A stretch of 64,000 bases of DNA from Armillaria gallica. Taxonomy: Eukaryota; Basidiomycota; Agaricomycetes; Agaricales; Physalacriaceae. The translations under genes and the position numbers were made by a program. The DNA lies in NCBI GenBank assembly GCA_037576215.1, contig JBANDB010000004.1, positions 3,906,001-3,970,000 of the forward strand, in the 5' to 3' direction. Below are positions 1 through 64,000 of this stretch, one piece after another. The notes beneath the pieces were generated by a model. The model was not told the DNA's origin. It saw only the letters and a list, made by a program, of their open reading frames with translations, and did not search any database. The number at the start of each line of letters is the position of its first letter. The stretch's first letter is position 1.

Positions 1-117
1 CATACGTCAACGACACTGCCTTACCTTCGCGCAAATCCCTGGAACATTCGAAGGTATTGTCTTTTTCTGTAAACTAAAATACAGCAATGTCCCAATCCCT
101 GCAGGTCTGCCACACAG

Positions 118-1407
118 ATGGTCCATTCCCAGCTGCCCAATGAAACCTGGGACACGATCATCGATTTTCTACATTCGGACCATCCTTCGCTCGTGGTCTG
201 CAGCCTTGTCTGCAGGTCATGGCTTCCCACGAGCCGATATCATCTGTTCGAAAGAATAGTGCTTCGATCTCAACATAACCAGCAGAAATTCTTGAGGTCG
301 ACCTCTGGCATGACGTTACAGAATTGCACATTTGGGGGATATACCCACCGCCTCGAAATGTATGGGAACTGCGCCAAAAGTCCCTGGGTCCCAGATAGAA
401 CCACACTATTCTCTTGGGACTTATGTGAGGCCATCATCTCTCGACTCCCCCTCTTCTCCGCTGTCACTTCCCTCCATTTGAGCGGCATCTATTGGGACCA
501 GATGCATGATATTGTCGTTCCTTCTGTGATGTCTATATTCTGGAACATCACAGAATTAGATTTGACTGACATGCTCTGGGAGGATCCCGTTTGTCTCATC
601 AAGTTTCTGGTGGCCTTTCCCATGTTAGAGCAGCTTCGCATATGTGCCGGTGGATTGACGACAGACGACCCCCCCGAGAGGGTAGCCTGCTATAAGCTAG
701 GAACGCGTCTTCGTCGTTTGGTTCTCAAAGCTATTCTTATCGAAAGCCGTGTGGCGAATTTCAGCTATCTTTTCAAGTGGTTGTCGATGCAGCGTCCTCC
801 ACTTGACTACCTCGAAATCGACATGTCCTTCCACTCGCCCTTGGTGTTCTCTGGCGGTCTTACCGATTGCACAGGGTTTATTCGCAACCTTCGCGATGTC
901 CGGCATTTTGTGGTGGCACCACCGCAAATGGAGAGGTCGATCACTCGTGAGTTTCCTGAATTCAGGAGCATCATGGTTTCGGTCTTGACTGACTACCGAG
1001 TTGAAGCTTCACCACCAGTCTTGGATCTGTCACATTGGAATAATCTACGCGTATTGCATTACCGGCAGTACCCCTCGGATGTGCTTTATCCGTGGCAACA
1101 TCATTTGCAACGGTCTATATCCAAAATACAGCAGTTACAGGAGCTGAGGATACAGCTGTCATTTGGGTTGTACGACTCGACGCCTCTCATTGGCGTCTTC
1201 CACTGGGAAGAGCTGGACAAGGTCTTATCAAATCTGCCGAATTTGAATGTGTTGCAATTCGCTCTGAAAGGGATAGAATCAGAAACTGCAGACCTGAAGG
1301 GTGAAAAACGACTTCTTAGTTATAAACTCCCTCGATGCACTTCTCGAGGTATCTTGTCCGTAACAGAGGTAGTCGATGACTATGGTGCGCTGTCCCTTCC
1401 TGATTGA
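118..1407 (+). CDS. F-box protein with LRR-like C-terminal region
   Basis: A single open frame of 429 residues. Residues 7-50 read as an F-box: the run LPNETWDTIIDFLHSDHPSL is followed by CSLVCRSWLPTSR, the usual Leu-Pro start, helix and Cys-x-x-Val-Cys-Arg-x-Trp core. The rest is leucine-rich with irregular LxxLxL spacing, as in the many basidiomycete F-box proteins that act as substrate adaptors of SCF ubiquitin ligases. The N-terminal half resembles the F-box gene at 7663-9074, so the two are probably paralogues. A GT...AG pair (donor near base 51, acceptor near 105) lies just upstream, so an earlier exon outside the window is possible; I chose the ATG at 118 because the F-box starts six residues later. 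The target is unknown. Confidence 0.85.
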   Translation: MVHSQLPNETWDTIIDFLHSDHPSLVVCSLVCRSWLPTSRYHLFERIVLRSQHNQQKFLRSTSGMTLQNCTFGGYTHRLEMYGNCAKSPWVPDRTTLFSWDLCEAIISRLPLFSAVTSLHLSGIYWDQMHDIVVPSVMSIFWNITELDLTDMLWEDPVCLIKFLVAFPMLEQLRICAGGLTTDDPPERVACYKLGTRLRRLVLKAILIESRVANFSYLFKWLSMQRPPLDYLEIDMSFHSPLVFSGGLTDCTGFIRNLRDVRHFVVAPPQMERSITREFPEFRSIMVSVLTDYRVEASPPVLDLSHWNNLRVLHYRQYPSDVLYPWQHHLQRSISKIQQLQELRIQLSFGLYDSTPLIGVFHWEELDKVLSNLPNLNVLQFALKGIESETADLKGEKRLLSYKLPRCTSRGILSVTEVVDDYGALSLPD

Positions 1408-4400
1408 CGAATTGTTGTACTTAAGGATACTGGCCTCAGTTTGAAGTACCAGGCGGTTTGCTGAATACGTGGGATCTCGGAGCACCGACGACTAATAAAA
1501 TCACCTTCCTTCGGCGCCGTCATTTATTGATAGTATAAATCGATCATTAATTATAATATGAAACACACGAACGACCAACTCCTTATGCAGGGTGGTCCTC
1601 GAATTGCAGATCCGTTGTTTGGGTTCTCTGGGAACCTGGGTGTACGAATTCGAGCGTGTCGTTCCACGTCGGAGTGGCGCTCTCCCCGAGGACACGCGAC
1701 CGGAGGTTGAGGATGAGGTGTGCTCCCTGCCAAACCAATAGTAGGTCAATAAGGAAAACGAACCGTTCAGAATCGGTGCGTACAGAATAAGAATAAAATG
1801 CCATGGTCCAGCTGCGAATCCGGTTAGTTTATGCACGGTCATTTGTAAAATTGAGACTTACGGTAGAAATGCCGATTGTATAGGGCCATTAACCGCGAAG
1901 GAAGGAATCATACCAACAACAAGCGCCGCTATTGGGGATGAGAATTTTTTTCTTTGATCGGGCAACAAACACACCGGCAATCCTGTCGATCGCGGAGAAA
2001 AGATTCAAAACTCGGAGACGCTTCATATGGGGAAAGAGAAGATGACCTACAATGCAAAGAAAACGCTACCATCTGTAACAAAGGCCATCAAAAGTGGAGA
2101 AACGGACTCGAGCTCGCGTAGTTTCTTCAACGTAATGTTCCCGTTCAAAGACCTATGCGTCTGGAATAGTTTCCATAACGTCAGTCCTAAGAAAACGACT
2201 GTGAGAGAGGTCAGTTCAGGTACTCCGTAGATGAAGTCATATCAATACGGACGGGCAAGAGTCAAGTTGGGAACGCTTTCATTCGGAGGAATCAGCAAAA
2301 GCTGTAGACAGAAAGAAAAATAAAGCGAACTATGCCGATAGAACAAATCCAAACTTTGGAACTGGCGCTGTGCAGCCTTGCCAAGGAGCTGGTACGGAAT
2401 ACACCCCTGCAGCAAGGTCCATGGCTAGCCTAGAACACGCATAAAGAGCACCCTATGAATAAACGTTTAGCGCATGACTAGTTTCCCGTTGATGAAGACT
2501 CACAGTTGCGTCACCTGTCGGAAATCAAATTCGCATTCAGTAATGTGAACCAAGTGCCGTACCAACAACGAAAAGAACCATGAAAGTCAGTACTAGTGCA
2601 TGCATGTAAGCGTTGTAACACACGCAAAGACCGACATGTTCACGTACGCCATCTGTTTCGGTTGTATAATGAGAAGACCCGAAGAAGCAGGATGATGTCC
2701 AATATTATGATCACGAAAGAGGGACCGCCGCTAGGATGGGCTTAGTTCACAGAGATAACCTAAAGGCACATTTACTCACATTAAAGACCAATACCAGTAG
2801 GCTTGACAGCTAGAACGATGGCGATAAGAAGTAAACCTTAAAGGTAGACGCCATAACATACAACTGAACAGAACGGTATATTCGTAAAGCGAAGTCAGTC
2901 AGGGTAGCCAATCGAACTCACTCTTTTGGGGATGTCAGTAGCAAGGGACACTATGACATATTCATATGAGATATGCGGCGATAGCAAGCGCTATGCAAAA
3001 GACCCGTACTGATGTTCGCCCCACTAAAACCAATGTCATTTGTTCATCCAAGATAGGAAGACTGAACAAGATTACTGACATGAGATAGAGAAAAGGGTAG
3101 TAACGGGCAAGGAAATATATCAACTTAGGTATCGACCATTGAGAGCTTTGGGGGAATCAGGAGCCATGCCAATACGTGTATCAATCATTGGACTCACACC
3201 CAGATGTAGTTAACCTAGGGCACGGCTATTCAGAGGAACCAATAGCAAGGATACAGACGGCGTACTTCATCCCCGAACGACACAATAATGTCCCACGTCA
3301 AAAAAGACAATGCGGAAACTACGTTGTCGGTATCAGAGGGAGAAAAAAACACGAAAGGACGCCACGACACGCACCATACGAATAGCTACTCTTTTTGTTG
3401 TCGTAAAGGTTCTTGACAAAGGCCTGGAACGCGGCGATGGCAGCAGCAGCATCCGCATCCGACATTTTTTAATCAAGGCGAAAGTTGTGGGAGCGACAGT
3501 CGAAAGAGCGGTTTATCTGTGGAAGTTGGCGAATCCCATGGACTTGCACCAAAGCTAATATAGGAAGTTCCCCAGGTTCATCGGAGAGCAGCCCTGGATC
3601 TAAGGCAGGGAGGATTGCTGTTCGGGGACCTTTTCATGTTGATCGGCTCCTGGAGGTGTAGCAGACTACCGCAAATAGATGGGAATGATGATTGGATCAA
3701 AGCGCCCCAAGTGTTGGTGATGCAACCGGAAGCCACAGACTCCTTTAGGAAAAGATTTGTGAAGAACAACGAGGCAGTGGGGATCCGCAACGGCCCGGGT
3801 GCCCAAACACAGGGATAAATCAACATCAAGGCAGGAGCTCCTGGAAACTAATTAGAAAATCAGTTTCATATGCGCGTTGCACCTCTGGGGCAATGTCCGT
3901 ACGCGCCTTCGCCGTGGCCAGACCTTTCATTTCTTCATCAAGAAAAGCAAAAGAAAGCCTTATGGGAAGCGTCCGAGGACTTGGCGGATTGACCGGACCG
4001 AGAATGAAATGCCAAATATTGGGAGATGCTAGCCAAATACTGGTACCATTTTTTTTCCCTTTTTCTCGTCATCTTGAATGCTTTGTCGAAAATGAAATGA
4101 AAGCAGCGCAAATGGCGTGAAGCAGAGATGGTGGTGATATCTAGGTCTTTGGCTCAAGTTTCGAGAACTTCAGTGGGAAACAATCTTTCTCTCCACTCGG
4201 ACTTGGCTGAAAGTGTTTTTACAGATTTCAACCTTCTTCAGGGACATCTGCTACAATCCTAGAAATAAACATAGAGACTTAGAGAGGGTATATGATGGCA
4301 TTTTAGAACCGTGTCTGTAAGGATTCTTCAAGCTACCCTGCCCGCCAAGTTTAACCAGTACCATAGGACGAATAAATCCCACTATGTCCGTGGCACTCAA

Positions 4401-4465
4401 AGCAGTCTATCCACGGTGCATGTCAAATACCACGATTACCCCAATCTCGCTATTCCAGACTTTTT
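1408..4465. other. Gene-poor stretch, nothing recognised
   Basis: About 3 kb in which all six frames are closed at short intervals. The longest frames (up to 113 residues) have no family resemblance and no plausible splice links. The plus strand is rich in A and purines over roughly 2.0-3.4 kb. I see no terminal repeats, no transposase or reverse transcriptase motif and no tandem array. It may be decayed sequence, but that is inference only. Confidence 0.5.
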
Positions 4466-5968
4466 TTCCGGCCTCGGTGTGTCCAGCATTGCCCTTCTCT
4501 TCGTCTTATTAAGTTTTGTCAGGATACGTCCTAGCCCACCTCCATCGATGCCACACGTCTCATGATCTGAAATCCCTCACCCAACTTCTCAGTCAATACT
4601 CCGAATGGTGCCGTATTTCTGCGGCCCTACTCGAAGTGAACCCTCCTACGGTCGTCCAGCTTCTCTGGTCCATTAAATGCCGCAGATTTAGTCTCGCGTC
4701 AAGCGTAGCGGCGGGAAAAGGTGACGGGCGTGACGAGGTTCGGGAGGAACGCGTCAAGTCGCTTGAGGCCGTCTGGCCTGACCCGCTGACAAACCCAACA
4801 CCTATGCAGCAGCAGCACGCGCTGGCGGGGACGTACAAGGTAGTGGATTCATCTACGGAAATTTTTGGTACACCCTGGGGGCACTGTGGCGAAAGTATAT
4901 CCTTTGCTTCGTGAGTTTGTCTCTTTCGAAATGCCTCTACCGTTGACTGACGTTTGGAGAATATCCAGACTCTTCGAAACAATTCATAAAGCGTCTCCGC
5001 TTGCCACTCTCGCATTGAGCGTCAAATCTATGACTTCTATGATTCCAGGGACGAACGTCGTTCCCGTTCAAGTCATACCGCATCTCAATCGCATGTCCGA
5101 TATTGTCGAGGTCCTTCGTATTTCTGGATCGCTGCGCCCGATGTGTCTCAACTGCCAACATTTGGCGAAGGGGAGAGTCGACGACTACGCGCACCATTTT
5201 ATGGCGAAAAACTATTGTATCCATACTGCGATACAATCGGATATCCCTTCCTTATCCGCATTAGAAACGGCGGAAGTGTCGTGAACATATTGATGCGTGC
5301 TCGCGGCTGCTATCGATTTTATTCTACCGTCAAGTCTATATATTCAGTTTGCTGAGGAACTCTACCATAGCAACCCACTGTTCCATCATCCTCCCGCTCC
5401 ACAAATGCCTAAGCAATGGATGCCGGCCTCTTCACCCCTTCTCTTCCTCACGCTGCGCCTTCGGCATCCTCGATGGAATGTCTAGTCTTCGACATCAGAT
5501 ACCTCCAGCTTCGACAAATTGCGTTATTGAGGTGATGGCGCTGTGAGCGGGGCTTTCTGAGGGCCATCCTCCCCATCAACCTTTCATAACGCTCAAGCTC
5601 GTCAATCAGGGATAACACCCAAAGTATGCAACAAATATCCGGAACCACGGAGCAGTGCTGGAGTTTGTAAGCCCAGACAAGGACTATCGCCAATATTAGC
5701 CAAATCTCTCACCACGAGGACAGAGTTCTCTCGATGGAAGGAAGGGAATGCGCCTTGTACGCCCACTCTTCTCAGAAAGCCAGGCAGAAATGTCGGCTAC
5801 TTTAGCTGCGTCATCGGAACACCGTTGCTGAAGATGAGATCAGAGCTTCGGCCCCCCGAAACTCCGAAAAGAGATATCGGAAATTCGCAGATGCTATCTC
5901 AAAATTAACTCCTTGAAACAATCGCACGAATGCAAAGGTTTCAGATATCCAGCCCCAAAACTCTTCGA
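4466..5968. other. Weak coding signal, unresolved
   Basis: Several overlapping frames on both strands are longer than in the preceding stretch. On the plus strand, 4516-4914 and 4865-5284 stay open. A third frame, open from about 4990 to 5355, has balanced composition including FYDSRDERRSRSS and PYCDTIGYPFLIRI. I could not join them into a convincing gene with canonical introns and recognise no domain. On the minus strand 5448-5693 is also open without resemblance. This could be a degraded gene or an unknown multi-exon gene. Confidence 0.2.
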
Positions 5969-7156
5969 CTACACCAAAGTTGAGATCAATCTCTGATACG
6001 GATTGATGTATACGAGCAAGCACATTGCGAACCACCACTGAACCCAAATGTATCCGATGATGCTCCAGAATAAGGTATGGCTTCCCACTTGAAGTCCTAA
6101 GCGTTGACCCAGATCGAGTACGACGCTCTCTATCATGATACAGAACGCTTGGGACATGAAAAACTTGAGTCCTCCACCGTGGTACCCCAGAACAACATAG
6201 TCCGAGCTGTGGTGAATCCATCCTGACACGAAGAACGCGGTGTACAGTTTGACGGCCGAGGTAAGGTTGGAACCTTTCGAAAGGGAAAGATAAGAGACGA
6301 AACGGTCTCCTGGGGCGGTTATACTCTACAAAGGTACCATGAGAGTGTGTACATTGTCAAAAAAATACGAATACCCACCTTCGAAGGAGCTGATGCCAAG
6401 TATGACTAAAATAGATTTCAACAACAGTCACTGCCGTTTTCAACGGACACACCTCCAAAAGCGGAGCACAGTATACGCGTCCGACCAGCTCCCATAGAAC
6501 CATCACCATGTCTCCACGCCCCAAATACCGAAAGCTAACATCGCAGCACTCAACAGCGCGTGAATAGTTGTTAGTGACGCGATCGTTGGCACCGCCCAGC
6601 TCCACACCAAAGCGCGCTTGCCCAAAAACCGCGTTTCCTCAAGAGCATTGAAAAAAATAGCGGGCCGATACTCATTGTACGTTGCTGCTGCACCCCAAAC
6701 TATGAACCGCAGTACGCTCTGTGCTGTCCGGTTGACATCGAAGCGCCATCGCGGTGTGGAAGTAGTGTACGGAGATGGCGGGAGGTTACGTGGTTCGTGC
6801 GTCCATCCAGTGCCTCTTTGGCTCGTTAACAGGCTCCATTTAAGACGCGATTTCAGGTCTGGAAAGGCCGCCTGGGGAATAGTCTGGCCTGTTTGGAATA
6901 GTTCCATCTGGGGTTCGGTGAGGAGGATATAGTCGATGGCGCTGGCGACGAGGCGCGGGATGGACGCGCCGATGGTCAGTCTGGAAAAGATATCGTCCAT
7001 GATCGTGTGGTAGACGAGGTAATGTGCAGTGACAAAGATAGGCAGAAATAGAAAACATCGGTAAGGTGTTGGTCGTATGGTTACAGATATAAGCAAAAGA
7101 ACGGGAAGCAGCGAATACAAGGGATACGAGAACGGGCGGCGCTCATCCGCCGTCAA
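5969..7156 (-). CDS. Wax-synthase-like membrane O-acyltransferase, with in-frame stop
   Basis: Three exons on the minus strand: 7156-6453, 6405-6379 and 6323-5969, with introns of 47 and 55 bases. Joined they give 362 codons in one frame. The N-terminus has several hydrophobic segments. The middle carries RGTGWTHEP (the family's RGxGW region), then GSWSDAYTVLRFW leading across intron 1 into SHTWHQLLRS, the conserved FWxxxWHQ active-site block. The last exon has SGWIHHSSDY, where the histidines match the MBOAT-type catalytic region, and ends with two membrane segments. Such proteins esterify fatty acyl-CoA to alcohols or sterol-like acceptors in the ER. The oddity is a TGA at 6503-6505, in frame, just after GVETW, exactly where relatives continue through a WPPxYG-like motif. 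No GT-AG intron that would skip it keeps the frame convincingly, so the gene may be a recent pseudogene. Confidence 0.75.
6503..6505 (-). other. In-frame TGA inside the acyltransferase
   Basis: Reading the minus strand, codons run Glu-Thr-Trp-TGA-Trp-Phe-Tyr-Gly-Ser-Trp. Conserved family sequence resumes immediately in the same frame, so this is a nonsense change and not an indel. Confidence 0.75.
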
Positions 7157-7662
7157 GGTTCCCGTCGAACAAAATAAGCTGTGATCCGAATGATCAATTC
7201 AGGGAACTCAGGGAACCCCAGAATACCCCAGAAATGCATTTTTTGGGCCCGGGTACAGGCACGTCAACTGGGGATTCCATTCAGCTGAACGTTAAACAAG
7301 TAGATTTGGATGCGTAGACATCACGGCATCTAAAAGAGTCCCGTTGGTTTGGAGAGTTTCCAAACCAACCATATATATTAGACGATATCGTCATTTTTGG
7401 TCAAGAGACGCTGAGCATTTGATGTAAAAGCACTTGAGAGTCCAACAGACTTCGATAGATTCCGTCGTCGCTATGAACAGTACTTACTGAGCATTAGAAA
7501 TCCTTTGAATACGTTATGTACAGGTGGAGGAAGAACGCATAGACGAATTTACAAATCTAGTTATGACTGTATGATGTTAAATAGTCTCGGGTGATATCGA
7601 AGTTCGTATCTGCGCAATCTTCCTAGAGCTACTTGGAAAAGAAAGGAACGAGAAGACACATC
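7157..7662. other. Intergenic, nothing recognised
   Basis: About 500 bases between the start of the acyltransferase and the end of the F-box gene. It contains a short repetitive patch near 7200-7235 (repeated accccag-like words) followed by a T-run and a GC-rich block. No gene or RNA seen. Confidence 0.5.
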
Positions 7663-9074
7663 TCAGGGGCCTCTCTCATTCTGTGAATAGCAGGAGCTCT
7701 GTGCAGGAAGAAACTCGAAATGAAGGATTCCCTTGGAATCGCAGTCGGCGAGCCTACTTCGATAGAGTTTCTCCGAGGGTGCTTGCATGTGATAGTAGAT
7801 GGAGAATTCGATCGTTTGCAAGCCCGAAAGATATGGCGACGCTAAAGCTTGGGCGAGGGATTCCCACTGATCGCCACTGAGGCTATCTAGAACTCCAACA
7901 CCCAGCGAGAATGATAGTGATTGTATAAACGGGGAGCGGATCTGCGAGAGCAGCATAAAGGCGGTAGAAAGCTTGGCACAGTCACAAGCTTCCCAGCCAA
8001 CTTGACGAAAGTGGAGAGACCGGAGACTCGTAAGACAAGAGAGATCAATATGCTCGAATATCTGGCCTGAAGAAAATGAGTAAAACGGACTGCTCGACTA
8101 GATATCAACTCACTCGCAAGTGTAAAGATTGTCAGGAAAGAAATTGTCAAGGTCTCGATGCTGCCGCCAATTGCATGGAGCAAGCGGCCGCACGACTCTA
8201 ACTCGGCGGTGGTGACGGAGTAAAGCACTAGATCGCGAATAGCCGGCGCTGGTAAGAAATAGGCCATCCAGAGAAAGATCTCCTGTCTTGAAGAGACATT
8301 GAGGCCAAAGACGTCAAAAAGATGGCCCTGAGTGAAATGCAGAGTAGAAAGTGAAGGCCAGAGAGGCGTATCGTCTGCATAACCAAACGGAAGGATCTCA
8401 TCCTCGATCATGACCGCCCCTCCATCTGTTTCATCTACAATCATTGCCGCCAAATCGACATCTTCATCGTTAGGGAATAGTTCGTCGACGACGAAAGAAA
8501 AACAAATGGCTATAGACAGCTCTTCCAGACGAGGAAAACTGCAGAGGAATTGGATGACTTGGAGGTTGCTGTCAAAGGAGACATTGGAAAGATGGAGAGT
8601 CTTGACGTCGGAGAAAGTATGCAGGATGGAAGACGACCATTTCATATCATGCAGAAGTCCCCAAGAGACTTTGCTCAAACGAAAGGAGGAAACGTTGTCG
8701 AGACGTCGGCTGGAGAAATAGGGAATAATGTTGTCCCAACGAGTCCAAAACTTTTCATAATGGGCTAATTTCGTAAAGGCGTTTTCGATCTCGACGTTTT
8801 GGATGTATGGTAAGAACGTGGAGGAATAGGAAAGAAGGATGAAGAAGCCATCGATATTGCACGGCGCGAGTTTGAGAGTGTCCCAGAGATGGAGACGGCT
8901 CGCAGGGAGCCAAGATTTGCATACGAGACTGCAAGACATAAGTGAGGCCCTGTCTGCGTGAAGGAAGTCGATAACGATGTCGCAGAGCTCGGGTGGTAAT
9001 ATCTGGTTGGGCAGCCAGCACCCAACCGACTGTGGGACCTGTAGAGGCGTTCTTTTCGATGGCGAGGAAGACAT
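7663..9074 (-). CDS. F-box protein with LRR-like C-terminal region
   Basis: Two exons, 9074-8114 and 8066-7663, joined across a 47-base GT-AG intron, give 454 residues. The frame is open further upstream to 9179, but only with GTG; the first ATG is at 9074-9072 and I use that. The F-box lies near residues 25-70: LPPELCDIVIDFLHADRASL, then CSLVCKSWLPASRLHLW. The remainder is a string of leucine-rich segments (SFRLSKVSW, TLHLSNVSF, FPRLEELSIAICF) typical of fungal F-box/LRR adaptors of SCF ubiquitin ligases. A short acidic insert sits in the middle (DEDVDLAAMIVDETDGG). It resembles the gene at 118-1407. It is transcribed divergently from SAM50 with 238 bases between the two start codons. Substrate unknown. 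Confidence 0.85.
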
Positions 9075-9312
9075 TGGGGGATATCGCTTTTGTGTATCGC
9101 AGGGAGAAGATGGTGGTTCGAGTTCAAGAGTGATCACTGATAAGGACAAGGACAACTTCGCGCCGCTATCCCGATTCACGTGACCGCGGCCCTTTACGTT
9201 TTCTGCCGAGCTCAGCTCCTTCTCTTCGCACTACGTATTTGGATCCTGTCAGCTGCCGACGCGTCTGTTTTTTCTCTTCATTCCCCCTCAATGCTGACAG
9301 ACCTACTGTAGA
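9075..9312. promoter_or_regulatory. Shared divergent promoter region (F-box / SAM50)
   Basis: 238 bases separate the two start codons, so both genes must take their promoters from here. The SAM50 side is pyrimidine-rich (ctccttctcttcgc, ttttttctcttcattccccc), as is usual upstream of fungal housekeeping genes. No clear TATA box was seen. Boundaries are inferred from the start codons only. Confidence 0.4.
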
Positions 9313-11121
9313 ATGGCAGTAGGCCCAACATCTGGCACAGACGATGACCCGGATGACGCGAAAAAGGTGCTGAAATGGCAGGAGGAACGTATCACCCGAC
9401 GACTACGAGGACAATACGAATCTGCCGCTCTCCATCTCTCGAATCTGGTGCGTATGATTCCTCTCCTTGGTGGCTGGCTCAAGTCAACGGCAACCGCCTA
9501 GATACATAATAACCTCTCAACTCCCCTGAATATCCACTCAGTACGAGTTGAAGGCGCCAATAACACTCGAGGATCGTTTCTTGGCTTTCTCATTAACCCA
9601 GTTTTACTCTCTGAGCCCCACAACGATGTGCAGTCAGTTCTGCACGACGCACGATCTATTGCCGACGTCCTCCTCCGGACGGAAACATTCAGCTCTGTAG
9701 AGACCCGCATAGAGCATGCAAGAGACGAGATCGCGGGCCCCAGGGATGTCGATCTTATATTCAAAACCCGCGAAAGAGGGAGGTGGTTCGTCAAGTCGGC
9801 TACGGAGTTCGGCAATAACGAGGGGAGCGCGGTGCGTCGGACCTAACATCTATTGTATACATATTATCTGACATTATTTCCAGAGCATAACTGCACGTAT
9901 GCTCAACGTATTTGGCGGCGCTGAATCCTTTGAGGCAAATGTTTCTGCTGGAACAACTACGCGCAAATCCTTTCAGGGAACATTATCCGCCCCCATAACC
10001 TCTGACCTCAACTGTCGCGCTGATTTTACAGCGTTTGGGCTACACAGAGATCACACAAGCTTTGCAAGCTGCTCAGAGGTCTTACGTGGCGCGAAGACTG
10101 TTGTCAGGGTGAGCTAGGTCAGCTTGGTGCTCTCCATGCGACCTATCGTTTTTATCGCGATCTGTCCAGGGCGGGAAGCCAGTTTCTGGGATGCATGAAC
10201 TTGCCTATGAAGCAGTCATCAGAAATATCGGTAGTCTTACACCGACTGCTTCGATGAGGTCAGTGTTTCCCAGATTCCTGGCACTAATTTCTCACCGTTA
10301 AACAGCATGCGAGAAGCTGCTGGTACAACGTCTAAATCAGCGGTGTCATATACATACACGCTCGATACGAGAGACGATCGTGTGATGTCGACACGCGGAA
10401 TGTATGGTAAAATATACCAGGAACTCGCTGGATTAGGTGGAGACGCGTCTTTCTACAAGGCTGAGGCTGAGAGTCAACTGTCGCGACCACTACTACCAGG
10501 TGTCGTGAGTATTACGTCTTTCCCTGAAGGATATGCTGAACTGGCGCTCCTCTATGGTGTTAGTCAGGATCGATTGCCCTGCGCTCGGGCATTATGTGGG
10601 CCCTCTCGAGGCCAACTCTATTTCCGGATAGATTTCAACTTGGCGGACCTCTATCTGTTCGCTCGTTCCAGTCGAATGGCTTGGGTCCAAGAGATGGACG
10701 TAAGTGTTTCCGCCACTGTATGGATAATCCTGTTGACGTTCACTCGCGACAGCCGACTCTTTGGGTGGTGATATTTATTGGTCTGCAGGTCTCAGCATAA
10801 TATCGAATATCCCGAAGAAGGCACACTGGCCGGTCAAAACTCACCTCTGGTTGAATGCTGGGCGTCTGGACGCCATGGATCGATGTCAGGTTTGCTTAGT
10901 TCATCCGTTGATAGCTATTCATATCAGTTATTTTAGCCCGTTCAGTGGTCGAGAACATCAAGGACACTGTTACGCGACCATCCGTGTCTGCAGGTGTGGG
11001 TCTGATATATAAATTTGACCCTGTTCGTGTGGAAGTCAATGTTGGTGTACCGTTGGTAGCAAGTCGGAGCGATGGGACTAGACGAGGCATGCAGGTTGGA
11101 ATAGGATTAGAATTTCTGTAA
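9313..11121 (+). CDS. SAM50: SAM50/Tob55, mitochondrial outer-membrane beta-barrel assembly
   Basis: A multi-exon Omp85-family gene. It is the core of the SAM/TOB complex, which folds beta-barrel proteins into the mitochondrial outer membrane. The N-terminal part has a POTRA-like segment, VRVEGANNTRGSFLGFLINP, followed by a helix of the kind found before the barrel. The barrel region contains GGKPVSGMHELAYEAV, DRFQLGGPLSVRSFQ with SNGLGPRDG, and GGDIYWSAGLSIISNIPKK, all in the order of the family. The C-terminus is a typical final strand: GVGLIYKFDPVRVEVNVGVP, ending RRGMQVGIGLEFL. The intron near 10110-10168 joins VVR to GGKP; another joins RDG to DSLGGD. The first intron is uncertain: keeping the VRVEG frame needs a donor near 9470, not the stronger-looking one at about 9447. 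Start ATG 9313 opens directly downstream of the divergent promoter. Confidence 0.88.
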
Positions 11122-11545
11122 AAACTCAAAAGGGCATTGGATCTGAAACAGCAACCGCCAAATATTTGCACCGACAAATCGCCTGCCGGCGGTCCAACGC
11201 TAGTTTCATCACTATCACTTTGCCTCACCACATGAATCGGGACACGTTAAGCCAAGGCATCTAATAACCCATCCAATGCAGTTGAACTTTCTGCACAACA
11301 TACGAGTATGGTGCCTGTTCCGGCCCAGAGACTGGGTGATTAGGAATACACGGTTTGCACAGGTGCTATGGATGTAGGTCATATAACACTATTCGTCCTT
11401 TTACTGACCACATTGTAGGAGTGAAAACTGTATACAAGTCTTTGTATATCTATTATATCCATACCCTTGGAAATTTCGTCCTTCGCTTCTCTCTGTATCG
11501 GAGTTGCAGACGAGCCCGGGAATCATAGCAAGACACAGGCAGGAA
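11122..11545. other. Intergenic, nothing recognised
   Basis: About 420 bases between SAM50 and the next small gene. No frame of note and no RNA signature seen. Confidence 0.5.
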
Positions 11546-12058
11546 ATGGAGATGACCGGTCTCAAATGGACCAGCCTGTTTCGCCTCCGCGATACCCCAC
11601 TATGTACACTTTATCGCCTCTATGAATGCACTGTTGACTTCAACGAGGACGAGATGATGATGGAGTCCCAATATTGGTTCCACGACCAGCCAACATGGCG
11701 CCTCGCCGACATTCCAGATCCACAGGATCCTGACGCCACCCGATACGCCATCCTGGCGGCCATGGCTGAAGCTCTCGTGCAGGCGTTCAATTATAAAATT
11801 GCCCTTGGCTTGCGCAGGGGGATCACCCGGGATGATCCTTTTCTCGTGCGCAAGTTCAAGAACGATGCCAATCCACCATGGGAGGAGTGTCCTTCCTGGA
11901 CTAAGAATGCAGGCCGCCTCCCACAGGTCCTGCAGTTATATCCTCCCCTTCCACTTGGCGGAAACGGGCCAGAGCCCGAACCCATCACTGCAACAGGCAC
12001 GAACCCATTCTTGCTGCGCAACATCCGGGCAAATACTAACCAGTTACGAAATATATGA
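11546..12058 (+). CDS. Hypothetical protein, unknown family
   Basis: An intronless frame of 170 residues from the first ATG. The frame is open a little further upstream, but only with a TTG. Composition is normal for a soluble protein: an acidic patch (VDFNEDEMMMES), an aromatic cluster (YWFHDQPTWRL), an Ala-rich helix (AILAAMAEALVQAF) and a Pro-rich tail (LYPPLPLGGNGPEPEP). No signal peptide, membrane segment or known motif. It converges on the nucleotidyltransferase-like gene on the opposite strand, 105 bases away. Function unknown; the length and codon pattern favour a real gene, but it could be lineage-specific. Confidence 0.55.
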   Translation: MEMTGLKWTSLFRLRDTPLCTLYRLYECTVDFNEDEMMMESQYWFHDQPTWRLADIPDPQDPDATRYAILAAMAEALVQAFNYKIALGLRRGITRDDPFLVRKFKNDANPPWEECPSWTKNAGRLPQVLQLYPPLPLGGNGPEPEPITATGTNPFLLRNIRANTNQLRNI

Positions 12059-12163
12059 ATTACGTTTTAGAGTTCATACCCATGGGTGCGTCCGACTAGT
12101 AGGTGCCTATTACTATTATACGAAACTGTAAGTTACTTATTGAAAATTACAGATTACCAACGA

Positions 12164-12913
12164 TTATATTTTGCCTTCTTCGTCGATCCCAATCCGCCCA
12201 AACTTCTGCCAGTACGCCTCGTTGATATACTCAACTTCCCTAGGCCCCATCCGATACCCATAATAATACCATTTCTTCATATCCGAACTCCTCTGGTTCC
12301 TTCCATCCTTCACATTCAGGATATGCAGGATATCGACCGCGTCATACAAATCCTTCGGACTGGGCTCATGATCCAAATACGCATCATACGCCCTTCGAAT
12401 CTTCCCAACCAATTGAAACCTCCAATCCGCGGCGTAAGCTTTAAAATTGGCCGATGAGTACATCATGATGCCCTGGGCGACGGAATTTTGGAATAAACGC
12501 TCGCAGCCTTCGTTGTTTAGCACGTATGCCACCATCTCGGCATTGATCCAGTTAACAGGCCAGTGTACGCTGTTTGGGCAGGCTCTCCCGGCTGCAAGGA
12601 CATCTTGCAGCTGAATAGCGTCGTCGCAGTATATGTCGATGTCCCGTGTACTCGTCCTGTTCCTCAACAGAAGGACCGAGCACGTACCTCCAGATACGAC
12701 GATTCTGAATTCCTTCCCCGGTCGATATTCGTGTAACCACCGGGAGATAAAATCAAAACCTACAGGCGTCTCAGCACCGTCAAGATACCTGCATAATATT
12801 GGAACACACCTTGCATAATATCCGACACGTCTAACGTGGTTTTCCGGGGTGGTGGAGGATGGGGATGGGGTCCCCGTTTGAAAACATTGAAGGGCATTTC
12901 TCGTGCGTGGCAT
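12164..12913 (-). CDS. Nucleotidyltransferase-fold protein
   Basis: An intronless frame of 249 residues from an ATG at 12913. The central part reads FRIVVSGGTCSVLLLRNR and then TSTRDIDIYCDD. A hydrophobic strand, a Gly-Gly turn, a helix and a following Asp-Ile-Asp are the hallmark of the Pol-beta-like nucleotidyltransferase fold, as in many AbiEii-type and other orphan nucleotidyltransferases. Downstream is a helical region with AYAADWRFQLVGKIRRAYD, then a substrate-side segment with paired Asp residues (SPKDLYDAVDILH). The two Asp of DID are the expected metal ligands. No partner domain is fused and neighbours give no hint of substrate. It could modify a nucleic acid or a protein, or be inactive. 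Confidence 0.65.
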   Translation of the reverse strand: MPRTRNALQCFQTGTPSPSSTTPENHVRRVGYYARCVPILCRYLDGAETPVGFDFISRWLHEYRPGKEFRIVVSGGTCSVLLLRNRTSTRDIDIYCDDAIQLQDVLAAGRACPNSVHWPVNWINAEMVAYVLNNEGCERLFQNSVAQGIMMYSSANFKAYAADWRFQLVGKIRRAYDAYLDHEPSPKDLYDAVDILHILNVKDGRNQRSSDMKKWYYYGYRMGPREVEYINEAYWQKFGRIGIDEEGKI

Positions 12914-14587
12914 CGTTACAAGGAGCCCAGTTCGAGCTATTTATGCAGCAGAATGAAGTCTCGTCCTATAGTCACGCGACAGAGAGTTCGGCGTGAAAAG
13001 GGGAGCGAGGCACGGCGTCGAGGCGGTCGGTTTTGCAAAAGGAAAAAAAAAACACACGATTTGCATATCTAATGGTAAATATCATATGGTTTGTATCACC
13101 GACTGCGACCCCGATAGTAGAGCATTCCTCGCTGGCTTTCAGATCGCACGCCAGGGTGTGGGTTGCGTTTGAAGTAGTAGTAGGTGGTGGAAGGCTATCA
13201 GTGCGACACTGTTATCGGTACTAGCGCCGCTGCGGGCATCATTAGTCTAGATCAAATTAGCATCGATGTGCACGTCGTCGGAAACCTTGGTGATCGGGAG
13301 TTTTTTAGCCTTGCCCATACATTACCTGGGGCTGGACAAACGAAAAACGGGGCATCTGTTTTCCGCCGGGTATGATATAGTACATGGTCCAGCCATTAGA
13401 TATCTGCAGTCACAGGGGACACTGAGAACATCAACACCACCCATATTTGCGCACAGTAAGAACGAGACACAGCTGAAAAGCGTCTTTGCGTACCTTGACA
13501 ATCCTTTGTCAAGTGTTATGCCAGACCCAGTGGATCAAGGGCAGTACTGCCTCGGAAAGCGCCGCTGGCCCTGCAAGATGGGCGCAAATCTAGATCAATT
13601 CGGAATTCTTCCCCAGTGCAGTGCAGCGTTTGCCATTTGAATTTAAAGGATGGAAAATCCTATGACACCACGAATCGCTGGGAGCCGGAGACGATCCCAT
13701 GTGCAGATGAAAACCGGAAGAGCAAGGCTGCAGCTCCAAAGCCTTGTGCCCTGACCTGTCTGAGAAGATGTAAATGCGGGGCTTGAGGAGAGAGTGGACT
13801 CTTTGCTCCGCCGAGTCCTTCGAGTTGTTGATGGTGAATGAAAGTGAATCTTGCGGAACGCATTTCATCGGGCCCACTTCGATGGTTTCCCATGTCGCCT
13901 AGAACTTGTCGCTGAACACTGCAAAAAGATTGTGGATTGGGGAACGATGGAATTTGGGGAACCGTTTGCATTGGAGGACCGTCTTCGCAAGGGGGTGGGA
14001 TGCTGGGAGCCTTCAGAGGTGCGCCGCGGCTTTATATGCGGACAGGTTGAGACGTAACTGTGTGGGGAGGATGTGAGTATGGTATTCAAGGGCAAGGGCT
14101 TCGGTTGATGTGGACCTCAAGCCGCCTGCAGCGATCCTGCAGGCAACGGTTACGCATTAAGGCTTTACCAACTGTGTTACCAGTCCCACTGAACCTGTTC
14201 TCCTGTTCACCCCCTCTTCCATTGCCTTGCCCATCGTTTTTTTCAAGGCAATCAGTCAGTATCTTTCAGGATGCTGTAATTGTCATTTACCCACTTTCCT
14301 TGGTACAATAGTGTGGAACTTTTTGAAGCAGCCAGGGTGGATCTTGTTCTTGTCCACTCTTTCTGTGTCTTGTTAGTCCCCTCGTATGTTCCTTCGACGC
14401 GGGGTGCATGCGTTTAATCCCGCACTAAATCCATACAGAATGCACATGGGTAACGAATGTCCGCGATTTATTCAAATAATAATACATCCAGAGCCTAGAA
14501 CACGAAAGCAATCTGAGCTTTTGGTTAATTCGTTAGAATGAAGCGCAAGTGCAAAGAACGCGTACATATATACAAGATCGTCACGGT
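12914..14587. other. Intergenic, nothing recognised
   Basis: About 1.7 kb. Frames of up to 124 residues exist (for example 13266-13640 plus) but overlap one another on both strands, lack family resemblance and have no convincing splice partners. A 10-base A-run is at 13046-13055. No repeat or RNA gene was recognised. Confidence 0.5.
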
Positions 14588-15390
14588 TCATGAGTCGAGA
14601 TCCATGTCAGGAAAACACAGCTGGGCGAGACCCAGATCGTAGAGACGCGTCATGCGAACGAGCATGCTGAGCCCTGTGCTAAGCTCGCCATGCTGGTCGC
14701 TTTGAAGGGGGGCGTTGAGCATGGACCACGCCTTGTCGTCCATCTCATCCTCAGTGTGACCCCATGCAGACTTGATAGCTTCAGGAAAGTTACACGAAGC
14801 AAGAATGAAGCAAACTGGCGAGCCTGAAGAGGAATGAGCAGAGAGAACAAGGAATATGAAGGACACACACATAATCCACTAAGCTCCTGTTCCCTCTGTA
14901 GCTGGGGAAGACGCCCTTTCTGGGAGTCCTCGGCGTCTTCACCCATAAGATTCGGTAACGCGTCGCCAAGATGATACAGCCGCTGACACGCAGGGCATAT
15001 CCTGCTCGTTGCCCGACTCTTGTTATACCACAGTATCTAGGCAACGGTGAGCGAGGCGTATACCGGCATCGGACTGCCACTTACCAAGGCTGTCTCTTCC
15101 GGCAATACAGTAGAGAGCATCTGTCTTATCTCCTCCTGCGCGAACTCTGCGCACATGGGAATGTTCATGGCTGGCGCCTGTGCAAAGAAGGACGAAAGGA
15201 AGGAGCTAGTATCGCGTACGCGAGGACCATTTCCTGGGTCGTAAATGAATGGCAGGTTGGGAACGACATCGTGGTCGGTGTGAGCGGGAGACACGGGCTT
15301 GGGAGCAGGGGACACGGGCTTGGGTGGCAGCGGCTTTTTTACCTTCTTTTTTGCAGCCTTCGGCTTTTTGTAGTTGGACGGACCGGGCAT
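14588..15390 (-). CDS. Conserved fungal-type hypothetical with Cys pairs
   Basis: Three exons, 15390-15085, 15036-14871 and 14823-14588, with GT-AG introns of 48 and 47 bases, give 235 residues in one frame. The N-terminus is basic and Lys/Pro-rich (KPKAAKKKVKKPLPPKP), followed by PFIYDPGNGPRVRDTSSFL. Exon 2 carries ICPACQRLYHLGDALPNL, and exon 3 begins SPVCFILASCNFPEAIKSAW. The CxxC plus further Cys suggests a small metal site or a structural cluster. The helical C-terminus ends LGLAQLCFPDMDLDS. The perfect frame across both introns argues it is real. I do not recognise a named domain; a nuclear or nucleic-acid role would fit the basic N-terminus, but that is a guess. Confidence 0.65.
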
Positions 15391-16061
15391 GGAGACATCG
15401 ATGGTGGGAATTTCGTGACACTGACAGGCTGTGACCGGGCGCTTTAAACACGTGATCTTGTTGACTGTACGTCAGGGTGTCCGGGCCGGTCGCCGGGTCC
15501 TGCCTGCGCCTGTAATTTTTCTACGAGGTAGCGAATAACCACGAAATTGGCTCCAATTTTTCCGTGTATAAATGTGAATATTTCAGAGGTTTCTGGGGCC
15601 TGGTAGGACGTGTGGCTGACCGTAAACATACCCAAATTAATTTGATTTAAAACTCCGCTCGGCAAAAGCCGATTGCGTCTGTGCGCAGTGCAAAAATTCG
15701 GTGGTCGCTCTGTTCTCGCAGCCAGCTCTTGCCCACCAGCCATCTGCCCACCACCTTTCCGATAAATTCTTCCTTGCCCCCTTGTCCCTCCGTTCGTGCA
15801 CAGTAAGTTGCAGCTTTATTTTCTCATCGCTTATCATCCGTTATCTCTGCTGGCCGGTGTCGTCGTCGTCGTCCAGCTCGTCGTCGTCGCTCTCTGCCAG
15901 TGAGCGCGTTGTTTGTTTGGCCCCTAGACGCGTCGCGTCTCGTCTCGGCTGCGGCTCATTCCTCTTCCTCCCCTTCGTCGCTGCCTCATCGCCCCTTCTT
16001 TTTGCTGTCTATGCCTCTCTTCGTATAGATCTGTGCTGATCATCGCGTTTCTCGTCTCCAG
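15391..16061. promoter_or_regulatory. Upstream region of the HMG-box gene, pyrimidine-rich with GTC repeat
   Basis: 670 bases between two divergent genes. The last 300 bases before the HMG-box start are strongly C/T-rich, with a GTC/CGT trinucleotide patch at about 15858-15892. Long CT tracts are common before highly expressed fungal genes. No TATA box could be assigned with confidence. Confidence 0.4.
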
Positions 16062-16912
16062 ATGCCCAAGGAAGCCACCAAACCCAAAGTGAGCATATCT
16101 CTCCGGCTTTTTGTTTTCCTCTTTCTCTTCTGTTCTCGGCCTTCTTATGCGTCAGTATTGCGGGCATATATGCATATATGCGGCTTCGTCGCTCCTCAGG
16201 CCACGAACTTCCCTCGTTGATACGTTGATTTTTCCCACATTTTGCTTTCGGTGACTTTTATCTGTTCGGGAGTCATCGCTACTGTTCTCGAACTGTTGGA
16301 TGATGATGTCTCGTCGGTGTCTCACCGTCGTCGTCATCATTGTCATCGTCGTCGCGCTGGTAACCGCCTCGCTGGCCATCATGTTCACCTCTCGGCTCTC
16401 TTCACATGCCGCTGGGAAGTTGCTTACACAATGTTTACCAGCGTAAAGCAGCGGAGAAGGCTGAAAAGGCCCCGCGTAAGGCTAAGAAGGACCCCAAGGC
16501 CCCAAAACGTGCTCTTTCTGCGTACATGTTCTTTAGTCAAGACTGGCGTGAGAGGATCAAGAACGAAAATCCCGATGCGGGATTCGGTAAGTGATTCCAT
16601 GATCCTCGCCGCGACATCAGCCTGATGTGTCCTCAGGTGAAGTCGGGAAGCTCCTTGGTGCCAAATGGAAGGAGCTCGATGATGAGGAAAAGAAGGCATG
16701 CTGTGTTCCTCCCATTCACGTTTTGATGCTAACATTCAATCACAGCCTTACGTTGACCTCGCCGCGAAAGATAAGGCTCGGGCCGAGGATGAGAAGGCGG
16801 CTTATGATGTATGTTAATCTTGTCATGCTTCCTTGTGCATGTGCTGATACGTTTACAGGGTGGCAAGAAGAGTGCGGCCGGCAGTGGAGAAGACGAGGAA
16901 GACGAGGACTAG
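16062..16912 (+). CDS. NHP6: NHP6-type HMG-box chromatin protein
   Basis: Five exons: 16062-16088, 16442-16586, 16637-16695, 16746-16808 and 16859-16912, giving about 115 residues. A short basic tail ([16 protein letters not shown]) precedes a single HMG box: [20 protein letters not shown], then [17 protein letters not shown] and [19 protein letters not shown]. The C-terminus is acidic ([10 protein letters not shown]). This is the layout of yeast Nhp6, an abundant non-histone protein that bends DNA and assists FACT. The first exon has only nine codons and is followed by an unusually long 353-base intron. The third intron (16696-16745) starts with GC instead of GT: only this GC donor joins DDEEKK to PYVDLAA. 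Gene symbol is by family resemblance. Confidence 0.92.
16696..16745 (+). other. GC-AG intron in the HMG-box gene
   Basis: The intron begins GCATGC after AAGAAG and ends CACAG. A downstream GT would break the conserved HMG-box reading, while the GC donor restores it exactly. Confidence 0.8.
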
Positions 16913-17409
16913 TTGTGCTATAGACCTATCGCTAATGCCTTTCCCTGCTTACCGTTTTCCTTTTCTGACTGTACTCTGGTATGATACTATTTGCTCATTC
17001 GTTCGTCGTGATGTGTTTATCTATTGTACTAGTATACTAGTATTAGGACCACGACCTTTGCTGTAATTTATTCGGCTTGCTCATTCACTATTCCCCAGTA
17101 ACCCAGTGTGAATTGGCATCGTCAGCTTTTCCTTTTCTCGTCCTATTGTTTTCCGTGAACTCGCTTAATGAACTGAATATAGCCGACATCCTGTGTTTCT
17201 GGCCCAACCATCCCATCCATTCCATCCTATCTACATCACCATCATCGACTGCAGGATTATATCAGACCCCACAGATTGCACAGCCTTCTCAGCCTCGCAA
17301 TCACCTCTAATGCGTTTGACCCTACAGCGAGGGATGGGATGGGTGCGCGCCTTGATTTCGACCTGTACTTGCCAAGTTTGGTAACCCCCCTATCCGACGT
17401 GTCATCTTT
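16913..17409. other. 3' region of HMG gene and upstream of FunK1 copy A
   Basis: About 500 bases, T-rich directly after the HMG stop (3' UTR), then a patch of repeated ccatcc-like words near 17210-17232. No gene seen. It is unlike the sequence upstream of FunK1 copy B. Confidence 0.5.
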
Positions 17410-19478
17410 ATGTATCCCCTCTTCGATGCTGTCTTCCAATCACAGGATCTCCTCGAGAAGCTATGGTCGGTATCAGCACGTTCTCAACAGGTATCGAACT
17501 GGGCGGAGCGGCGTGCCGACGCTATGAAGGTCTTTACTGCCGACGTTGCATTCAACATTAGTACTCTCTTGAACGACATTCTACGGAGAGCGCCAGCAGC
17601 GGACATGGACAGCGATCTATGCTTCAAAGTCTGCGACGACGCAGAAGGCTTGGACAACCTGATTTGTGTTCAGGATAGCTGGGCAGAGTCGTCCGAGGAA
17701 GCGGCGACATATGGAAGTAGGCTGCTTCAAGGATCTGGTCGGTGGTACAGCATGGTGGTATGCTACCATAGTAAGAAGCACGCACTGCGATTCTGCTTCT
17801 TCACTGTTCAAGGGATGTTTGTCACACCAGCGCTTCGCTTGGCTGTTCAATCTGAATTTGGCCAGCTCGTCGATGCCTTGTTTGCTTTTTGCGACTTAAC
17901 GCCGTACGAACGTGGATTCCACCCACTCTTTATTGACCGTCCTCAGAAGTATGTTCTTCTTCCTTTAGATGACAGAGGATCTACTGCTTGGTGGAAGGTC
18001 GCTCGTATGCTCAGCGCGCGGACTGGATTTCGCGACCACACGTCGATGGTCGCCGTCACACATCAAACAGACATAGGCCAGGCTATCGAAGAGAGAGAGG
18101 TTTCGTCGATATCGCTGCTGAATAACGGTGAAGGCTCCCTTTTGGAAGAGAGGCGACGATGGCTTGATAACGTTTTGGCAGGGGCCGAATGCTTGCCCCT
18201 CGGTTTGGATGGTTTTCCCGCTCAATGGAAATCGTTTGTCCAGCTGGCGGGCCCGCTCATGGATTTCAAGGATGCTGTTCTCAAGATGAGTTATTGTCTC
18301 CAGGACGACGGCGATGTTCAAAAAGATATCTTTCGGTCCACGGCAGGTCAGCACGGCATACCGGACGTCCTCCCAATCTTGGAGCTCAAGCATGGTCTGG
18401 GTATCTTTCATCGTCTGACGTGCATTTCATGTCCGGACATCTCTTCAGCAACCTCTGGTCAGCACAATGTCAAGATTGAGGACTGGGTTGAGATGATCAC
18501 TATCTTCCTTGACAACGGCCAAAGTCTTCTTGAGCCGGACTTGACAATACGTAGTTGGATCAAGTGTTTAGTGGACGGAATCCTAGGTAGGTTCACTTCA
18601 TTGATCTTTTGCTCGTTTCTGAGGTGGACCTAGGCTGCTTTCATCTATTCTTAGCTGGATATCTTCACCGAGATATATCCATTGGAAACGTCCTTCGCCG
18701 GAGAGAACCTCAAAACCGCATCAAGTTGCGAAATAATAACCATCCCCATCTCCAAACAGAGTAACTGTTCTCTGTCATGTTGCTCTTGAGCTCCAACTCA
18801 CCCTCATCAATAGCCGCTTCGCATTCATGAACAATGTACTTGATTCGTGTTCTGGCTTTCTCATTGACTCAGACACAGCCATTAAGTGGCGAAGTAGCAA
18901 GTACGCTCAAAGCGCGCACCGACGTTTTTATGTAAATGCTTGTTCATCATGCCCTTGACATTGTTTAATACTCTGGCTACCAGGGAACACGACAGTTCAC
19001 GTCTCGCCGTCTCCTGTTCATGTGGGAATACAGTAAGGAGCCTGTTGTGCACACCATCTTTGATGACTTAGAGTCATTCGCATGGCTTGCGCTTTGGATT
19101 GCCGCATGCAGGTGCCCAGACGGCTCGCATTCACAGAGGTTCCTCGATTGTTTCGACAGGGATGACTTCGAGACGCTGTTAGTTGACAAGACCATGGCGG
19201 CAGTGTACATTACTGATGAACTGAAGTGGCGTCTTGCGGATCGGGGCAAGCCAGAGTCGGCTATCCGTACGATCAGGCCTTTGCTCAAGGAATGGTTCAG
19301 GATCATTGACAAGTATAAAACTGAGTCGATAATGGCGGATTGGGATGAGAGCTTTGTGGAGAAGGGCGAGGAGAATGGATTTTTCGATGAAATGCAGACA
19401 TTGGGGGAACAGGTTTGCTGCGAATACTTGGAGAAAGCGGTCGAGTTTCTAGATGCACTTCCTCCTGACCCCGAATAG
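17410..19478 (+). CDS. FunK1-type protein kinase, copy A
   Basis: Four exons: 17410-18586, 18634-18760, 18814-18931 and 18984-19478, total 1917 bases (638 residues). FunK1 is a fungal-specific kinase family expanded in mushrooms. The long first exon holds the N-terminal family region (ICVQDSWAESSEEAATYGSR, HALRFCFFTVQGMFVTPALR) and the ATP-lysine segment VLKMSYCLQ, followed by GQHGIPDVLPI. Exon 2 carries the catalytic loop HRDISIGNVL. Exon 3 has FLIDSDTAIKW in the place of DFG. Exon 4 has GTRQFTSRRLLF and DDLESFAWLALWI, matching the family's GTxxFMAxE and DLESxxYVLLW motifs. The glycine-rich loop is not clear. It is about 90% alike to copy B. Substrates of FunK1 kinases are largely unknown. 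Confidence 0.85.
17410..19478 (+). repeat. Tandem duplication unit A
   Basis: Closely similar to 20626-22704 in the same orientation, including the positions and sequences of all three introns. Similarity starts within a few bases of the ATG and ends at about the stop codon. Confidence 0.9.
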
Positions 19479-20001
19479 GAATGCTCGCAATTGTAATATA
19501 TTACAACTTTCTCCTACGCATGAAATGCGCACTGCTCCGGTATTGGCTTACAGCCCGAGCCCAGAGCCATTTGTCCAGTCATGAAACTACATTTTTCTAG
19601 ATTTGACTGCCCCACTCGCTCTCTTAAACACCACTAGGTCATTTATGCAGTAGTGACCTTAGTGTCGCCCGCAAAGAAACCAAGCTCCAAATGATTAAAC
19701 CACTGAAGAGACAACACGTGGGTAGTAAGAAGCATCCTTCCAGCAAGGTCTATGTCGCCGGCACCGCGGCGGGCCCTTGCTACATTGATGATCTGATTAC
19801 GTTAATTCCACTTGTTCACTAGTGACCTGACCAAGGCTGATTTCCAACCTGGCCTACTTTTATAGCCACTGACAGCGGTTTGGACTTTTCAACTTACCAA
19901 GTAACCACCACTACCGCCATCCAATTACGCGTGGAATTGGTCTGTACCTTTCTTTTACATCATATATCTACCGACACTTCCATAACGGTGTTCAGGACTA
20001 G
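19479..20001. other. Intergenic between kinase fragments
   Basis: About 520 bases. A loose pair of matching words (taggtcat near 19637 and agtgacct near 19655 and 19822) is present but imperfect. No gene was recognised. Confidence 0.4.
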
Positions 20002-20466
20002 ATGGCGTTTTCAACGGGCCTTGTTCGTCCGACGACATCTCTTCCGTCTGTCTCTCGCGGTCTGGCACCTCCAAAACCAACATCTGCGTACCTTACTTAT
20101 GAAGAAAGCCAACAGATAGCAACACCTCAAAGTCAGAATCAACTAAAGCAACTCATAGCGGAAGAACTCGTCGACGCTGTATCTGAATCACCATTTCTTC
20201 CCGAAAGGGTCTGGTCCATCTTTCATCGCTCTACGCGCATCAAGAATTGGGCGAAACGGCGAGATCATGTCATAGAGCTTATATTTACCGAACGAAGAGT
20301 CGTTGCCGTTAGCGAGTATAAAGCATACCAACCCCTTGCCAAGACGCCGAATGGCATTCTACGTTACCGCGCCTGCTGGAAGATCCTTTCTTTGAACACA
20401 TACGGTACATCGTCTACGGCAAACCTATGCTTCAATACAGTCTGCCTCCACGAAAAGGGAGCGTGA
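20002..20466 (+). pseudogene. Truncated, divergent FunK1 N-terminal fragment
   Basis: A frame of 154 residues. Its middle, EELVDAVSESPFLPERVWS followed by RIKNWAKRRDHVIELIFTE, lines up with the first 45 residues of the two kinase copies (LFDAVFQSQDLLEKLWS, QVSNWAERRADAMKVFT), but at much lower similarity. It therefore represents the start of a third FunK1 gene. After about residue 130 the likeness stops, and a TGA closes the frame 160 bases before copy B begins. Copy B has its own version of the same segment, so this cannot be an upstream exon of copy B. Its own N-terminal 50 residues (Pro/Ser-rich, then a Gln-rich helix) are like the leaders common in FunK1 proteins. Confidence 0.6.
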
Positions 20467-20625
20467 AGGGCGTATCACGCCCCAGGTCATCGTGTTGGTG
20501 ACCGTGGCGTTGATGACGAGCGGCGCATATCATCGAGGGCGATGACGCGTCGTCGAAATTTGAACACAGATCGATCATCGCTGGCAACCGACGAGCCGAG
20601 GTGACCCTGACCCCCACCCCTAAAT

Positions 20626-22704
20626 ATGTATCCCCTCTTCGACGCTGTCTTCCAATCGCAGGATCTCCTCGAGAAGCTATGGTCGATATCAGCACGCTCT
20701 CAACAGGTATCCAACTGGGCGGAGCGGCGTGCCGACGCTATGAAGGTCTTTACTGACGGCGTTGCATCCAACATCAGTACTCTCTTGAACGACATTCTAC
20801 GGAGAGCGCCAACAGCGGACATTCGCAGTGATCTATCCTTCAAAGTTTGCGATGACGCAGAAGGCTCGGACAACTTAATTTCCGTTCAGGATAGCTGGGC
20901 AGAGTCGTCCGAGGAAGCGGCGACATATGGGAGTAGACTGCTTCAAGGATCTGGTCGGTGGTACAGCATGGTGGTATGCTACCATAGTGGGAAGCACGCT
21001 CTGAGATTCTGCTTCTTCACCGTCCAAGGGATGTTCGTCACACCAGCCCTTCGCTTGGCCATTCAATCTGAATTTGGCCAGCTCGTCGATGCCTTGTTTG
21101 CTTTTTGCGACTTAACGCCCTACGAACGCGGCCTCCACCCACTCTTCTTTGATCATCCTCAGAAGTATGTTCTTCTTCCTTTGGATGCCAGAGGATCTAT
21201 TTCTTGGTGGAAAGTCACTCGTATACTCAGCGTGCGGACTGCATTTCGCGACCACAAGTCGATGGTAGTTGTCATCCATCAAACAGACATAGGCCAGGCT
21301 ATCCAAGAGGAAGAGGTCTCGTCGATATCGCCCCAGAAGCTGCTGGAGAACGACGAAGACTCTCTTTTGGATGAGAGACGACGATGGCTTGATAACGTTT
21401 TGGCAAAGGCCGAATGCTTGCCTCTCGGATTGGATGGATTTCCCGCTCAGTGGAAATCGTTTGTCGAACTAGCGGGTCCGCACATTGATTTCAAGGAAGC
21501 TGTTCTCAGGATGAGTTATTATCTCCAAGAGGATAGCGATGTTCAAAAAGAGATTTTTCGCTGCACGGCGGGCCAGCACGGCATACCAGATGTCCTCCCA
21601 ATCTTGGAGCTCAAGCATGGTCTGGGTATCTTTCGTGGTCTGACGTGCATTTCATGTCCGGACATCTCTTCAGCCACCTCTGGCCAGCGTAATGTCGAGA
21701 TTGAGGATCGGGTTGAGACGTTCTCTATCTTCCTTGATAATGGCCAGAGTCTTCTTAAACCAGACCTGACAATACGTGGCTGGGTAAAATGTTTAGTGGA
21801 CGGAATCCTGGGTAGGTTCACTTCATCGATCTCTCCTCGTTACTGAGGAAGACCTAGGCTGCTTTCATCTATTCTTGGCCGGATATCTCCACCGAGATAT
21901 ATCCATTGGAAACGTCCTCCATCGGAGAGAACCTCAGAATCGCACCAAGTTGCGAAACAATAACCATCCCCATCTCCAAACAGAGTAATAGTTCTACGTC
22001 ATGTCGCTCTTGAGCTCCAACTCACCCTCCTAATTAGCCGCTTCGCATTTATGAACGATGTACTCGATTCGTGCTCTGGTTTTCTCGTCGACTCAGACAC
22101 AGCGATAAAGTGGCGAAGTAGCAAGTACGCTCAAAGCGCACACCGACGTTTCTATGTAAATGCATGTTCACTTGCCCTTGCCATCGTTTAATATTCTCTC
22201 TACCAGGGAACACGACAGTTTATATCTCGCCGTCTCCTGTTCATGTGGGAATGCAGTAAAGACCCTGTTGTGCACACGATCTTTGATGACCTAGAGTCAT
22301 TCGCGTGGCTTGCGCTTTGGATTGCCGCATCCAGGTGCCCAGACGACCCGCAGTCACAGAAATTTCTCGATTCTCTTGACAAGGACGACTTCAGCATGCT
22401 GTCAGCTCACAAGACCATGCTAGCATCGTCCTTTACCGAAGACTGGATGTGGGATATAACGGCTTCTAGCTTGAAGCCGGAGTCGGCTATCCGTGTGATC
22501 GGGCCTTTGCTCAGGGAATGGTTCAGCATCATTAACAAGTCTAAATCTCTGTCAATAATGGTGGATTGGGATGAGAGCTTTGTGGAGAAGGGCGAGGAGA
22601 ATGGATTTTTCGATGAAATGCAGACAAGGGGGGAACAGGTTTGCTTTGAGTACTTGGCGAAGGCGGTTGAGTTTTTAGATACGCTTCCTCCTGACTCCGA
22701 CTAG
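20626..22704 (+). CDS. FunK1-type protein kinase, copy B
   Basis: Four exons: 20626-21811, 21858-21984, 22038-22155 and 22207-22704, total 1929 bases (642 residues). Motifs follow copy A: HRDISIGNVL catalytic loop, FLVDSDTAIKW in the DFG position, GTRQFISRRLLF and DDLESFAWLALWI. A small insert (QKLLEN region) makes it slightly longer in exon 1. The ATP-binding segment reads VLRMSYYLQ, so the lysine present in copy A is an arginine here. Exon 4 differs most (DWMWDITASSLKPES against ELKWRLADRGKPES). The frame is intact over the whole length, so it is not an obvious pseudogene. The Lys-to-Arg change suggests weak or absent catalysis. Confidence 0.83.
20626..22704 (+). repeat. Tandem duplication unit B
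   Basis: Second copy of the unit at 17410-19478, offset by about 3.2 kb. Introns are conserved almost as well as exons, but the flanks on both sides are unrelated. Confidence 0.9.
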
Positions 22705-22866
22705 GGAATGCGATGCGCAATACCCTACTTGTAGTGGATATTTTCCTGTACATGGATAAGGTGGAGTACCAATCGCGATGCAGAGACTGGTGTCCTTTCG
22801 GTAACACGAATACGTATAGTACAATGCTCTTCGTTTGTGTATCAAGATTATAACTTTGTCGTTCAG

Positions 22867-23859
22867 CTATTTACGGGTTCTATTCCGTTCTTCTATCCTC
22901 CGAGGGCCACGCCACTGCCAATATATATGACCACATACGTCTCTCACACCCAACGCAAGGGTTAAAGGCGCAATGCAGATCCTCATATATTCCGGAAAAA
23001 AACGTTTTGAAAGCTGATTACGAAGATAAATTAAGCGGAAAAGATCGCTAGAAAGATGTTCCTTACTCATATGTTTTCTGGCTGCTTTCGAGAAGAGATG
23101 ATTTATGTCCCGTAGATCACCCTTTCGCTCCGGGAAATAGATGCGATTTTGGAAACAACGAACGCCCTCATAGCATGTCGAATCTCCCATCGCAGGACTA
23201 TAAGAGTGCCAAGAAATACACCTAGAATCCCAGCAGGGCCGTTGGATCATGTCGAGCGTAATATCCATAAGCAATATTTCCCAAGTGTGGCAAATGTTGT
23301 TGAAATCGACCTCGTCGATATCCGGAGCATCACTAACAGCTATGCACCAATCCACTGTTAAATTACTCAGTGCTGCCGCTTTATCGAGCCCAATGGAAAC
23401 TCGAGTTCGGGTGAGTTGGCCACGATGCAAGTACAGACCAGAATTGATGCGAAAACTGATTTTGAGGTGGATGTGCTTCATGTTCGGGAAACATTTGCGA
23501 AATCCGATATAATTGGGCATGCTGCAGAAGATTGAGTACGAGTGCATGGCGGCGTCCTTGTCTGATTCGGTGAGGTCGACATAGCAGGTCATAGTAAGGG
23601 TAGATTCGGGGAGAAAATGGCGGTAAATTTTGGACCGTTTGGAGCGAATAATGGAGCTGAGATACAGGAGATACGGAACTGTCGGAACGTAGATGTCTCG
23701 AGAAGTGACATATGCGTATACGTCTCTCCAGAGGCAACTGATAAGCGGGCATGCAGTCATGAATAAGATACGGTCCGCTGAAGCATGCTCAGCGTACCAA
23801 AACTCGGAGACGATAATTTCGACGAGCTCAAAGGGAAGCTGGGTGCTTAAATCATGCAT
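22867..23859 (-). CDS. F-box-like protein, basidiomycete type
   Basis: An intronless frame of 330 residues from an ATG at 23859. The N-terminus reads LPFELVEIIVSEFWYAEHAS and continues CPLISCLWRDVYAYVTSRDIYVPT. This has the LPxEL...II start and the xxVCxxWR-like core of degenerate F-boxes seen in many mushroom proteins. The rest has hydrophobic strands (LTMTCYVDL, NMKHIHLKISF, ALSNLTVDWCI) and a basic C-terminal tail (RGPRRIEERNRTRK). It lies tail-to-tail with FunK1 copy B, 162 bases apart. An SCF adaptor role is inferred from the F-box alone, and the match is weaker than for the two other F-box genes here. Confidence 0.65.
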   Translation of the reverse strand: MHDLSTQLPFELVEIIVSEFWYAEHASADRILFMTACPLISCLWRDVYAYVTSRDIYVPTVPYLLYLSSIIRSKRSKIYRHFLPESTLTMTCYVDLTESDKDAAMHSYSIFCSMPNYIGFRKCFPNMKHIHLKISFRINSGLYLHRGQLTRTRVSIGLDKAAALSNLTVDWCIAVSDAPDIDEVDFNNICHTWEILLMDITLDMIQRPCWDSRCISWHSYSPAMGDSTCYEGVRCFQNRIYFPERKGDLRDINHLFSKAARKHMSKEHLSSDLFRLIYLRNQLSKRFFPEYMRICIAPLTLALGVRDVCGHIYWQWRGPRRIEERNRTRK

Positions 23860-24154
23860 GTTGCGATGGAAGGAGAAACGGTCCGAGTTGCCGCTACGGG
23901 CGCGAAGATTCGGACCGGTCCACCGATAGCTGTGTATCCCATTGTTTTCCGTCTACCACCACCAGATACGCGAGGATACCGAAGTTCGCTAAGCTATATT
24001 GCGAGAACAACGTACAAATGACGACGCCGCAACGCAGCCCACCTACAGCGCGTATGTTGTTATCGGCAGGTCGAGCCACATAGCCGCATCTTGATACTAC
24101 ATACCTATAGCGCGATTACGGCCTGCTGCCCTTCCCGAAATTCAAGATGAGCCC

Positions 24155-25471
24155 ATGCAAACACCGGTGCAAGTCACCGAGGATACAGGTGCGAGCCCGC
24201 CTCATCAGTCCGGTTCGCATTCATACTCAGTGGCTCGGTCTGCTCGGTAGATATTTCGACTTTGACAACCGCTCAGGTCTTTGATTTGAACCAGGTACAC
24301 TCATAGTTTTTTGATGTAACGATAAAATGATCAAGTATGCTTTCGCAACCCTTTAGAGTCTCCTCGACGAAGCTACAGGCGTGACGCGTCCGCTGATCGC
24401 TGAGATTGCTCCGATATCAGCTTTGCGCGCCGAGTATGAGGGCGGCAGCCATGAATTCGTCAGGCAAATTGACTATCTGACTGCCAATGGCTATCACTAC
24501 ATCAGAAGAACAAGAGGTGACGTGCCGCTCGCTGACCCACACTCGGAAGGAGCTAACAAATCCCCGACAAATAGGCGACGGAGATTGTTTCTACAGATGT
24601 GAAGTTATACTTTGCATCATCTTTGTTGTTCTCACGATGTTTAGCTTTACAGCCGTGGCATTCGCATATGTAGAACGCATGCTGCACGCGCTAAATCCGG
24701 CAGACGCCGTGGAAAAGGGTGTCGCAGCGCTAAAATCAACTCTACCCATGCTGGAGACCGTGGGATTCCAAAAGTTGGTGTTTGAAGATTTTTACGACGT
24801 GCTTGAATCACTCCTTCTGAGCATTGTCAAACCGCAAACCACCGGCAGAACGCTGAATGCGGTGGGGCTTCTGGAGGCGTTTCAGTCTCCCGAAGGTAAG
24901 CTGTATCAATCGGAATTAAAGAGATCTCCTCCTTCATCTTCTGGACCCATAGTATCAAACTCTATCGTGGTCTACTTGAGATTGCTGACTGTAAGTTTTT
25001 TTTTTCTGCGTAGCATGATGGCACTTGACATCTTCTCATCCAGTCCGCCCAAATACGCATCGACCCTGACGCGTTCTCTCCGTTCCTTTTCCATCCGGAG
25101 CTAGGTGAACCAATGGAAGTGCGCGAATTTTGTGAGCACTTTGTAGAGGCCGTTAATAAAGAAGCAGGTGAGTGGTTTTACAAATTTCCTCGACGTCTCG
25201 AATGCAAAGATAATTTAACACGACCTAGACCATGTCCAAATGACTGCCCTGTCAAGAGCGCTCCAACTTAACGTGAATGTTGCTTATCTCGATGGCAGAA
25301 ACAGTAATGGGCTAGTCGATTTTGTCGAATTTCGGAGTGCGCCTGACGCCAATGAGACACCGCTCACGCTGCTCTACAGGTGAGTAGAATTAAGTTTAAG
25401 GGTCGTATGTCTCTGTTGATGGCTATATCTTTAGACCCGGACATTATGATATCCTGGTGAACTCTGAATGA
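24155..25471 (+). CDS. Otubain-type deubiquitinase (OTU, peptidase C65)
   Basis: Seven or eight exons. After VFDLNQ and an intron comes SLLDEATGVTRPLIAEIAPI, then IRRTRGDGDCFYR, where the Cys is the catalytic nucleophile of the OTU fold. It continues SVAFAYVERML, then SNSIVVYLRLLTSAQIRID. The C-terminal part has EADHVQMTALSRALQLNVNV, then AYLDG and finally LLYRPGHYDILVNSE, with the catalytic His in PGHYDIL. The order and spacing match otubains (OTUB1-like), which cleave ubiquitin chains, usually Lys48-linked. The end at 25471 is firm. The start is less so: 24155 is the first ATG in the frame that splices (TACTCA donor, 47-base intron) into VFDLNQ; an earlier exon is possible. Confidence 0.87.
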
Positions 25472-25821
25472 AGCAGGCGTAGGTATGGTTGTGCTCGGAG
25501 CGGAATGTTATCTTTGTACAACATCCTCCGTGTCATTTTTATTCCCTAATACACGGAGACTAGGTGCTCATTCGATCTTCGCTTGCAATCAACGTCACAA
25601 TATTGAATTGGAACGTAAAGAGTCTACTAGGACCAGCTCCAAAGTGAATGGCAGACGGAGGACGTGCACTAAAGCAGGTCGGTAAACATCGGCGCCGGTT
25701 CGCCCTGAAGAAAATAAGTGCCTAGTCGAAGGGAAGTCTGAATACACTGAAGCAAGCGGTCATTAAGAATTATGTTACACATAGAAATGCCAATAATTAT
25801 ATTACAATATGCTCTAAAGAT
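25472..25821. other. Convergent 3' region
   Basis: 350 bases between the otubain stop and the ERCC6L2-like stop. AT-rich near 25760-25810, fitting overlapping 3' UTRs. No gene seen. Confidence 0.5.
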
Positions 25822-28800
25822 CTAGTCTGAAGATAGATCCGGAGGGTGCTTTATCGCATGCTCGTCAAGCATACACAGAATGTTTGCTCGTGCGTCTTCG
25901 GGTTGGTTTATCCTGTAAACCAACGTGAGCGCAGCATTTAGTATCAAAATTAGCCGACACACAGATTAAGAGCGAAGGCAGGCATGTCATCAGGGGACTT
26001 GAGCCACCCAATTTCAACCAATGCACGTTGGCGATTGGCTCGTCTATAAGGGATTGCTTTTAGGTGATATTAACTACCTGGAGATGCTGTACGTACGTCT
26101 CCTCGGGGGTCCAAGCAGGATTCAAGGCTGAAGGCTCATCAATTCGCTGCGGCCCAGGGGTCCCATCTGTGGTCCTTGGGGGTACCAGCTTGGTGGTCCG
26201 GTGGTGCACCCCATGTCGAATGGGTGGCCAAGAACTCCGTCGTCCTATGGTCTGTTGATCTTTCCGAGCTGTCCTGCCTGCTGATGTCCGAGGTTGAGAT
26301 TTAACGCTGGTGCGTTTTTTCCTCTTCTAAATGAACTCCAAAATGGTAGTGGCCAGCGGAAGGTCTGGTAAACACTTACGGCTAGTACGTTTTTGGCGCG
26401 CACCTCTCCGATCTTGCTGGGGGCAAGGATATGATCGTTGCGGTGACTGTATTGCACACCAGCGGCTGCAAGTATTTTCTCGGCCTCAGACATTGGCTTA
26501 GCCGAAGTAACAGGCATAGCTAGAGCACCGAGAATGTGAGTCTGGTCCCTGTTGAAGAAGATCAAACTTACCCTCATCATCGAAGAAGAGGGCCGCAAGA
26601 CCACGCAAACCCTTTACCGGATCATTAACAAACTCAAAAAAACCACGAGAAGAACCCACATCGTCTTTATGAGACTCTGATTTCTCAGCGTCAAATAATT
26701 TCTTCTCTTCATCGGACATTTTCCGCTTTTTCTCCGGATTCATATTGGCAAGTGCCCAGTCCAACTCCGCGATATTAGCCTTCTCGATCTGACGTATGCA
26801 TGCTCACAATAACCGCGAAACGAAGCAACGGATACAATTCTTACCGTCATTTTGGTCGATAGGCCTTCGTTGAGTTTGAACATGTTCTTGATGCCAAAAA
26901 GTTCTCCTTGTCTTTGCGCGTCGCCCTGAACACCATCAAAGTATCTAAACAAAGCTCGATCATAGGACCTGGAGAGATAAGGGCGAAGATGGGGAAGCAT
27001 ACCTGGTTTGCACGCTGGCTTCATAGCCAATCGCCATTTGCTGCTGTTTATACAGCTGCCGTCCATAAATTTGCTCTTCTAGTGATCCGCCCCCAAGTAA
27101 CCGATACACTTCAACGTCTCGTGTTTGTCCCAGCCGGAACGCCCTATCCATCGCCTGGAGATCATGTGCAGGGTCTGTAAATAAATGAGGGTCCAGTTGA
27201 CAGATAGGCAAGAGAGGACGGTACTCCAATTTGGATCTAGAAGCTCACGTCAGCCACAAAGAGGCACGCCACACAGCGCGAAGCTCACCAAAGATGACTA
27301 CTTTGTTCGCCTCTGCAGCAGATGTGAGCATCGGTAATATCACCATCATAGGACCTACTAGTCAAATTCAACCCGGTCCCACCGGCAAGAGTTGAGATGA
27401 GGAAGATGTAAACATTCGGGTCGTTTTGGAACTGGTCAACGTATTCCATCCCTGCGGCACAGAGAGATGAGAAAACTGAAGTCATAAAAATCGCAAGTAC
27501 TTACGAGTCTCTTGCTTGGTACTTCCGTCAAGCTTGACGAAGGTGTAACCTGGAAGGAAGACGATGAGCGACCATTTATTACGAAGGCAAGGTAAGAGTA
27601 CTTACTGCGAACCTTGAGCAGATGCTCCAGCATCTCGATAAGCTTGACCGATTTAGTGAAGATGAGTACTTTATTAGTCGAATCCTTCCTCCATTTTTCG
27701 AGTAGCAGTTTCAACGTCTACTGGTCCTCAATACAAGATAAAAAGAGCAGGGGTGAAAATCACACACAAGCCACTTCCCACAGTACTTCGGATTCATCGT
27801 CGCTTCGACGTACATCGGTGCGCCATCTGGAAATGCAATTTCCGATAGTTGCCGGTTGCGCAGCACCTGATATGTACGTTCAGCCTAAGACGATCGCCTT
27901 CGAAGGATATAGCACTCTTACCTGCTCTTTGGAATCGGTTGGAGCTGCAGAACCGGGCATAAAGCGACAGTCTCAGACGAGATGAAAGACGCGTACAAGG
28001 CAATATAAGGGCCAGATGGTTGGACAGTTTCAACAGGATTGACATGTATCGCAGGACATCTGCAGGCTCATACGGAACACAGCAGTCTTTCTGTCTGGAA
28101 AGAGTTCAGCCGAGATGAATCCAGCGTAGATTAAGTACCCACTTTTTCCCCGACCCACATGAACAGTCATCATCCTTGTGTATCAAGTTTTGCACGGCAG
28201 GTGTCTCGAGAATCCGCTTATAGACGCTTATCTGTATGTCGGACAGAGGGCAGAACACCACCTGATCAAACTTCTGCGGGAGCTAACGGATGATCTTAGT
28301 CTCAAAGATCCTGTTTGATAGAGGCAACTTACTTGGTCTTTTATGATCTCTTTCGTCCTAAGGCATCTCTATTGAATAATATTTTCGTCGAGCGTGGGAA
28401 AATACCGACCTTCGCAAGAAAAAGCGGGGCATGATCTTATCTCGGAGAATGATCGCTACTTGCTAGGAAATGACCAACTCAGTGCACTGAACCAAATAAA
28501 CGTTTCATCAGCTCACCATACTCTTTGCTATCTCTTCCTCAGAAGCCTTCGCAGACTGACCTACAAGGAGAGGCTTCTCGACGAAGCCCTTCCACTGCCT
28601 AGGTGTGCCTATCTGTCCTGGATTCGTCCAATCCAGAAGCGTGTAAAGCTCAACATAGCCATTCTGAATAGCCGTGCCGGTGAGCCCAAACCTTCGTTTG
28701 GTGGTGAACTGGTGGTACGCCTGAGTAACCTTTGATGTGATATTCTTTACGCGGTGAACTTCGTCGACAAATATGCAAGTCCAAGAAAGCGTGTCGATGG

Positions 28801-30675
28801 CGTCAATCTCCCTCCGTGCGAGGTCGAAGGAAGTGATGACTGTATGAAACCATATGAAAAGAGCCTGCAAAGTAGACTGGTAGAGGGTCAACATACCAAC
28901 GTCAAGGCGCCCCTTCTTGAAGTCATCAAGGACAATACGTCGGTTTTCTTTGTTACCAACGTACAACCCTACCTCAAAATATCCCCACTGTGGACAACAT
29001 ATCAGAACATTCATGACGACAATAATGAGAAGCGTACAGTTTTCAACTCCCTAGCCCAATTTAGCACGAGAGATGTTGGCGCAATAATTAGACAAGTAGG
29101 CCAGGTTGCGTCTGCATCTGGCAATTCCCTGCGCTTTTTCCAGGCAGAGCCATCTTGCAATCGTGAAACATGATCACGTCTCCGATACTTGTCTGTGACT
29201 ACCCCGTCCTTGCGCATGATGGCGGCGAGGAATGATATGACCTGGATTGTTTTACCTGGTCACTTGTATAAGAAACCAGAAGGACCTGTGGAACAAAGAA
29301 CATTTTACCCTACAGGTGCGGTTGAGTAAAAGCGTAAACGGAGAGATGTTGACGTACAAGACCCATATCATCACCAAGCAGGCCACCTCTTCCCTCATTG
29401 TACTGGCGATAGAAGAACTTTATGCCATCACGCTGGTACTCCCGAAGGTACGTGTTGATGGCAGCAGGAACCTTGATTTCTTTAGCCTCGTCGAGAACCA
29501 GCGGTCCTTGGGGCTTCTGACCCGAAGCTAGTGGAAAACCAGGGCGAGGTTTCAAATGCTTATATGTCAATGTCAACGGCTTGAATGCCAAGGTAAAGCG
29601 TCGTCCTTACCGGGCTAATCATCATAGGCTCATCATCCATATCTGAATCATCCTCGGTTATTGAATCCTCTTCAGTCACAGAGTTCAAATCGTAGACTGG
29701 CTTAGTTTGCGAGGGTTTTGAAGCTGCAGGAGGAGCTAGAGGGCCTTCACTTTCGTCCTCTGTGTCGGACTCGGTGACAGAGTCATCATCTGCAGTACAT
29801 TTTGATTATTTTCAAAAGGACACATTCCACGGATGAACACAAACTTGGAATCGCCTTTGCAGCTAATTCCTGCGATGGAGGCACTGGTATTACATCATCT
29901 TCGTCGGTATCTGACTCTAAACGAAAGTGCGATGTGAAGCAACAAGAGGGGCGTAAAGGAACAGACAGACCTGTAACTGAGTCATCCTCTATCGGTGGCT
30001 GAGTAGGTTTCTCGGGCATTTTTTTTCTTGTGAAACCAACCATAGACTTCAGAATGATAGGTTCATCGTCGTCCTGTTCTTGGTCATCGTCATCGTCATC
30101 TTCCTCTTCCTCCTCGCCGTCGTCGGTCTCATCCTCAGACGCAGAATGGAGACCAAGCTCCTCAGTATTATCTGGAAAAAAAGGGGGTGTAAGTCATAGA
30201 AGACGTTGTAGAGACCTGTGGTATTACTGAAGAACTCAAGTAGTGAATTCTCGCCTTCACGTCAGGTCGGTATCCTATGCCGCGCGTCATTTACGCGTAC
30301 ACAACAGAGCATTGGTTGAACCCACTTTTGCGAGCCTTTGGCACATCGTAATCATCATCCGAGTCGCGCTGTCGTTTCTTTCCTCCGGAGTTCCCGGATT
30401 TGAGGTGACTGGCTCGCTTAGTCCTCTTGTTCTTTTTCTTGGTGTCCTCAGGAATATACGCTCCGGGATTGAAGTCTGAGTCTGAGTCGATTTCTTTTTC
30501 AAACACGTTAAACTGAGTTAATATATAGGAGCTCATTGGCGTACCTAGCGGTACAGCAGCAGATGCGTTGTTACCTGTAGGAGCCTGTCAGCGGTAGCAC
30601 GCAATGGATTGGAGACGGCTGACGTTTTGCATAGCCAGATACCTTGACTTTCGTACTGGCTGTTGCTGAAGCCAT
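25822..30675 (-). CDS. SNF2-family DNA helicase, ERCC6L2/Rad26-like
   Basis: A large gene with many small exons. The N-terminus (ATG at 30675) is followed by basic and very acidic blocks ([11 protein letters not shown]). The ATPase has [26 protein letters not shown], then [27 protein letters not shown] (motif Ia); [12 protein letters not shown] (DEVH box); LTGTAIQN (III). The C-terminal lobe has [30 protein letters not shown] (V) and [20 protein letters not shown] (VI). After motif [19 protein letters not shown] and the [14 protein letters not shown] insert point to ERCC6L2/Rad26-like proteins of DNA repair, rather than SWR1 or INO80. By joining two further introns I extended the C-terminus to a helical tail ([19 protein letters not shown]) ending at 25822. 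The P-loop junction near 29356 does not splice cleanly; see findings. Confidence 0.85.
30063..30132 (-). repeat. Acidic-codon microsatellite in the helicase N-terminus
   Basis: Runs of gat/gac/gag codons on the minus strand code for a mixed Asp/Glu stretch. It is within an exon and typical of disordered acidic tails. Confidence 0.7.
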
Positions 30676-31065
30676 GATGGCAGAAGACAAGGTAGGAGAA
30701 TTACTGACGATGAAGTTACTTAGCAGGCGGAACAATAGACCGGCTTCCGACTTCCGACTCCGGAGCGTGTCGGCCACGTGATGGAAATCTAATTAAGCCT
30801 GTCAGTTCACACCGTCGCTCACAGAGTGGACGTATTCAGTACGGCTAGTTATTTAGACTGCAGGAGCTGTGAAAAAAGGGGATATATGGACGCGATAATG
30901 TGAAAAGAACCTATAGCTAAATATTCAATTGTCATTGATGAGCTACAGCGTGAGTGAAGTGACAGAATATCGACAGAACAACGGAAACTGGTGTATAGCA
31001 CAGAGCGCGTTAATCTGAGATATTCTGCCGTCCACAAACGCGATCATATTCCAGTTACGCCACAC
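30676..31065. other. Intergenic / promoter of the helicase
   Basis: 390 bases upstream of the helicase start and downstream of the UBE2G1-like gene, both on the minus strand. Nothing distinctive seen. Confidence 0.4.
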
Positions 31066-31965
31066 TTAATCGAAAGCTTCTTCAGCACTTCGGCGTACCA
31101 GTCTTCGAACTTTCTTCCTGTAACCTGAGGTCACGATGCAGTCAGTACCATAGCATAAAGACGATAAGCATGATGATACCTTCAGGATCGGTCCTAACTT
31201 CCTTGGCGGCATCAACGTTTGCGGGACTGTCCAGATTTGGCGTGTCAGAAGAAAGAAGGGAAATGACGCTAACAAGCTGTGGAGTGATGAGTCACAACGA
31301 AGGCGGGGAGAGACAGGAACGCATACGATGGTCTCAACGGTGTGAACGGGCATCCATCGTTCACCGGCGTCTTCATATCCGTATTGATCCTCACCAGGAC
31401 TGTGCTGATTGACTAGATGAGATGCGATGGCGAGCAAAGAGAGACAATCTTACAAGGATAGAAATGCAGACGCCTCCGTCGGGGTAGACTGAATACGGCG
31501 GTCAGTGTAATGGCAGTCAGTCACACTGGACAGGTACTCACTGTTGGGATGCCACATGGGAGTCACGAAACGCATTTTGGGCGGTTGCAGAGGGTATTCA
31601 GGAGGAAATGTCAGTCGAGCCTTGAAGAAGCCTCCCTCGCTAAAGACAGAGTCCATCAAATGTGAAGATAGAAGAAAGGAGACTATATGCACTAGATTGT
31701 GTCAGCAGGCCTGTATACAGTGGTCAGAGATCAGCTCGAGACGACTTAAACACCACTACGCACCCAATAACCATGATTTCCCATTCAAACATGTTATCAT
31801 CGTCAACCAACCCTACGCATATTTCAACAGCCGTAATTAACTCAGAGAACAGTGCCACTGACCAGCCGAGAATCCCTCTACAGGGTGCTTGGTGAGTTCG
31901 TTGAGCTGACGGCGAAGAAGCAGTGTATTAGAGGTGTGCTGTGTCGGTGTTGAAGGCTTGGACAT
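31066..31965 (-). CDS. Ubiquitin-conjugating enzyme E2, UBE2G1/Ubc15-like
   Basis: Several exons on the minus strand. Start [20 protein letters not shown] and [15 protein letters not shown] (N-terminal helix), then [16 protein letters not shown]. After introns, [20 protein letters not shown] and [12 protein letters not shown]. The active-site Cys is in [12 protein letters not shown]. It is followed by [20 protein letters not shown], the acidic insert near the catalytic site that marks the UBE2G class, then HTVETI and [20 protein letters not shown]. The Pro-Gly-Glu-Asp-x-Tyr-Gly-Tyr form of the insert fits UBE2G1 better than Ubc7. It transfers ubiquitin with a RING ligase. It is divergent from RPC2 with 270 bases between starts. 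Confidence 0.88.
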
Positions 31966-32235
31966 GGTGTAATGCTGCGATCCGTTGCGATGAGAGAGGC
32001 GGGTCCAAAGTGCTGTTTCAGAGGATAGAAGAGTGAAAGATCAAGATGGAACCTCCGTATCCGCGCCGAGTCCCTTGGTCACATGACCTTTTTATCTACG
32101 CGAGCACGACGACGACCACGACTACCTCACCCACTAACAACGACAATCAAGGCTAGAGCATGATATAGCCACACACGACTCACCTTTGCCTTCTATATCT
32201 CTGCCAGCACTTGCATCTGAGTTTTTTTTCGAGTC
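31966..32235. promoter_or_regulatory. Shared divergent promoter (E2 / RPC2)
   Basis: 270 bases between the start codons of the UBE2G1-like gene and the Pol III subunit gene. It includes gtcacatgacc near 32079 and a stretch of repeated cgacgac words at about 32107-32118. Extent is inferred from the start codons. Confidence 0.4.
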
Positions 32236-35200
32236 ATGGACGTTCACGACGATGAAGAAGACTGGGAACAGCTCAATCGGTCCAATTGGCGAGGCTTGGG
32301 GCTTACGGATCCCATAAAGAGCGTCGAGGTGCGTTCGTCTACCCTTCCTGTCCATCACAGTCAGCCAATGCTCACGCGCAGGACAAATGGCTATTGTTGC
32401 CCGCCTTTCTCAAAGTCAAAGGTCTCGTCAAGCAGCATATCGATTCCTTCAATTACTTTGTCGATGTTGACATCAAGAATATCGTCAAGGCAAACAATAA
32501 AATTACTTCCGACGTCGACCCTCGCTTCTGGCTCAAGTTCACCGACATCAATGTCGGCTTTCCAGACCGAAATGAAGTCGAGGCCGTGGACAAACGCGTT
32601 ACGCCCCACGAATGTCGGTTACGCGACATCACATACAGTGCTCCTATTATGGTCACTATTCAGTATGTTCGTGGCAAAAACGTTATCCAACGAAACGTTA
32701 ACATCGGTCGAATTCCGATCATGCTGAGGAGTAGCAAATGCGTGCTTACTGGATGTTCAGAGGCCGAGCTGGCGCGCATGAAAGAGTGTCCACTGGACCC
32801 TGGAGGATACTTTGTTGTCAAAGGGACCGAGAAAGTCATCTTGGTTCAAGAGCAGCTCAGTAAAAACCGTATTATTGTGGAGACTGATCCCGTCAAAGGT
32901 GTTGTCCAGGCCTCCTGCACATCGTGAGTCTATGTCCGGGCATTTCTTACTTCCCTAATACACTTTGGAGTAAAGGTCCACACATGGTGGTCTCAAATCC
33001 AAAACCTATGTCGCCACCAAAAAAGGCCGGATCTATCTTCGACATAACTCTATTCATGAAGACGTTCCCATCGCTATCGCCCTGAAGGCCCTTGGTGTCC
33101 AGTCCGACAAGGAAATCCTTCTGTTGACTGCCGGTAACACAGAATCTTACAAAGCTGCCTTCTCCGCTAACCTAGAAGACGCCGCCAAGCTTGGCGTATT
33201 CACTCGCCATCAGGCATTGGAGTATATCGGCAGTCGTGTCAAAATAAACCGGCGCGTGGTGGGGCCCCGTCGACCAGCATGGGAGGAGGCGTTGGAAGCA
33301 TTAGCCACTATTGTTCTGGCCCACGTCCCCGTCAACGGTCTCGACTTCAGAGCCAAAGCTATCTTCGTCGCCACCATGACCCGCCGCGTTTTGATGGCCA
33401 TGGATGACGAGAAGATGGTGGATGATCGTGATTATGTGGGCAATAAGCGATTAGAATTGTGTGTGACACTACACTGCATCCTTGGCGATCTCGTAACTTG
33501 TCACTGATAGAATCACAGGGCGGGCCAGCTTCTGGCACTTCTGTTCGAAGATCTCTTCAAAACCTACAATGCCAATCTTAAATCTGCTATCGACAAGGTT
33601 CTCAAAAAACCTTCGCGAACGAATGAATTTGACGCGTTTACTACGATGCAATTTCAAGGCGACCATCTTACCGCAGGCTTTGTTCGCGCGATATCCACCG
33701 GTAATTGGTCACTGAAACGGTTCAAGATGGAGCGTGCCGGTGTGACGCATGTCCTCAGCCGGCTCAGCTTCATCTCAGCGCTCGGGATGATGACCCGCAT
33801 CTCTTCGCAGTTTGAGAAGACTCGAAAAGTTAGCGGTCCTCGGGCGTTACAGCCTAGTCAATGGGGCATGTTGTGCCCAAGTGATACTCCTGAAGGCGAG
33901 GCTTGTGGTCTAGTCAAAAATCTCGCCCTGATGACCCATATCACTACTGATGTGGAAGAGGAGCCAATCGTTCGTCTCGCCTTTATGCTGGGAGTGGAAG
34001 GTGAGATCTCAATTTAGACTATCTTTGGCTATGTCCGTCAACCTCTAATTGCCTGTCCCCCTCAGACATCACTCTGGCCACGGGAACGGAGATATACGGT
34101 CCTCATACATTCGTGGTCAATGTCAACGGGACTATTATCGGCCTCACTAGATATCCAGCCCGATTTGTTGCACAGTTCCGGAAGCTGAGGCGTGCGAGGA
34201 GAGTAAGCGAGTTTGTGAGCATTTATATTAATCATCACCACCGGGCTGTGCATATAGCAAGCGATGGAGGTCGCATCTGTCGACCTGTGGTTATTGTGGA
34301 AACTGGACGACCGCGGGTTACGTCGGAGCATATCTCGGTAAAGAGTTTCTGCACTCGTGATTTTCTCCAAGTCTGATCGCACACTTTAGTATCTCAAGAA
34401 GGGTAAAGCCACCTTTGATGACTTTTTGCGCAAGGGCTTAGTTGAATACCTCGATGTTAATGAGGAAAACGACGCATACATCGCACTTTACGAAGCCGAC
34501 ATCGTCCCTACAACAACGCATCTAGAGATCGAGCCATTCACGCTACTTGGTGCCGTTGCGGGCCTGATCCCTTATCCTCATCACAATCAATCGCCCCGGA
34601 ATACCTATCAGTGCGCTATGGGTAAACAGGCGATTGGTGCGATTGGGTACAATCAGCTAAATCGAATCGACACTCTGTTGTACCTATCTGTCTATCCTCA
34701 ACAGCCAATGGTGAAGACGAAAACCATCGAACTAGTCGGATATGATCGTCTTCCTGCAGGTCAAAATGCTACCCTGGCTGTCATGAGTTACTCCGGTTAT
34801 GACATCGAGGACGCTCTCATCTTAAACAAGGTCACTGCGGATTAATTCGGTCAAAGCGCATTATTACTGAACTTTTTACAGGCCAGCCTAGATCGTGGTT
34901 ATGGCCGGTGTCAAGTGCTCAGAAAGAACGCAACTCTAATTCGAAAGTATCCTAATGGAACGTACGTGCTCCTCTGACGCATATTATTATCGGTAGTTTG
35001 ATTATCCTTAACTGCTTATTTTTAGGTTCGACCGGTTGGCCGATGCACCGCAAGACGAGGCAGGGCAAACTGCGAAAAAGTATGATATCATACAGCCAGA
35101 TGGTCTTGCAGGTGTTGGGGAACGTGTTGATCCGGGTGACGTCTACGTGAACAAGCAGTCTCCGACCAATGCTACAGATAACACGTTCACGGGTCAAGCG

Positions 35201-36427
35201 GCCTCGGTGCCCTACAAGAACACACCGATGACATACAAGTCTCCCGTCGCGGGTAATATCGACAAAGTTATGATCAGTGACACAGAGAATGATCAGACCC
35301 TCATTAAAGTGCTGATCCGCCAGACGCGGAGGCCAGAACTGGGAGACAAGTTCTCGTCGAGGCATGGGCAGAAAGGTGTCTGCGGGCTGATCGTAAATCA
35401 GGAGGATATGCCTTTCAACGACCAGGGCATTAATCCTGGTGAGTCTATTTGGGAGTAGGGCAATAGAGTGAAACTCATCACGGTTCCTTGACAGATACGA
35501 TCATGAATCCTCACGGGTTCCCATCGCGAATGACTGTTGGGAAGATGATTGAACTTCTTGCTGGGAAGGTAAAGACTCATCTTTTGTTAAGCGCTGTATC
35601 TTGATCGGTAACCAGGCAGGGACGTTATGCGGGAAGCTCCAATACGGAACTGCCTTTGGTGGCTCGAAGGTTTGCCTAACTGCCGTATTCATCCGAAATG
35701 AATTCTGAGTAATGATCCATAGGTCGAGGACATGAGTCGGATATTGATTGAGAACGGATTTAGTTATGGCGGTAAGGATATGCTGACGAGCGGAATTACT
35801 GGAGAGCCAATGGAGGCATATGTATACTTTGGACCCATTTATTATCAGGTAAGTAATCGACCGGAAATACTGAGACTGCGTCCTGACCATGTTGCTAGAA
35901 ACTCAGTGAGTCTGTTATGCTAGAGGCTCGTGTTTGTGGACTTGACGGATATCTAGAGCACATGGTGATGGACAAAATGCATGCGAGGGCAAGGTCTCGT
36001 AGTCCCTGAATAGCTCATCATTGTTATCACTTACCTTGGTCCCTTGCAGAGGCCCAAGAGCGACGCTGACGCGGCAACCCACGGAGGGAAGGTCCCGTGA
36101 AGGAGGACTGCGTCTTGGGGAGATGGAACGGGATTGCTTGATAGGCTATGGTGCAACACAGCTTCTACTTGAGCGTCTGATGATATCCTCGGACAAGTTT
36201 GAGGTAAACGCCTGCCAGGAATGCGGGCTGATGGGGTACAACGGATGGTGCACGTACTGCAAAAGTTCCAAGAAGATGGCGCAATTGACGATTCCATATG
36301 CCGCGAAGTTGTTGTTCCAGGAGGTGAGCTATGGCGTCAATAATGACAGTATGTCGGGTGCACTGACGTCCTCGAACAGTTGATGGCGATGAACGTGGTC
36401 CCTAGACTGATATTGGCGGATGCCTAA
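32236..36427 (+). CDS. RPC2: RNA polymerase III second-largest subunit (RPC2/RET1)
   Basis: Fifteen exons, all joins keeping one frame. After a short acidic start ([12 protein letters not shown]) comes [20 protein letters not shown], which marks Pol III rather than Pol I or II. Then [55 protein letters not shown] and [20 protein letters not shown]. The hybrid-binding and active-site parts are present: [56 protein letters not shown]. The C-terminal clamp zinc site is [16 protein letters not shown], and the gene ends [15 protein letters not shown]. It makes tRNA, 5S and other small RNAs in the nucleus. It contains a seven-base micro-exon (35899-35905). No lesion was found in the frame. Confidence 0.95.
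35899..35905 (+). other. Seven-base micro-exon of RPC2
   Basis: The exon aaactca lies between a GTAAGT...CTAG intron (35849-35898) and a GTGAGT...CTAG intron (35906-35956). With it, YYQ is joined through Lys-Leu-Lys to [11 protein letters not shown], the conserved sequence; without it the frame is lost. Confidence 0.85.
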
Positions 36428-36545
36428 TGCCGAGCAGGGAAGATAATGTATTGTGTATTGTAGTTCTAAATTGTATCTTGAGAAATTTGTCAACAAAGTA
36501 TTCTTCACCCGTGACCACCACCATCATCCTGCGATTGCCTCCGCA

Positions 36546-37433
36546 ATGAATGCCAGAGGCTCCAACAGCGCTACGGCCCTGCGCCGACTAATGACAGAAT
36601 ACAAGCAGCTCACGTCGGGAGGTAGTTTTCTGTTTTCTTCTGTCTGGGAAACAATAAAACTCATGATCAGGCTCGCCCGATGGGATGTTCACGGCCGGTG
36701 CGTCCATGTTTCAGGCTTATTTCGCATGTTCTGTAACAGCGCGGACTAGGTCCTATATCTGAATCAGGTCGGACTCACCAGTTGGAGGCAATATCATGTT
36801 AATCAGTCGCCCTGTCCAGATTTCTTTACTTGGGAGGCTCTCATCGTGGGCCCAAAGGAGACGCCTTTTGTATGTGCCAATATTCCCGCTGCCTCCGTTC
36901 ACAGATCTAGATTCGAATCCAGGAAGGAGGAGTATTTTCTGCGAAACTGACGTTTGTGAGTCATTGGCACTTTACCTCTTAGTAGTTTCAATTAACGCTC
37001 ATTTCAGCCAACCGACTACCCCTTATCTCCTTTCAAAATGAAATTCGAGCCTCCCTTGTTCCACCCTAATAGTGCGTCGTCACCCGTGGTCCGGCCGCTC
37101 ATATCCTTATTGTGTATTGCAGTCTATCCAGACGGGAATGTCTGCATCTCGATCCTGCATACCCCCGGCGATGACCCTACAATGTACGAACAAGCGTCAG
37201 AGCGATGGAGTCCTGTACAGAGCGTGGAGAAGGTCATTCTTAGCGTCATCTCGATGCTGGCCGGTAAGTCTCGCATTGCTCCCACTACATGACTACAACA
37301 CCGATCGCTTCGCTTCCAAGAGCCCAACCTAGAGAGCGGCGCCAACATCGACTGTTGCAAGCTTTACCGAGACAACCGTCCCGAATACGAACGTCTCGTA
37401 CGAGAATCCATCAGGGAACAACTAGGCTTGTAA
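36546..37433 (+). CDS. UBC7: Ubiquitin-conjugating enzyme E2, Ubc7/UBE2G2-like
   Basis: Multi-exon. Reading: [89 protein letters not shown], then the active-site Cys in [12 protein letters not shown]. The [20 protein letters not shown] insert and [18 protein letters not shown] with [20 protein letters not shown] are the Ubc7/UBE2G2 pattern. The joins include very small exons (about 20-30 bases). Ubc7 works at the ER membrane with Cue1-like partners and Hrd1/Doa10 ligases in ER-associated degradation. It starts 118 bases after the RPC2 stop on the same strand. An intron holds a tRNA B-box-like word that I rejected. Confidence 0.9.
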
Positions 37434-37585
37434 TATTGCACAGTTTTGAAGGTGGTTCTTCGCCACGTAAAGCTACTATTCGTAATATGAGGTACTTAGG
37501 AATTATAAGGGGTTGTACATGTACTTTGGAAATACGTCGAATAAAGAAAAAGCAACTAAGAACCAAGATACATCCACACACACCA

Positions 37586-39245
37586 TTACTGTCGCAATTT
37601 GAATATCCGCCCATCTGCTTGGCCATCGAAGAAGTGCCGTCGAATGTATTCGTTTCGGAACAGCCCGCACGGGTCTACATCTTCCAGAACACGAATAAAG
37701 TCGTCGAAGTGAGGATAGAGACTGCGCAGCTTTTCTCGACGCAGCGAATGTGCCTTCGCCCAATGTGGTCTGCCACCATGACGTGCTAGGATGGTTTCGA
37801 ATCCATCAAAAAGCTTTTTGTAAGGGACGTATAGCCCATAAGGTCTGTATACATCGTTAAGAAATGGATCAGCGCCGATAGGATCAGAAACGCACTTGAA
37901 CTGCACTATCCCAATCCAACACGTCTTCTGGCCCTGGCTGGGGCTGAGCCATATGTCGTCCGCGGCAGAAAAGCGTATCTCTATAGGAAAGTGGGGCCTC
38001 AGCCCATTCGGATCGCCATACTCCTGGCTCAGCCAAGAATGTAATTCACGTAGACACTCCTGGCTTCTCGTGTACGGTATAGCCCACTCCGTAGTATATT
38101 GCAGGAACTGTACCACACAGACAGTGAGATAAACGTCGAAAAATAGACTCGTATACTCACGAGACAATCCAAATTAAAAACACGATGACTATCATCCACC
38201 CGAACTGACTTTGACCCGCTCAACCAGCAAAAAAGAAGTCCGGCGAAGTTGTTGGCGGATGAGAGGAAACGCCCAACGAATAGAATAAACTCCAACAAAT
38301 AGAATCCCAGGAAGACTTCCAAGAACCAACTTCCCGCCGGCGTCTTCTCCTGAATTATAGTTCAGCCATGGGCGGCCGAGACTCGGATAAGCACAGCGAA
38401 CGTACCTCTCGTGTCCGATTCATCAACCCCACTCGTATCCGATCAGCTGCTGGGATCCATGCCAGTCGCACATGCTCCGCGGCGTGCGCGATTTCATCCA
38501 AATTTTGTATCACGTCTTCGAAAGGCTGAGTGATCGCGACCTCCTTGAGCCTAAATGCTGGCTCCACCTCCAACTCGACGTTTAGAATCAGGCCCGTGGT
38601 ACCCAAACCGCATATAGATGCGACAAATAGGTCGGGTCGCTCGTGCCGTGAGCACGTCACATACGTGCCATCGGCCAGCAAGAGCTTCAGAGACATTACA
38701 TGGGTCGAAATGACACCATATGTCACTCCAGAACCGTGCGTTGCAGTCGTTACGATACCGCCCACGGTTTGGTCAGAGATTGACCCGACGTTCATCATGG
38801 CGAGTCCATGGTCTGCCAGATGCGCGTGTAATTCGTTGAGTGTTATCCCTGCTTGTACGGTAGCAGTACGTTTTTCGACGTTGACCTACAGGGGGAACCC
38901 AGTTAGAATTTGTAATTACCCCCATCAGGATGAAAAACAAATAGATAACCTCACCGATAACACACGGTTAAGCTTTTGGGTGCGCAACATAAATTCTGTT
39001 GTGCAGGCGATATCGCTGGGGCTATGCCCTATTCCAGCAGCACGCACGACTTTCTTCTCTCGGCGCGCCAACTCGAGGATAAGTTCGCATTGGAATTCGT
39101 CCTCCGGCTCGAAGATGGCTAGAGGGGTGCAATGAAAGGTCTGCCCCCAGTTGCTAAATTTGCCACGGGATGTCGAAGGGGGGACGGTAATCGGTGCGAG
39201 CCGAGTATAAAGGTCGTCCAGGGGTATGCTTGTGAGAAAAGCCAT
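37586..39245 (-). CDS. ALO1: D-arabinono-1,4-lactone oxidase
   Basis: Minus-strand gene with several short introns. The N-terminus has SNWGQTFHCTPLAIFEPEDE and RAAGIGHSPSDIACT, the FAD-binding segment with the His that carries flavin covalently in relatives. It continues VNVEKRTATVQAGITLNELH, SISDQTVGGIVTTATHGSGV and CGLGTTGLILNVELEVEP (PCMH-type FAD domain). The C-terminal ALO domain has TEWAIPYTRSQECLRELHSW, and GGRPHWAKAH, the family signature near the flavin. It makes D-erythroascorbate in the mitochondrial outer membrane. A hydrophobic segment, LGFYLLEFILFVGRFL, near the middle may be the membrane anchor. It is convergent with UBC7, the stops 153 bases apart. Confidence 0.92.
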
Positions 39246-39939
39246 GGTAGTGCGAGAGGGCGACGAAACTATTTGCCATGGCTTTATAGGAATCCTGACC
39301 GTTGATGTGATGACTACTCGATCGATTTTTATTGCGGATCGGGAGAGGATATCTGGAAATGCCCGACCCGTTGCGGCATTGGCCGGATCCGACATCGCCA
39401 GAGCCTTATGTGTCGGGCAAGCCGACAGGCAGGCACCTCTCGATAAGCCAAGACATAGCGAAATAAAAAAAAATTCTAAAAAAGGATGCATCAATAATAG
39501 CATAGGAGCCGCTTAACGAAGCCGAATGGATGGACCCACAGCGTGGAGTGTGGGACATTCGGTTTGGTCCGGTGTGATCTGACTCTCAGCATTGCGCAAT
39601 ATCATACGTGATCCAGGTACCCAGCCCCAATATCGACAACTTGTCAACATAAGCACTCTTCGGAATAAGTGTCGTCGTGCATGCGATGGCGACGGATGGA
39701 TCAGAAACTCTCACCCGCATCATATGACGCTTTTGCATGAATCCGCGAAGCAGGTTCTCTGCCAAACTACTCCGGTACAAGGCGTTACCGTCGTGCGAAC
39801 AGAGTCGTACCATTCACCATAACATAGCTTGTTATATTTACATCTGCCCATCAATCCATGGCTTCTCCTAATTGAGAAAGTCGAATGTAACCCTTGAGAC
39901 AAGTAAGCGCCACGATCTCCGGCCACCATTAAGCTCACT
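39246..39939. other. Intergenic / promoter of ALO and 3' end of the Hsp70-like gene
   Basis: About 690 bases. An A-run at 39466-39484 lies near the middle. No gene seen. Confidence 0.4.
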
Positions 39940-42900
39940 TACTGGCCCCAAACTTGATTATCATAAAGAAGTATACCCCTTACTTCTGCGCTATCCAATT
40001 CCAATCCCAGCTCAAATTCTGGCAGACTAACGTTAGTACGATGAATCTTGATATTGATTGGTGCTTCCCACCAGTGTAGAAACCACCACCCTGCATGGCA
40101 CCTTGTTGAAACGCCGGCAGCGATGATAGATCAACGGTCCATTTGCAGAGTTCGGTGGTTTCTCCTTCATCTGTATACCGCATAATTTTGTCCGCCTCGC
40201 TTGTGAACATGACTGCCACAAACGCCGAATCTGCCGGATATGAAATGAATATAAACGTGTGTGGCAGTGAACATGCATACCCTGTACGGTCTGAGAGAAT
40301 TTGCTGTTCGATGGTCAGGGTTCATTCATCCACAGCCACATAGCGCTCACCAAAACTTCGTTGTCAGACGTTGTCTAGATATTGGATTTAGTGGCGCGCA
40401 GAAAAAAAGCTTAAAATGACCCACCCTTTACGAAGAATTGCTCCTTTTTGCACGAGATATTGAAGCCTAGCCGCCGGCAACTTAGCGTCGCTAAACCAAT
40501 AAATCACGACGTACCTGTTTTCACAAATGGGAACACCTGCGTCATTGTTTTTGATATACGCCGGGCGCTTCTGCCAGTCTTCCTGGTCAGCGGGCAACTT
40601 GACCTATTCATGGCTAACGTAAATAGTGGGTAAGAATAATATAAGCAGACGGACGGACTTTCATGATGTAGGATCGTGGCGCGATCACGCTGGACACGAG
40701 TGGCCTACGAGCCAAACCATACCGAGCCGCCCCTCGTAGAGTAGCCGTATCAGCGTCTACGGGCCGAGCAATTACTCGTATACGGGGAGAAAATCGTTCC
40801 TTTACAGGAGTTAACACTGGTCTCTATACCGGTAAAGATAGACATAAATACCTCGACTTTCTGTTTCAAATACTCACTTCCTGCAAATCCTCCCACAAGT
40901 AGAAGGGCATCAATCCGTTGATCGACTTTCAGAGTCTGGTCTTCGATCAAGGCCAGAACCTGACGCGTGAGCGGTGAGTTACGCATGAGGTAATGTTTAA
41001 ATGAAAACGTACCTGTTCAACGACGGGATCAAAGCTACACAAGATTGGCGTTAATACTAAAAAGAACTCCGAGTAAAATGTTACCATACACTTCACGCCG
41101 TAAAAGGACTCCTGGGATCGATAGTTGTCCGTTATTCAATCCTACAGAAGGATCGTTGGGGTCCTCGACATTGAAACAGGTAAAATGGAACATGTTTTCT
41201 ATGTTTGCCGATATACGTCAGTGGCGGAAAAAACTTTCCGACCATCCGCTGACTTACCGTCGTCACGTACACCCCCATAATCAAGTTTGTCGGTTTCACT
41301 GAACGAATGCACTAGATAAAACCACCGTCAAATGATGATACAGTGACCAGAAGGACACCGACTAAAGTTGGCAAGCGATGCAGCGTCGCAATGTGCGGGG
41401 TGATCGGCAAGGAGCTATTCAATATTGCATCGGCTAGGAGACAAAGGAAGAGTAGATAGTTGTTTACCGTCTTCACTAGCTCCTTGAAGCGAAGGTCCAG
41501 GAAAAGACTACCACAATTCGCGCCCGATCTTGCAGCAATTTCAGCGATCTCAAGATTGGTCATCTGGCCAATTATCTGGAGGAAAAAGCCGGGGAGATAT
41601 GTCTCGAGAAACAGAAGCGGTCATTACTCGGAAGGCGTACCTTGTATACGGCAAGATCGACCGTTCCTCCACCGGCATCACAGACGATGAAATTCTGCGA
41701 TGGCTTGAGTTTGTGGAGATCTGTAAGATGTGCGCAGTGAACTGCCGCGGCCTCCGGTTCGGTAATAATTCTTAGTCGATCTCTCCAATCTTTATCGCCT
41801 GCGCGCGCGCTTTGTACAAGGCCGGCAGAAATAGCTGCATCGCGCATGATGTCACATCCTTTCGCGTCCCAAGCCGCTGGGACCGTCAACCATACATCAG
41901 CTGTATCTTTAAAAACCATAAATTGTCAGACTAGCGCTAGCGCAATTGAAATGCGACGTACTGAGATCAGCTACGGCGCCAATTTCCCGTGTTATTTGCT
42001 CTTTAGCATATTCCCATAAGCAGCTTAAGAAGTCAATGATGAGATCTATCGCCTTTTTTCCAGGCTAAGGGAATATTAGATTGATGCCAGGGCGGGACAA
42101 AGCGAGACAGTGCATACTGGCAATGGTGGCAGCCGTGGATCTACGGCAGATTCGTCCCGAAGTGCTCGAGGTTCCAAGAATAGTTTGAACCATTCACACT
42201 TGAGGGTATCAGGGAGTGGGCCTGCATTTTTAGCTTCCAAACCCCAGGCCAGTACTCTCCCTTGTTCATCATACAGCAAACAAGTAGGTATCTAGCGATG
42301 TTCATCAGTACGTTCAAAAAGTATGAGAGGATGCCAAACCTTTCTGAATGTCTCGAATGAACCAGGCCAGGTTAGTATTTGTTGAACTTTTCCGCCCGCA
42401 ATCCTTGACGAGCCATAGGCCTATACAGAGGTCATTAATCCAGACACCAGTTGAGCGGAGGAACGCACGACGCCAGAGAAAGTGGTGCCTAAAAAACATA
42501 GACGTATGAGAAGACTCAGGACGGTGAAGAGTAGAGAATACGCACCAAAGTCGATCGACACAGACATCTTCCCTTCGTCCGGAGGCAGTGGGGCGACATC
42601 GATTCTGGCGGACGGCGATGTAGACATTGGTGGCGGAGACATGGGCGACGGATAATGGCTTCCGGTTATTCCAAAAGACGACCGCCGCATGGACATCGAT
42701 TCGTTAAACGAATGGCCGATAGATCCATTCAATCTGTGACCAGGCGTTGGGTGCGATGCGCCCATTGACATCGTATTTGTTGGCTCAGGTGACGGTGAGG
42801 ACGTCCAAGGGAGCCCTGACCCATAGCCATTCTGGCCGTAGTGCACTGGTGGGGGGGACGAAATTGGGGTCGCTTGGAATGGATTCTGGGCGATGGGATA

Positions 42901-43008
42901 CGGAACAGGGCTAGGCTGCTGAGTTACCAGCGGTTGAGGCTGATACTGAGATATTGGTCGGTTGCTGTGGTCGGCATTGGTATCCTTGGACTCACCACAG
43001 CAGCTCAT
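39940..43008 (-). CDS. HSPA12-like Hsp70 ATPase with long disordered N-terminus
   Basis: Many short exons. The ATG I prefer is 43008 (MSCCGESKDTNADHSN); the frame is open 63 bases further up. About 150 residues of Pro/Ser/Gln-rich sequence (QYQPQPLVTQQPSPVPYPI) precede the actin-like ATPase: MSVSIDFG, then after an intron GTTFSGVAYGSS (phosphate 1). Next are TADVWLTVPAAWDAKG, IITEPEAAAVHCAH, NFIVCDAGGGTVDLAVYK (phosphate 2) and ALLLVGGFAGSEYLKQKV (adenosine site). There is no substrate-binding domain of the DnaK type; the C-terminus has EFELGLELDSAEVRGILLYD and ends VWGQ. This is the HSPA12-type branch common in mushrooms. The tandem Cys at residues 3-4 could be lipidated. Function unknown. 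Confidence 0.85.
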
Positions 43009-45094
43009 GATGGTACAAGGGCAACGACCACAACGCCGACCGACCACCTGCACGATGTCGCTTAGCGCCAAACAAGCGCCGCGCCGTACCTTTGTGGCAG
43101 TGCTGTTACTAGATTATTACCGGTATTAAAACGTTAACAATTCTTGCAAGCTCAAAATCCGCTGCGCATGCTATGAAAACCAAGTCCCTAGAACGGAACC
43201 ATCCGCTGCTGTTCACGTTGTTGTTTTGTCCAAGCTTTTAGGAAATCAAATGTCGGTGGTATCAAGACAATATCAAGATACTATTCTTCTTTCTGGCTGA
43301 TGAGCTTTCCCCAAATGACAATCAACATTCCAGTGTCATTCACGGCATTGGCCAGAGAAGCAGCGGGTGTAAGAGGATCATGGTCACAACATTCATGTTC
43401 ACGGGAGCATACCGACCCAAGATGCTTTAATTAAGTTCTATATACTGGGCGCAGAACAACAATGAAAATCTGGGGAATCAGCGTACGGTCCGGTCCTCTG
43501 GTAAAAAGACATTCAAATTTCAGCATAATCTTCTGAGTATGTGTTGCTTTTAAACCGAGAGTGAGATGAACTGCATCAAACGGTTTCTTTGGACAAGATA
43601 AGGAGCATCTCAGATATCAGATCGTGAACTTGTCCGAGCCTGAGAGAAGCGATGTACAGCAATTGTTGCATCGCAATTGCTGTACATCGCGAGATCCATC
43701 GACGACGAGTTCTGAAGAGGAAGGTGAGTCATAACAGTGCGGTAACCAATGCCCAACAATGTTCTCTAGAATCAATCCGGAAGTTATACTTATCGTACCT
43801 GTGTACTCCAGCTGCAGTTTCAGCATGTCGGGCACAGAAATGGGCACGTTCCCAACGATGACCGTTTAACCGTGAGAGGTATTCTGCGATTCCCGAAGAT
43901 GCACTCACAAGTTCAGTATTGGTCAGCTTCATCCGAGAGCAAGTGAGTCAGCCTTCTGGGGAACGGGGGAAAAGAATCAGGGTGGACTCATCCCACCACA
44001 AGAACAGGCAACTCCCGGTTGAATACAGCGTAAATTCAGTAGAAGAGTGGTTCGAAACGCTCACGGCGATCAGTGAATTGAAGACTCACGCTCACGCGGT
44101 AGTGAGAGTGGCGGATTAACTTTCATGTCCAAGTCAACATTGGTATGTGCCCATTGACAGCACCCTGTCTCGCCGAGTCGAGGTCGACGGCCGCAATGGC
44201 CGCGGCGTCGTCATCTTATTGGAAAGGATATGATGCGGAGTCCCCTACTTCCCTGAAAGATGCAACTGTGAGACGGCTTAGGCCGGTCAAAACGCCGTCG
44301 CCACATTTTGAAGCTGGACGGTGCCGTAAACGGGAAAAGAAACAGTCTGGCTGTATGCATGACAGCCATAGCATGGGATACTGCGCGCCAGTATTAGAAT
44401 TTGCTTCATGGGTAAAGTGTTGGGGAGCCAACAGAGACTCTTCCATCGGATGGCGGCGGAAGGGAGACAACTCTGACTAAATAGGAAAAAGTTTGCGAGA
44501 GAAGACGAAATGCGAGGCAAGAAACTTCGAGACTACTAGGAAGCACGGGGTGTAGGACAGAGTCGGAGGAGCAAGCACGAATACCAAGCTAATGGACCTC
44601 TGTTTCCTGATCGTTTCACCGATGCTTTCGGGGGAATAAGTTCATGCCAGTGAGCGAACAGCTGAAGTATGTCGGTGGGAAGGAACTCAACAGCAGCCAG
44701 GGTTGAATATTGAATGCTCTAGACGAATTTCTTCGGAAATAAACAGCGTTTCAGGTGTAAACGTTTGGTAAAAATCATTGAGACGATACTGATATATCTT
44801 AGGGCTGCTTTCAAGCGCCCATTCCATGCGATAGCACTAGCACTATATTTTGAGTCTAGCTTGAAAAGCTACGTTAATAGTGAAATCTGGACATCAAGAA
44901 AGGGTACAAACATTGTCGTGTTCGTGTTTTCAATTGGTTCTAGACCAAAGGGAAAGGAACGTGGGTACGTCCGTCACGGTCTTCGGGAAAAGCGGCGCCC
45001 GGGTTACGGACCGATACTCCACTCCCGGCTCTCCTTCGTACCGCGACGACCATTTTTGTTTTTTTCTTCTGACGCTCACAGCCAATAACATCCA
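43009..45094. other. Long intergenic region with a hairpin
   Basis: About 2.1 kb without a supported gene. It holds a perfect inverted repeat at 43649-43690. The longest frames (44145-44480 plus, 44216-44470 minus) overlap on opposite strands and have no family resemblance. The stretch before 45095 becomes C/T-rich, fitting a promoter for the next gene. Confidence 0.5.
43649..43690. repeat. Perfect 17-bp inverted repeat, 8-base loop
   Basis: Left arm GCGATGTACAGCAATTG (43649-43665), loop ttgcatcg, right arm caattgctgtacatcgc (43674-43690). The arms are exact reverse complements. It lies 1.4 kb from the nearest gene on one side and about 640 bases from the other. Confidence 0.95.
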
Positions 45095-45482
45095 ATGGCA
45101 GCATCACGGGTCGCATCCCAAGCTCAATTATCCCAGCGCCTGTCCACTATTGCAGGAAAATGGGTCCAGGATCCGTTCCGTCACATCCAGCTTTCGGCGT
45201 TCCTCGAGTCCCTAGCCAAGCATCCCAGGCTAACGCCTCAGGCAGTTGAGGCTGCTAGTGCGCTCCAGAACAACATTGTTTTCAAGAAAGTATGCTTCTC
45301 CCGCGAACCTCTTGTTTTCCCATCGGGCTGGATACGGGTTTGTTTCTATTAGTATCCATTGTCATCAAACCTTGGAGCCCGCTTCGGTACCGCTGCACTA
45401 TTCACGGCTAGTTGAAGGAATGGAGAAAAGCGCGCAAGGGATCGGTCGACCGTGGTGGAAGGTTTTTTTCGGCGTCTGGTAG
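45095..45482 (+). CDS. Small mitochondrial-type assembly factor, UQCC2/Cbp6-like, with a one-base frame break
   Basis: Two exons with a GT-AG intron of about 61 bases. Exon 1 (ATG 45095) reads MAASRVASQAQLSQRLSTIA, GKWVQDPFRHIQLSAFLESL and AKHPRLTPQAVEAASALQNN. Exon 2 begins YPLSS; directly after, another frame carries TLEPASVPLHYSRLVEGMEK and RPWWKVFFGVW to a stop at 45480. A single missing A in the run at about 45367-45369 would join them. Without it the protein stops early at 45413. The WxxDPFR...FLxSLAKHP and KKYPLS...PAS.P.HY pattern recalls UQCC2/Cbp6, which helps cytochrome b assembly in complex III; that match is from memory and moderate. About 110 residues if continuous. Confidence 0.6.
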
Positions 45483-46037
45483 TGACGTGCACTTTGCAGG
45501 ATGAATTCAGTGTCAGGCTAAGCAACTATCTTATCCCCGAATGCTAGTACTGAAAATCTCTACAGATGTTATGGTATATGGTCATGTTGCCCCGAGAGTA
45601 CTGCAGTATATCCCTAAGCCAAGTCTATAACTGCCGGAATTTCGGAGGTATTCCCTGGACTATCAGATCGCACAAAAAGTAGGAACGAGTTACACGTTAT
45701 CACCACCGGAGTTCGGAGAGTTCGGAGGACGAAAGTCGCGGAACTGTTCACAAAATTCTTATTAACACTAATTAGAGGCATTTCTTGTCCCTGAATCATA
45801 TGTTTCACGAGCTTCAGTGTTCACTCATGTTTCGAATTCCGCTATTCAAATCGTGCCTGAGCAGTGTAATTGGTGTCGGTTGTATAGAAGTTGCAACCTT
45901 GACAACGATCGCAAACGCAGGTATTACAACTGTGTAAACAAATCATGGTACATGCGGGGAACGAGAACGCGAAAGCAGAAATCACAAAAATCCTCGGAAT
46001 TTGAGTGTAGTAATGACAAAACGCGGATGGTTGTCGA
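45483..46037. other. Convergent 3' region, nothing recognised
   Basis: About 555 bases between the small gene and the end of NOC2. No supported gene. Confidence 0.4.
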
Positions 46038-48684
46038 CTAGTCTGATAGAATTTCAGCTTTGCCTTCACGGGCCTAAGATATATGCTGATTAGCGGCGGA
46101 CACATGAGCAAGCGACAATACATACCTTTTCGACCAACTCTCTCCTTTTTTCTCGGGCTTTCCGCTGGACCTTGACATATCGCGCCAATGGCGAGTCCCC
46201 AACCTTACTCTTGGCCTCGTCCTGCCATGCATCAACATCACCTTGCCGTGCGGGTGCAATTTTGAGGTTCTTCCGACGAGACTCAACCCACCTGGCACTC
46301 TCCTCCACACGCTCAATCAAAGTCTTGATGACGCCCAGATCTTTTCCGGATCCTGATCCAACCCTGGCGGCCTTCAAGCTTTTTCTCAGCGTGACGAGGA
46401 TGGGTATGACTATCTCAGGAAATGCGATGCTCCCCTGCACAGCGGCGGTCGATAGCCACTCGGCAAGCAGGAATGACGACTCCTCGATCACCCCTTCAGC
46501 GTACACCCTGGTCTTTTGGTACTGCTGTGGGCATCGTATCTGTACTTCAAGATCCAGCGGCTTCAGGGTGCTTGATTTGGATGAAGACGACAGGGTAGAT
46601 GCGAGAATCGGTAGAAGGTATGGAGATATAGGAATATAGACTTGTGTATGCCGTGTTAAATGTAATAGCGAACGAATTATATGCAGGTGAAACGGATATG
46701 ACCTGCTGCTGGAAATGAGCCTAAGGACGTCATTAGAAACTAGTACGCTAAATGATTAATTAACGCATTTGACCTACTTGATAGCACCGAGGCTAACCTG
46801 GACGAGCGGGTAGATTAGTGGCTTTAGTTCGCCCTCGCCATCCCGTCGTGACTCGGGGTCCACGTCGCAGGCGCGCGAAAGCACTAATGACCAAAAGTCA
46901 ATTGAATGCACGTATTGCCAGTTGTACACCTGCTTGTAAGATTCCTAAAAAAGTACATTTAGATCGCGGCACAGCAGAAAAACAAAAACCATTACCTTGG
47001 ATTTGAGTTTCATGCTGTTGCGCAGGTGAATAGCTAATTGTCGGATATATCCAAACGCAAGTTGGTAAGATGCCGCATGATCCAAGCAGAAGATCTCTGA
47101 AGCAGAATTCTTCATCAGATTGATGGCAGGGATGGTGTGTGCGGTTGTGGATTTTGAGGATCGGACAAGGGTGAGGTATGTTCCCTGAGGTCGGCTTTAA
47201 TTGCGAAACGCTTCCACTTCAGAAAGAAAAGAACTACCTTGAGCACATTGTCTAGGATGGAATCATCCGTGGCAGAAGCAAGTTTTCGGATGGCTAGGAA
47301 GGATGCTATCCGTATGCTATCTTCGGCACTCGACCATAATTCCAGACATTTCTGAAGTAGATATCAGTACTGTTCTAAAGAAGACCAAATTTAAACTACC
47401 TTGAGATAAAGTTTTATAGTTTTGCGGCTGCTAACGACATACGGAATGATCTTGGCGCTTTCAGTGACTGCGAGCTCGATCGTTTCATTGTCAGTAAGCT
47501 GAGAAAGGAGGTGAATAATGTTGTGGAAACAAGATAGTATGAGTTTCTGCAGCGTCTTGAACTTTTGAGTTTGGGTAGGAGGTTTACTTGAAATTCAGTT
47601 AGAAGATGACAAACACATGATAAAGACGAGGACCTTACAATTTGCCATTTGGAAGCTTCTTGTACGGCACATGGTGTTCCAAGACCACGGGAGTAAACCT
47701 CAGAGCAGTGGCGATCAACTTGTTGTAGACTAGTTCGCATGTCAGCCCTGTTGGCAAAGGCAACACGTCAAGACGTACCAGAAGAGCTATCTATGCTCCA
47801 TGCCAACACCTGATCCTCCTCATTCATATGCACAGCCGACCTGAAGGCGACCAGCAATTTACGTAGGGCACGAAGAGATCGATGCTACACGACAGAATAG
47901 AATATCAATGATCATCAAGAAGCGGGAAGGAAGCAATTTACCTCGAGGAGAGCCTTCTGCCACCCTCGAATGATGTCGTTTGAGAGAACGGGGCGCGCAA
48001 CGGCTTCATCCATGGCGGCGTCCCCTTCGATATCCTCATCACTGTCATCATTGTCCACAGCGTCCGCAGAAGGATTGAACTCAAGCAGCTCCTTGTCGTT
48101 CTCCTGCAAGTATTTATAGAATTCCGGGTCCGTTTCCGCCAGTTTGGCCAACTCCGTTAGGTGATTTCGACCTTCATCTGAGAAGTGATGAATCAGAAGA
48201 CCTCAGACCATCAGTGGGCGCAGCAAACCATCTTCCAAGTCGTCGACATCAGCAAATGAATCGTTGTCACTCGCGGCATTTTCCTCATCGTCGGAGTCGT
48301 CCGTACCCTGAGAAAAAAAAACATCACAAAGCGTTCAATCAGGTCCAAAGGCAGACGGACCTCCGACTCGTCACCGTCGGCGTCAGATCCTTCCATGAAT
48401 CCAGCACCCAAGATGTCATCCACGGTCATTCTATTGTATCATGTCGTTAAATTTAATGCATTGAAAGGGAAAATGCCGCACCCTTTCTTGGTAGGCTTCT
48501 CTTCAACTGGCTCATCGTCATCCATGTCCTCATCGACATCCTCAACGACTTTTGACTTTGGCTTGCCAGATTTTTTTCCCTGCGCTTTCTTCCGTATTTG
48601 CTGGTGCTTCCGTCTAGCTTCGATGGTTTTCTTGAGCTGCCCGCTGGAAGCGAACTTTTTCATAGACTTGGAGGCTTTCGCCAT
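46038..48684 (-). CDS. NOC2: NOC2, nucleolar complex protein 2
   Basis: Minus-strand gene with many small exons. The N-terminus is basic ([39 protein letters not shown]), then acidic ([14 protein letters not shown]). The next exons read [39 protein letters not shown], and [20 protein letters not shown] with ELLEF, the Noc2 family hallmark. The C-terminal half is helical, ending [40 protein letters not shown] and, after the last intron, [11 protein letters not shown]. Noc2 pairs with Noc1 and Noc3 to move pre-60S ribosomes through the nucleolus and nucleoplasm. The ATG at 48684 is directly before the basic block. The middle exons were read less carefully than the ends. Confidence 0.87.
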
Positions 48685-49826
48685 TCTTCCTAGAGCACAA
48701 CGCGAGGTGAAGATATATAGGACAGTAAACAGGCCAAGGCGTCGCGGATAGCGCCGACGAGCGAAAGAAATTTTGATCAGTCACGTGAAGTCGATCATGC
48801 TTGTATCTGTTTTATCTGGAGGTCTGTAGGCCATAGCCAATTTAAGTTGTCCCGATTCATGAGGAAATCGTGAGATCAATATTTCTTTCAAATTTCGACG
48901 AACGTCAGCAGATCTTGAGAGATCTGTATCTGAACTGCGTTTATGAAAGGATATATTTGACGCGTAACAGTTTTTCCCCTGGATTGTAGTTTTCTCTCAG
49001 TTTGACTTGAATTTGACAGTTGTCTTATTCAAATTTTTTAATTCACGTACTACTATACTGCTATCATATCGCACATTCAGACTCGATCGATACCGCCGAA
49101 ACGTACCGTCGAGGAAATCTGCTGAGCACTCTACGTGGACTTTGAAACTGTCGACACTCGGCTACCTTGGAAAGGGCGGTCTAACCTTCGGGCTTCCTAG
49201 CTTTCACTGAAGGTACCATTCGAGTATCGGAAAGCAGACGCTTACTGACTGAGGGCGGCACAGTTTTTACTGCCAGATATTCGACGAGGACACCCGCTGC
49301 CGATCCTCGCGTCGGGGTTCCCTCTTTATACCGAATCTGTTGCTGGACAGAGCACGCGACGTTAAAGCACCGCGTAATCTGACGACACATATCGTACCCA
49401 CCAGCACCGAGTGGCTAACTGCAGCTGTCGTTCCCAGACGTGCATGGTGCCGAACAGTTCAGCGTCAATACCGCGCAGAGAATCGAATAAAAATCTCACA
49501 TGGTCTATATTTTCTGCCTTGTACTTTTCCTGTAGCTGCGAAATATATCGAGTCGAAAAATCGACGTGCAAGCTGCAGCGATACCTAGACGGTACCATTT
49601 GCGAACATCGCTAGGGGTTCATTGACCGTGAGAAGATTGGAGCTGAGCGAGTAACGCGTATTAAAGACCCTATTTCTGTCTCACCTGTCCACGACCACGA
49701 TAGCAGCGAGCAGAACACAGGAATTGGTCAAACTTTTTCATTCTTGTCTCTACAAAAGCAATTCTGACCTCTGTTTGTTCTTTTCCAGACTTTTTACCGC
49801 CGCTGAACGCCCTTTTCACGTTCCCC
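48685..49826. other. Divergent intergenic region
   Basis: 1.1 kb between NOC2 and the chromodomain gene, which are transcribed away from each other. Frames at 49340-49614 overlap on both strands without resemblance. T-rich patches lie at 48955-49040. Nothing else seen. Confidence 0.4.
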
Positions 49827-51377
49827 ATGCCTCCCATCCGGACACACGAAGTTATAGAAATATCCGACAGCGAGTCAGAACATTTTTCCATCCTTAGAAA
49901 ATCGAGGAGTGCCACTCTTGTAGAGCGGTCGCCGTCGGTGGAAACCAAAACCAAGTACAAAGACGCGTCGCGAAAGCGTCCTTCACGCTCTCATGGTCCA
50001 GGAAAGCCCTATAATGTCGCTCGTACGGCTGTCGACGACTCTAAGAGGTTTTCAAAAAGCATTTTGCGGTCGTTTGTCGAGAGCCAGCCCGTTCCGAGTT
50101 CAATCACCGTTTCCGGCCAAAAGCTCACGCCTACCAAGGGCTTCAACATCTTCTGGTACTGGTGTGCAGAGCGGAAGCTAATAGATGATAGGAGGAGAGC
50201 TGGTCTTCCCGTGCCGTATGTCTTCACACCATCTGTTCCTTCCATCAAAGATTAAATGATGGTTAATCCCCCTAGGTGGACAGATGACGCTATTCTTCGC
50301 GACAACTTCTTCTGCAATACGTTTCGCGTTCTTGACCAGGTGTCACAATTTATCATCAAGGAGGTCATCGAGAAAGGACCAAGCGAACCAAGGGAAATAC
50401 TCTTTAGAGTCTTACTTTTCAACATGTTTACCAAGCCGGCAACTTGGAAATATCTTGAAGAAGAGTTGGGTCCCTTGACATGGAAGTCCTACAACCAGGG
50501 CAAATACTTTTCCGTTCTGTCGAAAGCGAAGAAGAGGGGAACAAAACTCTATACGGGTGCCTTTCAGAAACCTGCGCCAATCTTCGGTTTGGGAGACAAC
50601 TTCAAAAACCACCTTGCCCTGCTAGAGGTCTGGATGACCAGAGACCAACTTCTCGATCATATCAACAAGGCAGACTATCTTGCCGATGTCTTTGAATTCA
50701 TTGCCTCCTTCCCTGGTATGGCAGACTTTACCGGCTACCAACTCTTGCTGAACCTCGGTTATACTGAGCTTTTGCAGTTCTCCGGTATGGACTTTGTTGT
50801 ACCCGGACTAGGGGCGCAGTCAGGTCTTGTAAAACTGTTTGGTGGTAGCTTGAAGAAGGCGAGGGCCAATGTTCCTGGCATCGAGGTCGACATCATCGAG
50901 TGGATGACGAAGCATCAGAAACAGCACTTCCAGCGCTTAGGGCTCCAATGTCCGGTTTTAGGGCCGAAAAATCTGACCATGGAGCTTGCAGACGTCGAAC
51001 ATGCCATTTGTGAGGTCGACAAGTACCTGCGAATGTCACATCCAACGCTGAAGGGACTACACGATCGCACGCACAACAAGAGGGGCCACTTCAAGCCCTC
51101 GAGTGCCTGTCCAGCGAAACCGACTCTCCCCAAGGCCTGGAGTCATCCGGCCCGTAAAATCGCACGAGTTCGAGCCGAGAGGCCCCAGATTGACAAACGT
51201 TACACGGTCGCCTATATCGGAGACATGATAAAGGATAAGAATGGGAAGGTTCTCTACAAGGTGTTCTGGGAGAACTACAGTGATGATCAGGCTACGTGGG
51301 AGCCGGAGGATGAGCTGAAGAAGGATGCCCCTTTGAAGGTGGAGGAATTTTTGGAGAACCGGAGGCACAGGCACTAG
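49827..51377 (+). CDS. HMUDK-helical / thymine-pyrophosphorylase-like domain fused to a chromodomain
   Basis: Two exons, 49827-50215 and 50276-51377, giving 496 residues. Residues 8-17 (VIEISDSESE) look like a SUMO-interacting motif. Residues about 100-355 carry FNIFWYWCAERKLIDDRRRA, LPVPWTDDAILRDNFFCNTF, RVLDQVSQFIIKEVI, then FRVLLFNMFTKPATWKYLEE and LGPLTWKSY. I associate this pattern (WCxER...R..G.P.PWTxDxIL....FxNxxRxxDxxSQ) with the helical domain named for 5-hydroxymethyl-dU DNA kinase and the related alpha-glutamyl/putrescinyl-thymine pyrophosphorylase families, described in phages and fungi. Residues about 440-490 form a chromodomain: RYTVAYIGDMIKDKNGK, LYKVFWENYSDDQATWEPED, with Tyr, Trp and Tyr placed for a methyl-lysine cage. 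No kinase P-loop is seen. The neighbours are housekeeping genes, not transposons. Confidence 0.75.
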
Positions 51378-51423
51378 ACGTGTTATCATTGTGTGAGTTT
51401 TTTCCTGATTGCTGTTTTGTTGT

Positions 51424-51448
51424 TTTGCTGTCCAGTCCAGTCCAGTCC
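51424..51448. repeat. Short tandem repeat, ccagt x4
   Basis: The words tccagtccagtccagtccg repeat a five-base unit just after the chromodomain gene's stop codon, in its 3' UTR. Confidence 0.6.
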
Positions 51449-51590
51449 GTACATAATGTATATCTCCTTGCATATAACATAGCCATATTTCTTGTATAGT
51501 GTACCTGTCTCGAAATAATTGGATACCATTAGTGTGGAAACGCGTCGACACTGCATCCGGGTCGGTTCCCGATCTCTACTTTCCACCGTC

Positions 51591-52550
51591 ATGGCGCCAG
51601 CGTCTTCAGAACAAAATTTCCGGACAAACTTGCAGCAATTCAGGTGGGCACGACACGGGCATTCCTTGTTAAATTTCTAACCTGCTGCAGGTGGTCGAGG
51701 GGCGTAACCGACGATTCACAGCCCCAGCAGGCGCAGCAGTCCTCCAATCCTTTCTCGAGGTTCTACCAATCCATCGCCGGCGACTACGTACCCCTACGCT
51801 CGAGCGAACGGAGCAATGAAGAAGAGGCCTGGTTTGCGCTGTCCAGCTGGGAAAGGTCCGTCGCTCGAGGCTGTCAACATTTCTGAATACTGAGGAGATC
51901 CAGACTTTTGGGATTCGGGGCGTGTCTCATTGGCGCTGCGGTCTGCTTCTTCATTGCATTCCTGACCATCTTGCGGTGCGTTCTATTCACAATTGCCGTG
52001 CAGCTGATTCAACGGTATACCCAGGCCAACCAAGTTCGCGCTATCCTTCAGGCATGTTCGCCTCGTTTCCTTACCTTGAAGCTGTACTTATGGGGCCACG
52101 TCAGCCTTGGGAGCCTACTGGTTATGTTTGGGTGAGTCCCTGTTTCTCTATTGTTGCCCTTTTACCAATAGGTATCCTCCAGCTTTTCTGTTCTTATAGG
52201 ACCGATAAATCACATCAAGCATCTTGTATCCAAGGAGCGGCTACCGTTCACTATTGTCTACTTTGGCAGCCTGGGAGCAACCCTTTATTTCTCGCTGGGG
52301 GTGCGTCTCTCGGGCCTTTCTTACTTCACGCCTTGACTTTTCTTGTAGCTTCATTCATTCTTGGGATCATTAATATGTGGTGTGGTTCAGGTGTGCACCC
52401 GCAATATACACAAATTGGCAACACTCACACTTTTTGTAGGTCGTAGCACTACTGGCCTACATACTCGCATACTTCCCAGGTGGAACCCAAACATTACGAC
52501 TTGGTGGCCAAATGGCAGCTCGTGGTGCTGGGAGCCTTTTACCCCTGTAG
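51591..52550 (+). CDS. SFT2: SFT2-like vesicle transport membrane protein
   Basis: Eight exons. The cytosolic N-terminus is MAPASSEQNFRTNLQQFRWS, then a Gln-rich segment and FSRFYQSIAGDYVPLRSSER. Four hydrophobic segments follow: LLGFGACLIGAAVCFFIAFL, FALSFSLGSLLVMFGFSVLI, FTIVYFGSLGATLYFSLGL and VALLAYILAYFPGG. The order Phe-Gly-Ala-Cys, RPTKFALSFSLGSLL, IGPINHIKHLVSKERLPFT and AYFPGG is that of Sft2/Got1 proteins, which assist fusion of endosome-derived vesicles with the Golgi. The fourth intron (52052-52104) begins GCATGT; a GC donor is needed to keep the frame. The stop is 131 bases from the stop of NUP192 on the other strand. Confidence 0.9.
52052..52104 (+). other. GC-AG intron in SFT2
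   Basis: The exon ends ttcag, the intron begins GCATGT and ends ACGTCAG. Joined codons read Phe-Ser-Leu-Gly-Ser-Leu-Leu, as in the family. The nearby GT would give a different, closed frame. Confidence 0.8.
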
Positions 52551-52680
52551 TGGCGGATTGTATCATTATACCGACACGATTAATTTTATTGATATACGAC
52601 TCGGACAAGAAGACCCAAAACTACAATCAATTAATAATCCATCTCATCGGCATTGATATCATGGAGGCCAGCCGTGTCCC

Positions 52681-55600
52681 TCAACCTACGATCCATGATC
52701 TCAATGTAGGCTTGATTGTCTCTCCACTCTTTACCAAGCAGATTTGGTCCCTATTCAATGACAAATCAACGACTTCGGCACTTTGCACAGTAAAGTAACG
52801 CACCACCAATGACTTGAGCCGTTGTAGTACGGGCCGAAGTTTATTGCCCACATCCTGCCGGAAGCTTTGAGGGTCAGGCATAGACAGAAGTCTTATGGCA
52901 TATGCCTTTTCAGAGCTCTTCGTACGAGTCTCATCGCAATAGTACAACATATGCCTCCACAGCAATAATAGAATCATCTCAGTCGTATCTATCACACTTC
53001 ATCAGAGGGAACGGCATACAGGGATCAATTCATAAACTCACGTATGGCAGTCTTGACATCGTCTTGAAGGTCATCTCTCATGCGTTCCAACTCGCGACAG
53101 ATAAGCGACCGTTTTTGAGCAACATCAAGGTCACGAATAATTTCAGTGTCACTGTTGCGGATAACCTAGCGAATCCGCTCAGCTTCCATTTCGTAAATTG
53201 CGGATTTGAAAATACTTACCTCCTCAATGTTCTCAACACCGATATGGTCCTTCATAGCCAGTTCGGCCGAAATATCAGATATTTGTTTCAGGGTTTCGGC
53301 AAGATCATTGTATACGCCATTCAATGCCTCAATGGCATCTCCGAGTGTGGGCAAAGTCGCTGCGGAATTTGACTTAGAACCAATATGGTACCGGGAAAAA
53401 GCGGTCTTACCAATGAAGTGAGATCCCCGATCGTCCAACCTTGGAGCAGTAGTTATCGGTGAGAACATGACATTTATTTCGGGTTCTGTATATCGTCAGT
53501 TCATCTAGTCAATTTGAGGCATGCTTCGAATGTGAACACGAACCTGTGAATTCGCTAGCGGAGCCAATGTATGCGACCAGCGCTTTTCGAAGGAGGCGCT
53601 CCTTTTGACGGACGTTAACATCAAATCTAGTTTCCGAGCTGAAGCCTGCACAGAAGTCATCTCGCTTGCTCCAAAGAAATGTAAGAATAACCTACCAGAC
53701 GATAAAACACTTGCACTGAGCATTTCAGCGTCCGTTATTGGCCTCACATCTTGAGTCCAGCGTCCCGTGCCTAGGCATCGCGTAGAAAGACTCAGTATGG
53801 CAGCATGAATAGCGCCAAATCCAGAATTTGTTGATGCCTAGTCACAATTAGAGATGAAAGTAAGGAAGCTCCTCCACGGCGCACCAGTTCAGTTTTTGGG
53901 ACCAATGGCAACACGTTAGTGCAAAGAGAAACTAGTAAATGTATCTCCTCCAACAAAGATAACGAGATATCATCAATCTCGTTTTTCAATAGAATGACGA
54001 TGGTCGGGCTATGCATCGATAAGAAGTCCAAAGCTTGATTGCTTGCGGAAGAATGTTTAGAGCCTAACACAGCTACCACTGCATTCACAAGTTCTAATGC
54101 TGGCATGAACAGCTGGTGATACCGCTGAACAGCAGAAGGCAGGAAAGAATCTTGATCTGATAGAACATTAGAACGGTTTAGTGGACAGAAGGGCACACAA
54201 ACCTATAAACGCTTGATCCCCTTCAGGCCTCGCGTCAAGGAAGTCGGACTGAGCTAAGACCGTCACTACATTGGCTTCTAACAGGCGCTCGGCTCCGATT
54301 CTGCTCTGAGCAATACGGATGAAAAGAGACATTTTTGATTCGTATACATAGAGCGCGTTGAGATCATCTGAAAAGAACACGGCTCAGCAATATATACGAA
54401 AGCACGAATTATTGTTCTTACCTGGATCAGGTTTGAGAACTGATTGCAGTAGTAGATCGGATTCCGCAACACCATGGACAAAATTGGACAGGATACCGTG
54501 GCGAACAAGACACAGCAGCACCGAATACTGCTTTTCAGCAGCCGAAAGCTGACATAGTGATGTGAGCAGCATGAAAGCCACCGTCTTCCAAACTTCTGTG
54601 CCATCGATAGCATCGCGGGATATCATGGTGACGAGTCGCTCAAGATGTCCCTTCATCAACGACAAACTGTTCACTTGTATCGGCGACGTCGATGAATTAG
54701 TCTGACCCGGCGAAGTTACGGAGATACTATTGCCGAGGAAATTGTCGCGTGTGGAGGCGGTCAATGACGATGACAAGGACGTTGACATAGATAGGGCAAG
54801 AGAAGCCGAGTGGGGAAGCTGGGGTTTTCCAGAGGAAATGAGATGCACATAATTGACAATAGAAGCGTAGAGATTGCCACGGACGAGTTCTACGTGACTG
54901 TTCTCGAGGATGCATTCCAATATGTTCGTCAAAATAGCATACAGGCGCTCTGCAGGAAGACTGCTAGCCTCGTGATCCCCAGCAACAGTCTGGAGAATCA
55001 CTTGATGGTGTCTATCCTCTCGTAACTTCGTGATAGCAGACAGGGTCATCTCCGCAAGCAATACAGCCGTTGACTCCTGGAGATCGCTAGATCGTATGAT
55101 GGATGGTAAAACGTGGAGCAAATCGAATAGCATGTTCTCTCTGTGATCATGGGGTAGGCGATGGAAACATTTCGTCAACGTCATGTCCAGCATCCTTCGC
55201 CAGGATTCAAAGCCGGTGGCAGTGGCGTGGACGATTTCGCGCCGATGATTCTCCACAGCACAGCTCTCCAAGACGTACGCTGATTCTAATGCTAGTTGAG
55301 AAGCATCAGCCGCAGCCATAACCGCATTACGGGAGTACAAAGCGCGTCTCGCGGTGTTTAACAGCACCAATAACGCGGACCGATCGATAATTTCGCATCC
55401 AGAAACATCTTTTCGTGCACAAGCCTGGAGATTCAGTTGCCCGAGGAACTTGAGTTCGACATGTTCGACGGTCAAACTGTCCCTCCAGTCGAACGCGAGC
55501 GATTGGAGGAACTCGATGATCCTCATGTGCGACTGCCCTACTTCGTGGAACGTTCGTAGCATTCCGTCTTCCCAATCGGCACGGTTATCGTAGGTGGGCT

Positions 55601-58600
55601 CGCTTCCGAACAATATAGAGAGAAGTTCCGCAATGCCCTTTTGATTGTTCTTGTTTGAAAGAACGTGGAGTTCTAATGCTACAATATCGAATATCCATGA
55701 CCTTGACCGGAGGAAGGAGCTGAAGGACGAAACGGTTGCCGTGACGCGTGATCCATCACCGTAAAGGACTTCGATGAAGGGGTCTGCGAGCGCCTCGGGT
55801 GCCTTTGAAGGAACAGCGGCAAGGTGACGGGCAAAGAAGTCTTCCCTCGTTCTCAGGTACCTCATCGTAAATTCTGCGGTTGCCTGATCGGCAGACAGCT
55901 GGTATATGATCCTGTAGCACCTTTCCGCGAGGGCAGGAAGCCTGATGAACATGGGCGCCGCAAAGGGCGCAAAATCACGGTCTTTGCCTTTCCCTTTCAA
56001 CCGTGGGACACCAGCATTCAATAGATCAAGGATGACATGAACACACGTCTTCTGTGCGCCCAATGCATGAGGGTCCTGAATTTGCTGATCTTTCTTTGTG
56101 CTTCCAAAGAGCAGGAAGTGTGCGATATTGAGATGCGATTGAGTAAATTGCGTGTTCTGAATCAAGAGTTCAAGAACAGCCAGCCTCGTAGCCTGACTCA
56201 AATCCAAGGAGTCATCCATATCTGGCGCACCAGCGCCGGTAGTTTGTTCGGTAGCTGCTTCGGCTGCTATAACGTCCTCCGTCGACTCCGTCTCTAGGAT
56301 GTTCATGAATCCCGCTAAGATACGCTCGGAATTATCGCTCTGCTCAATCAGGATAGCTAGATTGGGTAGAGAAGTCGAAAATGATAGGATGCCAATGATC
56401 CGGACTGAGAGCAACACGAGTTCTGGGTATGCCGGATAGGCGACATACGAAGCGAGAGCAGGAACGTATTGGGGACCAAACGACAGTGATTGATCGAACT
56501 TTGTGAAGTAGGAGCGAGGGTGGATCGTTCCTACCGAAGCGGCGCCCTCAAAATCAGATAGCAGAGGGATGAGAACATCTAAAAAGATGTCCTGGATTTC
56601 GAGTACACGGTGAACGATCCGAAGTACCCTCACAATTGTGCTGGCGAAGAAATATTCTTCTCCGGCGAAGCCCTTGTCAAATCCTTCAACTCCTTCAACA
56701 AGATAGGACAGAATGCTGCGTTGAAGCCCTGAACTAGTCAGCATGCGGTTCATCACGTCATACCCGGGATGTATGAGTAGTGGAATCAAAACGTCGCCCT
56801 TCAGTTGACCATTCTCCGCTGCAGCAAGCAGAGACTCGAGATCGAAGCTGGCAAGACAGCGCTCGATAAAGCACAGGCAGAGGTCGTTCATCTTCCATCT
56901 ATCTGAGGGACGCAAATATTCCCGCATCGGAATCTTTGCGAAGACATTATCGATAACGAAACCGACAAAGGGACTGATACCAGGCAATCGGTATGGTTGC
57001 CCTAGCGTCTCGGGTATTGTTCCTAGACTCCCCGAGTCGATAATGCGGTCCGTCAAAGACACTCGTCGTGAAGTATGAATGAGCGTACTGAGAAGCTTCA
57101 GGAATGGGATAGTTGCAGGGTATAACCCGTGTGTAGCTTCAATCTCCTCAAGCTCCACCTCAACGCCCTTTGTGGGCAACAGGCCGGCTCCAAATCCGAC
57201 TTGCAAACTCGCTCTGACATTGATCACCTCCAAACGTTCCATCATTGTCCAAACGGCGCGACAAATCTCCACGCCTGCCGGTCCTGCACCGGGATGACAG
57301 AAAGCCGACAGCGCCTCGAACAACGCGCCTTTGAGTTCGAGCGGAATACTCAGAGGTAACAATGACACCAAAGTAGGAATCGCTCGGAAGTGAACATGCG
57401 AGGAAATCGCAACCCGAACGGAGATCGAGAAAAAGTGACGACGGTAGAGAGTAAACGAAGGAAGGATTGTGCGAGTAAAACATCTTTTGGGGTAATCACC
57501 GGTTGCTGAGCTGGCGGCGGTGGCATGGGTGCTGGTGCTCCAAAAAGGCTCTGACCGAGGGGCTGAACAGGTTGAGTACGGGACGTATTAGCGCTCGAAG
57601 CCCACGTATCCAACACATCAAAGACGGTAGCCCAGGAAAGCGTGGATCCTGATGTAGACGATGAAGGTAGAGTGCTTCCCTGAATGACCTCGCCTCCTCC
57701 ACGGGCCAGGAAATTGTACGCCAGTTCGCTGCTCTGCTGCCCTTTAGCCAAGCCAGCGAGCATGTCATACAATGCCATCATCATTGTTGCATCATGAACC
57801 GGAGTCGACCATACTGCCCATTGCAAAAACGCCGGCAACTTCCCCGCGGTTGACTCCAGATATTCCATGTAACTCGTACGAGCAGAATCGACAGGAGGAC
57901 CGGAACCCCAAAACTGGAGCGCAGATTCAGCTGGCAGGCTGGAGTACAGGATGCCAATAAGCGAATACAACATGCCGATGTCATTGCGCGGGGATGCAGT
58001 CGACTCTGGTGCTGCTGTCGAGAACCGAGAGTGGTTGCCACGAGTACGATCTGTTCGAGCACTGGACAATACTACGTCCTCTTGCCGCTGTTTGATCTTC
58101 CGTAGCTCCGAGGACGCGTGCGTCAACAAAGATCGTATGAGGGTCTCAAATGCGTTGAGCACTGCTGGTTTGAAGTCGTCCGTTGGTAGATCTCTCTGCT
58201 CTACCTGCTCCGTTGTCAAAGTGATAGAAGTTAGCAGCGAAGGGACGCTGGAGCTGCCCTGCTTCCTTTCTAAATGAATGAGGGCGGCAGCAAGGTAAGC
58301 GAAACAGTCCCCTTGAACCGCGCTCCAAATTTGAGCTTCCAACTGGTCTGTCTTGAACCCATCCCGATGCTCTATATTTGGATTTCGATGCCTGAAATCC
58401 GTCAAGAACAAGGTCCACTTCAATAGCACAGTGGCTTTCAAGCCCGGCTCTTTCCATATAGTCGATGGTCCCAATTTCTGCTTCATGTAAGACACCGTGG
58501 TAGTATCGTTGGCTAGTGCATTGCGTAGATGTGCACCAAAGCTTTTAGGATCAGCAGGATCAAAGGCGGCGAGTATGGTGGCGAGCATATAGTAAGTAAT

Positions 58601-59484
58601 GGGGTGGTTGGGATTAGAGAAGAGCCATTCAACAACGCGCATGATTCCGGAGGGAGGAAGAAAGCCTAGGCGTGCCATAATGTGAAGGGTTGCAGCGAGA
58701 TATCGCCGTTCATACTTGAGGGACTCATAACGAGCGTTCAATATGTCGGCACCAAGACTTCCAATACCTGTGTTTACCATCAAGAAGGCATATCATCGAG
58801 ACCAACGCCATACTCACCTTGGGCTGACGGCGCTACTGTATTACTTCTTGCATTCTTCCTCGCAGCATCTGTCTTTGACAATGCAGTTTCCAGTGCCCCA
58901 AATTCCCTGATGATTTTCAGACTTAACGACGATTCAACGCCTTGGGGCCCAAGACCTTGAAGCTCCTCTCTGACGAAACGATGGATTTGCGAATAGACGA
59001 GAGTGGCGTCCGGCGCTTCTGCAATGGTAGCTTCATAAATGTATCGAAGAGAATCAACGAGATGGCGCCGCCTCTGGTGGTACTCGGATATCGCCAATTC
59101 AATGGAGTCCACAGGCCCAACATTTGGATTTTCGGCGACGACTTTTTGGAGCAGTCCAGCAATGTAGCGTTCGGAACATTCCAGTTGCTGCGAAAGGAAT
59201 ATGACCTGTCGCGCAAACTCTGCGTTAACTGCGACTTGTTTTCCATTAATCAAAGCCTTGCCTAGGCCCACAGTTAGAGTGAATATCAAGGATGGATATA
59301 CCTGATACGCACCAGACTCGATTTCTCTCTGTTCCTGCTGATTCCTTGCACCGACATCAAAAAGTTTCAATAGACGCGGTTTAGCGACCATGAGCTCGTC
59401 AAGAAGCGCCTGGCCACCATTGGCCACCTGTTTACCGCTGAAGGTGTCGAAGAGAGCTTGACGGAGACGAGAAATAGACTCCAT
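52681..59484 (-). CDS. NUP192: NUP192/NUP205, inner-ring nuclear pore scaffold
   Basis: A very large helical protein, mostly in two long exons. The ATG is at 59484: MESISRLRQALFDTFSGKQV, then LLDELMVAKPRLLKLFDVG. Further on are VYPSLIFTLTVGLGKALING, FLSQQLECSERYIAGLLQKV, and after an intron GIGSLGADILNARYESLKYE and RRYLAATLHIMARLGFLPPS. The 54384-57371 block contains FRAIPTLVSLLPLSIPLELK, GALFEALSAFCHPG and many alpha-solenoid helices. The C-terminus ends LLLWRHMLYYCDET and PTLRSWIVG. NUP192 bridges the inner ring to NIC96 and NUP53 and is essential in fungi. The frame breaks once, near 57430-57436, in a run of five T (minus strand), where no intron fits; a missing T is the simplest cause. 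The C-terminal exons below 54300 are small. Confidence 0.9.
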
Positions 59485-59983
59485 TTGAGTCCAATCTGCC
59501 GCCACTGTGGACGTTGTTGTTCTTCACGCGTAGGCGCGTAAATCCAAACAAGGTTCAATAACGCACATCCCGTTTTGGAAGTTTCACTCAATATTTATGT
59601 AGGTTCGGCAGGTTCTTATTCTGCTTTCCTCTCTCAATTTGAACAAATCGACATGTCTAAATCATTGCCGAGTCGTTGCTCCCTAGCGTTCCACTCGGCA
59701 AGCACCAACGATTCCGTGTTATACTTAAAACAACAAAAGTGAAAATGGCACCTGCTGCTGTCTTTCTGCAGTTAAAAAAAAGAATAATCTCGCGGTGCTT
59801 GGTCAGGGACCAGAGTGCCTTCCTTTCTGTGGTAAGAGAGTCACTCCTAACAGCATCTTAGGAATATTTTGTGATCACTGGCGCCTATTCGAAGCTTAAA
59901 GTGGATGGTCGAATCAAGCAGCGCTTCGGCATGACTCGTGTACCACTCGTGGTTTCTCCGTCTTGTCTTTGGTTCGAAACACC
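59485..59983. promoter_or_regulatory. Divergent promoter region (NUP192 / helicase)
   Basis: About 500 bases between the starts of NUP192 and the ZNFX1-like helicase. Contains a short A-run at 59775-59784. No conserved element was identified; extent is inferred from the start codons. Confidence 0.4.
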
Positions 59984-62900
59984 ATGTCGAACGACTTGGA
60001 CATCCGTACAGCTCGCCTTCGTAGAATCTTCGACAATGTCTTACAAGGCAAGCAGTCGCTGGAAACCAAACCAGCTCTCAACTATTCCTTCAGGCTCTGT
60101 GTCTTCAGGCAGATCCTCCTGCCTGCATCGATAGGATACTTGCGAGCAAGGTTGGACTTTCCTCCTTGCAGACTGCCTTCCAATCCAATACAACGACGGT
60201 CTTTCTTAATGGCTTAGCTACAGATGCTCTGATTTATCTCCAGAATCCAGACATCAAAACGATCAGCTGTGGTCAATTTCTCACAAAGATCCTACTTGCC
60301 ATCGTTGATCCCCCACTCTTCTGGGACGCATTGGTCGAGGCGTTCAAAGCCAAACAGCTCTCCCAGAAGGCGCAACAATGTTTTGGATGGTTGTTGCATC
60401 AGCTCATAGTCACCCGAAACGACGGTGTGTCCCCTTATGTCCCACTTGCGGAAGAGATGGTCCCACTCTTCGCATCTTCCCCTCATCTGTGTATCCGTAC
60501 TATAGCTCAAAAAATCCATTGTATCATCTCCCTCGCATCTGTCTCTCCCGTCGTTTTCACGGCGACCTTCGTCCTGGTGGCCGACACGACAATGATTTTC
60601 CAGACTTTCGTCGGATCGCTATCCTACCTACTCCTGACGAGATCGCATCCACAGAAGCGCCCTTTCTCCGCCCCAGCTGGGCGCTTGATGACCCTAGTAC
60701 CGAAAGTCATCGTGAGGCGCTGTATCTGGACAACCAGTTTAGGTTAATGCGGGAGGATATGATCCATGAGCTGCGGGGAGAACTTCGTATTGCACTCGGT
60801 AAACAGACGGGCCGAAAGCATCGAGGTTTGGTGGTGGATAGGATGAAGATCATCGGCGTCAGCTTAGGTGATGACTCGAGGAGGAAGAACAAGTTTGCGA
60901 TCACCTTCCAGTGCGAGGATGATCTTCCGCAGCTCCGAAAGCTGGACAGCCATGCCCAACGAAAGGCATATCTGAAGAAGAATACCAGGCTGCTGAAGCA
61001 TCAGTCGTTGACCTGCTTAATGGTTGGCGAAACTGTCTTGGTGTTTCCTTGCGTCCGTCGAGACGAGGAGCTGCTGGCAAAAATCCCTCCAGAGATTGTT
61101 CTGGAATTGGAGGGCGAAGTGCCGATCACCAGTTTACTGTTGAAGGCGAAACCATCTACTTTTTTCAAGATCTTACAGATCGACACTGCTCTCTTCGCTT
61201 ATGAACCTGTCCTGAATGCTCTGAAGCGTATGCAGGCATTGCCACTTGCTCGGGAACTCTTGTTCTGGAAAGTGGGTGATGCTATGGGTATACCGGATCA
61301 TTCCGTCGGTTTGCGTGAAGCCATTTCCATGCTTGACAAGAGTATTGGTCAAGACTTGCGTGACGTGATGTCCTTGGATAAATCAATCGTTCTGGACCAG
61401 TCGCAGATGAATGCCCTGCTCTCAGGTTTGACACAGAAGGTATCCATTATACAGGGTCCTCCAGGTATGTTCTTCGTTCAGCATCTGACCACGATTGACC
61501 GACCTACTAGGAACTGGAAAATCATTCATCGGCGCTCTCCTTGCCAAAATTATCCACGACTACTCCGATCTGAAAATTCTTGTAGTCTGTTACACCAACC
61601 ACGCGTTGGATCAATTCCTTGAGGACCTCCTCGACGTTGGGATACCCGTTGAACAGATGGTTCGCATGGGTGGAAAGAACACACCACGGACAAAGCCTAT
61701 GGCTCTTCAATATCAGCAGAGCCCAACTCGATTTACTAGCCTTGACTATTCTGTCATTGACGGGTGTAAGCGTGAAATTGAACAGTTATCGAAGAGATTG
61801 GAACGTTCCTTCTCGAAGAACTTGCAGCAGGAGATTTCGATTAAAGAATTGATGGTCTATCTGGAACGCAGACAGCAAGCCTTCCACGAGGCTGTACAGG
61901 TTCCTTCTTCAGAGGACGGAATGAAGGTTGCGGATGAAAAGGGTCGCGCAGTTGATGAATATTATCTTCTCCGCCGATGGAAGGCGGGCCGTGATGCAGG
62001 TGTGTTCCAGAACGAGCAGAATATCCGCGATGCCTCCGACATATGGACCATGGACAAGGAAACACGCCAAGTGTATCTCTCCCAGTGGGAAGAGAGAGTC
62101 AGGAAGTTGGTTAGCAGAAAGCTTTGTCGCCGGATTCTCAGTTACAATGATCTAATCGACCAATTGACCCGCAAGTTTCGAGAGAAGGATGCCGCAATCC
62201 TCCGAAGCAAACAAATCATTGGCTGTACGACTACGGCTGCCGCAAAATACGGACTCGATCTACAAGCTGCCGCTCCCGATGTCGTGCTTGTGGAAGAAGC
62301 CGGGGAGATTCTCGAGAGCCACGTCGTGACGGCCTTGGGAGAGGCGGCGAAGCAACTTATCCTAATCGGTGATCACAAGTAAGTTCATTCTCGACCCATG
62401 ACCATCGAGAAGAAACAATGACCTTTCACTAGGCAACTTCGTCCCCGGGTGAATAATTATGAGCTCACAGTTGAAAAAGGCGAAGGCTACGACCTCAACC
62501 GGTCTTTGTTTGAACGCCTCGTTCTAAAGGGATACCCACATCAGACGCTTCATACCCAGCATCGCATGCGCCCTGAGATCTCGGCTCTTGTTCGCCATCT
62601 GACATACCCCAATCTTCTTGATGCTCCCAAAACCCAGGACCGTCCTCCTATACGTGGCCTTCGCGATAACATTGTTTTCATCAACCACAATCACCTCGAG
62701 GATGGTTGTTTGCAGATCATGGATTGCCACGACCTGGGCTCAAGCTCTTCGAAGCAAAATCTGTTCGAGGCCAAGATGGTGCTCAAGATCGTCAAGTATC
62801 TTGCTCAGCAAGGATATAGATTCCAGCCAAATGGTTGTTCTGACTCCATATCTTGCTCAACTCCATAAACTCCAGAGAGAGCTCAAGAACGAAATGGATC

Positions 62901-64000
62901 CCGTTTTGAATGACCTCGATTCTCATGAACTCATACGAGCCGGTCTTCTCACTCCCGAAGAGGCAATGTCACGCAAGCCATCCTTTCTTCGACTTGCAAC
63001 CATAGGTATGAACATTTCGATGAATCTGATATTCTTCATTCAATTCTGATCATCTCACCTCTAGACAATTACCAGGGCGAGGAGAGTGACATTGTCATCG
63101 TATCATTAACTCGAAGCAATCTCGATCATGACATTGGTTTCATGTCCGCTCCCGAACGGGTCAACGTTTTGCTCTCTCGAGTTAGAGATGGTCTCATCAT
63201 GATCGGCAATTCAGATACTTTTACGCAGGCGCGAAAAGGAAAAGCGGTCTGGCAGCAGCTATTCGCCATGCTGAGAGATCGAGGTCATATCTATGACGGA
63301 TTGCCGGTCAAATGTGAACAGCATCCATACCGGACTGCGCTGCTCAGCACTGAGTCACAATTTGAGAAGGACTGTCCTGACGGCGGGTGTTTGGAGCCAT
63401 GGCAAGTCTCCAGTAACTCCTTAAGTATCACGCCACGAACTCAATGGTATTCTAGTAACGCAACACTGAATTGTGGGCTACACGCGTGCCCATCTCTGTG
63501 CCATCGACTCCAGGACCATTCAAAGATGCGCTGCCGTCAAAAAATCACAAGTCAATGTTTAGAAGGCCATTCTCAATCGAGGGAGTGCAGCGAACGCGCC
63601 CTTCAGTGCTGTTGAAGATGTACGAACACCGGCCCGATACAACAGGAGGATTTACTGCGAAAACTGGACAGGGATCCACTCTCTTTGGACTGGAGGACTG
63701 CAAGGCAGACACCAAGTCTGGATGCTCGACGTGGTCTCCCTTCCTTGCAAGGATTCTATCCTCGCAGCAAGCCTTCGGAATCAATTGCTGCGGAATTGGA
63801 GACTTCATCGTCTGATAGCGATGATGATACTACTGAGACAAGTAAAGCGAAGATGGATGCTAAAAAGAACATTGAATGGGGTGTGGACGAGTTCTTTGTC
63901 ACTAGGACACTGGCGAAAGCAGAAGGTTATTTTTCTCTGCTTCCTTCAAGGTTCCATTGCCTCTTCGTTGAGAAGATGGTATTAAGAGCTGCCAAATCAA
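59984..64000 (+). CDS. ZNFX1/NFX1-type zinc-finger SF1 helicase, runs off the window
   Basis: Start MSNDLDIRTARLRRIFDNVL at 59984. Then a long helical region, followed by PGGRHDNDFPDFRRIAILPT, a family signature. The SF1 helicase has QGPPG (exon) joined to TGKSFIGALLAKII (Walker A), LVVCYTNHALDQFLEDLL, VVLVEEAGEILESHVVTALG (motif II as EEAG), ILIGDHKQLRP (III), TQHRMRPEISALV (IV), TIDNYQGEESDIVIVSLTRS (V) and APERVNVLLSRVRDGLIMIG (VI). NF-X1-type zinc fingers follow: CPDGGC, LNCGLHACPSLCHRLQDHS. The last bases read WGVDEFFVTRTLAKAEGYF and KMVLRAAKS, so little is missing. Relatives act in RNA silencing and RNA surveillance. Frame breaks at about 60092, 60563 and 62818 interrupt otherwise conserved blocks. 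Confidence 0.83.
63402..63455 (+). other. GC-AG intron in the ZNFX1-like gene
   Basis: The intron starts GCAAGT, the classic GC donor, and ends TTCTAG. The join gives CPDGGCLEPC then NATLNCG, restoring the zinc-finger cysteines. Confidence 0.82.

Follow-up and report, generated by a model that had tools for sequence, protein, structure and literature searches.

Described relatives of the HMUDK_hel domain (Pfam PF18723) include phage proteins (phrog_2396, aGPT-Pplase1; among them YuA gp14 and PaMx11 gp50). Thymidylate synthase/hydroxymethylase genes are found close to most of their genes, and genes for kinases and amino acid:DNA transferases close to some. Like the Armillaria gallica protein analysed here, they contain the full-length domain and ten invariant residues. 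Unlike this fungal fusion, they have no chromodomain, and eight phage proteins share 22% to 30% identity with the Armillaria solidipes orthologue. The chromodomain of the fungal protein resembles those of the H3K9me readers MPP8, CDY, and HP1 in sequence, fold and aromatic cage. In plant chromomethylases, such as ZMET2, a chromodomain is joined to a cytosine methyltransferase; to our knowledge, no H3K9me-reader chromodomain protein has been described with a base-modification domain of this kind.

The announcement of phage SN1 lists, for the M6-type cassette, aGPT-Pplase1 and aGPT-Pplase2 together with a pyrimidine hydroxymethylase, a nucleotide kinase, and Nmad5 (PMC9476957). The SN1 protein that matches the Armillaria domain is annotated as aGPT-Pplase clade 1. 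One fungal homologue is listed as 'alpha-glutamyl/putrescinyl thymine pyrophosphorylase clade 1/Chromo', and the architecture is thus already known to database annotation. A literature search, with most subscription-journal papers outside its coverage, returned no paper recognisable as treating the fungal fusion.

Gene model and domain architecture

The gene is located in a 64,000-nucleotide stretch of A. gallica contig JBANDB010000004.1 (hereafter the window). Splicing of the window gives a 496-residue protein encoded by two exons, and both the splicing and the orthologue match confirm the extent of the gene (49827..51377) given in the initial annotation. The features, in window coordinates, are:

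49827..50215, plus strand: exon 1, running from codon 1 to the second base of codon 130; encodes the N-terminus and the start of HMUDK_hel
49851..49880, plus strand: SIM-like motif VIEISDSESE, residues 9-18, from a motif search
50136..51056, plus strand: HMUDK_hel (PF18723), residues 104-390, split by the intron; Pfam, 362.2 bits
50216..50275, plus strand: single intron of 60 nt, GT..AG, containing an in-frame TAA (50253-50255) and flanked by the orthologue matches
50276..51377, plus strand: exon 2, ending at the stop codon (51375-51377); from splicing and the orthologue match
51201..51356, plus strand: chromodomain (PF00385), residues 439-490; Pfam, 46.8 bits (cut-off 25.1)

The A. solidipes orthologue aligns full length to the spliced protein with 95% identity. 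Against the genome it matches in two pieces, residues 1-130 (94%) and 126-494 (95%), on either side of the intron. A pseudogene or frameshift is ruled out, since the TAA is intronic and the orthologue matches both sides of it.

The helical domain had been assigned to the HMUDK group from its sequence pattern. This assignment is borne out by a match to profile positions 2-281 of 281 (cut-off 25 bits; E 2.4e-108), which rules out a chance match. The chromodomain proposed at the C-terminus was likewise recovered, with a predicted methyl-lysine cage formed by Y439, W461, and Y464, positions that we take by assignment from HP1; each of the three is occupied by an aromatic residue in 119 of the 120 homologues listed. 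Neither outcome named in the initial annotation as refuting its reading was observed. As the initial annotation had noted, there is no kinase P-loop: the G-x4-GK[ST] motif is absent from the A. gallica protein and from all 120 listed homologues. The N-terminus is disordered in the predicted model of the A. solidipes orthologue.

The SIM-like motif is present in A. gallica as first noted, but it is not a feature of the family, because only 3 of 69 homologues have it (Armillaria and two Desarmillaria; shuffled mean 0.5, maximum 3). This count covers the homologues with at least 30 residues preceding HMUDK_hel, with the other 51 of the 120 excluded, and it rules out the motif as a conserved feature among the homologues tested.

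Distribution and conservation of the fusion

Both domains (HMUDK_hel and Chromo, precomputed) are present in 118 of the best 120 of 457 matches. A search with a Sistotremastrum protein recovered both in 117 of 120, query included, among the best 120 of 1769 matches; scoring in the homologue searches was restricted to the ~8000 candidates sharing most words. The named fusion-carrying homologues belong to many Agaricomycete genera, including Rickenella and Sistotremastrum, and the orders of these genera include Agaricales and Boletales. Whole-genome searches with the PF18723 profile and with the A. solidipes orthologue found a single locus in the 86-Mb, 28-contig A. gallica genome. This single locus and the recurrence of the fusion across genera rule out transposon cargo, as the initial annotation had argued, and support a stable chromosomal gene. 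The domain pairing is real, widespread in mushrooms, and under constraint.

Residues were compared across 121 fungal rows, 8 phage proteins, and 120 proteins that a search with the LuckyBarnes phage query had retrieved. N144, R147, D150, F281, G307, G309, G313, C375, E376, and K379 are identical in all 120 proteins of that search and in all 8 phage proteins, and in fungi they are retained in 106/111 to 121/121 of the rows with a letter at the position. D369 is found in 121/121 fungal and 120/120 prokaryotic rows and is Gln in two of the eight phage rows.

In a phylogenetic tree of 52 rows, the 20 fungal rows form one clade (100/99). YuA, Sonora, Det7, and D504 are placed beside it at 92/82. 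These four phages sit on long branches, for which a false join is possible, so that their placement as nearest relatives, and any donor read from it, is tentative.

Gene context of the phage and bacterial relatives

The helical domain was detected by tblastn in 461 of 50,697 phage records, and in 495 with a bacterial query. In ten phage proteins that were searched with Pfam, PF18723 is the sole domain (10/10), that is, the domain is a separate protein. In four of these ten records the helical-domain gene overlaps one that codes for a P-loop kinase. The kinase and helical-domain genes overlap by 1 nt in YuA (gp13/gp14; PF18748, 65 bits), by 4 nt in Sonora (041/042; PF18748, 57 bits), by 1 nt in PaMx11 (gp49/gp50; AAA_33, 28 bits, and PF18748, 18 bits, below the cut-off), and by 8 nt in Guetzie (gp56/gp55; Ploopntkinase3, PF18751, 63 bits). 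In a fifth, Brevibacterium phage LuckyBarnes (record positions 4381-6843), a thymidylate synthase gene precedes two genes for TET-associated glycosyltransferases (PF20691), the second of which overlaps the helical-domain gene by 4 nt; the record has no PF18748, PF18747 or PF18724 match.

The other five records have looser arrangements. In Montesquieu the gene adjoins one annotated as thymidylate synthase/pyrimidine hydroxymethylase, and a gene annotated as aGPT-Pplase clade 2 lies further on; PF18724 was found neither by Pfam on part of the latter gene nor by a search of the record. D504 has PF18747 and PF18724 genes less than 3 kb away, and in Det7 kinase and PF18724 matches are tens of kb away in the same record. 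In YuuY the overlap is with a 115-residue ORF that lacks a Pfam match, and genes annotated as thymidylate synthase, glycosyltransferase, and thymidylate kinase are located within 6 kb. In the Nodularia phage no partner of these kinds was seen within 6 kb. PF18748 or PF18747 is present in four of the first eight phage records and PF18724 in the same four. The top predicted structure match among viral proteins is a 637-residue '5-hmdU DNA kinase' of SP10 (E 1.3e-12, rmsd 16.7), whose name and length suggest a kinase-helical domain fusion.

These contexts refine the earlier suggestion that the helical domain may act alone. As the domain is a separate protein in the phages and its gene overlaps one for a kinase (four records) or a glycosyltransferase (one), a role as a partner in the handling of modified bases is the better view. 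That the 'kinase helical domain' serves as such a recognition partner is inferred from fold and gene context, and chiefly from the overlap of its gene with those of unlike transferases. Counting against a partner role, two papers refer to a purified 5-hmdU DNA kinase as a single enzyme (PMC6449724, PMC6457204).

Scanning genome contigs yielded 518 confirmed relatives, and the best 80 loci were analysed (mostly Actinobacteria, partly near-copies). Up to 7 kb on each side (tblastn), the neighbours include genes for MazG_C (65 loci), M78/ImmA-type peptidases (55), XRE (30), Nmad2 (11), thymidylate-kinase-like proteins (9), ThsB-TIR (8), and SLOG/TIR (8). Thymidylate synthase-like genes are near PF18723 in 63 of the 80 loci; the queries match PF00303 at 60.4 and 27.3 bits. 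PF18723 recurs beside MazG_C and M78 peptidase genes and a gene for a divergent thymidylate synthase, or beside ThsB-TIR and SLOG/TIR genes. Judged by gene content, this neighbourhood may represent an as yet uncharacterised system of nucleotide-modification defence; a role of the bacterial relatives in defence through nucleotide or DNA modification is plausible. The DefensePredictor study reports a 5-hydroxymethyluracil kinase and a thymidylate synthase among the newly validated domains of anti-phage systems, and places aGPT-Pplase, MazG, and MazG-C among those predicted and unvalidated (PMC13092281). No PADLOC model matches the bacterial or phage helical-domain proteins; for the fungal protein there is a single weak match, located at the chromodomain. 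NCBIfam has no match for the helical-domain proteins.

The N-terminus of the bacterial proteins is colinear with that of the Armillaria protein, and 22 bacterial or metagenomic PF18723 proteins share 29% to 38% identity with the A. solidipes orthologue (seven at 35% to 38%). They differ from it in having no chromodomain and in their own neighbours, which are MazG_C, thymidylate synthase-like, M78 or TIR genes. Taken together, the gene contexts in phages and bacteria suggest a common modified-base recognition module behind the Pfam name 'kinase, helical domain'.

The frequency of thymidylate synthase-like neighbours also counts in favour of an active writer of modified bases. In such a scheme the domain would transfer a group to 5-hydroxymethyluracil in heterochromatin DNA, or phosphorylate it with a partner kinase, yielding hypermodified thymine. 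The strict conservation of the polar residues R147, D150, C375, E376, and K379 in fungi, bacteria, and phages is in line with catalysis of this kind, as is the bacterial relative's top VIA-align match, an enzyme that acts on 5-phosphomethyl-dU in DNA. However, the missing P-loop in 120/120 homologues argues against a writer, as do the failure of the intron-blind search described below, a weak test, to find kinase and transferase partners in this genome, and the lack of a sequence link to the transferase family PF18724. We consider a writer unlikely.

Predicted fold

The initial annotation had proposed a comparison with HhH-type DNA glycosylases, and the predicted fold of the helical domain does appear related to them, at a level that we regard as suggestive. 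Qng1/DUF2419 and the HhH DNA glycosylases appear to share its predicted overall helical fold at 8% to 13% identity. A search of PDB sequences with the helical-domain profile returned no credible relative. PaMx11 gp46 is a PF18724 amino acid:DNA transferase of solved structure, which the title of its PDB entry (8z2n) identifies as the glycinyltransferase PUGT. It belongs to a different Pfam family and shares 10% identity with the domain, and hhalign gave no sequence-level link between the two families (~1% probability, with a PF18724 profile of three sequences). For the model of the whole orthologue, the first Foldseek matches are the chromodomains of MPP8, CDY, and CBX.

A rival reading is a DNA glycosylase directed to heterochromatin, which would excise 5hmU or some other damaged base. 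The active residues of HhH glycosylases were not identified in the Armillaria domain. The OGG1-type lysine would presumably be two residues past the second hairpin glycine, at the putatively equivalent position 311; lysine is not the rule there, the three commonest residues being S (37 of 121), I (33), and V (14), with Q in A. gallica. The replacement of D369 by Gln in two of the eight phage rows also speaks against excision, and the phage relatives appear to belong to pathways in which the modified base is kept. A glycosylase is very unlikely in our view.

Partner genes and modified bases in the host genome

An intron-blind profile search of the A. gallica genome gave no match for PF18748, PF18747 or PF18724, models that do match in phages; the search is a weak one. 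UDG also went unmatched, although 13 of 14 control genomes gave a match, a sign that an intron-blind search probably misses genes. Since UDG was missed too, we do not read the blanks for the three families as absence.

These blanks would suit a plain DNA- or nucleosome-binding module, that is, a structural heterochromatin factor for which modified bases are irrelevant, and the partner families were undetected in half of the eight phage records as well. Against this, the fungi preserve the ten residues that do not vary among prokaryotic and phage members, and retention of C375, E376, and K379 in particular would not be expected of a plain binder. We consider such a module quite unlikely.

The search for TET/JBP genes proposed in the initial annotation returned three Tet_JBP fragments below the cut-off (contigs C6, C1, and C2). 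They are 2OG dioxygenase-like, with Tet_JBP as the sole Pfam match of each, and the C1 fragment contains two TGA stops. Transposon-encoded TET/JBP genes in Agaricomycetes are described in excerpts of a 2025 report (PMC12730594). A Laccaria and Coprinopsis study on oxidised 5mC never uses the word 5-hydroxymethyluracil in its main text (PMC8889193). DNA_methylase has five matches in the A. gallica genome. Two of these are of equal length and score (C9:3880866 and C18:67597), perhaps a duplication or an assembly duplicate.

Proposed function

Taken together, the two domains, their conservation, the missing P-loop, the phage and bacterial gene contexts, and the predicted folds point to a chromatin-targeted protein that handles modified bases and couples chromatin state to their recognition, a reading to which we assign a probability of about one half. 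By analogy with the phage relatives, the HhH-glycosylase-like helical domain of ~290 residues would bind DNA and present, probably by flipping it out, a C5-modified thymine such as 5-hydroxymethyluracil. The presented base would be passed to a partner enzyme or serve as a mark for reading. The C-terminal chromodomain, with its HP1/MPP8-type aromatic cage, would hold the protein on methylated histone H3, most likely in H3K9me heterochromatin, and chromatin state would thereby be coupled to modified-base recognition. We infer base flipping, the 5hmU substrate, H3K9me binding, and the heterochromatin location; recognition of C5-modified thymine at histone-methylated chromatin is the likeliest role.

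A bolder extension is a mushroom pathway for heterochromatin-directed thymine modification, derived from a bacterial or phage DNA-modification system. The protein would read H3 lysine methylation and recognise, or help to make, hypermodified thymine in silenced DNA, as a eukaryotic equivalent of base J or of the self/non-self marking used by phages, and perhaps with an anti-transposon role. This extension is speculative, and we doubt that it holds.

If the domain does recognise C5-modified thymine, a broad class of mushrooms would have a protein linking histone methylation to a DNA base other than cytosine. Coprinopsis cinerea is a laboratory model, and its orthologue, CC1G_11207, together with the single locus in A. 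gallica, makes modified thymine in basidiomycetes directly testable.

Genomic neighbourhood

Downstream of the gene, on the minus strand, are Nup192 ORFs at 54384-59505 (PF11894; 431, 109, and 37.5 bits), and the neighbourhood is consistent with an ordinary genic region. Further along the window, an ORF for a UPF1-like AAA_11 helicase (PF13086, 64.5 bits) is located at 61495-62382 on the plus strand, and an ORF at 63142-63615 is cysteine-rich in the manner of NFX1/ZNFX1 proteins.
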